From Salvelinus alpinus (Eukaryota > Chordata > Actinopteri > Salmoniformes > Salmonidae), in NCBI RefSeq assembly GCF_045679555.1, contig NC_092094.1:31278552-31342551 (forward strand): a DNA stretch of 64,000 nt, written 5' to 3'. How positions within the stretch are numbered: position 1 is the first letter of the stretch; every line of letters starts with the position of its first letter. The notes under the pieces were generated by a model. That model searched no databases, was not told where the DNA came from, and saw only the letters and a list, made by a program, of their open reading frames with translations. Made by a program: the position numbers and the translations under genes. This document shows positions 1 through 64,000 of the stretch, piece by piece.

Positions 1-97
1 CCGCCACCGCGGACAGATGCCCACCCAGACCCTCCCCTATAGGTTTAGGTTTGCGGCCGGAGTCCGCACCTTGAGGGGGGGGGGGGGGGGGGGGTAC
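1..97 (+). mobile_element. 3' internal end and polypurine tract of an LTR retroelement
   Basis: These bases match 21000-21083 closely (the motif CACCGCGGACAGAT, then CGGCCGGAGTCCGCACCTTG) and sit directly before an LTR, so this is the 3' internal end of the same LTR element family seen again at 19.3-21.5 kb. A run of 20 G at 75-94 occupies the polypurine-tract position. The rest of the element lies outside the window. Confidence 0.7.
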
Positions 98-464
98 TGT
101 CACGCCCTGACCATAGTTTGCTTTGTATGTTTTATGCTTTGTTTGGTCAGAGTGTGATCTGAGTGGGCATTCTATGTTTATTGTCTGGTTTGTCTATTTC
201 TATGTGTTTGGCCTGATATGGTTCTCAATCAGAGACAGGTGTTTTGCGTTGTATCTGATTGGGAACCATATTTAGGTAGCCTGTTTTGTATTGTGGGTTA
301 TTGTCTATATGTAAGTTGCCTGTGTCTGCACTTGTCATTTATAGCTTCACGTTCGTTTTGTATTAGTCTGTTTAGTGTTTCTCTTCGTTTATTAAATAGA
401 AGTATGTATTCGTATCACGCTGCGCCTTGGTCCTCCTCTCTTCCACATTACGACGATCGTGACA
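98..464 (+). repeat. LTR of family A (3' LTR of the element entering from the left)
   Basis: The segment begins TGTCACGCCCTGACC and ends GATCGTGACA. It shares its layout with 21084-21472 and, in reverse, with 7153-7508 and 16770-17160: an inner inverted pair (ATGGTTCTCAATCAGA ... TCTGATTGGGAACCAT), a TTTATTAAAT polyadenylation-like stretch and a CACGCTGCGCCTTGGTCC block near the end. I call it an LTR because a polypurine tract precedes it and related copies elsewhere have 5-bp target duplications. A Gypsy-type origin is inferred. Confidence 0.75.
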
Positions 465-519
465 CCAAGTTTATCATTTTAAAAGGCTAATTGATCATTA
501 GAAAACCCTTTTGCATTAT

Positions 520-840
520 GATAGCACAGCTAAAAACTGCTGTTCTGATTAAAGAAGCAATAAAACTGTCCTTCTTTAGACTAGTTGAGTATCTGATCTC
601 ATACAACGCTGTGTACTACTCCCTTCTCAGAACAGCGCAAACTGGCTCTAACCAGAATAGAAAGAGGAGTGGGAGGCCCGGTGCACAACTGAGCAAGAGG
701 ACAAGTACATTAGAGTGTCTAGTTTGAGAAACAGACACCTCACAAGTCCTCAATTGGCAGCTTCAATAAATAGTACTCGCAAAACACCAGCCTCAACGTC
801 AACAGTGAAGAGGCAACTCCGGGATGTCCCACAACCACCA
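520..840 (+). pseudogene. Tc1-like transposase N-terminal fragment
   Basis: A short broken stretch resembles the N-terminal DNA-binding region of salmonid Tc1-like transposases. The clearest part, read at 715-830, is SLRNRHLTSPQLAAS followed by STRKTPASTSTVKRQLRD, the second helix-turn-helix of that family. Upstream sequence is broken by stops and there is no catalytic domain or recognisable inverted repeat, so this is a fossil. Confidence 0.6.
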
Positions 841-1120
841 GTCCAGCTATGTTTTGCCATTCATCTCATTTACTGTTATTCACATGGAATTCATTCACAG
901 TCTCCCTCAGTTTAGCTGTTTAAGAAGACAGGACAGCAGGGGAGGGAGATAGTGTGTCTGTGACAGAGGAGAGAGAGGGAGTGGTAGAGATGAATGGGAG
1001 ATGAAGGGGGGATTGAAAGAGGGGAGAAGAGAACGGGGATTGAAGGAGTGGGAGATGAGGAGGCGTTGAGTAAACTGCCCTGTGAATATAAAACAACCGT
1101 GTTTGCTGGCAGAATACATA

Positions 1121-1282
<162 letters not shown>

Positions 1283-1621
1283 TGGCACAGAGAAGACACA
1301 GAGCAGGCAAGTCCCATCGCTTTCCAACACACACTTCAACAGAAAACATACTACCACTACCATGTACTGCTACAGAGGTATGTACACATTTCCTGACGTC
1401 AGAGGTAGCATGTCATGAAGAGAAAATATATAAGGGGATACTCGTCACACTTCCACAGTAAATCAGTTAATTCACCACCAGTGTTGTACAAAATAGAAAA
1501 ATAGGACAATTATTTCTGATCAATATCCTATTCTTTCTTACTAACATCCTGAGGGTATTGTAAAAGCGGACATATAACTATTAGACGGGAATGGGGGTTG
1601 GATTTGAGAAGTTCGTCTTAC

Positions 1622-2516
1622 CTGTGTCTGTTCCTGTATCTGTGAGGTTTTCTGTGTAGTCCTCCAATTCTGAGAAGTCTCCAGTCTCCATCACGATATC
1701 TCCTTCCATCATGTCTCTTTGTGGGGTGGCTGGTTGGTCCAGAGATAGCAACCCTTTGTCTGTGGCCAAGGCTATGGGTTGGTCTTGGTTCGGGTCAGTA
1801 GTGGAGCCTAGCTGTGCTGTCACTGGGGTTGGTAAAGTAGGCCTAGTGAGTGGATTAAAGCCTGGGGTCTCTGTATAGTCAGAGCGAAAGAGGATGGGTG
1901 TTGGTCTACCAATACTATCTCCATTCTGTGGGAGTGACAGATATATCAGAGGAGTCTGTCCATCCTGTGAAGTTATTAATGGGGATCCAGCCTTCTCCCT
2001 GGTGTTGCTCTCTTTCAGCTTGTTTTCAGGATCTCCATCCTGGATCCAGTCTGGTAGTCCATTCCTAAATAAGGTCCCAATTGGAGGTTTGATTTCCATC
2101 CATGCAGTGACACTGTCTGCCTCTGTGAATCTGAATGTCTCCGGCCCTGTTTGTCTGGGGACAGTTTTAGGTGACTGCTCAGGGCTTTCCAGCAAATCAT
2201 GGTATTCACCGATAGTTCCTTGAAACTCGTCTGTGTAGTCCTGTTTCTCAGTTTCCTCAGGTTCCAGTATGGAGCCCCTCAGCCCTGGAAACCAACCCAG
2301 AGAGTCGGCCATTCTGGCTCCAGCGTTGAGGCCTACCAGAGCCCAGGAGGCCCCTAAAGGGCTGTGTGAAACCTGTACATCTGTCTGTGTGTCTGTGTGT
2401 GGGTGAGGTGGTGCCTCTGTGGCCAGGGGGAAGGCATGCAGATGGAGGAGAGGAGTGAGGGAGAGGAAAAGGAGGAGCAGGAAGAGGAGGAGAGAGATAC
2501 ACATCACAACAGCCAT
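1622..2516 (-). CDS. First coding exon of a secreted or single-pass membrane protein; possible prrt4
   Basis: I chose the ATG at 2516 because it begins a strong signal peptide or anchor (MAVVMCISLLLFLLLLFLSL, then TPLLHLHAFPLATEA). About 280 residues follow, rich in Pro, Thr, Asp and Glu, with acidic stretches and no cysteine-rich domain. The exon closes at 1622 on a good donor (ACAG/GTAAGA), so the ORF beyond it is intron. The next upstream ATG, at 2588, would put the hydrophobic stretch away from the N terminus. I recognise no domain. PRRT4 (proline-rich transmembrane protein 4) lies beside RBM28 in mammals, and rbm28 is at the far end of this window, so prrt4 is a reasonable but unproven guess. 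Later exons lie to the left or are missing. Confidence 0.5.
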
Positions 2517-2834
2517 AATGGAGACCCTATAGTATAATCTTCTCTGTGTAGTCACATGATGCAGGTAAACATCGCTGTCCAATCGCATGATTCCCAGCGA
2601 ACTCCTCTTTCACCTCGACCCCACACACCTTATTATCAGCTCACCTGCAGAACACAGACAACACACACCTCAAAGTCAGCATACAAAAAACTGGAGTCAT
2701 ATCCCTCTCCTCCTCCACTAGAAAAAAACATACCCTTCAATGTATGCACGCATACCCCGTTAGATTATTCCATGCCTCTCTCTGCCAATGCTCTCAGGAA
2801 GTAGCACAGCAGTCACCATATATATTCCTACATA

Positions 2835-4023
2835 CCCAGCTAGCACATTTGGTTCCTTGGAAATTGTGGGAACCTACGTCTTTGGTTTCCCACTGGTTCT
2901 GGGAACGAAGTCATACGTTTCCTGACCGGTAAAGCTGAAAGTTTTTTAAACATGTTCTGGGAACGTTAATTTTTAGGTTGCCGGGAGGTTCTGAGAACAT
3001 TTTACTATGGATTCCTGAATGTTTTCCTGGGAGGTTTTGTTAATGTTCTGAGAACAGAAATTAGAGGTTATTTTGAGTTTTTTTTGTATAACTTCCATAA
3101 AACATTCATGGAATTTTTCAATAGCACTGCTAGCTTAGGTTAACGTTTTGAACTCCAGGTACAGATCGGACACATGGAAATGAATTTGCTTAGGCATTAA
3201 TAATTTGTGGCACAGCATCAGTGAGATTTGAACCTATGATCTTCTGTTCTCTATCCATGGAAATAGTCCACTGCACCACCAGGATGGAGCTAGTATTTTT
3301 TTTAACTCATACTAAGCTGTTCATTTTGGTCTATTCAAACAGACCCCATTTCAAAGGAAACAAGCACTCATTAAAATCAGGTGTGGACAATTAGTGGGCT
3401 CGACCAACACACCTGAACACACTTAACAAGATATAGGATAGAGAGAGTTTTGTTGATGCAGAGGACGGAATGTATAGGATTTTCAATATAATAATTAAAA
3501 AGTTATTTGAACATTACTAATGTTTTCGTGTCGTTTTTATGGAACGTTTTCTTAATATTCTGAGAACATGACATTAAATAGAACCACAAGAAAACCTGAA
3601 GAACATTGTTTCTCAACGTTGTTACATTTTTTGGGGAACATTACTTAAAATAGAACCATGAGGAAATCTGTTGGAAACGTTTTGCTGAAGTATTGAAATT
3701 CCAACAGGAGAACATTGTTTCTTCACATTTTCTGAACTAATTGAGAAAATTCTCAATGTCAAACCAGTAGGCGAACAATCCTAGAACATGACAAAAAAAT
3801 ATATTAAATGTAACCATGTTTGAAATGTTCTGTTAAAGTAACGAAATACCAAGAAAATCATGTTATTTTGTCACGTTCCTTAAATGTCCTGAGAAATGTT
3901 CCAAAGCCAAGCAACTATCCTGCACCATTCCCAGAACATTGTGGGAAGGTTGTATGAAAAATAACCATAGGTCAACCCCGCCTTCACCAAGTGCTAAGAA
4001 ATATATGCTGTGTGCTAGCTGGG
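2835..4023. mobile_element. Unclassified 1.19-kb element with 13-bp terminal inverted repeats
   Basis: CCCAGCTAGCACA at 2835-2847 is matched exactly in reverse by TGTGCTAGCTGGG at 4011-4023. The interior has no coding potential. It is full of variants of a TGTTCTGAGAACA palindrome and GGGAACGTT motifs, and includes a tRNA-like segment at 3209-3285. I could not find a convincing target duplication, so the superfamily is open. Confidence 0.6.
3209..3285 (-). other. tRNA-like segment inside the 1.19-kb element
   Basis: Read on the minus strand there is an A-box-like TGGTGCAGTGGACTA about 35 bp before a B-box-like GGTTCAAATCTCACTGA, in a stretch of roughly tRNA length. The arms do not fold into a clean cloverleaf by eye. 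It is best read as a tRNA-derived (SINE-like) or decayed tRNA segment, not a working tRNA gene. Confidence 0.4.
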
Positions 4024-4126
4024 CACACAGCAACACCAACAATTTCGATCTCTTCCTCTCGATCATTGTCTCTCTTCCTTAACCCTTCACAACTCCCCAA
4101 ACCCTACCTCAATCTATATCTTCTGG

Positions 4127-4282
<156 letters not shown>

Positions 4283-4296
4283 CCTGTAGTACTCAC

Positions 4297-4500
4297 TGTG
4301 CTGCGTCCCTCTGCTCTCCATCAGACAGACAGGAGAGGGAGAGGACAGGTCCCAGCTCAGCCAGACAACATCCCCCTCTGTCCCACACCACGCTCCTGCT
4401 GCTTCCGTTGCTGCTGTAAAGATCCCTCCGTCTGTCTGTGTGTGTGTGTTAGACTGAGTTACAGGTTCACTCTTCTCACTCCTCTTCTCAGTATCACTCA
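4297..4500 (-). other. Candidate 5' non-coding exon of the minus-strand gene at 1622-2516
   Basis: The minus strand ends at 4297 with GCAGCACA/GTGAGTAC, a near-consensus splice donor, upstream of the exon at 1622-2516. The sequence just upstream is GC-balanced, unlike the repeats around it, and has no clear repeat character. The transcription start cannot be placed, and the 4500 limit is arbitrary. Confidence 0.3.
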
Positions 4501-4560
4501 CACACTCAGTATGCTCCTTCTATCCCGCCCTCCCTCGTTCAAGGGGGTGTGTGTGTCTCT

Positions 4561-5680
4561 CTCTCTATGATGTGTGTCAGGAATGCATGGTTCCCGTGGA
4601 TACACCTCACTGGGCAAATAATTCATCAGTGCGGTCTGGTCGTATTATGGGATGGGAGCCAGTGGGGGACAAAAAGGGTTGGCGCACACACACACACTGC
4701 AGATAAATATGCCTGTAAGAACGAATCGTTAACAGGAGGGTGGTATTGTGCATAGAATTAACTATCAGATCAATATAGTGTAATGGATGTAATTTGCAGC
4801 TGGAGTTGAAACCAACCCTTTCTGTCATGATTAACATAAAAGCAATAGTCAGTGTGAGAGTGAATCCAGTACATCACAAATTATAGAACAAACATCACAA
4901 GGAATTTGGAACTTCTTTGTGAGCTAAGAATGCACAACTTGTGATTTTGCATTGTAATGGTGTTAGTTTGGCATCTTCCTTCTGTTATCACACCATCTCT
5001 CTCTCTCATGTCTTATATACATACCCACTTCTTGCTCTGTCTTTAACTATCATTATCTCTCTCCTACTCAACATGTTGATGTCATCAGACTCTGATAGAT
5101 ATAGTACTTTATCTCCCTGCGGGGTAAAGTCCAGGCTCCTGTCCTCATTTAATTCCTCTCTGGATACTTTAAAATAGACACTGATCCACATACTGTACCT
5201 TGTTAATCTGTGTACATCTTCAATCTGCACTCGGTGACTGTCCAGAGTGGAATAGGACTCCACATATGGGCCATTATGCTGTATCTATATTATAGATCAG
5301 CTCTGCTAGTATACGACTGACTGGGGGTTGGATTATGGGTGAGCATAATTGATTACAGCAGTGCATTCACAGGACATGAACCAATACATCTAGCCTCTGT
5401 CTATTCAATATCATACATAGATAGAGCAATAACAAACACGCTTTGGTATACAGTATTCCAGTATCTTGAATTTACATTAATACTGACCAAATATCAATTG
5501 GATTTAGAGCAATGAAGAATGGATCATCTTCAGCATCAATATCTCCTCCGTCCCTCCTGCTGTTGGTCAGACAATCAGGCAGGTTTATGATATATAAAGC
5601 TCTTATTTATCCCTGGCTGTAGTAGATACAGTAGAGCACTCTGTCCCTCCCTTACTTACCCCAGTGAAATATAATACAGG
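4561..5680. other. Non-coding, no feature recognised
   Basis: AT-rich sequence with only short random ORFs. I see no repeat ends, RNA gene or coding exon here. Confidence 0.5.
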
Positions 5681-5699
5681 CAGACAGACGGGCAGACAG

Positions 5700-5910
5700 A
5701 CAGATGGTTTCATGTGATCACGTGATCTTATGTGAAGTTAATGTCACAACATGTAAAGCAACATGTGATAACATGAAACTACACATGTGAAGACGCGATC
5801 ACATGTGAAGTGTTCCGAAAACACATGTTTTCACTTGATTTCACATGGGAAATTTCTCGGGAAATCATGTGATTTTCCACATGTGAAATCATATGTTTTT
5901 TCTGAAAGGC
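5700..5910. repeat. Cluster of ACATGTGA / CATGTGAT palindromic motifs
   Basis: About 200 bp in which CATGTGA, ACATGTG and TCACATG recur on both strands in fold-back order, for example CACATGTGAAG, TTTCACATGGG and CCACATGTGAAATCATATG. It looks like a degenerate MITE or local palindromic repeat. Confidence 0.5.
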
Positions 5911-6117
5911 CAGTGTAAAATGAGATAGAGTTTGGTCTCAGGGTTGTAGCATTATCTGTCCCTGTGGATCAGCAGAATCATTGATCCATAACCAGAGATA
6001 GGACCAATAATTTATCAATGATGGATCAATAACAGTCACTAGGACCTGCGCACAGTAGGTCAGCCTGGGGGTGAAGGGTCACAGAGTATTGGATAGTTAG
6101 CTGGGGTAAAATACTAA

Positions 6118-6190
6118 CCGGGCATTCAACCAGGGGTGTTCTGTACCACATTTAAAACTGTTCGTCCACTGAGCTAAAGCCCCGAGACTC
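6118..6190 (-). other. tRNA-like pseudogene or SINE head
   Basis: On the minus strand GGGGCTTTAGCTCAGTGG (A-box-like) is followed about 35 bp later by GGTTGAATGCCCGG (B-box-like), close to tRNA spacing. The acceptor and anticodon stems are not convincing, so it is called tRNA-like only. Confidence 0.45.
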
Positions 6191-6621
6191 AACACAAGTC
6201 TTCCGGATTCCGACAACAGGTGGCCAAATGTGCTGTAGTGGGTTAGGAGAGCCACACCAGAGCCGACTGACACCCGGTGTGATGACCGCACAGGAAGGCA
6301 CCAACCAGCCAGAACTAAAGGGGTCCGGAGTGGAACAATGACTGACCAAACACATGATCTCAGCGTTGGGCATGGCAAACCAGTATTGGGCACGCCTCAC
6401 ACTGGCTATACAAACCCCCTACACACACTTAAACACAGGAGGACATACACACACAGGCTTGCACAGGAACACGACACTCGGGAACACAAAAACATACTCA
6501 CATACACAGCTACACGCACACACACCACGGACACACACACACACATTGTCTGCCTGTATGGTTGCTGAGTCAGGTTTGACAGGGGATGACTTGTCCAAAC
6601 AATGGGGCAGTGTCCAAATGT

Positions 6622-6805
<184 letters not shown>

Positions 6806-7063
6806 CATAAAGGCAGAAACCCATTTGCATGCACAAGAGATACTATGATTCAGATCATACCTGATCATGAGGATTGTGCCCTCTGCTGCAAAGCGCACTG
6901 TAGCAGCCATTTGAATGAATATAATACTCTTAAAACACATGGCTGTTTCAACTATGCGAAAACAACACGTTTAAAATGATCGAGGATAAAAACGTAATAA
7001 AAAAGTCATTTTCTGAAGTAAATTTGGGTGCTTGCTAGTTTTGAAGTATTTATGGTTGTGAAA

Positions 7064-7139
7064 TAGTAGTAGTAGCGGTAGTGATGGCAGTAGTAATGGT
7101 AGTAGTAATAGTAGTAGTAGTAGTAGTAGTAGTAGTAAT
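7064..7139 (+). repeat. (AGT)n imperfect trinucleotide repeat
   Basis: About 76 bp of AGT units with GGT, AAT and GAT variants, ending just before the solo LTR at 7153. Confidence 0.9.
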
Positions 7140-7152
7140 AGGGTTTTCATAG

Positions 7153-7508
7153 TGTAACGACTCTCGTGGGTTGAAGAAGGAGACCAAGGTGCAGCGTGGT
7201 AGGCGTTCATGATTTTTAATAAAACTGAACACCGCAACAAAATAACAAAGTAGAAAACGAAAGCGAACAGTTCTGTCAGGCAACAAAACAGCTAAACAGA
7301 AAATAACTCCCCACACAACCCAAATGGAAAATCACAACTTATATATGCTCCCCAATCAGAGACAACGATAGACAGCTGCCTCTGATTGGGAACCACACAT
7401 GGCAAAAACAACAAAGAAATAGAAAACATAGAATCTCCCACCCGAGTCACACCCTGACCTAACCAAACATAGAGAATAAATAAGGATCTCTAAGGTCAGG
7501 GCGTGACA
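7153..7508 (-). mobile_element. Solo LTR of family A with 5-bp target duplication
   Basis: Reads TGTAACGACTCTCG ... GGTCAGGGCGTGACA, the reverse of the LTRs at 98 and 21084, with the same AATCAGAG/CTGATTGGGAACC inverted pair inside. It is flanked by CATAG at 7148-7152 and CATAG at 7509-7513, a perfect 5-bp duplication as expected for Gypsy-type integration. No internal sequence is present, so it arose by recombination between two LTRs. Confidence 0.85.
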
Positions 7509-7646
7509 CATAGGCTACGGGCTAGTTATAGTATAGTGACCTATTCTGGGATGGTTTGTAGGTGTGGAATTATTATAGTGGGTACTATAGCATCATAAGA
7601 CAAGGAATGTGTTTACGCTCTCAAAATGCTTTAGTTTGAACAATCT

Positions 7647-7927
7647 TGTCACGCTCTGATCTGTTTCACCTGTCCTTGTGCTTGTCCCCAGCTCCTCCAG
7701 GTGTCGTTTATTTTCCCCAGTGTATTTATCCCTGTGTTTCCTGTCTCTCTGTGCCAGTTTGTCTTGTTTGTCAAGTCAACCAGCATTTTTGTTTCTCAGC
7801 TCCTGCTTTCCCAGTCTCTCTTTTCTCACCCTCCTGGTTTTGACCCTTGCCTGTCCTGACTCTGAGCCCGCCTGCCTGACCATCTGCCTCCTGTGTCTGA
7901 ATTTGGGTCTCGTCTTGTGCCCTTATA
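7647..7927 (+). repeat. 5' LTR of the Gypsy element
   Basis: Begins TGTCACGCTCTGATCTG and ends GTGCCCTTATA, matching 10702-10980 along its length with scattered differences. The outer end is TA instead of the usual CA in both copies. Confidence 0.88.
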
Positions 7928-7940
7928 GTACGAACTGGCC

Positions 7941-8305
7941 ATGACAGACCCAGCAGACTTGGACCAGCTCCGTCACACTGTCTCCCTGCAGGGAGCCATC
8001 ATTGGGAGGCATGAGGAGTTACTTCGGTACCTTTTGGAAGGGCTTCGTTCCCTGACGGAACGCCACGACCAAGGGTTTAAGGTGATAATGGAGCAAATCC
8101 GTGAAGTAGCTCATAGGCAGCATGCCACATCTGAAACCTCCCAACTTCCCAACCACCCAGTAACCTTTCTACTAGTTGTGGATTGGTTCAACCTACCCCG
8201 GCTCCCCAAGAACCCTGCTTACCTCCTCCGGAGTGTTATGCAGGTGATCCTGGTACCTGCCGGGCATTCCTTTCCCAGTGCTTCCTCATTTTCGAATTCC
8301 CCGGC
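7941..8305 (+). pseudogene. gag fragment of the Gypsy element
   Basis: The ORF starts MTDPADLDQLRHTVSLQG, the start of the Gag structural protein in this chromovirus group, followed by a helical stretch (HEELLRYLLEGLRSLTERHD). The frame breaks near 8180 and homology continues in another frame ([17 protein letters not shown]), then stops at about 8300, where the sequence jumps directly to reverse-transcriptase homology. The zinc knuckle and protease are absent. Confidence 0.75.
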
Positions 8306-8319
8306 ACCACACCACCTCG

Positions 8320-9240
8320 TGGCCGGCTATATTCTCTATCCGGGCAGGAGACCAAGGCCATGGAGGAGTTCATAGAGGAGTCTCTGGCTACTGGAGGCAT
8401 CCATCCGTCTGCATCTCCTACCAGCGCAGAGTTTTTCTTTGGAGAAGGACAATGCGTCCGTGCATTGACTACCGGAGTCTTAATGATATAACGATCAAGA
8501 ATCGTTACCGCCTACCACTCCTCTCCTCGACTTTCAAACTTCTCCAGGGGGCCACCATTTTTTTCCCAAGCTGGACCTTCGGAATGCCTACCACCTGGTT
8601 TGGATACGCAAAGGAGATGAGTGGAATACAACATTTAACACAGCCAGCGGACATTATGAGTACCAGGTCATGCTGTTTGGACTCACCAATGCCACCACTG
8701 TCTTCCAGGCCCTGGTAAACAATATGCTCCAGGACATGTGAAATAATTTTGTGTTCGTCTACCTTGACGATATCCTGGTCCTTCAGCGCCTCCTGGAGAA
8801 CCAGTTGTTTGTGAAAGCTGAGAAGTGTGAGTTCCACCGCTCTACAATCTACTTTCTGGGATATGTCATCGCTGATGGAAATGTCCAAATTGATCCTGAA
8901 AAGGTGAAAGTAGTGGTAGATTGGCCTCAACCTAAGTCCAGGGTGCAGTTACAATGTTTCCTGGGGTTCGCTAACTTCTACCGCCGTTTCATTCGGGGCT
9001 ACAGCACGCTGGATGGTGCTGGAAGAGTGGAGGCACTGGCTGGAAGGAGCAGAACAGCAATTTTTGGTTTGGACTGACCATAAAAATTTGGAATATCTCT
9101 GTACAGTCAAGCGCCTTAACTCCAGGTAGGCCCGGTGGGCTTTGTTGTTTTCAAGATTCAACTTCACCATTTTCTACCGCCCAGAGTCCAAAAATGTGAA
9201 GCCTGACGCCTTCTCCCACCTATACAGTTCCTCTGCCACA
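8320..9240 (+). pseudogene. Reverse transcriptase and RNase H fragments of the Gypsy element
   Basis: Scattered frames carry RT landmarks: [19 protein letters not shown] near 8460, FVYLDDILV at about 8750-8780 with the catalytic Asp pair, and [18 protein letters not shown] near 8970. After that the sequence skips the connection domain and resumes with [10 protein letters not shown] (9068-9100), the late RNase H region, and YRPESKNVKPDAFSHLYS. A stop near 8740 and several frame changes rule out a working enzyme. Confidence 0.8.
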
Positions 9241-9369
9241 CCCTCGGTCGCCAAGACCATTCTCCCTACCTCATGCCCTGCGGCTTCAGTGGTTTGGGGT
9301 ATTAAAACCCTGGTTAGCAAGGCACAACGTTCCCAGCCTGAACCTGAAGGGCTGACCGGTTGTTTGCCC

Positions 9370-10000
9370 CAAACTCAGTCCGGTCCCAGGTCCTGGAATG
9401 GGCTCATTCCTCCAGGCTGACCTGTCATCCAGGTTCCCGTCGAACCCGAGCTTTCCTCCGACAATGTTTCTGGTGGCCCACAATGGTTCCTGACGTCTCT
9501 GCCTTCATCGCCGCGTGCACTGTGTGTGCTCAGAACAAGACTCCACCGCAAGCTCCATCTGGCCTCCTTCAGCCACTACCTCTCCCTCATCATCCCTGGT
9601 CCCATATCTCTCTGGACTTTGTCACTGGGCTCCCTCCGTCTGATGGCAACACCGTCATTCTGACGGTAGTGGATCGGTTCTCCAAAGCTGCCCATTTTCA
9701 TCCCTCTCCCCAAACGACCCTCTGCCAAGGAGACGGCCCAGCTCATGGTGCAGCACGTCTTCCGGATCCATGGACTCCCGGTGGACATTGTCTCTGACCG
9801 GGGTCCTCAGTTCTTGTCTCAGTTCTGGAAGGCGTTCTGCACTCTTATTTGGTCGTCGGCCAGCCTATCCTCCGGATTCCATCCCCAATCCAACGGCCAG
9901 TCGGAACAAGCTTACCAAGACCTGGAAACCACCCTACAATGCCTGGTCTCAACCAACCCCACTTTCTGGAGCCGGTAACTGGTCTGGGTGGAGTATGCCC
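9370..10000 (+). pseudogene. Integrase fragment of the Gypsy element
   Basis: It contains the Zn-binding end (CTVCAQNK) and the core with the first catalytic Asp in [15 protein letters not shown]. The second is in [13 protein letters not shown] after a frame change near 9745. The E-bearing segment is [11 protein letters not shown]. The frameshift separates the two Asp residues. Confidence 0.8.
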
Positions 10001-10429
10001 GGAACACCCTTCACTGTTCAGCCACGGGACTCTCATCTTTGGAGTGCTCCATGGGGTATCAGCCTCCGATCTTCCCAGAACAAGAGCAGGAAGTCAACGT
10101 ACCCTCGGCCCAGATGTTCGTCCGCCACTGTCGAAATACCTGGAGAAGAACTCGTGCGGCACTTCTCAAGACCAACTCCAGGTATCATCAACAAAAGGAT
10201 CGCCGCCGGACTCCAGCTCCCCGCTACCGCATTGGGCAGAGTGTATGGCTTTCCACACGGGACCTGCCCCTTCAGGTGGAGTCCCGCAAACTGTCCCCCC
10301 CATTTCATTGGTCCTTTTTCCCATCTCTAGAGTCCTTAGTTCCACTGCTGTTCGTCTCTTGTTACCCCGTACCCTCCGTTTTCACCCTACTTTCCATGTG
10401 TCTAGGATTAAGCCCGTGTCTCACAGCCC

Positions 10430-10680
10430 TTTGTCATCTGTCTCCAGGCCCACCCCTCCTCTCCGTGTCATCGATGGCCATCCGGCATACACGGTAAAAC
10501 GCCTCCTGGGTGTTCGACCACGAGGCAGGGGTTTCCAGTACCTGGTTGACTGGGAAGGTTACGGCCCGGAGGAGAGGTGCTGGGTTCCCACTAGAGACAT
10601 TCTGGATACAGCCCTCATCGCAGACTTCCACCGCCGATACCACGGTCAACCAGGTATGCGCCCAGGTAGGACCCCAGGTG
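10430..10680 (+). pseudogene. Chromodomain at the C terminus of the Gypsy pol
   Basis: [20 protein letters not shown], then [17 protein letters not shown] is a chromodomain of the kind that targets chromovirus integrase to chromatin. The aromatic and acidic positions look preserved. It lies in a frame open from 9849 to 10988 but is cut off from an intact integrase. Confidence 0.8.
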
Positions 10681-10701
10681 GCGCCCCTAGAGGGGGGTTG
10701 C

Positions 10702-10980
10702 TGTCACGCCCTGATCTGTTTCACCTGTCCTTGTGCTTATCCCCACCCCCACCAGTTGTCGCTTATTTTTCCTGGTGTATGTATCCCTCTTTCCTGTCTC
10801 TCTGTGCCAGTTTGTCTTGTTTGTCAAGTCAACCAGCTTTTTTGTTTCTCAGTTCCTGCTTTCCCAGTCTCTTTTTTCTCGCCCTCCTGGTTTTGACCCT
10901 TGCCTGTCCTGACTCTGAGCCCACCTGCCTGACCATCTGCCTCCTGTGTCTGAATTTGGGTCTCGTCTTGTGCCCTTATA
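10702..10980 (+). repeat. 3' LTR of the Gypsy element
   Basis: Begins TGTCACGCCCTGATCTG after a GAGGGGGG polypurine tract at 10690-10697 and ends GTGCCCTTATA, followed by the right-hand AATCT duplication. Confidence 0.88.
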
Positions 10981-11115
10981 AATCTTAAGGTTTTGGGCTG
11001 TGATTTCAGTTTAGAATGTTGAAGCCTGCATTCCGCCATTGAAATGAATAGGGATACAACAAGCTTTAAAGTTCATGAATTATGAATGGTAGAAAAAAGC
11101 TGTGTTGATGCCATC

Positions 11116-11424
11116 TATGTTGAGACAGTCTGCACATTTGGGTTGGTGTTTGTAGCTGAAACGGATCAAGAACAGTGGCAAATAAATGTTTTACCTTTAG
11201 TCTATGGAGCTTTAATACAAATGTAAAACGGTTATAGTTCAAAAAATACAAAAGTATCTACAATCTTCTTTACAAACAATCTAAGTTGAGTTTGTCTATA
11301 CATGTCAATGTTGGCTTGGTGTTTGTAGCTTTAATGGTTCAAGAGCAGTGGCGGATCGAAATATTTTCCATTCAAGCCTATGGAGCTTTTATGAAGATTT
11401 AAAATGGTTATAGTTCAAAGAGTA
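11116..11424. repeat. Diverged direct duplication of a ~140-bp unit
   Basis: 11116-11250 and 11284-11424 share a common order of motifs (GTTGAG, TTGGTGTTTGTAGCT, CAAGARCAGTGGC, CTATGGAGCTTT, GGTTATAGTTCAAA). The copies are clearly diverged and non-coding; this repeat unit is not one I can name. Confidence 0.6.
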
Positions 11425-11573
11425 TGTGGTATCAAAAGGCTATATACAAGCAACCTATTCCAAGCAACCTGCATGTTTTAAAGTTTGAATGACATTTCTA
11501 GCTTAAATAATTGAAGACTAGTATGTGTACCAGTCTTTTTAGCTAACAATCCACTCCTTGTCACTCCTGTCAT

Positions 11574-12553
11574 TTGCCAAAGAAACTGGCTGTTAGAGCT
11601 GGAGAACAGAAGATGGCCGACCTTCCACAAGATCGGGTGTCACCTGATTTGCCGCCTTTCACCCATGTGGGCATAGATTACTTCGGCCCCATAGAGGTGA
11701 AGCGAGGCCGTGTTCATGTGAAGCGGTATGGTGTGATCTTTACTTGCCTTGGAGTCGAGCTGTCCATCTAGAAGTTGCTAGTTATCTGGATACTGATTCC
11801 TGCATCAATGCCCTGCGCAGGTTCATCTGTCGAAGGGGCCCAGTAACAAGTATAAGAACCGACAATGGCACCAACTTTGTTGGAACACACAGAGAGCTAG
11901 GAGAAGCTCTGAAAGAGCTGGATCACAACAAGATTCAAAATGAATTACTGAAGGAAGGAGTGACATGGTCATTCAACCCTCCCTCTGGAGCCCACCATGG
12001 GGGGGTATGGGAGAGGTTGATCCGACTGGTGAAAAAGATCCTCTATTCAGTCCTTAAAGAACAAGTACTGGATGATGAGGCTTTGCAGACAGCCTTGTGT
12101 GAAGTTGAGGCGATTATGAACGACAGACCAATCACTACTGTAACAAATGACCCTAATGATCTAGAACCCCTGACTCCGAACCATCTGCTTCATCTGAAAG
12201 CAAAGCCAGTCCTGCCACCAGGATTATTCCAGAGAAGTGACCTATACTCACGAAGGAGATGGAAGCAAGTACCATATATCACTGACCTCTTCTGGAAGAG
12301 ATGGATCAGGGAGTATCTTCCACTTATGCAGGAGCGGAACAAGTGGAACAGAACTAAGAGAAACTTCAGTCCTGGTGACCTTGTGGTCATCGTCGATGAC
12401 ACCGCCCCAAGGAACTCTTGGCTAATGGGGCATGTGGTGAAGGCTTTGCCAGGGGCCAAAGGTCTTGTCCGGAGTGTCATGGTTAAGACTAAGACCAATA
12501 TCTTACAGAGACCTATCAATAAACTCTGTCTGCTCCTTGAGGCGACGGAGTGA
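11574..12553 (+). pseudogene. BEL/Pao integrase with DUF5641 domain, one frameshift
   Basis: The integrase core is clear: HVGIDYFGPIEVKRG (first Asp), IRTDNGTNFVG (second Asp) and NPPSGAHHGGVWERLIRLVK (catalytic Glu). The C-terminal DUF5641 region follows (FWKRWIREYLPLM, APRNSWLMGHVV, RPINKLCLLLE), a hallmark of BEL/Pao elements. The frame changes near 11755, between the first and second Asp. Nothing of gag, protease or RT precedes it, so the element is 5'-truncated. From 11744 to the stop at 12553 the frame is fully open. Confidence 0.85.
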
Positions 12554-12867
12554 CACACACACACACACACAGTGCTCCATTTTTGAATCACGTGCACCTC
12601 TGATTCGTTGATGTCGTACTCTTACATTCTTTGATGTCATACATTTTTTGGACGTCAAACTCTTGACATTTTTTGGAAGTTGAACACCTTTACACTTCAA
12701 CTCAGACTGAGATCTATGGACTATTTTCCTATATGGCACCTTGTATATTTGTATATAACTGTGAACTGTAATAGTGCTCTGGTATAGAATGTTTTGTGTA
12801 TTGGCTCTACGTTTGAATATTGAGTAATTGTTGTGCATTCGGTGCAGTCAACAATTAGGGGCCGGTA

Positions 12868-13396
12868 TGTTAGAGCCGATTTGGACATATTTGTATAAAA
12901 GACTGAACATACTGAGCTCCATGTACATGTGTGTAAATATATTAAATATTAATGTATATGATGAAATATTAGGTACGTACCTTTATGATTTATATTTACC
13001 TGATTGAGATATATTCATTTGTTGTTAGTGTAACTCAGTTTTTGGCCCCCCCTCTTGCCCATTCATTGTACTGTGTTAAATGTGTTAGTATAAAGGCAGG
13101 AAGTTGGGCCTTCGGGGGAGGGAGTCCTTGCTAGACGTGGGAGCGGTATAGTTTTTTGACCATACAGACAGGTCATATTATGTATTTGCATTTCAAGTAA
13201 TCTCTGCTTTAAGTTGATTGGAGAATACTTTTTTGTTAGATATAAGAAGAATAAACATTTTTTGTTGCACCATATCTCTGGATCTCATTGAATGTTTGGC
13301 CGTTTGGAAACCTTGAGTGTGGACTGTATGCGTCCGAAACAACCCCGCTTCAGGCTTGGGCAGTGGCTATGGTACAGAGGAAAGGAAGCCACTACA
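12868..13396 (+). repeat. Probable 3' LTR of the BEL/Pao element
   Basis: Starts TGTTAGAGCCGATTTGG just after a purine-rich TTAGGGGCCGGTA and ends GGAAGCCACTACA, giving TG...CA ends over 529 bp. It contains a TATAAAAG at about 12894, a second TATAAAGG at about 13092 and an AATAAA at 13249-13254. No second LTR copy exists in the window to confirm the borders. Confidence 0.65.
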
Positions 13397-13495
13397 CTGG
13401 CCTTTCAGCAGTCTCAATGCTAAATATGCAGCCAGCGCAGTAGCTGATTGGTAATTGGAAACAACATTAATCTTTTCCATGACAACTGGCCAGGA

Positions 13496-15070
13496 GTTGT
13501 GCAAAGTTGTTATGCTCTCTCATTGTGTTGTTGTGTGGTCAGTGGTTGGTTGGGTGTGGTCAATAGTTATGTGGATATGGTCAGTAATTGTAGTTGTGTG
13601 GTTAGTTGGTTGTGGTTCAGTAGTTATGTGGTTCAGTAGTTGTGTGGATGTGGTCAGTAATTGTAGTTGTGTGGTTCAGTAGTTGTGTTTCAGTAGGGTT
13701 GTGGTCAGGAGTTGTGGTCAGGAGTTGTGTGGTTGTGGTCAGGAGTTGTGTTCAGTCATTGTGGTCAGTAGTTATGGTCACTAGTTGTTGGGTGGTCAGT
13801 AGTTATGGTCACTAGTTGTTGTGTGGTTCAGTAGTTGTGTGGTCAGTAACTGTGTTGTGTTCAGTAGTTTTGGTAAGTACGTAGGTGTGTGGTTCAGTCG
13901 TTGTGGTCAGGAGTTGTGTGGTTTAGTAGTTGTGTGGTCAGTAGTTGTGTGGTTGTGGTCAGTTATGGTCTCTAGTTGTTGGTGGTTGGTTGTGGTCAGT
14001 AGTTGGTAAGTATGTAGGTGTGTGGTTCAGTAGTTGTGTGGTCTCTAGTTGTGTGGTCAGTAGTTGTTGTGGTCAGTAGTTGTGCTCAGTTGTTGTGATC
14101 AGTAGTTACGGTTGGTAGTTGTGATCAGTGGTTGTGGTCAGTAGTTGTGGCATTATGGTCAGACTTGGTCAGTAGTTATGGCCAGTAGTTGTCAGTAGTT
14201 ATGGTTCAGTAGTTGTGGTTCAGTAGTTGTAGTTGTGTGGTTGCGGCCAGGAGTTGTGTTCTGTATTTTTTGTCTGTATTTTTGGTCTCTAGTTGTGTTG
14301 TTGTGGTCAGTAGTTGTGTGGTTGTGGTCATTATTTGTGTGGCTCAGTAGATGTGTGGTTGTGTTTAGTAGTTGAGGTCTGTAGTTGTGTTGTGGTCTGT
14401 AGTTGGGTGGTTGTGGTCAGTAGTTTTGGTAAGTATGTAGGTGTGTGGTTTAGTAGTGTTGGTATGTATGTGTATGGGTCAGTAGTTGGGGTCAGCAGTT
14501 GAGGTCTGTAGTTGTTTTGTTGTGGCCAGTAGTTCTGTGGTTGTGGTCAGATGTAGTTGTGTATTCAGTAGTTGTGGTGTTATGGTCAGTAGAAGTGGTC
14601 AGTCGTTTTGTGGTTCAGTAGTTGTGTGATTGCGGCCAGGAGTTGAATTCAGTATTTTTGGTCTCTAGTTGTGTGGTTGTGGTTATTAGTTGTGTGGTTC
14701 AGTAGTTGTGTGGCTCAGTATTTGTGGTTGTGGTCAGAAGTAGTCAATTGTGTTGTGGTCAGAAGTAGTCAATTGTTTTGTGGTCAGTAGTTGTGATTAG
14801 TAGTTATGATCTGTAGTTCAGTTGTTGTGGTCAGTAGTTGTGTGGCTGTGGTCAGTAGTAGACATTAGTTTTGTGGTCAGTAGTTGTGTGGTTGTGTTCA
14901 GTATTTTTGATCTCTAGTTGTGTTGTCGTCAGTAGTTGTTTGGCTGTGGTCATTATTTGTGTGGTTCAGTGGTTGTGGTCAGTCATTTTGTGGTCTGTAG
15001 TTGTGTGGTTCTGGTCATTAGTTGTGTGGTTCTGGTCAGTAGTTGTGTTGTGGTCTGTATTTTTTGGTAA
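13496..15070 (+). repeat. GT-rich minisatellite, unit near GTGGTCAGTAGTTGT
   Basis: About 1.6 kb of degenerate 13-17-bp units built from GTTGTGTGG, TTGTGGTCA and GTAGTT blocks. The same array resumes at 16698-16769 and 17161-17465, so a Tc1 element and a solo LTR have split one array of about 1.95 kb. Open frames here (VVWSV-type) are repeat by-products. Confidence 0.92.
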
Positions 15071-15077
15071 GTATGTA

Positions 15078-16694
15078 CAGTGGGGAGAACAAGTACTTGA
15101 TACACTGCTGATTTTGCATATTTTCCTACTTACAAAGCATGTAGAGGTCTGTAATTTTTATCATAGGTACACTTCAACTGTGAGAGACGGAATCTAAAAC
15201 AAAAATCCCGAAAATCACATTGTATGACTTTTAAGTAATTAATTAGCATTTTATTGCATGACATAAGTATTTGATACATCAGAAAAGCAGAACTTAATAT
15301 TTGGTACAAAATCCTTTGTTTGCAATTACAGAGATCATACGTTTCCTGTAGTTCTTGACCAGGTTTGCACACACTGCAGCAGGGATTTTGGCCCACTCCT
15401 CCATACAGACCTTCTCCAGATCCTTCAGGTTTCGGGGCTGTCGCTGGGCAATACGGACTTTCAGCTCCCTCCAAAGATTTTCTATTGGGTTCAGGTCTGG
15501 AGACTGGCTAGGCCACTCCAGGACCTTGAGATGCTTCTTACGGAGCCACTCCTTAGTTGCCCTGGCTATGTGTTTCGGGTCGTTGTCATGCTGGAAGACC
15601 CAGCCACGACCCATCATCAATGCTCTTACTGAGGGAAGGAGGTTGTTGGCTAAGATCTCGCAATACATGGCCCCATCCATCCTCCCCTCAATACGGTGCA
15701 GTCGTCCTGTCCCCTTTGCAGAAAAGCATCCCCAAAGAATGATGTTTCCACCTCCATGCTTCACGGTTGGGATGGTGTTCTTGGGGTTGTACTCATCCTT
15801 CTTCTTCCTCCAAACACGGCGAGTGGAGTTTAGACCAAAAAGCTCTATTTTTGAATCATCAGACCACATGACCTTCTCCCATTCCTCCTCTGGATCATCC
15901 AGATGGTCATTGGCAAACTTCAGACGGGCCTGGACATGCGCCTGCTTGAGCAGGGGGACCTTGTGTGCGCTGCAGGATTTTAATCCATGACGGCGTAGTG
16001 TGTTACTAATGGTTTTCTTTGAGACTGTGGTCCCAGCTCTCTTCAGGTCATTGACCAGGTCCTGCCGTGTAGTTCTGGGCTGATCCCTCACCTTCCTCAT
16101 GATCATTGATGCCCCACGAGGTGAGATCTTGCATGGAGCCCCAGACCGAGGGTGATTGACCATCATCTTGAACTTCTTCTATTTTCTTCTATTTTCTAAT
16201 AATTGCGCCAACAGTTGTTGCCTTCTCACCAAGCTGCTTGCCTATTGTCCTGTAGCCCATCCCAGCCTTGTGCAGGTCTACAATTTTATCCCTGATGTCC
16301 TTACACAGCTCTCTGGTCTTGGCCATTGTGGAGAGGTTGGAGTCTGTTTGATTGAGTGTGTGGACAGGTGTCTTTTATACAGGTAACGAGTTCAAACAGG
16401 TGCAGTTAATACAGGTAATGAGTGGAGAACAGGAGGGCTTCTTAAAGAAAAACTAACAGGTCTGTGAGAGCCGGAATTCTTACTGGTTGGTAGGTGATCA
16501 AATACTTATGTCATGCAATAAAATGCAAATGAATTACTTAAAAATCATACAATGTGATTTTCTGGATTTTTGTTTTAGATTCAGTCTCTCACAGTTGAAG
16601 TGTACCTATGATAAAAATTACAGACCTCTACATGCTTTGTAAGTAGGAAAACCTGCAAAATCGGCAGTGTATCAAATACTTGTTCTCCCCACTG
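15078..16694 (-). mobile_element. Tc1-like transposon with long inverted repeats and TA duplication
   Basis: The ends are TA/CAGTGGGGAGAACAAGTA and its reverse complement TACTTGTTCTCCCCACTG/TA, with inverted similarity running roughly 150-200 bp inward on each side. The TA pairs at 15076-15077 and 16695-16696 are the target duplication. The element is 1617 bp, standard for Tc1, and carries a transposase on the minus strand. Confidence 0.92.
15294..16326 (-). pseudogene. Tc1-like transposase, nearly intact (DD34E type)
   Basis: The likely original start is at 16326 ([20 protein letters not shown]). The N-terminal helix-turn-helix region reads to GAIIRK and then meets a TAG where a Trp codon is expected, followed by a small duplicated AAATAGAAG and a frame change. 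From 16166 the remaining 290 residues are open. They hold the catalytic region: [11 protein letters not shown] (first Asp), HDNDPKH (second Asp) and [13 protein letters not shown] (Glu). The catalytic core looks whole, but the DNA-binding end is broken. Translation from the downstream ATG would lack the first helix-turn-helix. Confidence 0.9.
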
Positions 16695-16769
16695 TAGGTG
16701 TGTGGTTCAGTAGTTGGGTTCAGCAGTTAGGGTCTGTAGTAGTGCTGTTGTGGCCAGTAGTTCTGTGGT

Positions 16770-17160
16770 TGTAACGACTCTCGTCGTTGGTTGAAGGAGA
16801 GGAGGACCAAATTGCAGCGTGGTATGTATCCATATTTATTCGAACACTTATTCAACACGAACAAAAACAATAAACAAAACGAAACCAACGACGCTACAGT
16901 CCTGAACATGTGAACCTATAAAACAAAGAATGCAACGAACAGGAACAATCACCCACAAACAAACAGTGAGAACAGCCTACCTTAATATGGTTCCCAATCA
17001 GAGACAACGTAAAACACCTGCCTCTGATTGAGAACCATATCAGGCTAGTTAGACAACCCTAAACCAATGAAAACACATAACATGGAATATACCCACCCAG
17101 CTCACGTCCTGACCAACTAAACAAAGACTAAACAAAGGAAATAAGGTCAGGAACGTGATA
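16770..17160 (-). mobile_element. Solo LTR of family A inserted in the minisatellite
   Basis: Runs TGTAACGACTCTCG ... GGTCAGGAACGTGATA (391 bp), related to the LTRs at 98, 7153 and 21084, including the inner AATCAGAGAC/CTGATTGAGAACC inverted pair. GTGGT at 16765-16769 and 17161-17165 is the probable 5-bp duplication, although GTGGT is also common in the surrounding array. Confidence 0.8.
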
Positions 17161-17471
17161 GTGGTTGTGGTCAGCAGTTGTGGTTCAGTAGTTATGTATT
17201 CAGTAGTTGTGGGATTGCGGCCAGGAGTTGTGTTCAGTATTTGTGGTCAGTATTTTTGGTATCTAGTTGTGGTCATTAGTTGAGTGTCTCAGTAGTTTTG
17301 GTCTGTAGTTCAGTTGTTGTGGTCAGTATTTGGGGTCCATAGTTTTGTGATAAGTAGTTGTGGTGCTGTGGCCAGTAGTTGTGTAATTGTTTTCAGTAAT
17401 TGTGGTCAGCAGTTGTGAGGTCAGTAGTTTTGAGGTCAGTAGTTGTGGTATTATGGGCAGTAGACCTCTAC

Positions 17472-17588
17472 TGTAAGTCGCTCTGGATAAGAGCGTCTGC
17501 TCTTGGCCGGTAGGGATATCCTTGGCTCAGTATGTAAAAATGTAATAAAATGTATGCACTCTACTGTAAGTCGCTCTGGATAAGAGAT
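17472..17588. repeat. Two copies of a SINE-like conserved motif
   Basis: CTACTGTAAGTCGCTCTGGA followed by TAAGAG occurs at about 17468 and again at about 17560. It resembles the TAAGTCGCTYTGGATAAGAGCGTCTGC block common in teleost V-SINE-like repeats. Confidence 0.45.
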
Positions 17589-17609
17589 TTAATGCCTATT
17601 TACCCTTTA

Positions 17610-18560
17610 TAGAGTAGGCTCTTCAACTCGCCATTGCTCTATAGGGTTCCCAAAAAGTAGGCTCTTCAACTCGCCATTGCTCTATAGGGTTCCCAATTAC
17701 TCTTGTATCTAGACAAACGATTTACGATTTAATACCTATACCCGTCGGTTAATACTGCTTGAATATTAATACAGAGTAACTTTGCTTTTTACAATATAAA
17801 TGAGTTGGCTGTCCAATCCTTTAAATTGTCTTTTGTGTAGAAACTAGACTTGTTCCCCCAGATCTTGGAGTGTCAGAGGTGTTCTCTCCCCTAGGGTTTT
17901 GGGTCTAGTTTCTACCTTTTATTCAATATTTGCAAAGCATACACGTCATTACAGTTTCTTTACGTCCTTTCCATAAAACATCAATAATCATCAAAACACT
18001 TGAACTCTTCATGCCTTATCTATGTATTACAACAAGCGGTTAATTACCTTAGCGTAGGTTGACTTCATTGGTCTTTAAAGAGTATGCTCTTCAACTCACA
18101 ATTTCTCTATAGGGCTTCCCAATCACTCAGTATCTGTTTCTCCTGCTAGAAGTTGTACTTTGACTTTTTCTTTTTTTATATATATTTTTTGAACTGATTA
18201 GTAACGAGACTGCTTTCGTAGATCAAGACCCTTTGTAACACCTCCAATGCTATTTATCTACTCCGGTTAAGGGGTGGATGTATTCAGCACTGGGAGTGTA
18301 TAGGGTATTTGTCTCAGTAGGTCTCGCCCAAAAATCAGCCGTCAAAAGATACAATTGTTCTAGAGTATGAAAGTCAGATATTACCTTTTAGGTTGATGGT
18401 AGTTTGAAGTATCACGGGTTCAGTGATAAGTCAAGTAGCACTACCATGCCTTCTCTTGGGAAGGCATGCTTCTTATATACTATTTTCCGGGACCAAGTCA
18501 GCCTTATCGCTCAGTTACATTCTATTTTTGTAAGCGACTGCGGCAAGCTGTCACTGTGAA
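17610..18560. repeat. Unclassified repeat region with a 44-bp tandem duplication; LTR-like
   Basis: AGTAGGCTCTTCAACTCGCC and the following TATAGGGTTCCCA occur at 17613 and 17657, and a diverged copy occurs at 18079. Downstream a fold-back CATGCCTT/AAGGCATG pair (18447-18470) lies next to CTTATATACT, as in an LTR promoter. I could not place matching ends. The 69-residue minus-strand ORF at 18631-18840 shows no recognisable domain. Confidence 0.4.
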
Positions 18561-19744
18561 TATATTACTAGTGACAACGCCTATGCGTCATCTAAGTCTA
18601 AACTTTGCATCAATTTAACCCAAACAAACTCTACTGTTGGTCTGGCTTCCTCCTGTTTGATTGATGACTCGCCTTCTGCCTCTGCTGGGGGTGGTGATTG
18701 GATGTGAGATATCTCATCCACCAGTCGTTTGTCTCCCACTCAAGAGGCAGAGCCAGTGGTGAAGATGTGGGCGGATCCAGTAAGGGAGGTGTCATCAGAG
18801 CCCTTTTTTGCTCTCCTGCATCAAACCCTGACCTGTTCACCGGACGTGCTACCTTGTCCCGTTAGAGGAAATGTCTTTGACATGGGTAGTTAAACAGCTG
18901 TATCGTTTGATTGGTATAATATATTTTGGTTCTGAGTTCAGATTTGAAAAGCAGAGAAGTGGATGAAGATGTGATTAACTTTTTGTCTCAGTTGTTGGCA
19001 AAGTGGTCAAAGTGAATGAAGATGGGCAAAAAGGACAAAAAGTCTAACCTTCAGTGGCGATTTTAGCTTGTAAATCTTGGTGGGACAAAAAAAACAAAAA
19101 AAATGGGGGTTGCATGCCAGCACAGCCACTACACTACACAACACAACACTAACCAATACATTCATTGGACTATAACGGTGTCAAACGGTATCCAAAAACG
19201 GTTAGGGCCTACATAAAGCTGTCCCAACAGCAGAGCTTTCTTTTCAGCACCATAGAGTGAATCCTTACACCTGGCTATCAGCGGAGCCTTGTCTGGCAGC
19301 AAAACAGTTCATTCAGCCTCATTTACTGCCTTTAAAAAAAGGGTTGGGCAGGCTCGGTGCTCGAGACCTGTAGTACGCCTCCACGGTCCGGTCTATCCGG
19401 TGCCTTCTCCACGCACCAGTCCGCCTGTGGCAGCCCCTCGCACCAGCCCAGTACCACCAGTGGCAACACAACGCACCAGGCTTCCTGTGCATCTCCAGAG
19501 TCCAGTACGCCCTGTTTCTCCTCCCCGCACTCGCCCTGAGGTGCGTGTCCTCAGCCCGGTACCACCAGTGCCGGTACCACGCACCAGGCATCCAGTGCGT
19601 CTCCAGGGTCCAGTACTCCCTGTTCCTGCTCCCTGCACTCGCCCAGAGGTGCGTGTCCCCAGCCCGGTACCACCAGTTCCGGCACCACGCACCAGGCCTA
19701 CTGTGCGCCTCAGCAGGCCAGAGTCTTCCGTCTGTCCAGCGCCG

Positions 19745-19927
19745 CCTGAGCTGCCCGTCTGTCCAGCACCGCCTGAGCTGCCCGTCTGTCCAGCGCCGCC
19801 TGAGCTGCCCGCCTGTCCAGCGCCGCCTGAGCTGCCCGCCTGTCCAGCGCCGCCTGAGCTGCCCGTCTGTCCAGCGCCGTCTGAGCCGCCCGTCTGTCCT
19901 GAGCCGTCAGAGCCGCCCGTCTGTCCT
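19745..19927 (+). repeat. 27-bp minisatellite coding PELPVCPAP
   Basis: About six to seven copies of a CCTGAGCTGCCCGTCTGTCC-containing 27-bp unit, keeping frame with the surrounding ORF. Confidence 0.85.
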
Positions 19928-20246
19928 GAGCCGCTAGAGCCGTCCGTCAGTCAGGAGCCGCTAGAGCCGTCCGCCAATCAGGAGCCGCCAGAGCCGCCCG
20001 CCAGTCAGGAGCCGCCAGAGCCGCCCGCCAGTCAGGAGCCGCCAGAGCCGCCCGCCAGTCAGGAGCCGCCAGAGCCGCCCGCCAGTCAGGAGCCGCCAGA
20101 GCCGCCCCCCAGTCAGGAGCCGCCAGAGCCGCCCGCCAGTCAGGAGCCGCCAGAGCCGCCCGCCAGTCAGGAGCCGCCAGAGCCGCCCGCCAGTCAGGAG
20201 CCGCCAGAGCCGCCCGCCAGTCAGGAGCCGCCAGAGCCGCCCTTCA
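19928..20246 (+). repeat. 27-bp minisatellite coding EPPEPPASQ
   Basis: About twelve copies of a GAGCCGCCAGAGCCGCCCGC-containing 27-bp unit, the central ones nearly identical, which suggests recent expansion. Confidence 0.9.
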
Positions 20247-20860
20247 GTCCGGAGCTACCCCTCAGTCCTGAGTTGCCCCTCAGTCCGGAGCTGTCCTTCA
20301 GTCCGGAGTTGCCCTCAGTCCGGAGTTGCCCCTCAGTCATGAGCTACCTCTCAGTCATGAGCTACCCCTCAGTCATGAGCTACCCCTCAGTCATGAGCTG
20401 CCCCTCAGTCCGGAGCTGTCCCTCAGTCCGGAGTTGCCCTCAGTCCGGAGTTGCCCCTCAGTCATGAGCTACCTCTCAGTCATGAGCTACCCCTCAGTCA
20501 TGAGCTACCCCTCAGTCATGAGCTACCCCTCAGTCATGAGCTGCCCCTCAGTCCTGAGCTGCCCCTCAGTCCGGAGCTGCCCCTCAGTCCGGAGCTGCCC
20601 TTCAGTCCGGAGTTGCCCTCAGTCCGGAGCTGCCCCTCAGTCCGGAGCTGCCCCTCAGTCCGGAGCTGCCCCTCAGTCATGAGCTACCTCTCAGTCATGA
20701 GCTACCTCTCAGTCATGAGCTACCTCTCAGTCATGAGCTACCCCTCAGTCATGAGCTGCCTCTCAGTCATGAGCTACCCCTCAGTCATGAGCTGCCCCTC
20801 AGTCATGAGCTGCCCCTCAGTTCGGAGCTGCCCCTCAGTCTGGAGGAGTTTCCTCAGTCC
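20247..20860 (+). repeat. 18-bp minisatellite (CCCCTCAGTCATGAGCTA family)
   Basis: About 33 copies of an 18-bp unit with CAGTCATGAGCTA, CAGTCCGGAGCTG and CAGTCCGGAGTTG variants arranged in higher-order blocks. It encodes six-residue repeats in all three frames. Confidence 0.9.
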
Positions 20861-21083
20861 AGAGGCGCTCCTCAGTCCGGTGGGGCCCTTTATTAGGGTT
20901 CCCAGGCCAAGGTCGGCGGTGAGGGTCGCCGCTCAAAGGACGCTAAGAAAGCGGACAAAGACAATGGTGGAGTGGGGTCCACGTCCAGCGTAAGAGCCGT
21001 CACCGCGGACAGATACCCACCCAGACCCTCCCCTATAGGTTCAGGTTTTGCGGCCGGAGTCCGCACCTTGGGGGGGGGGGTAC

Positions 21084-21472
21084 TGTCACGTTCTGACCTT
21101 TATTTCCTTTGTTTTGTCTTTATTTAGTATGGTCAGGGCGTGAGTTGGGGTGGGCAGTCTATGTTTGTATTTCTATGTTTTGCTATTTCTGTGTTTGGCC
21201 TGATATGGTTCTCAATCAGAGGCAGCTGTCAATCGTTGTCCCTGATTGGGAACCATATTTAGGTAGCCTGTTTTGTGTTGGGTTTTGTGGGTGGTTGTTT
21301 TCAGTCTTTGTGTGTCTGCACCAGATAGAACTGTTTCGGTTGTCACTTTTATTGTTTTGTATTTTGAGTGTTCACCTTTATTAAATTAAGATGAACAATT
21401 ACCACGCTGCGCATTGGTCCTCCGATCCTTCTGACTTATCCTCCTCAGACGAGGAAGACGACAGCCGTTACA
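21084..21472 (+). repeat. LTR of family A (3' LTR of the proline-rich element)
   Basis: TGTCACGTTCTGACC ... GACAGCCGTTACA, 389 bp, directly after a run of 11 G. The inner inverted pair is ATGGTTCTCAATCAGAG / CCTGATTGGGAACCAT. Confidence 0.82.
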
Positions 21473-21859
21473 GAGCTAGGCTAAAGCACCTGCATTTTGG
21501 AGCTGCCTTAAGAACGCAAATAAGAGACCATGTTTGTGTGTGGCGTTTTTAACTGAATTAATATTATTTATTACATTGTTTGCAAACTTATATGTGACGG
21601 GTATTCAGGGGCGAATGTGATACAAAACAGGGTAGCGGTATACATTAGGACCATGCAGACGCCTCCGAGAGGTCAGGTAGGCTGTTTGGAGTGTTTATCT
21701 GACTGGATATTTTTTTTTTTTTATGTCCCCCTCATTTCTAAAACCAAAGTTGCGCCCCTGCATCTATTAATGCCAAAATAACATGCTCATGTATTAATGC
21801 CAAAATAATAACTCTGCCCTGAATGACGCTACTGCAAACTACATATTTGAATACTTATT

Positions 21860-22620
21860 TAATACTTGTACTCAGATTTTATGTTAAACGCTCTGCAACA
21901 AAGCTTTCTTAGTGCCCAACAAGCTTTCTCTGCCATTAACCTTGTTCTGAACACCTACAAAACAAAGGTCATGTGGTTTGGTAAGAAGAATGCCCCTCTC
22001 CCCACCGGTGTGATTACTACCTCTGAGGGTTTAGAACTTGAGGTAGTCACCTCATATAAGTACTTGGAAGTATGGTGAGACGGTACACTGTCCTTCTCTC
22101 AGCACATATCAAAGCTGCAGGCTAAGGTTAAATCTAGACTTGGTTTCCTCTATCGTAATCACTCCTCTTTCACTCCAGCTGCCAAACTAACCGTGATTCA
22201 GATGACCATCCCACCCATGCTAGATAACGGAGACGTAATTCATAGATCGGCAGGTAAGGGTGCTCTCGAGTGGCTAGATGTTCTTTACCATTCGGTCATC
22301 AGATTTGCCACCAATGCTCCTTATAGGACACTGCACTCTACACTCCTCTGTAAACTGGTCTTCTCTGTATACCCGTCGCAAAACCCACTGGTTGATGCTT
22401 ATTTATAAAACCCTCTTAGACCTCACTCCCCCCTATCTGAAATACCTACTACAGCTCTCAACCTCCACATACAACACCCGTTCTGCCAATCACATTCTGT
22501 TGAAGGTCCCCAAAGCACACACATCCCTGGGTTGCTCCTCTTTTCAGTTCTCTGCAGCTAGCGACTGGAACGAGCTGCAAAAAACACTCAAACGGGACAG
22601 TTTTATCTCCATCTCTTAAT
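21860..22620 (+). pseudogene. LINE reverse transcriptase C-terminal fragment
   Basis: SFLSAQQAFSAINLVLNTYK and KTKVMWFGKKNAPLP are the post-catalytic RT region. VVTSYKYLEVW and LSFSQHISKLQAKVKSRLGF follow, then a frame change near 22330 to SVNWSSLYTRRKTHWLMLIY. The YADD catalytic segment is missing, so the copy is 5'-truncated. It looks like the L2/CR1 side of non-LTR elements, a placement made by eye. Confidence 0.75.
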
Positions 22621-23014
22621 TCAAAGACTCAATCATGGACAATGACAGTTGTGGCTGCTTCACGTGTTGTATTGTTGTTTCTACCTTCTTGCCTTTGTGT
22701 TGTTGTCTGTGCCCAATAATGTTTGTATCATGTTTTGTGCTGCTACTGTTACAGGTCCCAGTTTTGGGACTGGTGCCGCAGATAATAGTTCCTGTAACAC
22801 AGGATAAATTATGAAACAGGAGACTCTTTCAAAGGATCTCTCAATTATTTTATTCAACATTCTCTCAAGTGCAAATCATATTTTTCTGTCTTCATTGTAT
22901 TTCAATGTTTTCTTTTGTTTTCTTTAAAGTGTATTTAATAATTTGTCTCATAAATCCCTGACATGATTTCATAAACATATCAAAAATACATAAATTCACA
23001 TATAAAAAATATTA

Positions 23015-25361
23015 CAGTTTTTCCCAATTGCTAAAACACAATTTTGCAAACTAGGCTGGTTTTATCAAAATACTTAACACAATTCACAAAACCACACACC
23101 CAAACAGCAAAATACCTCATATATCCTGCAAAATGAAGCACTGCAACCAAAACTACATATAGCATTATCAAAATCAAATGTTTGCACGAAATGGCACACA
23201 CTTCATTCATATTACCAGATTTTTGTCTAACCAACTACACACTGTTGGGCATAATGAAAAGCACTCATCTTTAGTATGCTTTGCCATAATACTCAAATTG
23301 TAGAAAATTCTTCAGATGCACAGAAATATTTGCAGATACACACACATGCTGTTGAAACATTTAATTTTTTACCAAACAAGTCAGTGCAACATATCCACAG
23401 CAGATATATTTACATTGGACTGAACAAAAATATGCTCACAAAAAAACAGTGAACTGAAAAAGAAAATTGCAGAAAAAATGTGCAGAAAAATATATAGAAA
23501 AAAAGAGGCAAGAAAAATAATTATGCAGCATCTTGCCACAACACCTCGTCCACATCACAGGCAATATCTTCCCTTGCCAGACATTGAGGGAAGAAGCACC
23601 TTGAGTGCCTTATCCATCCCTGAATCGCCCCCACATCAATCTCATCACATGCCTCTTCCATAGCCTGCACAAGAAGCATGCGCACAAAGGGCTGCCGGTC
23701 GTATACCTTCCACCGCCATGCCGAAAAGAACTCTTCTATGGGGTTCAGAAATGGTGAGTACGGTGGGAGGTATTGCACGAGAAATGGTGGGTGGTCAGCA
23801 AACCAGTTTTGGACTGGGCTGCACGATGAAAGCTCACGTTGTCCCATACTACAACGTACCGGGTTCTTTGATGGTCTGCATCATTCATACGCTCTGGTGG
23901 TATGAGAATGTTGTGGAGTCTGTCCAGAAATGTGAGAATATGGGCTGTGTTGTATGGTCCAAGGATGGCATGACGGTGGAGGACACCATGCGTATTGGAG
24001 ATGGCAGCGCACATTGTGATGTTCCCACCACGTTGGCCAGTAACATCTATAATGGCTCTGTGGCCAATGACGTTTCTCCCCCTTCTTCTGGTCTTTGCTA
24101 GGTTGAACCCAGCCTCATCTATAAAGATGAACTCATGTGGGATTGCATGAGCATCCATTTCCAGTACTCCCTGAAAACAAAGAACAAAAGCAGTCAATAT
24201 TGTGTTATCCAGTACACTGGGAAACAATGTTGCATGTAGTGTACTGCAGTCAATATTGTACTTACATCCACATATGCTCGTCTGACCTCTGTTTCTTTGA
24301 GAGTTTCTCTCAAACGGCACCTTATAAAGTTGTTTCATTCTGATTTGGTTTCGCTTGAGAATGCGAGCCAATGTGGACAGACTGACTCGTTGAATGTTGT
24401 TGAATATGGTGTTGTCTTGGATGATGTGGCTTTGAATTTCTCATAATCTGATTTCATTATTTTCCAAAACCAAGTTTACAATGGCAGCTTCCTGTACCCC
24501 GGTGAACATTTGGCCCCTTCCTCCACCATGGTTTGCGTCTCTCAGTCCTTTAGAAAAACAAAAAAACAAAAATATAGGTCTTGGACAATGCAGGCTAAAG
24601 ATATTTCCCCAACAGTAGAGTAAATTCTACAGGAAATTTGTGCAGTTAGTGTATGACATCAGCCATTCATGAAGTAAACAGGTGTCACCCAACTGATACA
24701 CTATGACATGGGGTGTACTACATAGTGTGAAAGACATTTTGGTTACATACCTGTACTCCAGTCTAAATGTCCGGGTGACACAGGCAACAGTAAAACGGCT
24801 CAAGTTGGGCTGCACTCTCTGTCCAGCCTCTTGCATTGTCAGCCCATGGTTGATGACATGATCAACTAAGATTGCTCTGATTTAATTTCAAAGTTGTTGT
24901 CTTCTTTGGCCATGAACTCCTCTACCAGCTCTACCCCTACCTCTCACTCTTCCTCCCCCTCTCATTCTCACCCTCCTTCTTCCTCTTCCTCTCTCTGCAA
25001 CGGCTTCCATTGTTGTTGTGGTCTTTTCATAGTGCTTACTTCCTGATTGAAGTGGTAACAATTAACCGTTGAGGTGTTTGGCCAGGTGGTACATGTATTG
25101 GCCAATTAGCTCATGTAGTGTCATTTTGAATGGCAGTGTTTTGAAATGGCAAACATGTGACTTTATGTCAGATTGTTGTGTCTTATGCAGAGAACCGTGT
25201 GCAGTGCATTTAAAAAGTGCCATTTTGAATTGCAAAATGTGTGTAAAGCAGAAAATGTGTTTAGACTTTTGGAGACTTGAGAAGAGGTTTTGCTCTGTGT
25301 GTCAGTTTAAATAATTGTGCTGTGCATGTCATTTTAGTGTGTTAGCAATTGGAAAAAAATG
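23015..25361 (-). mobile_element. Tc1/mariner element (apparent DD36E group) with spliced transposase
   Basis: The ends are TA/CAGTTTTTCCCAATTGCTAA and, at the right, TTAGCAATTGGAAAAAAATG/TA, an imperfect inverted repeat of about 25 bp with TA on both sides. At 2.35 kb it is longer than a typical Tc1 because the transposase has introns. Spacing between the second Asp and the Glu is about 36 residues, allowing for one base lost there. Confidence 0.75.
23521..25010 (-). pseudogene. DD36E-type Tc1/mariner transposase, three exons, broken
   Basis: Predicted exons: 25010-24751, 24547-24266 and 24170-23521, with good sites (TACAG/GTATGT, CTAAAG/GAC, GGAT/GTAAGT, TTTTCAG/GG). Exon 1 starts with an Arg/Gly-rich N terminus, then QPNLSRFTVACVTRTFRLEY. 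Exon 2 has HTH-type sequence (TLARILKRNQIRMKQLYKVP). Exon 3 holds FIFIDEAGFNLAKTRRRGRN (first Asp), VVVWDNVSFHRAAQ (second Asp) and PYSPFLNPIEEFFSAWRWK (Glu). Lesions are a stop in exon 1, a TGA after NNEIRL in exon 2 and a one-base loss after FHRAAQ in exon 3. It is inactive, but the exon structure is well preserved. Confidence 0.78.
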
Positions 25362-25949
25362 TAAATTCCAATCCAATTCACATCCTAAAATTCTTTAACA
25401 TCCCAGTTACAACATTACATTCTCTAAACCCTTAGGATATTGTCATGAGTGTCGTTTTCAAAAATAAAAATGTTCAGGAGTTAACAATTCGTTTTTTGTT
25501 GATCAAAGGAATGCACCGCTATCATTTCATTTTACGCTTGCCATTCGTTTTCTGTCTAGTACGAAGTTATACAATTACTATGTAGTTCAAAACCATTACA
25601 TTCACTTCAACAGGCAAGTTACAAAACTATATTGTGGTATTCAGTATATGTTGTGTATTTTTGTGTATTTTTGCAGTGTATATTGCACTTTATTGTCCTG
25701 TATTACAGGATAAATGATGAAACAGGAGTGCATGGATTCTCTTTCAACGGTTCTCTTAATTATGAGAACACACAGGTGCAGAATCGCATATAGTCCCAGT
25801 GCAACGTGAACATGTTTCACTGCCCCCTACTGGCCAACAGTTGTATAAATGCCTCGCAATGGCGAAACCTTGGACTGACATTTAAGTAAAAGCATCCTTT
25901 CCCAATACAAAGAAACAATACATAAACACAAATGTGATCATACATTTTG

Positions 25950-26225
25950 TGTGTGTCACACTACCATGTTGTGCTGCTACCATGTTGTGCTGCTGCCATG
26001 TTGTGTTGCTGCCATGCTGTGTTGCTGCCATGCTGTGTTGTCATGTGTTGCTGCCATGTTATTCTGTTGTCTTAGGTCTCTCTTGTCGTGATGTGTGTTT
26101 TGTCCAATATATATTTTTTCATCCCAGCCCCCATCCCCGCAGGAGGCCTTTTGCTTTTTGGTAGGCCGTCATTGTAGATAAGAAATTGTTCTTAACTGAC
26201 TTGACTAGTTAAATAGAAAATAAAA
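25950..26225 (+). mobile_element. SINE/LINE 3'-tail fragment with a 15-bp repeat
   Basis: A short run of CCATGTTGTGCTGCT-like units is followed by GGTAGGCCGTCATTGTAGAT and TTGTTCTTAACTGACTTGAC. The latter is the 3' tail shared by abundant salmonid SINE and LINE copies; its reverse complement appears at 29340-29400. Confidence 0.65.
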
Positions 26226-26509
26226 AAATAAATACAAATTGGTCCTTGCTATTTGGGATCCCGAGACTTCCAACTCTGACATCACCCCATTGAAGTTGAA
26301 ATTTAAAATGGTTAAGGTAAAGGTTAGGTAAGGGTTAAGTTTGGGGTTAGGGTAGGAGTTAAGGTTAGGATTAGTGTTTAGCTAGGGACCATAGAATTCT
26401 TATGATGGGATAAAGGTCAGCTATTTTGGTCGGGGAGATGGCCAACCATGGTTTGCTAGTGATTTGATAAGATTTTGTATAAAAAATGAATTTGAATAAT
26501 TTATCAAAA

Positions 26510-28600
26510 CAAAATCAAATCAAATCAAATCTATTTATATAGCCCTTCTTACATCAGCTGATATCTCAAAGTGCTGTACAGAAACCCAGCCTAAAACCCC
26601 AAACAGCAAGCAATGCAGGTGTAGAAGCACGGTGGCTAGGAAAAACTCCCTAGAAAGGCCAGAACCTAGGAAGAAACCTAGAGAGGAACCAGGCTATGAG
26701 GGGTGGCCAGTCCTCTTCTGGCTGGGCCGGGTGGAAATTATATATAACAGAACATGGCCAAGATGTTCAAATGTTCATAAATGACCAGCATGGTCAAATA
26801 ATAATAATCACAGTAGTTGTCGAGGGTGCAGCAAGTCAGCACCTTAGGAGTAAATGTCAGTTGGCTTTTCATAGCCGATCATTAAGAGTATCTCTACCGC
26901 TCCTGCTGTCTCTAGAGAGTTGAAAACAGCAGGTCTGGGACAGGTAGCATGTCTGGTGAACAGGTCAGGGTTCCATAGCCGCAGGCAGAACAGTTGAAAC
27001 TGGAGCAGCAGCATGGCCAGGTGGACTGGGGACAGCAAGGAGTCATCATGCCAGGTAGTCCTCCGAGAGAGAGAAAGAAAGAGAGAAAGAGAGAATTAGA
27101 GAGAGCATCCTTAAATTCACACAGGACACCGGAAAAGACAGGAGAAGTACTCCAGATATAACAAACTGACCCTAGCCCCCCGGCACATAAACTACTGCAG
27201 CATAAATACTGGAGGCTGAGACAGGAGGGGTCAGGAGACACTGTGGCCCCATCCGATGATACCCCCGGACAGGGCCAAACAGGTAGGATATAACCCCACC
27301 CACTTTGCCAAAGCACAGCCCCCACATCACTAGAGGGATATCTTCAACCATCAACTTACCATCCTGAGACAAGGCCGAGTATAGCTATAGCCCACAAAGA
27401 TCTCCGCCACGCCACGGCACTGGAGTAATATGATCAAATTGTTTGGTTCTAGTCAGGATTCTAGCAGCCGTATTTAGCACTAACTGAAGTTTACTTAGTG
27501 CTTTATCCGGGTAGCCGGAAAGTAGAGCATTGCAGTAGTCTAACCTAGAAGTAACAAAAGCATGGATTAATTTTTCTGCATCATTTTTGAACAGAAAGTT
27601 TCAGATTTGTGCAATGTTACGTAGATGGAAAAGAGCTGTCCTTGAAACAGTCTTGATATGTTCGTCAAAAGAGAGATCAGGGTCCAGAGTAACGCCGAGG
27701 TCCTTCACAGTTTTATTTGAGACAACTTTACAACCATCAAGATTAATTGTCAGATTCAACAGAAGATCTCTTTGTTTCTTGGAACCTAGAACAAGCATCT
27801 CTGTTTTGTCCGAGTTTAAAAGTAGAACGTTTGCAGCCATCCACTTCCTTATGTCTGAAACACAGGCTTCTAGCGAGGGCAATTTTGGGGCTTCACCATG
27901 TTTCATTGAAATGTACAGCTGTGTGTCATCCGCATAGCAGTGAAAGTTAACATTATGTTTTCGAATGACATCCCCAAGAGGTAAAATATATAGTGAAAAC
28001 AATAGTGGTCCTAAAACGGAACCTTGAGGAACAATGAAATGTACAGTTGATTTGTTAGAGGACAAACCGTTCACAGAGACAAACTGATATCTTTCCGACA
28101 GATAAGATCTAAACCAGGCCAGAACTTGTCTGTGTAGACCAATTTGGGATTCCAATCTCTCCAAAAGAATGTGGTGATCGATGGTATCAAAGGCAGCACT
28201 AAGGTCTAGGAGCACGAGGACAGATGCAGAGCCTCGGTCTGACGCCATTAAAAGGTAATTTACCACCTTCACAAGTGCAGTCTCAGAGCTATGATGGGGT
28301 CTAAAACCAGACTGAAGCATTTCGTATACATTGTTTGTCTTCAGGAAGGCAGTGAGTTGCTGCGCAACAGCTTTTTCAATTTTTTTTGAGAGGAATGGTA
28401 GATTCGATATAGGCCGATAGTTTTTTAAATATTTTCTGGGTCAAGGTTTGGCTTTTTCAAGAGAGGCTTTATTACTGCTACTTTTAGTAAGTTTGGTACA
28501 CATCCGGTGGATAGAGAGCCGTTTATTATGTTCAACATAGGAGTTCCAAGCACAGGAACCAGCTCTTTCAGTAATTTATCTGCAATGTATGTTTGCTAGC
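26510..28600 (-). mobile_element. LINE (L2/Rex1-like), 5'-truncated, minus strand
   Basis: The 3' end lies at the low coordinate and finishes in an AAATC/GATTT repeat (26510-26531), followed by a long 3' UTR containing AGCCCTTCTTACATCAGCTG, typical of a very abundant teleost LINE. The coding remnant at 27601-28320 is a reverse transcriptase. Upstream of about 28320 only degenerate sequence remains, and no endonuclease is present. Confidence 0.8.
27601..28320 (-). pseudogene. LINE reverse transcriptase core
   Basis: An open frame of 239 residues contains [31 protein letters not shown] (RT motif A, catalytic Asp), [18 protein letters not shown] (motif B) and [11 protein letters not shown] (motif C, YADD), then the thumb-like [19 protein letters not shown]. 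All catalytic Asp residues are present. It is cut at both ends, so it cannot act alone. Confidence 0.88.
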
Positions 28601-28609
28601 CAGACAGTT

Positions 28610-29186
28610 TTAGAGATTACATGAATTTTTGTAATTCACTGACAATATGCCAACATTCCACTGAAATCAGTTGATAGGATTTAGACAAGTTGTAAATGCA
28701 ACAAGTACTGATATTGTATCATATAATAGCGCTCACAGCTTTCAAAGAAAACAAAAATGTTGACATTTATGGTTTGTTTGTATATATTTTAGAGGCTATT
28801 TATACATAAAATTGCTATGTTTATTTTCCTAACCTGCTACATAAATTATCCTAACCTGTTACAAAAAAGTCAATTCTTGACGTTAATTTGACAAATGCTG
28901 GATCCCTTCTAGCTATGGAACGCCGTTTGGGTCTTTGCGTGTCAAAAAACACTATCTGACGTGTCAAATTAGCTTTTTGACCAATCAGGATCTGAATATG
29001 ACTGCACGTCACATAATAATTTAATGCGTTCATAAATGTTTTACATAGTTATTACACATTGATTACACTATCACTCATATTTCGTATGTCACAACGATTC
29101 ATCGATAAGTATGCTATGATGCTGGTAAAGTTGTCTTGCGCACCTACAGTGCTAGTCATAAAAAAGAGCTAGCTAGTTCACGGATG
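28610..29186. other. Non-coding, no named feature
   Basis: AT-rich. The TGACGTGTCAAATTAGC segment at 28958 resembles TTGACGCGTCAAATGTATC at 37118, hinting at a shared old repeat, but nothing more can be said. Confidence 0.4.
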
Positions 29187-29574
29187 TGTAACCGGTGTGA
29201 AATGGCTAGCTAGTTAGCGGGGTGCGCGCTAATAGCTTTTCAATCGGTGACGTCACTTGCTCTGAGACCTTGAAGTAGTTGTCTCCCTTGCTCTGCAAGG
29301 GCCGCTGCTTTTTTTATTTTTATTTTTTAAATTTTATAAAAACCTTTATTTAACTAGGCAAGTCAGTTAAGAACAAATTCTTATTTTCAATGACGGCCTA
29401 GGAACAGTGGGTTAACTGCCTTGTTCAAGGGCTGAGCGACAGATTTGTACCTTTTTACCTTTTGTGGAGCGATAGGTAACAATGCTTCAGGGGTGACTGT
29501 TGTTGATGTGTGCAGAGGGTTCCTGGTTCGAGCCCAGTTAAGGGCGGGGAGAAGTATGGAAGCAATACTGTTCT
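29187..29574 (+). mobile_element. Solo copy of the TRIM LTR with a nested SINE fragment
   Basis: TGTAACCGGTGTGAAATGGC ... GGAAGCAATACTGTTC follows the minus-strand sequence of the 236-bp LTRs at 30707 and 31005, but more diverged. It is interrupted at 29309-29457 by a T-rich segment with CTTTATTTAACTAGGCAAGT, the reverse of a salmonid SINE/LINE tail. No second LTR is nearby. Confidence 0.75.
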
Positions 29575-29979
29575 TCCCCAAAAACATTGCAAAACAACAT
29601 AATCTGTTTCAGTAGCTAGCTAGCTAGGTGTCATCATCTAAAATAACCCTAATTCGTAAAACAGTTCTTATTTGATTAATGGTGATCGGACCCATCTATG
29701 TGAAGCTAGCCACAATAAGGATTGGCCACAATAGTGGATTTTGCGGTTAGCCTTCAAAATAAAAGTATGTAATTGACAGTGATGCAAATTAATACAAATA
29801 GTATAATTATGCCATAATTGAATAGATCATGCTAAACGAGGTTGGAATGTTTTTTATATAAAATCAACAAAAGACAATAATTTGTTAATTTGGCAAAAAT
29901 CTGTTGAAATCACACTGGATGTATTATACTTTAGAATTGCATTGGGGGCATACTTATTTCACTGTACAGCCTTACCTAT

Positions 29980-30232
29980 GGATTGTGGATCAATGACATG
30001 GGGTATCAGTCTTCTCAGTGACACCCAGAGATCATTAGTAGTTATTGCGGGACTCTGAAACAACTGTGAATAGAGCCACATTTATTGTCAACCTATGTGT
30101 ATTGAACACTATTCCCGAGTAAAAACAATAATGCGTGGATGTTTTGGAGTCTGATAATTCTGAGGAGGACGTTGGGAAAAAATATCTTGGGTATTGAGTA
30201 GACTGATACCCTATTTCATTGATCCCCAATCC
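29980..30232. mobile_element. MITE-like element with ~37-bp inverted ends
   Basis: GGATTGTGGATCAATGACAT followed by GGGGTATCAGTCTTCTC at the left pairs with GAGTAGACTGATACCC then TTTCATTGATCCCCAATCC at the right. The 250-bp element is non-coding and no target duplication is clear. Confidence 0.6.
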
Positions 30233-30706
30233 TTATTACATGCTGACCAGACCGGACATGTCGCGTGCGCGAGCGTCGCAAAATAAATGTAGAAATTCAT
30301 GTTATTCAATTATTGCACCCACACTGCTCGCGCGCGCCAACGAGCGTCTGCGACGCCAAGGGTTAAAATAGAAGTCATTCCTATTTCTGACGCAGATCGC
30401 GCTGAAAGTCCTGCCTCTCCCATCTCCTCATTGGTTTACAGAAGCAGGTACCCACGTGCCATCTCCTCATTGGTTATACCCACGTGATTGAAAGACAAAC
30501 TGTTTTGCCGGTAGTCGTGGTAATACTATAAAAGTTTAGATGCGATCACCATATAAGTTCAAAGATGAAAAAGCCTGGAAGGAGGAGAGATGAATAGAAA
30601 AGATTCGGTTGGCCATTTTATGTGTGGATTAATTTGGAGTAGAGGACCTTGTGCAGTTCAGGTAAAATAACAACTCAATGTTTATATCCCAGGACAAATT
30701 AGCTAG

Positions 30707-30942
30707 TGTAACAGTATAACTTTAGACCGTCCCCTCGCCCCGACACGGGCGCGAACCAGGGACCCTCTGCACACATCAACAACTGACACCCACGAAGCGT
30801 CGTTACCCATCGCTCCACAAAGGCCGCGGCCCTTGCAGAGCAAGGGGAAACCCTACTTCAAGTCTCAGAGCAAGTGACGTAACCGATTGAAACGCTATTA
30901 GCACGTACCCTCTAACTAGCTAGCCATTTCACATCCGTTACA
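30707..30942 (-). repeat. 3' LTR of the TRIM
   Basis: 236 bp. On the minus strand it holds a CRE-like TTACGTCAC and a tRNA-like part: A-box-like GGAGCGATGGGTAACGACGC and B-box-like GGTCCCTGGTTCGCGCCC (plus 30747-30764). A polymerase III-derived segment inside an LTR would parallel plant Cassandra elements, whose LTRs carry 5S rRNA sequence. Confidence 0.85.
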
Positions 30943-31004
30943 CTCACCCCCCTTTCAACCTCCTCCTTTTCCGCAGCAACCAGTGATCCGGGTCACGGCA
31001 CCAA

Positions 31005-31240
31005 TGTAACAGTATAACTTTAGACCGTCCCCTCGCCCCGACACGGGCGCGAACCAGGGACCCTCTGCACACATCAACAACTGACACCCACGAAGCGTCG
31101 TTACCCATCGCTCCACAAAGGCCGCGGCCCTTGCAGAGCAAGGGGAAACCCTACTTCAAGTCTCAGAGCAAGTGACGTAACCGATTGAAACGCTATTAGC
31201 GCGTACCCGCTAACTAGCTAGCCATTTCACATCCGTTACA
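31005..31240 (-). repeat. 5' LTR of the TRIM
   Basis: 236 bp. Differs from the other LTR only near 31203 and 31211 (GCGCGTACCCGC versus GCACGTACCCTC), which points to recent insertion. Confidence 0.85.
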
Positions 31241-32963
31241 CTAGCAACAGCAAGCTAGCTAAATAGGACAAATTAGCTAGCAACAGCAAGCTAGCTAAAT
31301 AGGACAAATTAACTTTAGTTAGCAAGTGCAAGCTAACTAGCTAAATTGCCATACATGTTTAATGCTTTTCGACCTGTCCCCAAATTAATGTCATTGGTTC
31401 AGAGTTTGTTTTGATATTTTAACCTGCGTGTCGTGATCGTGTTTGGTGTGGGGGGACAAAATACATTTATGCACGATAGCGCACGCGCGCAGCCGGTTTG
31501 GGTTCCGTGTCAACAGGTAAAGCTGTAAAGCGCAATATGAATGTCAATACACACAATATGCTGATTTGGGAGGTGCTTTCACAGTCACACGATAAGAGCT
31601 ACTACGCTAATATTTGCGTAAACTCTTCACAGTTGTGTTCTGTGCGTGTCACGGAGTAGATTGATAACCCATTGCATTCATTGCTTCACATTCCAATCTT
31701 GTTTAACATGATCTAGTTTAAATATGGCATGATTACACCAATTGTAACCCTCGGCATCACTTTTACTTGTATTTTGAAGGGAAACCGCAAATTACACTAT
31801 TGTGCCTAATCCTTATTGTGGCTAGCCTCACAACACATAACCCGGGGCCTGTTGCACAAAACTAGGATAAGGGATTAAGCCAGGATATCTTGGTGATCCT
31901 GGCTCAATTGATCCGTAATCCGGTTGCACTAAAGATGGATAGGGGGCAGGAGGATATGTTATGGTATAAATTACCATGGAGATTTATTCTGTGGAGCTAG
32001 CCTGCTCCAGACCAGGCTAAATTCCAGGATCTATTTAATCTCATCCCTAATGTCAGTCAGCAGTCACCACAAATGGAAACCAATAGTTATTTCACTGCTC
32101 ACTATACATTGTTATCACATATAACTAGACCCACTGTTATTATTTAAACGTTTGTGATCATTAATTTCAATGATTTTGGATAAAAAATGATTTTTAGATG
32201 ATGTTGCTATCATTAGATAATTTACAGTTTCCCATAGACTATAAGGCTATATATAAAATGATAGAATATTAGGGCCACAGAGGGGAAAAAAACACAAGTC
32301 ATAATATTGTAACCAGTTGTTTTAAAGGAGGACAGTTGTTAAAATGACAGATGTGGGGCATTTCGTGAAATTGTACTTCAGTATGGTTTCATAAACAAAG
32401 ACATGCTGATGTGCCAGAATATTAAGTATCACATTGTCATAAGTATCAAAACAATATGTAGCTTTTCTGCAGAAAGAACCAGCCTCATAAATTTATGACT
32501 TTATCCTTTTTCTTCAGTGTGGCCCTAGTACTCTGTCATATAAACAAATACACATTCCATATGAATATAAAAACACAATGTGTAACATTATGTTCCTTTA
32601 TTGAATAAGGACAAAACAAAGCAGGTAAACCATCAGCTCCTTTCGAAACTGAAGTCACAGTGACTCTACAAGATGGAAAGCACAGAATCCAAGCATATTA
32701 TACAAAATGATACATACACATTCAAAGGTCTGTATATAACACACCCTGCATGTCTGCACACTAAAATAAATGCAGGACAAATCCATACACATCAACTGAA
32801 CAGACAAATGAATGGATGCAGTAGCCTCCCTGCAGCCTTGTATTACACACAGTATACCGCACAAACATCATAAGAGGCCAAATTCGTCAAAAAACGAACC
32901 CAAAAAAACCCAAATTCCTCTGCCACCGCAGGACATATTTAACCAAAATTGAAAGCACACATA

Positions 32964-34254
32964 CTAACTAAAATAATTCAACACATATTGGTCCCTCAGC
33001 AGCCGACCACTGTCGTCATCAGGGAAGATTGCCGGATTGTCCCAGTCCATGGCTGGTGGCACTCTGGGGGCCCTCTCCTTCCTCAGGCAGGCCACATTGT
33101 GGAGGACAGCACAAGCCACAGTAATATCACATGCCCTAACAGGGCTGACCCTTAATTTGTGAAGGCAGTGAAAGCGTGCCTTCAGGAGGCCAAAGGTCAT
33201 TTCAACTCTGGCCCTGGTCCTGGCATGGGCATGGTTGTAGGCCTGCTGTGCTTCCTGGGGGTCTGTGAAAGGTGTCAGGAGAAAAGGCTGGCAGCCATAC
33301 CCCCTGTCTCCCAGCAACACACCAGAGAATTCACCTGTCAACACAAAATCTCATCATTACTACCTCATAAACACAGTGATATTCTTGACACAGCCATGAT
33401 GGTTATAAATAGGGGTTGTGTGGCTTACCTTGTGATAGGCACTGATAGATTTCAGAGGCCCGAAAGATTCTGGAGTCATGGACTGAGCCAGGCCATTTTG
33501 CCACAACATTGCTGATCACACAGTCAGCATTGCAGACCATCTGAAATCATAAGATGAGGAATATTACACCAATCAATGCACATCACTGGCAATGCAGAGT
33601 GTTCGTCAATGGACAATATCAAAAAGTTATGTTCACCTGAACATTAATGCTGTGAAAGGATTTCCTATTCACAAAATCGGCCTCATGGCCACCTGAGGGG
33701 GCTTTTATCCTTATGTGTGTGCAGTCCACTGCACCAATGACATTGGGGAAACCTGTCACACAAAGTAATGAGTATCCTACTATGTGTTAACAGTTGTCCT
33801 GTAATTTGTAGATCCTCTTACCTGCAATCCTATAGAACTCCTCTTTGATGTCACAGAGTCTTCTGTGGCCAGGGAAGGAGATGAAGACATCTGCTAATGC
33901 TTTGATAGCCAGACACACACTCCTTATTGTGCGGCAAATTGTGGCCTTGTTCAGCTGTTCTGCATCCCCCACTGAGTACAGGAAGGCTCCACTAGCAAAA
34001 AAGCGCAAGGCCACACAAACCATTTGCTCCACACTCAGTGCATGGCTCCGTGCAGTGCGGTGCTTAATCCTGGGACCCAGTAGTCTGCATAGATACCTGA
34101 TGCCATCTGCAGAAAACCTGTATCTTTCATATAGATGGTCATCAGGGAAGGCCAGTGGGTCCAACCGGTCCCTGAAGACCCTTTCTCGCCTGAAGGCTCT
34201 CCTCAGCACAAGTGCTTCTTCATCCACCACATCTCGCACGAATGGGCATGCCAT
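32964..34254 (-). CDS. HARBI1-like Harbinger transposase (DDE_4 family), four exons, intact
   Basis: Nuclease that cuts and pastes the element. Exons: 34254-33822, 33752-33637, 33540-33429 and 33334-32964; every junction is GT-AG and keeps frame, giving 343 residues, close to human HARBI1 (about 350). The start [13 protein letters not shown] was chosen over an ATG 57 bp upstream because family members begin this way. The helix-rich N-terminal domain includes [19 protein letters not shown]. The catalytic triad is Asp154 ([11 protein letters not shown]), Asp205 ([11 protein letters not shown]) and Glu265 ([11 protein letters not shown]), with LLGDRGYG at about 227-234. It probably needs the Myb-like partner for nuclear entry and DNA binding, as described for other Harbinger elements. 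Splicing is predicted by eye. Confidence 0.88.
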
Positions 34255-34474
34255 TGTCAGAGCAGAAAGGAACACACAATTTTGGGCCTTCATATAGGCT
34301 AGTGGCCACACCTGGTGCTGGGGGGGTGGGCAAAAGAGGGCGATGCCTTATAACGATGACTTGGTTGTACTGATTGCTGGGAAAATAAAAAAAACCTTAG
34401 AAAGATGCCACCGTCCTGTGTGCTCACAATAAGAGCTCATATGTCATGGCTCACTTGACTTTACGAGAATATAC

Positions 34475-35614
34475 CTAATTTTTATTTTGAGCTGTGTCAT
34501 CTTCTTGGAGCTGGGGGAGGAAAGAAAAATAATGATTAATACATTTGTGTTACAGTTAGCATACAGTGTACATTGAAGGCATATCTCACCTCCCTCTCAA
34601 GTTTTTTTATTTCAAGGTCCAGTTTCCTAATTGTCCTCTTTTTTATTTCGGACTCCAGTGCAAGATTTTCCATCTTTTTCTTCTTGTACTGAATGTCTAT
34701 GTCTGCCAGTTCTATTTGGCGCCGGAGGTGGTTGCCATACAACTTTCTGATAGCTTGTGAGCTCTGTGAACACAATACAATTAGCGCAGCTGGAATTTGG
34801 CAGGATGTGGTGTCCTTTTATTAATACGCACTATGTTGCCAGGCTGGTTTTCCCACTGTATAGCATCTGGGTCCTGTAAAAGAAATTAGATTTTTTGATT
34901 TTGATGAGGACTCCTCACCATTGTAGAGTAAATAGTACTTTCACAGTCTTAACATGATACCTCATGCCTTCTGGAATCCAGAGAGATGGTCTCCTCCTCA
35001 TCATCGTCTCCATCATGTGCTGTTGCTGCTGCACTGGGGCCTTCACCCTATCACATTTAATCGGATTCATATTGAAGCTAGTAGACAAGACATGCCAGGC
35101 CTACAGTATGCCTTTGATGGAGTACTCACTGGATCAGCATCGTCTGGTGCTTGTGCTGGTGGCTCTAACAGGAACACAGTGCTGCCAGACACTGCAAGGC
35201 AATAGGTAAACCAAAGTCAGACAGTCCAAATTGATTCAATATGAATGTGGTTGTATCCCATGTAGAGATGGAAGGACATACCTTGAATGAAGCGGGTGGC
35301 ATCTTGGGAGGAACCTATGCTCGTCTCTTTCCCCCCAGGGATCCCCTCTAAGACGGGCCTGCCTTTATTTAGCTCCAAGGCCATGTCCTCTGCTGGGGTA
35401 AGGTCAGCCTTTGGTGACCCACCACCCGTGCCTTGTCTGTGGGTATTCTTTTTCACTGCTAAAACAGTACAGACAATGTGTGAGCAGGCACCTTCTGGGT
35501 ACAATATATGCTTGTGCTTTGTTAAATATTAGTCAGGGACCATACCATTCTGCAGAATGTTCTTGTATTTGATTTTGACCTGCTGCCATGTCCGTTTTGG
35601 CCCGTTCATGTTTA

Positions 35615-35676
<62 letters not shown>

Positions 35677-36095
35677 TTAATGGAGTCACACTGCAAAAAA
35701 TTACTTGGTATTTTTGTCTTGTTTTCAGTAAAAATATCAAAAAATTTATCATAGCTTTATACAGTGTGATGGAGTTACTTTACACAATTTCACTCATATC
35801 TGCAGTGCATTTCAATTAAAAATTTAACCGTTTCATAATTACAGTACAACTGCATTTTTGGAGATGTGAATTAAATATTTGAATTGTAATTGTGATGTTT
35901 CAGCGGAGCGGTGAGTGTGTAATTGTGCACTACTTACGCATTCAGGCGGTCTGCAATACTTTGCCACGCTTTTTCTCTTTGCTTTATCACTGTGGCGGTG
36001 TTGCCTTTCTTCTTAATTATATCTTTTACCTCCTCGTATGCCTCCATGAGGATTTGTGCTTCCGACGGGGAAAAGTACGCGGTTCTAGTTGCCAT
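34475..36095 (-). CDS. Harbinger Myb/SANT-like DNA-binding partner protein, eight exons, intact
   Basis: Predicted exons: 36095-35938, 35616-35546, 35458-35282, 35191-35130, 35047-34961, 34873-34832, 34763-34590 and 34510-34475. All have GT-AG borders and their 807 bp stay in frame for 268 residues. The N terminus (MATRTAYFSPSEAQILMEAY, then EEVKDI, KQREKAWQSIADRLN and KRTWQQVKIKYKNIL) is a three-helix Myb/SANT-like domain with spaced Trp/Phe residues. The middle is low-complexity and acidic (HDGDDDEEETISLD). The C terminus (about 199-256) is a Lys/Glu coiled coil (KKKKMENLALESEIKKRTIR). Such proteins bind transposon ends and bring the transposase to the nucleus. A CA microsatellite abuts the exon 2 acceptor, an unusual replacement for a pyrimidine tract. 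Confidence 0.85.
35619..35675 (+). repeat. (CA)n microsatellite at a splice acceptor
   Basis: 57 bp of CA. On the gene strand it is a TG tract immediately before the exon 2 acceptor AG of the Myb-like gene. Confidence 0.95.
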
Positions 36096-37314
36096 GGTAA
36101 ATCAGTTAATCTGTGATCTGTGGCGGGGTCTATTTGAGTGAGCCGTGAGCGCGCACCTATCCAGGATTGGTTTCACCTGGCTTAATGAATCCGTGTCTGC
36201 TCATCCTGGCTTGGTCTTTGTGCAACCAATTAAGCCTGGACGCACATGTTTTGGCTTCATTGAGCTCAGCTGAGTCATTTATCCCGGATGTCTTAATTCT
36301 ACTTTTGTGCAACAGGCCCCCGGTCCGGTCGAGCTTCACTAGCCAGATGAAGCTAGCTGGCTGCTTTTAACGTTATCTTTAGGCAACGGGGTTAATAAGT
36401 AGCTGGCTAGCTATTTATTTTCATGAACAGGAGTTCAATTTCAATAGGCGAACAACAAGTTGCTACCTAGCTAATACTTACTCACAAGGATTCCTACATC
36501 ATTGCTAAGAATAATGAAAAGGACTGCAGTTTCTACTGGTCATTGTTTTCAGTCTGGTTCTATTGGTGCTAGCTAGGTACCAAACTAAAGCTAGCTAGCT
36601 AACCCAGGAGTTGCGGTCGAACAAATAATGCTTTATTACCAACGCGGTATTGTAAACACATCGTTCGTGGCCTGTGTTTGCTTGTTTGCAGACATTTTTG
36701 TACAGCTTTGACAGTGTTACTGATAGTAGTGGTGGCGCTTGGTTTGCACGTGCAAATTCAGAACACACAACATTCTATAATAGAGCTGTGTTATTTGACG
36801 TGTATCTTTTTTGGCGTTCCATATTACACCAGCTCTCGAAGGTGCCCTGACGTAGTCACGTGGGTCACGTGTCAGCCAGGTTTAATTGAACTATTCAAGG
36901 CAAATTACAAGTGGCTTTGTTTGGATCAAAATTAGAGTGCTCATATAACCAGGGCATGAATAATGGGTTATGTAGCTCGTTGTTTAAATTCGCTAACCAT
37001 CAGCGCCCCCATTTTGATGTAGGCACGATTTCACCGGCTGTGCTGCTGATAGTAGTGGTGGCGCTTGGTTTGTACGTATAAATTCAGAACACACAACATT
37101 CTATAATAGAGCTGTGTTATTTGACGCGTCAAATGTATCTTTTTTGGCGTTCCATATTACACCAGCTCTCGAAGTTGTCCTGACGTAGTCACGTGGGTCG
37201 CGCGCCAGCCAGGCTTAATTGAACTATTCGAGGCAAATACAAGGGGCTTTGTTTGGATAAAAATTAGAGTGCTCATATAACCACAGCATGCATAATGGGT
37301 TATGTAGCTCGTTG

Positions 37315-38442
37315 TAGTGATGGGTCGTTCGCGAGCCGACTCGCATATCAGAAGAGCCGAATCTATTTATATATATATTTAAAAAAAAGATATGAATAAT
37401 CAAAAGATTTAAATGAATAGAATTAACTTCTTCAAATAACGAATGGATGTTGTTTAACGAGAGAGCAACTGGGGATGCAGCATGAAGGAATCCCTCAGCA
37501 GATGCCATAATGGAGGTCCGATCCTATTTGGAGGAGCCCCTCCAAAGATCTGCAGATCCTCTGAGCTGGTGGAAGAACAAGGCCTCTGTCTACCCACGGC
37601 TTACTAAAGTCATGACAGGGAGACTCTGCATTGTGGCCACATCTGTTCCCTCTGAGAGGGTCTTCTCAAAAAAGGGACAAACAATTACTGAGAGAAGAAA
37701 CCGCATCAGCCCCTCGAATGTGAGGCAGCTTGCAATTCTGAATGCAAATCTCTCATAAAAGCAAAATATTGTCAGCATTGCTGTGTGCTGCTGGTTATAA
37801 CATGGCAATAAAGAAGAGCGAGAAAATAGGGACGTTTACTGTTTTAAGTGGGATGCAGCAGTTTTGCACATTGTTATTTATTTTTCTTTGATATGGTGCA
37901 ATATTATATTATTATGTTCAGATTGTATTCGTTTTGAATTGTTGCATTTATATGCACTTTGTTTATTTACATTAAAAAACGTATACTTTAAATGCACATG
38001 TGTAATAGCATCCTTATTTTTTACATTTATTTCAATTTGTGGGATGCTGCAGTTTTCCAATTTCTTTTTCTTTGATATAGTGCAATATTCTATTATGCTT
38101 TTCAGATTGTATTAGTTTTGAATGGTTAGATTTAAATGCACTTTGTTTATATACATTAAAAAGTTATACTTTAAATATAAATGTTTAATAGCATTCTTTT
38201 TCATAACAAACCAATGCATTTTAAAATACATTGTGGTTAAGGTCGAGTATGATTTCATTTAATAATTTAATTATAAATGTTTTAACACCAATCATAGTCA
38301 AACTATCGCAAACTGTTTGACTTGAAAAATACAAAACATATTTTTTTTAAAGAGCCGTTTGGGAGCCAAAAGAGCCGGCTCTTTTAGGTGAGCTGAGCCG
38401 AACGAGCCTGCTCACTGAAAAGAGCCGGAATGCCCATCACTA
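37315..38442 (+). mobile_element. hAT transposon, internally deleted, with 8-bp target duplication
   Basis: The ends are TAGTGATGGGTCGTTCGCGA and, at the right, GGAATGCCCATCACTA, a 10-bp perfect inverted terminus. GCTCGTTG is repeated exactly at 37307-37314 and 38443-38450, the 8-bp duplication diagnostic of hAT. Subterminal AGAGCCG motifs are clustered at both ends, as expected for transposase binding sites. Confidence 0.93.
37510..37758 (+). pseudogene. hAT transposase C-terminal dimerisation domain
   Basis: LSWWKNKASVYPRLTKVMTG, then CIVATSVPSERVFSKKGQTI and ERRNRISPSNVRQLAILN are the conserved hATC dimerisation region of Ac/ZBED-type transposases. Only this last part survives; the zinc finger and RNase-H-like core are gone, so the protein is not functional as a transposase. 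Confidence 0.88.
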
Positions 38443-38506
38443 GCTCGTTGTTTAAAATGGTCTAACCATCAGCGCCCCCATTCGGATCTAGGCACGATTT
38501 CACCGG

Positions 38507-39561
38507 GTTGTCTAAGATATATAACCCCTTTTGTGTGGGTTTGTGACATGTCTCTGAGTACTTTTTCAAATACGTTTTCACAGGTAAGGAAAGTTCTTAT
38601 GATAGCTAGCTAGTAACATTCCTAAGTGTTGATGTCAATGCTGTATACATGATATGATATATAGCCTTTTGCAACATAGGCAGCTAGCCCGCTAACTACC
38701 GATAGTAAGATAACTAGCTAAGTTAGTTTTTCCAGTTTGACCGCTTGATCATACGATTTAAAGTGTTTTTTGAGTTATTGAATTAATCTCGGCCACATTG
38801 ACCATTAACATGCCTTTTAAAAATATGGAACGATCCATTTTCGTTCATTTGGCCAGCTACCAGCTTTTTAAAAATGATATCAGCTAACCTTTGGTTGTGT
38901 TTGCACATGACTGTGTTCTTGAGAAAGTCAGGGGTACGATTTCCCCTTGACTCTCAGACACATTGAACTGTTAAGAGCCCCGATGCTCAATCTGAACACT
39001 AACACGCGTCCTTTGCCTCACGGTTTTGGATGCATACGGAGTTTATTTCATATCAGTGAGGAAAAAAATGTATAGATTTTTTAAAATTTAAATTAGTTAT
39101 CTAGTATGCTCCGAACACCTGCGTGTAAGCTAACTCTGGAAGTGTAGCAGAAGTGTAGTTTGAGGAACTAATAGCTATATGGATCTGTGCAAAACGGCTA
39201 CAGTACAGTGAGTGTGTGTGTATATATATTTATCTGAAGGATTATTTCTCGCTGAAAGATAAGGGCCATATGTTTGGAAAGCCATATTACAAGCAATGAT
39301 TATTGACGTTTCTAAACATTAAAACACAGCGTCGGGATTGTAGTTCACGAGAGTCAGTGGTGGGCGGAGCTAATGACTGAACTTTAGGAAGAAGGCAGAA
39401 TGTTGTAGGCTACGACTAGCCCAATAATGGACTAAAGGAGCCTAACGTTGCTCCTTATAGTCCAAGGACATTACATGTTCCGTTTAAAGGCGAATTGGTT
39501 CTAGAAGACAAAACAGTCAAATGCACCATCTAAATATCTCATCAAAATCATTTTCCAAATG
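38507..39561. other. 5' flank of the TMEM53-like gene, no exon recognised
   Basis: Mostly AT-rich sequence with scattered CTAGCTAG motifs. A 5' untranslated exon of the downstream gene may lie between here and 40383, but I cannot fix it. Confidence 0.4.
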
Positions 39562-40035
39562 CAGTGGTGTAAAAATAAAGTACTACTAAGTCGTTTTTGG
39601 GGTATCTTTACTTTACTATTAATATTTTTTGGCAACTTTTACTAACCTACATTCCTAAAGAAAATCAAGTACTTTTTACTCCATACATTTTCCCTGATAC
39701 CCAAAAGTACTCATTACATTTTGACAGAAAAATGGTCCAATTCACACACTTGTCGAACATCCCTACTGCCTCTGCTCTGACGGACTCACTAAACACAAAT
39801 GCTTTATCCGTCATTAAAACAAATTACATTTTGCCGTCTAGTTTGCTAAATATAAGGAACTTGAAATGATTTATACTTTTACTTTTGATACTTAAGTATA
39901 TTTGAGCAATTCCATTGACTTTTTGATACTTAAGTATATTTAAAACCAAATACTTTAAGAGTTTTACTTCAGTAGTATTTTACTGGGTGACTTTTACTTG
40001 AGTTGTTTTCTATTAAGGCATCTTTTCCACCACTG
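39562..40035. mobile_element. Non-autonomous hAT-type element (CAGTGGTG ends)
   Basis: CAGTGGTGTAAAAATAAAGT at the left and TTTTCCACCACTG at the right form the inverted ends. TCCAAATG (39554-39561) and CCCAAATG (40036-40043) are an 8-bp duplication with one difference. The interior GTACTTTTTACTCCATACAT is a very common teleost repeat. Confidence 0.85.
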
Positions 40036-40454
40036 CCCAAATGTAAGTACACTGTTTTAACGCCATTGCAGCCAACAGTATTTTTCAGTGACAACACGTT
40101 TCGGGCGTCCGTCTTCCGTTTACACACGTGTTCGGAGATGCAGATAGCTAATTAGCATAGGTAGCTAGTCCACTCGGTCTTCCGTCTGTTTTCTGTAAAC
40201 AACCGCTGTAATATGGAAGTGTGGGAAACCTAACCCTATAAAGGTGTGTATCAATTGAATATATATATATATATTATTTCCCCCTTTATGAAAGATAAGG
40301 TCCTTATACTTCCAAACCCTATCTGTAATGTTGCATGTTTAAACAGCAAATCTGTCTGCAAAATATTTTTCTTCCCCTTCCAGACCAAAGCCTTCACCAC
40401 AGTTGCCTCACCTCCAGGCTCCCTAACCCTGCACTCTGAATCCCTGCTGTCACC

Positions 40455-42363
40455 ATGCAAGCCCGTAGGGTCACCGTTCACCGCATCAGCAAGACCATCA
40501 CCTTGTACCTGAATGACACAGCCTCACCTAAACCCTCCCCTGGCCCTCTGTCTGCCCTGAACGATGCAGCCAGTACCTCGCCATCCCTAGCCCTTACCTC
40601 TGCCCCAACCAAGCCCCTGCTGCTGATGCTGCCCTGGTTGGGGTCGCGACCTCAGGCTGTGGCCAAGTACTGTGAGATCTACTTCCGTACAGGCTTTGAC
40701 GTGCTCATAGTGGAGAGTGCGGTGAGGAAGGGACAACGTTCATGGGTGGAAAAGCTGTAACCATTTAAACATTCTGTTTAGAATGCTCCTCTCTATGGTC
40801 TCCTTTTTCTCTAAAATACCTCTCATATCCCCTCTCCTCTACCCTAGGTGAGTCAGTTCCTGTGGCCTCGCTGGGGCCTGGACTACGGGGCGAGGGTACT
40901 AGATCTCCTGCAGAGTGACCTCTTTGTGTCACGCCCCCTGCTCGTGCACGCCTTCTCCATAGGAGGGTACACCTTCACCCAGCTGTTGGTGCATGTGTCC
41001 CGCGACACACAGAAGTACTGTGGCTTCACTCAGAGGATCAGAGGCCACATCTATGACAGCCTTGTGTTGGGCTCACTGGAGAGGATGGCTACAGGTGAGT
41101 CTGGGGGACAGGGGTTACCGTGAGCGGATACCGACCAGGTGTAACACATCTGACAGCCTAGCATTGTCTAGTATAGCCTGGTTAGAGGTTATAAAGCTAA
41201 CCAGTGAGCTGATGTTGTCCTTTATCCTCAGGACATTTATACTGAACAAAAATATAAACGCAACAATTTCAATGATTTTACTGAGTTAGTTCATAAAAGG
41301 AAATCAGACAATTGAAATTAATTAATTAGGCCCAAGTCTATGGATTTCACATGACTGGGCGGGCATAGGCCCACCCTCTTGGGAGCCAGGCCCAGCCAAT
41401 CCAAATGAGTTTTTCACCACAAAAGGGCTTTATTACAGACAGAAGTACTCCTCAGTTTCATCACCTGTCCGGGTGGCTGGTCTCAGACGATCCCGCAGGT
41501 ATGGAAACCGAATGTGGAGGTCCTGGACTGGAGTGGTTATGCGTGGTCTGCGGTTATGAGGCCGGTTGGATGTACTGCCAAATTCCCTAAAACGATGTTG
41601 GAGATGGCTTATGGTAGAGAAATTAACATTAAATTATCTGGCAACAGCTCTGGTGGACATTCCTGGAGTCAGCATGCCAATTGCACACTCCCTCAACTTG
41701 AGACATCTATGGCATTGTTGTGACAACTGCACATTTCAGTGGCCTTTTGTCCCCAGCACAAGGTGCACCTGTGTAATGATCATTCTATTTAATCAGCTTC
41801 TTGATATGCCACACCTGTCAGGTGGATGGATTATCTTGGCAAATGAGAAATGTTCACTAAAAGGGATGTAAACAAATTTCTGCACATAATTTGAGAGAAG
41901 CTATTTGTGCGTGTGGAAAAATTCTGGAACCGTAGGACCAACACTTTACATGTTGCGTTTATATATTTTTTGTTCACTACATTTTTTCATTATCTCCTCA
42001 GGTCTAGGTAAGAGCCTGTTCCCCTGGCTGGAGAGCCAGGTGAAATGGGCCAGTATGCTCTACTTCAGAGCCTTCAAACACCACACAGTCGACTATTTCA
42101 ACAACGGCATTGATGTCTTCTCGAATAACCCTGTCACCGCACCCGCCCTCGTCTTCTTCTGCCAGAACGACGCACTGTGCGACCCGGAGGGCATGGAGGA
42201 GATCATCGCCTACTGGAGAAAACGAGGGATGGCGGTGACAGACCGGAAGTGGGAGGAGTCAACACATGCAGGTCACCTGAGACGACACCCCCAGGAGTAC
42301 CTGTCTACCTTGGAGTCCTTCCTAAAGACTCTTGGTATGGTCCCTCTCAAGGCCAAGATGTGA
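40455..42363 (+). CDS. TMEM53-like protein (DUF829 alpha/beta-hydrolase fold), three coding exons
   Basis: Exons: 40455-40721, 40848-41094 and 42002-42363, all GT-AG and in frame, encoding 291 residues. The ATG at 40455 is the first in an exon whose acceptor (CCCTTCCAG/ACC) is at 40383, so a 5' untranslated exon lies upstream. The N terminus (MQARRVTVHRISKTITLYLN) is basic and amphipathic, like a mitochondrial presequence. Next come LLLMLPWLGSRPQAVAKYCE and YFRTGFDVLIVES, the first strands of a DUF829 fold. The Ser126 elbow (LVHAFSIGGYTF), the Asp region VFFCQNDALCDPEG and a late His in STHAGHLRRHPQEY could make a hydrolase triad. TMEM53 itself is a nuclear-envelope protein; this sequence differs and may be a paralogue. 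Its substrate is unknown. Confidence 0.9.
41242..41977. mobile_element. Non-autonomous Tc1-like element in intron 2 of the TMEM53-like gene
   Basis: TA/CTGAACAAAAATATAAACGC at the left and GCGTTTATATATTTTTTGTT CAC/TA at the right are inverted ends with TA duplications. The interior (CACCTGTCAGGTGGATGGAT) matches a frequent salmonid Tc1-derived repeat. No open transposase remains. Confidence 0.85.
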
Positions 42364-43255
42364 CCCTAGGCAGGACCCACACAGCTGTGGTCCGGCCCAG
42401 AAACAATCCCTAACCCTATCCACTACCCCTTAGGCCCTCAGCACGGCCCCAAGCAAGGCCAAGTGACAACAGGGCACAGCTGTGGTCCAGTCCAGAAATA
42501 GCCTCTAGCCACTACCCCCTAAGCACTCAGGACCCCCTCAAGACCAGGATGTGACTGCAGGATGTGACAGTTTGCACTTCACTTACCTACAAGTTCCACG
42601 TTTGAGTACTCTAGGTATAGTGGGGACTTATTGTATACAGTTTTACATTCTTGAAAAACATTCAATTAACTCTTGTTTAGTAGACTTTTCGCAAAAGGAG
42701 TCATTGTTTAGATGTTTCGGAATTGTACCAGAAATGTCATGTGATATAGCCTCTGCATTACGTAGGTTACGTAGTGCTCTGAATACCAATTTCTAATAGT
42801 ATCCACTTCATTTTCAAACGCTTTTAAACACTGAAGCCAAACTTCCTCCACATTATCATAATGTGTATGCGCGCGACTAGAGATCCCTGCATTAGCATGT
42901 TTCTGTAAGCTGATCAATCCTGAAAAAATACCCCATATTGCTGGCCTGCTAATGTACTTGGACCTTGAAGGCTAAACATTTGAGGAAAAAAAACAATTGA
43001 TCCAAATGATTGTCCAATCAGGCAGGCTAGATGCAATCAATTTGAAATTAATATGCATTCAAAACGCCAGGCTTTTGAGCAGTTATTCAAATGACATAGG
43101 CTTTTCACTGCAGTCTACAGCCTAGACTAGAGTTTTGTACTCACTTGAAAACAATAACATTCTTCATTACATTGTGTTGTAGGCTACATTTCTTGTCCCT
43201 AAAAAGCTGAAACTATAGGGTAGCTTTTCAAGCTGGTACCAGGGGACTGGGAGGG
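42364..43255. other. 3' flank of the TMEM53-like gene
   Basis: The first 200 bp, with partly duplicated ACAGCTGTGGTCC(G/A)G segments at about 42380 and 42476, are probably 3' UTR. The polyadenylation site is not clear. The rest shows no recognisable feature. Confidence 0.45.
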
Positions 43256-43260
43256 AGGGC

Positions 43261-43398
43261 ACTCAGCGCATCCTCGGGAGCACACTCAGCGCAGCCTCAG
43301 GAGCACACTCAGCGCAGCCCCGGGAGCACACTCAGCGCAGCCCCGGGAGCACACTCAGCGCAGCCTCAGGAGCACACTCAGCGCAGCCCCGGGAGCAC
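43261..43398 (+). repeat. 23-bp minisatellite, six copies
   Basis: Six contiguous copies of the 23-bp unit ACTCAGCGCAGCCCCGGGAG CAC, differing at one or two sites (CCTC/CCCC, AGG/GGG). Confidence 0.95.
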
Positions 43399-43669
43399 AC
43401 AGTGTAGGCTACCTATGATTTTGTTATCTGATAAAAAAATTATATTTTGTTGTGTACATTTACGGGATATATTCACTGCAGTATTGAGCTAATGAATTAT
43501 GGGCTAATATGCATTTGCTTCTAATTTAGGCTATAGTCTACATCCCAAGCCTGCCTGTCTTTGTTCTGTTGCGCAATTACGCACCTGGCCTCTCTGCTGC
43601 ATGGATGTTCCTCTTAAATCTTGTGGAGTCCCAGGAAAAGCAAGACTACAAAAGCTTGTTGGACACTTA

Positions 43670-45271
<1,602 letters not shown>

Positions 45272-45273
45272 TA

Positions 45274-47140
45274 TTTAAACTACTAATAGCCTATTGGATG
45301 AGAGATATACACTTGCTCTTGCTGAATATAAAGTAGTTACAGCATTAAGAATGTGTGGGGAGTTGGAAAGGTGAAGCACATATTTTCCAATAGGCCAATC
45401 TTAACACTGGGCTACATTCTGACAAAATACATCAAGAGTGGCCTGCTAATGTACCTTTCTGGACCTTCTAAACTGTTAAGAAAAGACCTAAATGGTTGCA
45501 TAATCAGGCCTAGGCTGTTGGCCTATGCAGTTATTTCGACATTAAATAAAACAGGACATTTGAGAGGTTATTCAAATTAGCCTACATCACTGCAGATTAT
45601 AGCCTATGGACAAGAATTGTGTACTCACTTGGTAACAATAAAAAATCCTCATTGCACTGTGTTGTAGCCCAGGTATAATAATACAGTCTAAAAACATAAG
45701 CTTTGCGTGCCATGGGGACAACAGCGCAGCCTGGAGGAACGCGCAGTACAGATCTTCCATTTCATAATCTGTGAACCTTTTTTTTTCTTGCACTTTGGTA
45801 AATCTTTAGTTTATAGCGCTAATATCTAGGTAATATGCACAACCGGCTATAGCAGGAGTAGGCAACCCTGGTCCTGGGTGCCGCGGGCACTTCATGTTTT
45901 GATTTAACTGACCTGGAAGACCAGTTATGTTGAATTTAGGCAGTCATTGAACTGATCAATTAGCTTAGTTGGTCTGGTGTGCTGCCTAGTTGGAACACAA
46001 TCCTGCAGTACCTGTGGATTGTTGAGACAAAGTACATTGGTGTGCTAACTTTTGTCCGGTTATTATGATAACGTTGTTGCACCGATGCATTATTTGCAGT
46101 TTTCACTATGACAATGAACATACCCTGCATTGAATGATCTGAACCAGTGTCTGTGCGTTAGAGACTCCATGAATGGTTTTGTTAACACCTTTATTAATAG
46201 GCAGCGTGCAGTATGATGCATTGATCAGTTGATTGACGTAGGACTGCAGAATGAAAAACGACCCTCTTTTCTCTAGTGTGGATGCTCACAAACGTTTTAT
46301 AGATATGTAGCCTATAGTTATGGGCTTGGTGGATGGCCCTTAACGCTGGCGCGACACAACTAATGTTATCACAGCAGAACTAGCCTAGTAGGTCTAGCTA
46401 ACGTTGGAGAACTTGGATGAAATAAAAATACACTTATACTTGTTTACTTTTATACTATATCAATTTACTCTTGCAAGTTTGCCACCGGCGCCCTGCAGTA
46501 GGAAAGTAAAGCGGAAGTCGAATCATCACTTCTGCTGTGTGGCTGTGCTCATAACAACGTTTGAAATTGAGGTGGACAGTGCAAAGTGTGTTAAATTACT
46601 TTTTTATTATGACGTGCTAACACTACATAACTTGTGTTAAATAATCTATGCAATCTTATTAAAATTGTTCAATGGATTTATACGTTATAAGTTTGTCTTG
46701 TAAAAGATATGCATACAGAGTGGTATTGTTGGTTATGTAACTAATGAAGAGGACTTTCTCAAACACAACCCAATGAGCGAGCCCCTCCAGTTTGCCAAGA
46801 GATTCAAGGACAAATGGGCAGACAGTCTCTAAGCTGAACATGCCATAATTGTACAAAAAATGACCTATTATTTGGGTGACTATGACCTATGTCCTCTTAT
46901 GATAATCTGCCTTATAAAGCCTTAAGAACACATCCTTGTGTAAACTTTAATATCCAGCATAATACTGCAAACACTAACACTTAGTAACAAAAGCAACATG
47001 AATGCTGAGACAGAAGAGCAAATAGGCAGAAGGCGAAAAAACGTAATGACTGATATGCAATTCGCTTACACTGGTGGTTCTCAGAGAATGTATCTTTACA
47101 CATATTTCCCTGCGCATACAGACTTGTTTTGAAGATCATT
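45274..47140. other. Non-coding; one partial hAT MITE, otherwise nothing recognised
   Basis: 45857-46030 starts GCAGGAGTAGGCAACCCTGG TCCTGG, the left end of a common teleost MITE, without its right end. The remaining sequence has only short chance ORFs. Confidence 0.45.
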
Positions 47141-47145
47141 TAGAA

Positions 47146-47328
47146 CAGGGGTGTCAAACTCATTCCATGGAGGGCCTACTGTCTGCTGGTTTGTTTTTTA
47201 ATTTTCAATTAAGACCTAGACAACCAGGTGAGGAGAGTTCCTTACTAATCAGTGACAATCATATCTGTACAAGGGAGGATCGAAAACCCAGACACTTGGC
47301 CCTCCATGGAATGAGTTTGACACCTATG
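47146..47328. mobile_element. hAT-type MITE with 8-bp target duplication
   Basis: CAGGGGTGTCAAACTCATTC and GAATGAGTTTGACACCTATG are inverted ends. The flanks ATTTAGAA (47138-47145) and ATTTAAAA (47329-47336) match at seven of eight positions. Confidence 0.85.
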
Positions 47329-47713
47329 ATTTAAAAATACTCCATTGTTCCTTATCAAGCAGTTATCAACTTGTTTTCGTCTTACTTGACAAATCCCATA
47401 GTTTAGCCTGACTATTATCAGACAGATGCAAGATTGCTTTGTTTCACTATATAGATTTCAATCTGTCGCCAATTGGATGGAAATGTGAATACTCTAGAAT
47501 CTGCATATTTTCTCACCAGTGGTGTTTTCCCAAAATTGACCTTTTCTCTTAAGTTTTCATGTACTGAATAAAAATCTAAAGTTCAATATATTTCCATCAC
47601 ATTTTCAATTCTACCGATAGTTTTGTCACAAACTGCATTAAATATAAAATGTGCGTCTTGGCACGTGTGCTCCAGCCAACATCTCGCAGATGCTGTGCGG
47701 GTATAGTCCACAT

Positions 47714-47906
47714 CAAGGGCGTCTAACTCATTCCATGCAGGACCTAATGTCTACTGTTTTTTTTCTTCCCCCCTTTCAATTAAGTCCTAGACTACCAGGT
47801 GAGGGGAGTTCCTTACTGATCAGTGACCTTAATTCATCAATCAAGTACACGGGAGGAGCGAAAACTCGCAGATATTCGGCCCTCCATGGAATGAGTTTGA
47901 CATGTG
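47714..47906. mobile_element. Second copy of the same MITE, more diverged
   Basis: CAAGGGCGTCTAACTCATTC and GGAATGAGTTTGACATGTG correspond to the ends at 47146-47328. Flanking GTCCACAT and GTCTATAT match at six of eight positions. Confidence 0.75.
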
Positions 47907-48221
47907 GTCTATATGATGAATATTATGGATAAGAGTGAGAATTTTTATTTATCACGTCAAAAGGCAGCTAAGCATCGATCATGTCACCAGAATAAGACCT
48001 TTGATATGTATTGGAAAGGAGCATCAAGATCCCAGTGAACTTTCACCACCCTGTGAAGTTTAACATATTGCATCAGTAGCCTAATAAACTGCATGGTTTC
48101 CCGAGTCGTAGTGGGAGGACCACACACCATATCATCGCGGGACTCCAAGTTTACTTCGATATGATGGTTATTATATACATATTTGCGCATAAAGGACGTT
48201 CCACCGCCATTTCTTGCATAA

Positions 48222-48294
48222 TTTTAAATGCGGATGACACATTTCAGTTGAAGGCATTCAGTTGTACAACTGACTAGGGATCCCCCTTTCCCTT
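48222..48294 (+). mobile_element. 3' tail of an HpaI-type SINE
   Basis: AATGCGGATGACACATTTCA, AGGCATTCAGTTGTACAACT and GACTAGGGATCCCCCTTTCC correspond to the salmonid HpaI SINE tail as I remember it. The tRNA-derived head is missing. Confidence 0.75.
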
Positions 48295-48578
48295 GATTAT
48301 TTTTACCAACACAAAAAGATCCCACCGTGTCGAACGAACAAATAATCTGTTGGCATTTATAAAATTGTTTCCATCACAGCTGTCATAATTTTAATAGAGT
48401 ATGACTTTACTCGTATAAAAACTGAATGGAAACGTGGTTTATGATACATTTTCCAGACATGATTAGTCTCCTGTTTATATAGAAACGTAATTTATATTTT
48501 GCGTCAGTCTTACCCACCGTTCTATATTAACCAATCAAGTAGCAGTCTTGTTTGACAATCAAATGAGGAACACTAGAA

Positions 48579-49156
48579 CAGGGGTCTTCAACCTTTTCTT
48601 GCCCAGGGAAACCGGTGACCCAGGGACCCCCATATGTTAGCAAAAATAAATAAATAAAATGACATCTTGTGTTATCAGGTGAATGATAATGGCAAGGAGA
48701 AGTTATCAACATTTTAAAATTAATAGATTTGGTAGATAGTTTTTTTCAATATTTTGACCTGTGAAGGTGTGTGAATCTCTAACATAGCCTATTAGCTAGA
48801 AAGATAACTCCAAACACATTTTTGCTAAGAGCAGCTGTTTAGCTGGTTAAGCAAAGGTTAGCAATGTATTGACAAAAATGTATACCCAAGTCAAGAAAGC
48901 TTACCAGCAGCACTTGCTTCACTGGTAGCCTATTCGCGGGTGCTTTTTTGAAGCCTATGATACTCCAGTGAGTGTAATTTGCTTAATATTAGGAGTTGAA
49001 GCCTTTAGAAGATATTATCCTCTTTTCTACTGTAGGTATGTAATTCAAAAACATGTATTGTTGTTGCTAGTGATATTCATATAAAATCCACTTGTTTTTA
49101 TATATATATTTTCACCGTCCTCCTGCATTACCTTGGACCCCAGGTTGAATACCCCT
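48579..49156. mobile_element. hAT-type MITE with imperfect 8-bp duplication
   Basis: CAGGGGTCTTCAACCTTTTC and CCAGGTTGAATACCCCTG are inverted ends. CACTAGAA (48571-48578) and CTCTAGGA (49157-49164) match at six of eight positions. Confidence 0.75.
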
Positions 49157-49573
49157 GCTCTAGGACCTCCTAAATCTACGGGTATATAATAAATACTCGT
49201 ATTATCATCCCTGTGTGTATTCTCCTGTGTACATCGCAGTGAAGTTCTGATTGTCTTTGCCGTTCTTTAAAAATAATTATTTTGTTAAGACATACTGCAA
49301 CTCTTCAATGCAATGTTTTCCAACAGATGTGCCATTTTACTTCAACTGGATAAGTAATTAATTGAGATGAATTTGTCAATGTTACCATTAGTTGATTTTT
49401 CTAATATTTACATTAGATTTAAACTGGAAAGATGACAAGTTGACAATGGACAAGATCTTTACATGTTTTTTCCCTCAAGATTTAGCCAATTCTGTCAATT
49501 TGTTTTAGTCAAACCTTTATGTTCATGATCCGCCAGTACTGTAGGTCCACCGTGAACACTTGTATTAGAGCTA

Positions 49574-50760
49574 TTGTCATACAGTCTATTTTTGGAAAGC
49601 TGGAAACCACTAGACTCGTTTTTGGTCGGAGTCAGGGTTTTGGATGAATGCTACTTGGGAAATCTGTTTAACGTCTCCAGGAAAATCTGGAATGTGTTGG
49701 AAGAAAGTGTGGTCAGTGAGAGTCACAAGAAGTGGTCTTATTTAGATTTTTTGTGTGTCTGCGGAGCAGAAGAAGCGTGTGTTAAGACTCAAAAAGATAT
49801 GGAGTGGAATGTTTCCTGCATGGGTTTTCGTAGCAGGGTGCCGATCAAGGGGGTTATTTCTGGAGTGGTGAAAGAAATAAAGGCAGAGGATATAACTGAA
49901 GAATCGATGGAGTGGTTGGTGCTCGTCAATTGACCTGCATGGTAACAGTAGATGGAGAAAAGAAGTTCACTTCCTCTATGCTACTCTTTTTTGATGAAGT
50001 CTCTCCCTTCTCATATAAAGTTATTAATGAGATACCCTGTAAGAGCTTCTGTGCACAAGCCCCTTCAGTGTCATAACTGTAAAATATTTAGTCAAGTGTG
50101 TGCAGAAGGAAAAAATATTGTATGCCAGATGAAGGGAAATGCTGCAACTGTGGATGTGAACATGCGCCTGAATTCTTGGGAGTGCCCTGTTAGGGTGAAG
50201 GAGAATGAGGTGGCAAGGGTAAGGAGTGTTTCCTATCTGGAGGTGGTGAGAAAATTTGGAAGGAACGGGTAGCGGGGAAGAAGCAACGGTAGTAGAGCCA
50301 CCAAGACCAGTGAAGGTTTCTCATCAATCGAGGGATAGTGAAATGCTACATGTTAAAAAGGTGTACTTTGTATTATTTATTGTAATGGTCATAAACTGTA
50401 CAGCACAAGCGAAAAATAAGTGTAAGAAAATTGGAATCATTGAATGCCGCTGAACATTTTGTGGGACTTTTGATTTCACAGCCGAGGCGGTGCAAGAAAT
50501 CCTGTAGGTGAATGTAGCCCCATCACAGGCCCTTGAGCCTGTGTATTTTGGAGTGGACTGTGATTGTTTAAACATCATACTTCTTAATTATTTTAATGTT
50601 TTTTAGTTGACGTGTTTTATTTTGTATTATGTTTTTCCCCCTTTCCTGGAATGTTTTTTGTTGTTGTTTCTTATTCAATACCCAGTCCAGTTGATGGCGG
50701 TAATGCACCATTAACATTGGATTCCAACCGCCGTTAAACCCCATCGAAGAAGGACTCGAG
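49574..50760 (+). pseudogene. LINE ORF1-like remnant with 3' tail
   Basis: The frame at 49574-49933 (VGVRVLDECYLGNLFNVSRK ... VPIKGVISGVVKEIKAEDIT) and the next broken stretch (VTVDGEKKFTSSMLLFF, YPVRASVHKPLQCHNCK) resemble the gag-like ORF1 of a teleost LINE, whose zinc knuckle would follow the CHNC part but is degenerate here. The end at 50690-50755 (TTGATGGCGGTAATGCACCA, AACCGCCGTTAAACCCC) looks like the 3' tail of the same family. No reverse transcriptase lies between, so the copy is internally deleted. Confidence 0.6.
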
Positions 50761-51840
50761 GACCAGAGTTGGGAACCACTGCCCTAGTAGCTTTGCATGA
50801 TACACGCACAGTTGCAGTAATGCTCAGACTAGTTTGTTGGCTCACTACTACCATGCGGAATAAGAAGACTTGCTGGTGTCGATGCCATATCTAACTGTTT
50901 AATCCTGAATGCTGATTGGTTAAAACCGCATTCCAGACGGTGTCTATTCCAGAAGTTACGACCAGCGAAATCTACAATGTTAAAATGCCTATTTACTCTG
51001 TTCCATCTGACTGCGCAATCCACTGTCTCATCAACCCAGCCAGGCACTTTATAAACTTGATCTCCACTATAAAAAGTATCTAGACATTATCTCACATTTA
51101 TTTGAGACGTTTAGTTTAACTGTATGAAGCTTGCTGTATGTTTCTCTGACGTTTGTATCATTGTTTCAATATTCAAATTCTATCTCCTGCTGTCCCATAG
51201 TAATGAACATGTCGGGAGGCAGTGTTTCTCAGCCGGTCGAAATCATGAATCAACTGGCATCATTTATATGGATATATGCAAAGTAATTTCAATAGAAAAA
51301 AGGGCAAACTAAACTAAGTGCAGCTAGTTTTCAGTCTTTCCAGCTTCAGTTTGAAAAGATTGTGTTAAATGTGTTGTTGGCTATCTCCTCTGAACAATGA
51401 GAGCACATTTTCTATGCCAGGTGAAATTGCGCCTCATTAGCTCATTGTTATGGTTGTGTCCAAATAAATGTCACTAGAAAACAGCTTATGCAAATGCGGC
51501 TACTGTTCTAGCTGCAGTGTTTGACGTGACTAAGTTAGCCGTAGTTGGCTAACTAGCAAGCGATGGATAAGAACGTTGCGAGCCAATATGACAATGGAAC
51601 GTTTAGTACGAACGACTGGGTTGCGTCTATAGATACAGAAAAAAAAGACTGAACGACTGGGTCGTGTCTCTGGCAACCAAACTGATAGAAGGAACATCCA
51701 GCCGGCTTGGGTAGCAACCCTAGATTTGTGTCGGGAATTTATCTTGTGGAAGGATGAAATAGTATGAATAAATTCATAAACATAACGTTAATGAAAATGT
51801 CAAACATTATTTGAATATGTTGGTAACTCGTTGTATAAAA
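50760..51840. other. Non-coding, no named feature
   Basis: Two near copies of AACGACTGGGTYGYGTCT at about 51610 and 51650 are the only local repeat I see. Confidence 0.4.
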
Positions 51841-51842
51841 GT

Positions 51843-52027
51843 GATAATGCCCTCAAAGCCAGTGTTTGAAGGATATATATTTGTATGTTGGAGTGGACTG
51901 TGATTGAAGAAGTATGTTTTTGTAATTTAAAAAAAATATATAAAAACATACTATTTCAATCACAGTCCACTCCAAAATACATATACATATATCCTCCAAA
52001 CACCGGCTTCAAGGGCATTATTACTTA
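51843..52027. repeat. Large imperfect palindrome (about 80-bp arms)
   Basis: The left arm (GATAATGCCCTCAAAGCCAG, GGAGTGGACTGTGATTGAAG, AGTATGTTTTT) is mirrored by AAAAACATACTATTTCAATC, ACAGTCCACTCCAAAATAC and CACCGGCTTCAAGGGCATTA. The spacer is about 20 bp of A/T. It would fold into one long hairpin, as a MITE does. A half motif (TATTTTGGAGTGGACTGTGA) also occurs at 50540. Confidence 0.85.
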
Positions 52028-52053
52028 AACCAAATCAGCCACCGGGCTTCTCC

Positions 52054-54108
52054 ATGCATCGTGCCGACAGAGATAAACACCTCTCTGGGAAGAGGAAGGG
52101 CGGGGGTGTATGCTTGATGATTAACGACTCATGGTATAATCATAACAACATACAGGAACTCAAGTTCTTCTGCTCACCCGACCTGGAATTCCTTACAATC
52201 AAATGCCGGCCATTTAACCTACAAAGAGAATTCTTGTCAGTTATAGGTCACAGCTGTGTACATTCCCCCTCAAGCAGACACCAAGACGGCTCTCAAGGAA
52301 CTTCACTGGACTCTATGTAAACTGGAAACCATATATCCTGAGGCTGCATTTATTGTAGCTGGGGATTTTAACAAAGCAAATTTGAGAACAAGGCTACCTA
52401 CATTCCATCAGCATATTAATTTCACCACACGCAGGGGCAATACACTCAACCACTGCTACTCTAACTTCCACGATGCATACAAAGCCCTCCCTTCGGCAAA
52501 TCCGACCACGACGCCATCTTGCTCCTACCGTCTTATAGGCAGAAACTCAAACAGGATGTACCAGTGACGAGAACCATTCAACACTGGTCTGACCAATTGG
52601 AAGCCACGCTTCAAGATTGTTTTGATCACGCGGAACTGGAATATGTCCTGGTTAACCTCAGAATAACATCACGCTTACTCGGTGAGTGAGTTTATAAAGA
52701 AGTGCATTGGAGATGTTGTACCCACTGACTATTAAAATCTACCCTAACCAGAAACCGTGGATGGATGCCGGATTTCGCTCAAAACTGAAAGTGCGAACAC
52801 CGCGTTTAACCATGGAAAGAGGTCTGGGAATATGGCTGAATATAAACAATGCTCCCTCCGCAAGGCAATTAAACAAGCGAAATGCTGGTACATGAACAAG
52901 ATGGAGTCGCAATTCAACGTCTCAGATACGAGACGTATGTGGCAGGGTCTACAGGAAATCACGGACTACAAAAAAGAAACCAGCCACGTCACGGACACCG
53001 ACGTCACGCTTCCAGACAAACTAAACACCTTCTTTGCCAGCTTTGAAGATAATACAGTGCCACCGTCGCAGCCCGCTAATAAGGACTGCACCCCCCCCTC
53101 TCCGTGGCCGAAGTGAGTAAAACATTTAAACGTTTTAACCCTCGCAAGGCTGCTGGCCCAGATGGCATCCCTAGCCGCGTCCTCAGAGCATCCGCAGCCC
53201 AGCTGGCTGGTGTGTTTACGGACTAATTCAATCGCTCCCTATCCCAGTCTGCTGTCCCCACATGCTTCAAGATGGCTACCATTGTTCCTGTACCCAAGAA
53301 GGCACAGATAACTGAACTAAATGACTACCGCCCCGAAGCACTCACTTCTGTCATCATGAAGTGTTTTGAGTGACTAGTCAAGGATCATATCACCTCCACC
53401 TTACCGGCCACCCTAGACCCACTTCAGTTTGCATACCGCCCCAACAGGTCCACAGACGAAGCAATCGCCATCACACTGCACACTGCCCTATCCCATCTGG
53501 ACAAAAGGAATACCTATGTAAGAATGCGGTTCATTGACTACAGCTACGCATTCAACACCATAGTACCCTCTAAGCTCATCATCAAGCTGGAGGCCTGGGA
53601 CTCAACCCCGCCCTGTGCAAATGGGTCCTGGACTTTCTGACGGGCCGCCCCCAGGTGGTGAAGGTAGGAAATAAAATCTCCACTTCGCTGACACTCAACA
53701 TTGGGGCTCCACAATGGTGCGTGTTCAGCCCCCTCCTGTACTCCCTGTTCACCGACGACTGCGTGGCCAAGCACGCCTCCAACTCAATCATCAAGTTTGC
53801 AGATGACACAACAGTAGTGGGCTTGATTACCAACAACGATGAGACAGCCTACAGGGAAGAGGTGAGGGCACTCGGAGTGTGGTGTCAGGAAAACAACCTC
53901 TCACTCAACGTCAACAAAACAATGGAGATGTTCGTGGACTTCAGGAAACAGCAGAGGGCGCATCCTCCTATCCACATCGGAGGGACAGCAGTGGAGAAGG
54001 TGGAAAGTTAAGTTCCTCAGCGCACACGACACAGACAAACTGAAATGGTCCACCCACACAGTGTGGGGAAGAAGGCACAACAGCGCCTTTTCAACCTCAG
54101 GAGGTTTT
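52054..54108 (+). pseudogene. LINE endonuclease and reverse transcriptase remnants
   Basis: Endonuclease pieces: HRADRDKHLSGKRKGGGVCL, ADTKTALKELHWTLCKLETI and EAAFIVAGDFNKANL, in two frames. Reverse transcriptase pieces: [13 protein letters not shown] near 53145 (frame open only locally), FAYRPNRST near 53428, [15 protein letters not shown] near 53533 (motif A), [20 protein letters not shown] (motif B; the usual Gly-Cys is disturbed) and [19 protein letters not shown] (motif C, FADD). Stops and frame changes are frequent. It belongs on the CR1/L2/Rex1 side of LINEs by eye. Confidence 0.82.
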
Positions 54109-54724
54109 GGAGCAGTGGCTTCTTCCTTGCTGAGCGGCCTTTCAGGTTATGTCGATATAGGACTAGTTTTACTGTGGATATAGATACTTTTGTACCTGTT
54201 TCCTCCAGCATCTTCACAAAGTACCTTGCTGTTGTTCTGGGATTGATTTGCACTTTTCGCACCGAAGTACGTTCATCTCTAGGAGACAGAACGCGTCTCC
54301 TTCCTGAGCGGTATGACGGCTGCGTGATCCCATGGTGTTTATACTTGCGTACTATTGATTCCATGATGTCAAGCAAAGAGGTACTGAGTTTGAAGGTAGG
54401 CCTTGAAATACATCCACAGGTACACCTCCAATTGACTCAAATTATGTCAATTAGCCTATCCGAAGCTTCTAAAGCCATGACATTATTTTCGGGAATTTTC
54501 AAAGATGTTTAAAGGCACAGTCAACTTAGTGTATGTAAACTTCTGACTTACAGTGAAATAATCTGTATGTAAACAATTGTTGGAAAAAATACTTGTCATG
54601 CACAAAGTAGATGTCCTAACCGACTTGCCAAAACTATAGTTTAACAAGAAATTTGTGTAGTAGTTGAAAAACGAGTTTTAATTACTCCAACCTAAGTGTA
54701 TGTAAACTTCTGACTTCAACTGTA
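54109..54724 (-). mobile_element. Fragment of a Sleeping-Beauty-like Tc1 element
   Basis: The right end (AAACTTCTGACTTCAACTG/TA at 54724) and about 600 bp inward are present. The other end is cut at the LINE junction. It encodes N-terminal transposase parts ([20 protein letters not shown] and [20 protein letters not shown]). An internal deletion near 54360 removes part of the first DNA-binding helix. Confidence 0.85.
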
Positions 54725-55519
54725 GTTGTTGGGGAATTGTTAGATACTACTGCACTGTCTGTACTATAAGCACAAGCATTTCGCTACACTCGCATTAACA
54801 TCTGCTAACCATTTGTATGTGACCAATAAAATGTGATTTGATTTTACTAACCGTCGTTCCGATCTGCATCACAAATAAAAGTTTAGGATGCTGCTTGTCT
54901 CCCACAACTTTGTTACTATGCCTAACAGGCGCGTGTGAGCAGTTCCCGGGAAAACACATTGCTTGTCGGATCTGTCTCCAAGTTGTGGGAGTGAATCAAC
55001 ATCCCAAACGTTTATTTGTGACGCAGGTCGGCGCGGCGCTCAGTCAGATTTGGTCGGCAGTCAGAACTGGCATCAACACCGGAATCACCGATGACAACTT
55101 CCGTACAATTAGAAGATGGCTGCTTTGTTGAGAAAATGTGTATTTACCATTTAGCTACTCGCGGTTACCATTCTTTCATACAGTTTTTATATTATAATAA
55201 TTGTATCTATGTCTTGGAAGTGAAGATTAGAATTCGCTGGGGAGACAATAACGTTACTTTTGAAAATACCGGAAAGAAAGTTGCCAGTTAGCTCCATTTG
55301 ACGTTGGTTGACTGGCTAAAAAAAGCAACAGTTATCAGACGAAACTAGCTAAAGATTAGTACATAATAAACAATGTCAGCGCTAACAATTTTCGTCCAGA
55401 GTCTGCCAGTAGATGCATCTAACGACCGCTTGGAGGAGATATTCTCTGAGATTGGACCTGTGAAGCACTGTTTTGTTGTCAAGGAAAAAGGTGAAACAGC
55501 TACTAACTTAGTTAGCTAG

Positions 55520-56400
55520 CTTCTTATGGCTGCAAGCCCGATATCGGGACCAATATGACAACAGCAAGTCCAAGTGCAGGGCGCCAAATTCAAAAACCAG
55601 AAATCTCATAATAAAAATTCCTCAAACATACATGTGTCTTATATAATTTTTAAGGTAATCTTGTTGTTAGTCCCACCAAAGTGTCTGATTTCAAATAGGC
55701 TTTTCAGCGAAAGCACTACAAACGATTATGTTAGGTCACCACAAAACTAAAAAATAATCATAGCCATTTTTCCCAGCTAATGATAGCTTCACAAAAAACA
55801 GAATAGAGATAAAATGAATCACTAACCTTCGATTATTTTCATCAGATGACACTCATAGGACCTCATGTTACACAAAAATGCGTGTTTTGTTTGATTCAAT
55901 TCATATTTATATCAAAAAATCTGAGTTTACATTGAGGCTACAAGATTCCCTAAATGCAAAAACATCAAGTGACTTTGCATAGCCCATCGTTTCAACATGA
56001 ATACTCATCATAAATATAGATGATAATACAAGTTATACACATTGAATTATAGATATACCTCTCCTTAATGCAACCGCTATGTCAGATTTAAAAAAAACTT
56101 GATTTTAAAAAACTTGAAAAATAATTGCACGCTATAATCTGAGACGGCGCTCAAATTAGCATATCACAGCTGCAAAGATAGCGTCACTATAAACAATAAA
56201 ATATATTATAAATATTTCATTACCTTTGTTGGTTTCGATCAGAAAGCACAGCAGGAATCCCAGGTCCACAATAAATGTTTGTTTTGTTCGAAAAAATCCG
56301 TTATTTATGTCCAATTGTTAGCGCGTTTGGTAAACATATCCAAATGCTAATTCTGGTCAGCTTCATATCGGACAAAAACTTGATAAGTGTGCTGGGAAGC
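55520..56400. repeat. Abundant salmonid repeat in rbm28 intron 1 (unclassified)
   Basis: GGCTGCAAGCCCGATATCGG, AAGTGCAGGGCGCCAAATTC and CATCAGATGACACTCATAGG are parts of a long repeat I recognise as frequent in salmonids. It has no coding capacity and I cannot name its superfamily. Confidence 0.55.
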
Positions 56401-56460
56401 TGTGGTTAGCCTTGAGCGAGAACAGTGTGCTTTCTATGCAGGTGCAAATGGCTCAAACAA

Positions 56461-56850
56461 TGTTACAGAGCTGTCTGACCTCAGTCTCTGGGGTGTGGGA
56501 GCGTAATCTACACAGCAACAGCGCCGGACACCAAGGAGCGCCAAGAGGCTGGGACCAGCCTGAGCGCCGGCGATAGGCTGAGCAAGTTTAAACCACGCTC
56601 AGCCTCTACTGTGATAGGCCAACAGACGGGTTGGAACTACGTCTATCACAGTATAAGAACAGCTGTTTACTTACATCCTGCCAGTTCTCTGTTCTGCCCT
56701 GTGAGGTGATACAGAGAACCCGTATATACGAAAATTGCATTTACCATTTATCGCTTGAGTTTAATAAAAATACTTAAAGTATATTCGGTGACTCTGAATC
56801 ATATTTTGTCCTGATACCAGATTTGAATTGACGCAAATCCCTTATAAGAC
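56461..56850 (+). repeat. Candidate solo LTR in rbm28 intron 1
   Basis: Starts near TGTTACAGAGCTGTCTGACC. It contains a TATA-type CACAGTATAAGAACAGC (56648) followed by GCCAGTTCTCTGTTCTGCCC and a GTTTAATAAAAATAC polyadenylation signal (56759), in the order of an LTR promoter and R region. The end near CCTTATAAGACCA is uncertain and no duplication was found. Confidence 0.45.
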
Positions 56851-57406
56851 CATGTCCTGCTTTGTAATAATATTAAAGAATATGTGTGAAAAAACAACTC
56901 TGACACATTGTCCCTACAGGAGAAGACAAATGTCGGGGGTTTGGATATGTCACCTACTCCATGGAGGAGGATGCACAGCGCGCGGTTAGAGAGGTGAAAG
57001 ACTATGATGGACAGAAGATCAACGTGTCGGTGGCCAAGAAGAAGGGAACAACCGGTATAAAAAAAAAACTGTGTATGCTTAGCTGTTATTTAGCTAGATG
57101 CCTTCCTTACATTTTTTATGGTGAAATTAGAGGATCAAACATTTGTGGTCTTGTCTTCTACACAGCTACAGGACCAAAATAACCAGTTTTACAAAAAGAA
57201 CATACATCTCAAGGAGCTTTAAAGAAAAACCGAAGGAAAGCAAGACTGATCATCAGGAATCTCAGTTTCAAGGTTTGACACACACACACACAGACACAGA
57301 CAGACACTAGTGATGCGGGGGCCAGCTTTTCACCTGCCCGCAATTGCTAACAACCCATCCACAACTGCCTGACACTGTGATACAGTTACAATCTGAGGTC
57401 TGCACC

Positions 57407-57898
57407 CAGGGGTGGATTTAGGCATAGGCGACATGGGCAGCTGCCCAGGATGGCATGAGGCGCCTGCACAAAAACAATATATATATATTCCAAATGGTGA
57501 CATTTGCGCGATCGATTTTCTATCGCTCATTTGCACGTCATGTCAATGATATCATGTCACCGTGTGGGACTGTAGGTCAATTAACTTTGTCGGAGTTGGT
57601 GCCCTGATTCTAGGTTGTGAGCTAGAGAGTGGGGGAATCTATCAAATAGTGCACCTCTAACTTTGTACGGTACTAATGCATTTAGTAATGCAATTCATTT
57701 CTATTTGTCTTTGTTTCTACTTTTTGATATTTGAGTCTTTTTGTGTATATTTTTATGTTTATATCGTTTTTTAAATGTTATGATAAAAAAAAAAAAGTGT
57801 TTTCCAAATGTCTGAATAAAATTACAATTAGTGCAGAATTGTGTTTTTTTTTGGGGGGGGGGTTGCCCAGAGAGCCATACAAGCTAGAACCACCACTG
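57407..57898. mobile_element. Non-autonomous hAT element in rbm28 intron 3
   Basis: CAGGGGTGGATTTAGGCATA and CTAGAACCACCACTG are the inverted ends. TCTGCACC (57399-57406) and CCTGCACC (57899-57906) are an 8-bp duplication with one difference. Confidence 0.85.
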
Positions 57899-57929
57899 CC
57901 TGCACCTAACTATAACCTGCAAATATAGA

Positions 57930-58885
57930 AAATGCGCTGCACAGTCAGAGATGGCCAAATTCATTTTTGATGGCATTTTTTTAGATAAGCTTATGTTTTT
58001 GCTTATCGTTTCCAACATTTTAGGCTTAGTCAACTTGTCTATAATTAGATACATGCAGCTTCTCTTCTGTCATTACTTCGTCCCCTAGAACACTAAATAA
58101 ACCCTTGCTCACCAGAATGTCATAAATTTATATAATCTATAGTTTTTTTCTTTCCTCTTTCATCTCTGCTTCTCTCCCGCAGCAAAGATGTTTATGGACC
58201 AGGGAGAAAATGCAATAAAAATAAGCTGTACAAGTTATTCTATGCTAAATTCCCAAATGGCATCAGTGACCGGTTTTAAGGAAGTTAGTAGCTGTTAAAA
58301 CGACCCAACATGTTTTTGATAAGATTACAGTTTGACTCGGATGCATATTTGATGATGCTGATGAAGATGACGCCTTTTCCAGATGGTCCCTAACCGCTCA
58401 TTTATTATCTCTAGATGCTGAAAGAAAGATCATATTTCCTCACTCCTGATCCAGAGTAAAAATGTTACATTTGGTGTATAATTTTACTGCAAGAAATGCT
58501 TAATTCTGAGTTAATATTATTTTAGACATTGTGAGAGGTTGAATTTGTATAGCGCTTCGAAATCATCATACATTCTTCCTCTTTTTACCACTTAATTGAA
58601 TCTTTCCCAATCATTAGTATACTGTTCTGGCCCTCCCTTCTATTTATTTTCAACTCTCCATTTCGCAGCTTTTCTCTTATTGAATGAAACGCTGCCCTTG
58701 TTGCCTCAGTGGATCATCGTTAACTTTTTCTGCTCAAGTTCCCCAAAGCGTTTCGCATTTGGTGTGTATTTGGTGCACGCTACAGTTAGGCTTGAAGTTT
58801 AGGCTTAGGCTACGTACCAACAGCAGATAAAAAATTATGAAAGATTAACCTAAATGTAGCCCATAGATATGATTGCACAATAATT
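57930..58885. other. rbm28 intron 3, no named feature
   Basis: AT-rich intronic sequence with a T-tract-flanked stretch near 58140-58180. No exon, RNA gene or transposon end is apparent. Confidence 0.4.
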
Positions 58886-58888
58886 ATA

Positions 58889-59416
58889 CTAAGTGTACAA
58901 ACCATTAGGAACACCTGCTCTTTCCATGACACAGATTTGACCAGGTGAAAGCTGTGGTCCCTTATTGATGTCACTTGTTAAATCCATTTCAATCACTGTA
59001 GATGAAAGGGAGGAGAAAGGTTCAAGAAGGATGTTTAAGCCTTGAGACAATTGAGACATGTATTGTGTGTGCCATTCAGAGGGTGAATGGGCAAGACAAA
59101 ATATTTAAGTGCTTTTAAACGGGGTATGGTAGTAGGTGCCAACCGCACTGGTTTGAGTGTGTCAAGAACTGCAACGCTGCTGGGTTTTTCACACTCAACA
59201 GTTTCCCGTGTGTATCAAGAATGGTCCACCACCCAAAGGACATCCAGCCAACTTGACACAACTGTGGGAAGCATTGGAATCAACATGGGCCAGCATTCCT
59301 GTGGAATGCTTTCGAAACCTTGTGGAGTCCATGTCCCAATTAATTGAGGCTGTTCTGAGGGCAAAAGGGGTGAAACTCAATATTAGGAAGTTGTTCCTAT
59401 TGTCTTGTTCACTGTG
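58889..59416 (+). mobile_element. Deleted Tc1-like element in rbm28 intron 3
   Basis: TA/CTAAGTGTACAAACCATTAG at the left and TGTCTTGTTCACTGTG/TA at the right are imperfect inverted ends. The interior keeps the transposase helix-turn-helix ([40 protein letters not shown]) and then jumps to the other end, so it is an internal-deletion derivative. Confidence 0.85.
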
Positions 59417-60714
59417 TACATTTATGGATTTTTAATGCATTGTTTTCTCTTTATTCAACCCGCCCGCCTCCCACCCGCCCTTCAGCCACACAATATTTAA
59501 TTGCCCTAAACCTGCCCACTCCGCTGATATAACCCCAGGGATTGTGGGTTACAAGTCAACCCTTGCATAACTAATACACACAGACAAACAATCTTTCCCT
59601 TTGGCCTCCCCTTTGTGCGAGGATGCTTTGTCTGCAGTTAGTTGTTAATGTTTGTCTTGTGTTCCCACAGTGCTCTGAGGATGATCTGAAGCTTTGCCAA
59701 GTTTGGGACAGTTCTGGAGGCTAACATCCCCCTTAATCCAGGTACAGACTTCAACTTGAGAGAATCACCACCCAACCACACTAAGCACTGTTGAGCCTTT
59801 GTGGATTTAGTTGTGCAAAGACAACTACAGACTAGAGTCAGTAACATGTTTTCTATCTGGTGTCTGACTATTCCTCACTCTGTTTACCTTCCCGTGTGTA
59901 TTTCATCAGATGGATAGATGCGGGGCTTTGCGTTTGTCCAGTTTAAGAACGTCTTGGAGGCAGGAAAGGCCTTGAACGCAATACACCTAAAGGAGATCAA
60001 AGGTGAGACACCTTAACCCGGTGTGTGTGTTAGGAATTGAAAACCTGGTCAAGGTGTGGAGAACTGCTAGATGAAAAGTATAAGGGGAACAACTTCTTAA
60101 TTATAAGTTGAATTGACAGAGACAGACATATGTATATGTGAAGACAGATATGTTCCTCTCAGAGGTTTGCAGCAAATCTCTCAGGGCTGATCTAAATACT
60201 CTAGCCATATCTGTTTGTTGTTTCACGCTTCCGTGCCCGGTGCCAAAACATTTGATCAAGGTGGAGACCTTGGGGTTGAATAGACTATACACTTGAAACA
60301 TCTTAATCATTTAAGGCCACCTATGGTTATGGCTCAGGGGCCCAGATACCATTTACTGAGGCCTGCTTTACGGTGACCTCTGGCCTGGGAGAGGGTACCC
60401 AGAGGCCAAATCTCAATAGGGAATAATCATCAGAAAATAGCATTCTTAACAGTGTGTGTGAGACCTTTTTCTGCCCTGTGAATATCTCTGATAAAGATGG
60501 GGCACATCTCAATAGTCTACTGTGGCTTCATCAGCTGCAATCAAGTCATTCTGTCCTTTACAGGAAGGCAGGTAGCTGTTGATTGGGCTGTGGCTAAAGA
60601 CAAGTTTGTCGCTACTCAGCCAGGAGCTAAGAAAGAGGAAAAGGTCACAGCAGAGAAACCGGCACCTGAAAGTGACTCTGAAGAGGAGGAGGAAGAAGTA
60701 GAAGATAACAAGTA

Positions 60715-61690
60715 TGAGCTTTTGCTGTCTTTTTAATCTCTTTCTGCATGTCCTCAGTTTGAGATGGGCTGTAAAGATGTAGACCTTGACATGGATGTAA
60801 TTAAGAAATAAGGCATGAGAACCTAGGGATTATCGTGTGAATAACTGCCGACTAAGGGCTGTTCGAAGACTCAACACAGCTCGGGGGGTCAGGGCAAACA
60901 GCCCAAAGGAGGGTGTTATTCACTATCATTCCTGTTTTAGAAAATGGTTACCAACATATATTTTTAAAGATGAATTACATGTTTTCATAAATGAAAATGA
61001 GCAAATTTGTTTCATTTCGTCCTTCCACCAGACGATTTAGTCCTGGCAAAAGCCAGTTGTTAATTCTGAGATTCCGAAGTAGCTAGCCAAACAAGCTTTG
61101 TCTATTCCAAACATTCTAAGCAAAATAGGTTGCCATGCAGGCTAGCTACTTCTTCTTTGCTAGCTAGCCAACTAAAGCTAACACACAATCAAATCAAGCA
61201 GCTGAAATGACAACAGACATTTGTTTTATGTTTCTTTCTATTTCCAGTTCTTTTGATATATCCATTAAAATGATCCTGATAAATGTATTCGTCTGGCTCA
61301 GAGATTGTCAGTCATGTTTATTCTCTCCTATGGAAGGGTGGAGATTGCCCCAAAAAACTGTAACGTTTTTGCACATGTCAGAAAAGCAAGCAGCAAGATT
61401 TAGACAAACCCCAACTGTTGCAAACCAAATGCTAGCCTAGTAGAATGAGTTAATAATGTGTCAACTTTTTTCCAGGGTAGATTAAGTTTATAAATTGCCT
61501 GGCTGGGCTGTAGGACAGTGAATCTGCATTGATAATTCAAATTGAACTGTTAACAGGCAGTTTACCAATTAGGATCCAAACAACCCATTTTATGTCTAAA
61601 TTGGTCTTCTTTGGCCAGTCTTTGGTTCTGAGGACTGGAGTATTGCAGCCAGGATATTGTTGAAGTGTTGTGTTTAATAGTTATTCTTTC
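60715..61690. other. rbm28 intron 6, no named feature
   Basis: Contains CTAGCTAGCC-rich sequence near 61080-61170. No transposon ends or exons are recognised. Confidence 0.4.
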
Positions 61691-61929
61691 TACGAAGTCA
61701 GCTCTAAGTCAGCTCAGCATCCAGACACCCCGTCAGAGGAGGAGGGTGTTGAGGAGAATGACGATGCAGAGTCTCAGGAGGCAGATGACGATGACAAAAG
61801 TGATCTTGGGTCTGATGAAGATGACGATGAAGATGATGACAGTGAGGATTCTGGTATGAAACGGTTGTCTTTTCTCTTGATGAAATATCAGTCAGTATGT
61901 TCCAGGTTGCCCTCTGTTTGAACCCCTCC

Positions 61930-62435
61930 AACGCTCTGGCTCTCGCTCTCTCTGGCTCTCGCTCTCTCTGGCTCTCGCTCTCTCTGGCTCTCGCTCTCTC
62001 TGGCTCTCGCTCTCTCTGGCTCTGGCTCGCTCTGGCTCTCTCTGGCTCGCTCTGGCTCTCTCTGGCTCTGGCTCTCTCTGGCTCTGGCTCTCTCTGTCTC
62101 TGTCTTTGGCTCTCTCTGGCTCTCTCTGGCTCTGCCTCGCTCTGGCTCTCTCTGGCTCTGGCTCTCTCTGGCTCTTGCTGGCTCTGGCTCTCTCTGTCTC
62201 TGGCTCTCTCTGTCTCTGTCTTTGGCTCTCTCTGGCTCGCTCTGGCTCTCTCTGGCTCTGGCTCTCTCTGGCTCTGGCTCTGGCTCTCTCTGTCTCTGTC
62301 TTTGGCTCTCTCTGGCTCTCTCTGGCTCTGCCTCGCTCTCGCTCTCTCTGGCTCTGGCTCTCGCTCTGGCTCCTGCTCTGGCTCTGGCGCTGGCTCTCTC
62401 TGGCGCTGGCTCTCTCTGGCGCTGTATCTCTCTGT
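61930..62435 (+). repeat. CTCTCTGGCT(CTGG) minisatellite in rbm28 intron 7
   Basis: About 500 bp of 10-14-bp units (GCTCTCTCTG, GCTCTGGCTC) with TGTCTCTGTCTTTGGCTC blocks recurring every 120 bp or so. It leaves long open frames on both strands (Leu/Ala/Ser plus; Arg/Glu/Ser minus) that are not genes. It ends only a few bases before the exon 8 acceptor, so it supplies that exon's pyrimidine-rich tract. Confidence 0.95.
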
Positions 62436-63223
62436 CGATCATGCAGCCAAGAGAAAGCCCCTCCCATCAGACGTCAATGAGGGAAAAACCATCTTTATCA
62501 GGAACCTGTCGTTTGATACGGAGGAGGAGGGCTTGGAGGAGGTGTTACTGCCGTATGGAGAACTGAAGTACCTCCAGATCTGCCTACACCCTGACACTGA
62601 ACACTCTAAAGGTATAGTCCTGGCTCCAACACAACCTCACTCTCTCTCTAGCTCTGTCCCCTGCCCAAACTTAAACAATGACATGAAGTGATGCCAGTCA
62701 GATAGTAGATGTCTACATGTTAACATTGAATCATGACTGTGTTGGTTGGTAATGGTTGTTGACTGTGCTCTGTTGTCTGGTCAGGTATTGCCTTTGCTCA
62801 GTTCAAGTCTAAAGAAGCAGCAGAGAAATGCATTGCTGCCGCGGAGGACGAGTCAGAGGTGAGACGGAATAGGATAAATTACTCATGTATTCTTCAGGTA
62901 CATCGCTTCTGATGAGCTCTGAGTTGCTGTAATGTATGTTTGGGGGTAACATGTTTGTCTGTCTTAGAGCGGGGGTATCCGTGTGAATGGTAGGAAGCTG
63001 AACATCGTAGTGGCGGTAAGCAGAGAGGATTCCGTCAAACTGAAGGACAAGAAGGTCAAAACACATACAGGGACCAGGAACCTCTACCTGGCTAAAGAGG
63101 GATGTAAGTTACACCTCCTTTCTCCTCCCTTTTCCTCTCCTCTCCCCAACCCTCCATCGCATACCTCTTTCTCTCAGTGATACTGGCAGGAACTAAGGCA
63201 GCTGAGGGTGTTCCAGCATAATA

Positions 63224-64000
63224 TAATCAATAATTTTGCTCTTAACCATCTTACATATAAAACCTTATTTGTTCATGAAGCATTGTGAATAACTCACCAC
63301 AGGTTAATGACAAGGGTGTGCTTGAAAGGATGCACATAACTCTGCAATAATTCCAACCACAGTCTGTGCATGTATTTAGTTTTCATGCTAGTGAGGGCCG
63401 AGAATCCAATTTCACATAGGTACGTGGTTGCAAAAGGGCATCAGTGTCTAAACAGCGAGATTTGCCAAGGCAGGATACTCTGAGCGCAGCCCGATCCAGA
63501 AATCTGGCAGTGGCTTCTGATTACATTTTCACAGAACCGCTTGTTGCAATTTCGATGAGGCTCTCTTCAGGGATGCAAACTAGTCACCTTTCGGCAAAAT
63601 TCGCTGTTTTGAATCCAAAATAGGTGACCTACGTGATTCGTGTAGATCTGATGAGAAAGGTTTTGGAGGGAGGGGGGGGGCTTTGGATCAGACTACTGGC
63701 TGTAAGCGAACAAGTGATGCGCGTTTGGAGCAATACTGGCTGTATCCAAGGCTCAGCCAATCGTAACAGCAGAATGCAGGATGAGACTAAAGAGAGAAGA
63801 GACCAAACTGCCAATTACAGCACCAGCGCGTGCTCTGGAAAGACAGCAGAGAGTAGAAAGGCAGTTTTCCATTTACATCAGCTCGTCTCCTGAACGATAA
63901 CGAAGAGGTAGGTGAGAAGCCTGACCACGGAGAAAGGGGTGAGAAGGTGATGAAGCATACTTCATGAGCTGTAACCGAAAAACAACTGGCATTTGGAAGG
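63224..64000. other. Sequence replacing the continuation of rbm28; repeat-like
   Basis: TCGCTGTTTTGAATCCAAAA and AGGTGACCTACGTGATTCGT (about 63600-63640) resemble a frequent salmonid repeat. No rbm28 exon is recognised after 63219 in the remaining bases. Confidence 0.45.

Follow-up and report, generated by a model that had tools for sequence, protein, structure and literature searches.

Structure of the insertion and its surroundings

The window, that is, the whole stretch of Salvelinus alpinus DNA that was analysed (64,000 nucleotides), contains a TRIM of 534 bp, in which two LTRs enclose a short core with a primer-binding site (PBS) and a purine-rich tract, the whole being flanked by target-site duplications (Table 1). 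The element lies on the minus strand, where its core consists, in this order, of one spacer base, the 18-nt PBS, four bases, an 11-nt block and the purine-rich tract; its ends are TGTAAC and GTTACA. When the flanks are rejoined with a single CTAG, two identical 36-bp units in tandem result, and because this repeat is restored the borders of the insertion are exact. Between the two LTRs there are 2 mismatches in 236 sites (K 0.0085), corresponding to an age of 0.4 to 1.4 million years if rates between 1e-8 and 3e-9 per site and year are assumed. The first-pass annotation of this DNA had described a complete, young, non-coding TRIM and had named its ends, the CTAG duplication, the 36-bp repeat and the purine tract, all of which were borne out; absent from it were the minus-strand orientation, the second block complementary to tRNA-His, the more common form of the PBS (type B) and the captured tRNA copies described below.

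An older lone LTR of the same family is identical to the window LTR at 207 of 232 aligned letters; no 4-bp duplication was found to flank it. The 148-bp insert that interrupts it is AT-rich at one end, and strings of this insert gave no match in a literature text search. Further, the window holds remains of a chromodomain Gypsy element whose repeats (7647-7927 and 10702-10980) are 93% identical, and a frame at 11648-12553 that matches DUF5641 and, weakly, an integrase core, a combination that is presumably that of BEL/Pao elements. An open frame of 294 codons with domains of a Tc1-like transposase (HTH_Tnp_Tc3_2, DDE_3) is located at 15294-16178 and a frame of similar look at 43878-44771; long arrays of 27-bp and 18-bp units at 19741-20878 are open as proline-rich frames, and an open frame with a reverse-transcriptase domain lies at 27601-28440. 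At 41890-42363, a TMEM53-like exon has 90% identity, across 78% of the query, to a Coregonus suidteri protein; its best match (94%) is an unnamed protein, and a rainbow trout protein among the matches listed is 45% identical.

Table 1. Location of the TRIM, its parts and related features in the window (tandem arrays elsewhere in the genome are given by locus)
Feature	Position	Strand	Remark
Remains of chromodomain Gypsy	7647-10988		Integrase zinc-binding and chromo domains
Older lone LTR, TRIM family	29187-29572	+	Interrupted by 148-bp insert, 29313-29460
Target-site duplication CTAG, copy 1	30703-30706	.
3' LTR (element's own sense), 236 bp	30707-30942	-
Core, 62 bp	30943-31004	-
Purine-rich tract	30943-30972	-	Stops at the 3' LTR
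Second tRNA-His block, 11 nt	30971-30981	-	Complement of tRNA-His bases 49 to 38 (own numbering)
PBS type A, 18 nt	30986-31003	-	Complement of tRNA-His 3' end, 1 base off the 5' LTR
5' LTR (element's own sense), 236 bp	31005-31240	-
B-box-like GGTTCGCGCCC in 5' LTR	31045-31055	-	Also in 3' LTR, 30747-30757
Target-site duplication CTAG, copy 2	31241-31244	.
Remainder of target	31245-31300	.	With 30691-30706, two identical 36-bp units after removal of the insert
Tandem LTR-core arrays	L059, L064, L066, L068, L074, L075, L078

The TRIM family in the host genome

A search of the 2.37 Gb assembly (928 contigs) with the 534-bp unit gave 2786 candidates, the best 40 of which were scored; these comprise 52 matches with 93-100% identity on many chromosomes, including the window's own. 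All 39 other loci formed by the 52 matches make up the first sample, which is biased to window-like copies. Exact 4-bp target duplications are found at 34 of the 39 loci, the exceptions being L052, L054, L061, L078 and L079; the flanks of L054 and L061 have three of four bases in common. Read in the sense of the element and with the window included, the first base of the duplication is a pyrimidine in 31 of 35 cases and the last base a purine in 29 of 35. No LTR mismatch is present in 9 of the 33 single copies of the first sample plus window, the mean being 1.4%.

A second sample was drawn from the exact PBS matches on C1 to C3 in the order of their listing, skipping six members of visible arrays, and consists of 20 type-A and 20 type-B loci. 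Simple LTR-core-LTR copies account for 31 of these 40 (13 type A, 18 type B), and exact duplications flank 29 of the 31 (13/13 A, 16/18 B); the remaining nine loci, which are broken, nested or arrays, were left out of the duplication scoring.

Tandem LTR-core-LTR arrays with steps of about 300 bp occur at 7 of the 39 first-sample loci, as would be expected if the family were a non-mobile tandem satellite. This idea has next to no probability: the other 32 loci are not arrays, the exact duplications are as frequent as stated above, and in six of the seven arrays one exact 4-bp duplication encloses the array as a whole; moreover, zebrafish Helenus elements also form tandem arrays, according to the available part of PMC10886601. 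The first-pass annotation had looked to copy number and target duplications in the genome as a check, and to a satellite lacking duplications as the contrary case, and the duplications at the sampled loci contradict the latter. In the genome that the window comes from, this is a large, mobile family.

The PBS and the tRNA-His of the host

Compared with human tRNA-His (sequence as given in the available part of PMC12217144), the PBS matches at 17 of 18 positions, the next best of 10 human tRNAs reaching 14 of 18; the single mismatch faces tRNA base 64, a position counted by hand. No other place in the window comes within three mismatches of the tRNA-His site; among shuffles, 9 of 100 contain such a place. 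The mismatch led to the prediction that the host tRNA has G64. A search of the host genome with a pattern for the tRNA-His 3' half that allowed any base at positions 50 and 64 identified 15 places, all of which (15/15) have C50 and G64; since the host tRNA-His carries these bases, the type-A PBS present in the window matches it at 18 of 18 positions. Of the earlier claim of a 17-of-18 tRNA-His site, the primer therefore stands and the figure holds for the human tRNA, the mismatch disappearing with the host's own.

ARAGORN recognises a tRNA-His in 13 of these 15 loci. Sorted by eye, they fall into eleven plain tRNA-His genes with one sequence, the locus L143, and three loci that lie within TRIM copies (L145, L148 and L149). 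L143 is a tRNA-His with an altered 5' part, which ARAGORN calls as tRNA-His.

A second block complementary to tRNA-His

The sequence following the PBS, GGTTGCTGCGG, also corresponds to tRNA-His. A match of at least 11 nt to the rest of human tRNA-His arose in 6 of 20000 shuffles of the remaining core, and the longest match of the other nine human tRNAs to the core, with both strands considered, is 7 nt. All 52 cores of the 40 loci contain the 11-nt block without a change. A 19-nt run spanning it is invariant among the 52 cores, the longest invariant LTR run being 12 nt among 92 LTRs, a comparison that is only suggestive because the numbers of rows differ. When the part behind the PBS was shuffled 500 times, 22 of the shuffles attained the energy observed for a duplex of the core with the unfolded tRNA, which weakly favours core-tRNA pairing.

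Two types of PBS

Among the 52 cores, 20 carry the PBS found in the window (type A) and 32 a second form (type B), in which two substitutions and an extra T alter the half that faces the tRNA end. Genome-wide, 294 exact type-A strings and 1326 exact type-B strings were counted, that is, type B makes up 1326 of 1620, and reversed controls gave 0; old A copies are undercounted in this exact count because the A string exceeds the B string by one CpG. With the extra T disregarded (one base bulged), type B matches the host tRNA-His at 16 of 18 positions; one of the two odd places allows a possible G-U pair, and one mismatch lies close to the 3' end of the primer. None of the 10 human tRNAs matches type B better than tRNA-His does. 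The second block may, in addition, keep tRNA-His in place on type B despite the damage to that site.

The two types are interleaved. In a tree built from 64 simple copies, of which 27 are type A and 37 type B, the labels A and B change 17 times, at least 9 of these changes being forced by starred branches; with shuffled labels the mean is about 20.7 changes, and 31 to 35 of 500 shuffles were as low as 17, that is, the distribution of the types hardly departs from that of shuffled labels. L052 and L053 (type A) and L056 (type B) are identical outside the PBS across the kept columns, and both types occur together in four of the seven tandem arrays. Exchange between co-packaged RNAs could also mix A and B in this way. 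In the second sample type A is younger than type B, with median LTR divergences of 0.0084 and 0.0389, respectively (p 0.007); however, type A is not always new, because it is also present in the diverged copy L093, the LTR of which is 84% like that of the window.

Copies with longer stretches of tRNA-His

In L145 and L148 the complement of tRNA-His is contiguous over 38 nt, from base 76 to base 38, and consists of the PBS, the nine bases missing from the common core, and the 11-nt block; the LTRs of both are incomplete and a clean target duplication is absent. Base 37 of tRNA-His is a G, and m1G37 stops reverse transcription. In zebrafish, many tRNAs carry m1G37 and nearly all carry m1A58, according to the available part of PMC11417395.

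Whole-tRNA capture is represented by a single copy, L149, which is 623 bp long in total and has TAGA on both sides. Its order is LTR, one T, an exact 75-nt complement of tRNA-His including CCA, a 20-nt stretch resembling the LTR end, a type-B core, and LTR; the tRNA copy is one base from the LTR end, in the place and sense of the primer tRNA. As the CCA is not encoded 3' of the gene in any of the eleven plain tRNA-His genes, the tRNA stretch of L149 looks like a copy of the mature RNA.

The 20-nt stretch resembling the LTR end, which stands after the tRNA copy, could be seen as a target duplication, as if LINE machinery had later inserted a tRNA-His copy into an existing TRIM. Such an origin is very improbable: the flanking stretches do not match exactly, the CCA complement lies one base from the LTR end, at the place of the primer and in the correct sense, and L145 and L148 have the same junction with 38 nt. 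Because of L149, L145 and L148, copying of the tRNA is taken to occur in this TRIM family. What surprises in this family is that its core is tRNA-derived, that its PBS comes in two types and that a primer has been captured; that the family is real, young and abundant could be expected from its published fish relatives.

Probable priming by tRNA-His, and proposed renewal of the PBS

LTR elements are assumed to copy 18 nt of the tRNA that primes them, with a halt at a modified base. For the family described here it is probable, judging from the sequence comparisons, that a non-coding TRIM, with a PBS exact to the host tRNA-His and with proteins borrowed from a retrotransposon, uses tRNA-His as its primer and occasionally as a template. 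Minus-strand DNA would begin on tRNA-His, and plus-strand synthesis would then copy the attached tRNA, usually halting before m1A58 and renewing the 18 nt. Where A58 is unmodified, a situation in which readthrough is possible according to the available part of PMC13191261, copying could proceed past base 58 to base 38 or to the 5' end of the tRNA; copies reaching base 38 would be the source of the second block, and a copy reaching the 5' end would be L149. In overwriting the PBS, copying of the tRNA would convert type B to type A.

A more specific reading is that the PBS is rewritten by the element's own primer, that slips of plus-strand synthesis beyond m1A58 write back 18, 38 or 75 nt, that the two-part site holds the element on tRNA-His and so let a form damaged in its first part spread to over a thousand copies, and that L149 is an integrated intermediate of reverse transcription; it is put forward tentatively, at slightly short of an even chance, and as part of it L149 would carry the tRNA copy and the older template site adjacently. 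That type B is in the majority is at odds with overwriting, which should remove B; either tRNA-His can work on B by way of the second block, with repair going in favour of the template strand, or B is primed by something else.

Two alternatives dispense with this rewriting. Types A and B may be two lineages with fixed sites that swap their PBSs by template switching between co-packaged RNAs, with tRNA copying having no share in the A/B mosaic; this would agree with the arrays containing both types (4/7), with type A in the diverged L093, and with B being abundant and uniform, yet L149 has a tRNA-copied site beside a type-B core within a single insertion, and L145 and L148 carry longer tRNA copies, which makes such an exchange unlikely as the whole account. 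Type B may also be primed by an RNA other than tRNA-His, which would itself renew B, and the 1326 exact strings as well as the damage to the site facing the tRNA end (16/18, with a mismatch near the 3' end of the primer) could be understood in that way; this is unlikely, as no better match was found among the 10 human tRNAs, the LTR has no self-complement of 7 nt or more, and a tRNA-His copy precedes the B core in L149. Self-priming was rejected on the same property of the LTR.

If PBS rewriting by the primer is true, a large young family that has 18-, 38- and 75-nt copies of a single tRNA, and intact as well as damaged sites on like backgrounds, would make renewal of the PBS, use of the primer and the stop at m1A58 readable from genomes, beyond cell assays.

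The source of the proteins

Because the 62-bp core is too small for a gene, the proteins must come from elsewhere, and the enzymes would be supplied in trans by another retrotransposon. A restrictive genome pattern for a longer element with the PBS of the TRIM, from which TRIM-like LTR ends were left out, found four places, all of them TRIM copies. The resident Gypsy element and the TRIM have GGGGGGTNNNTGTNAC in common at the junction of tract and LTR, and this pattern, chosen after both junctions had been seen, occurs at two places in the window, with 0 of 100 shuffles having two. The resident Gypsy was dismissed as a partner, its junction having no tRNA-His site.

Other sequence collections were also searched. 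Pattern scans of viral contigs gave only L042 and L043, which are without a tRNA gene and were read as chance. In GTDB contigs there are 41 matches to a 17-mer; at E 0.01, GTDB gave only matches of 19-21 bp to the TRIM at four loci, likewise read as chance. No match to the TRIM was found in the phage and plasmid collections.

The LTR

The box-B motif GGTTC within GGTTCGCGCCC is unchanged in 92 of 92 LTRs. The tRNA-likeness of the window LTR, taken as the best of ten tRNAs, was equalled in 90 of 2000 shuffles, and that of the older LTR in 127 of 2000. For box A plus B, 164 of 500 shuffles reached the score of the window LTR; for box B alone, where 8 of 10 letters fit, 54 of 500 did so. An Rfam search gave no tRNA match in the LTR. 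With a lowered threshold, ARAGORN calls a tRNA-Thr in both LTRs, and 78 of 500 shuffles also yield a gene; a full tRNA gene in the LTR, unsupported by Rfam and by ARAGORN at default, was discarded. The TTTT stop of polymerase III is absent from the LTR sense strand, as it is in 326 of 1000 shuffles. A putative polymerase III reading of the LTR is thus weak, and the tRNA-likeness that defines Helenus (see below) appears only weakly supported here.

The LTR sense RNA (31005-31240) is predicted to fold strongly, with a long central hairpin (z -4.48; 0 of 200 shuffles as stable).

Relation to known elements

The LTR itself may be long known. In 1988, Moir and Dixon reportedly described a salmonid repeat similar to a retroviral LTR, and we presume that this may be the LTR of the window TRIM. 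In the literature searched, no paper combined both phrases for this repeat, strings of the window LTR had no match in a literature text search, and the literature on "retrotransposons in miniature" together with salmon contained, judged by title, none about a salmonid.

The closest published counterpart is Helenus (TRIMp3), a group of TRIMs with tRNA-like LTRs (Kojima 2024, PMC10886601), and the statement of the first-pass annotation that TRIMs are known mainly from plants and a few animals is outdated by this publication on vertebrates. In the available part of that source, 5575 Helenus LTRs are given for zebrafish, 4-bp duplications are described in animals, and tRNA-His is among the primers in vertebrates. 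With Helenus, for example LTR-11_DR of zebrafish, the window family shares the short LTR-core-LTR structure, the 4-bp duplications, a PBS complementary to a tRNA 3' end, tandem arrays, and a B-box-like motif on the sense strand of the LTR. Unlike in Helenus, the LTR of the window TRIM is weakly tRNA-like, and its salmonid host is outside the host table (Table 1 of PMC10886601), which contains no Salmoniformes. The available part of PMC10886601 mentions for Helenus neither a second block nor two types of PBS nor a captured tRNA, the comparison being one of descriptions and not of sequences. The window family is a TRIM, then, and probably Helenus-like, which is less than a proven member of Helenus; it would add a TRIM of the salmon family, likely recently active, to a group listed from other fishes.

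The two-part site has a parallel in yeast Ty1, where, according to the available part of PMC5371799, the bipartite PBS is likewise made up of two segments, separated by a small loop, that are both complementary to the same primer tRNA. In contrast to Ty1 as described there, the window TRIM uses another tRNA, its second segment faces bases 49 to 38, the element is non-coding, and annealing of the segment is predicted.

The longer tRNA stretches, finally, resemble the primer over-extension sequence of lentiviruses and spumaviruses, which, in the available part of PMC13191261, is complementary to the tRNA beyond the 18-nt PBS and is tied to copying past m1A58. There, however, the over-extension adjoins the PBS, whereas the common core of the TRIM has four other bases replacing nine, and the stretch copied in the TRIM, unlike that described for these viruses, extends to base 38 or to the 5' end of the tRNA.
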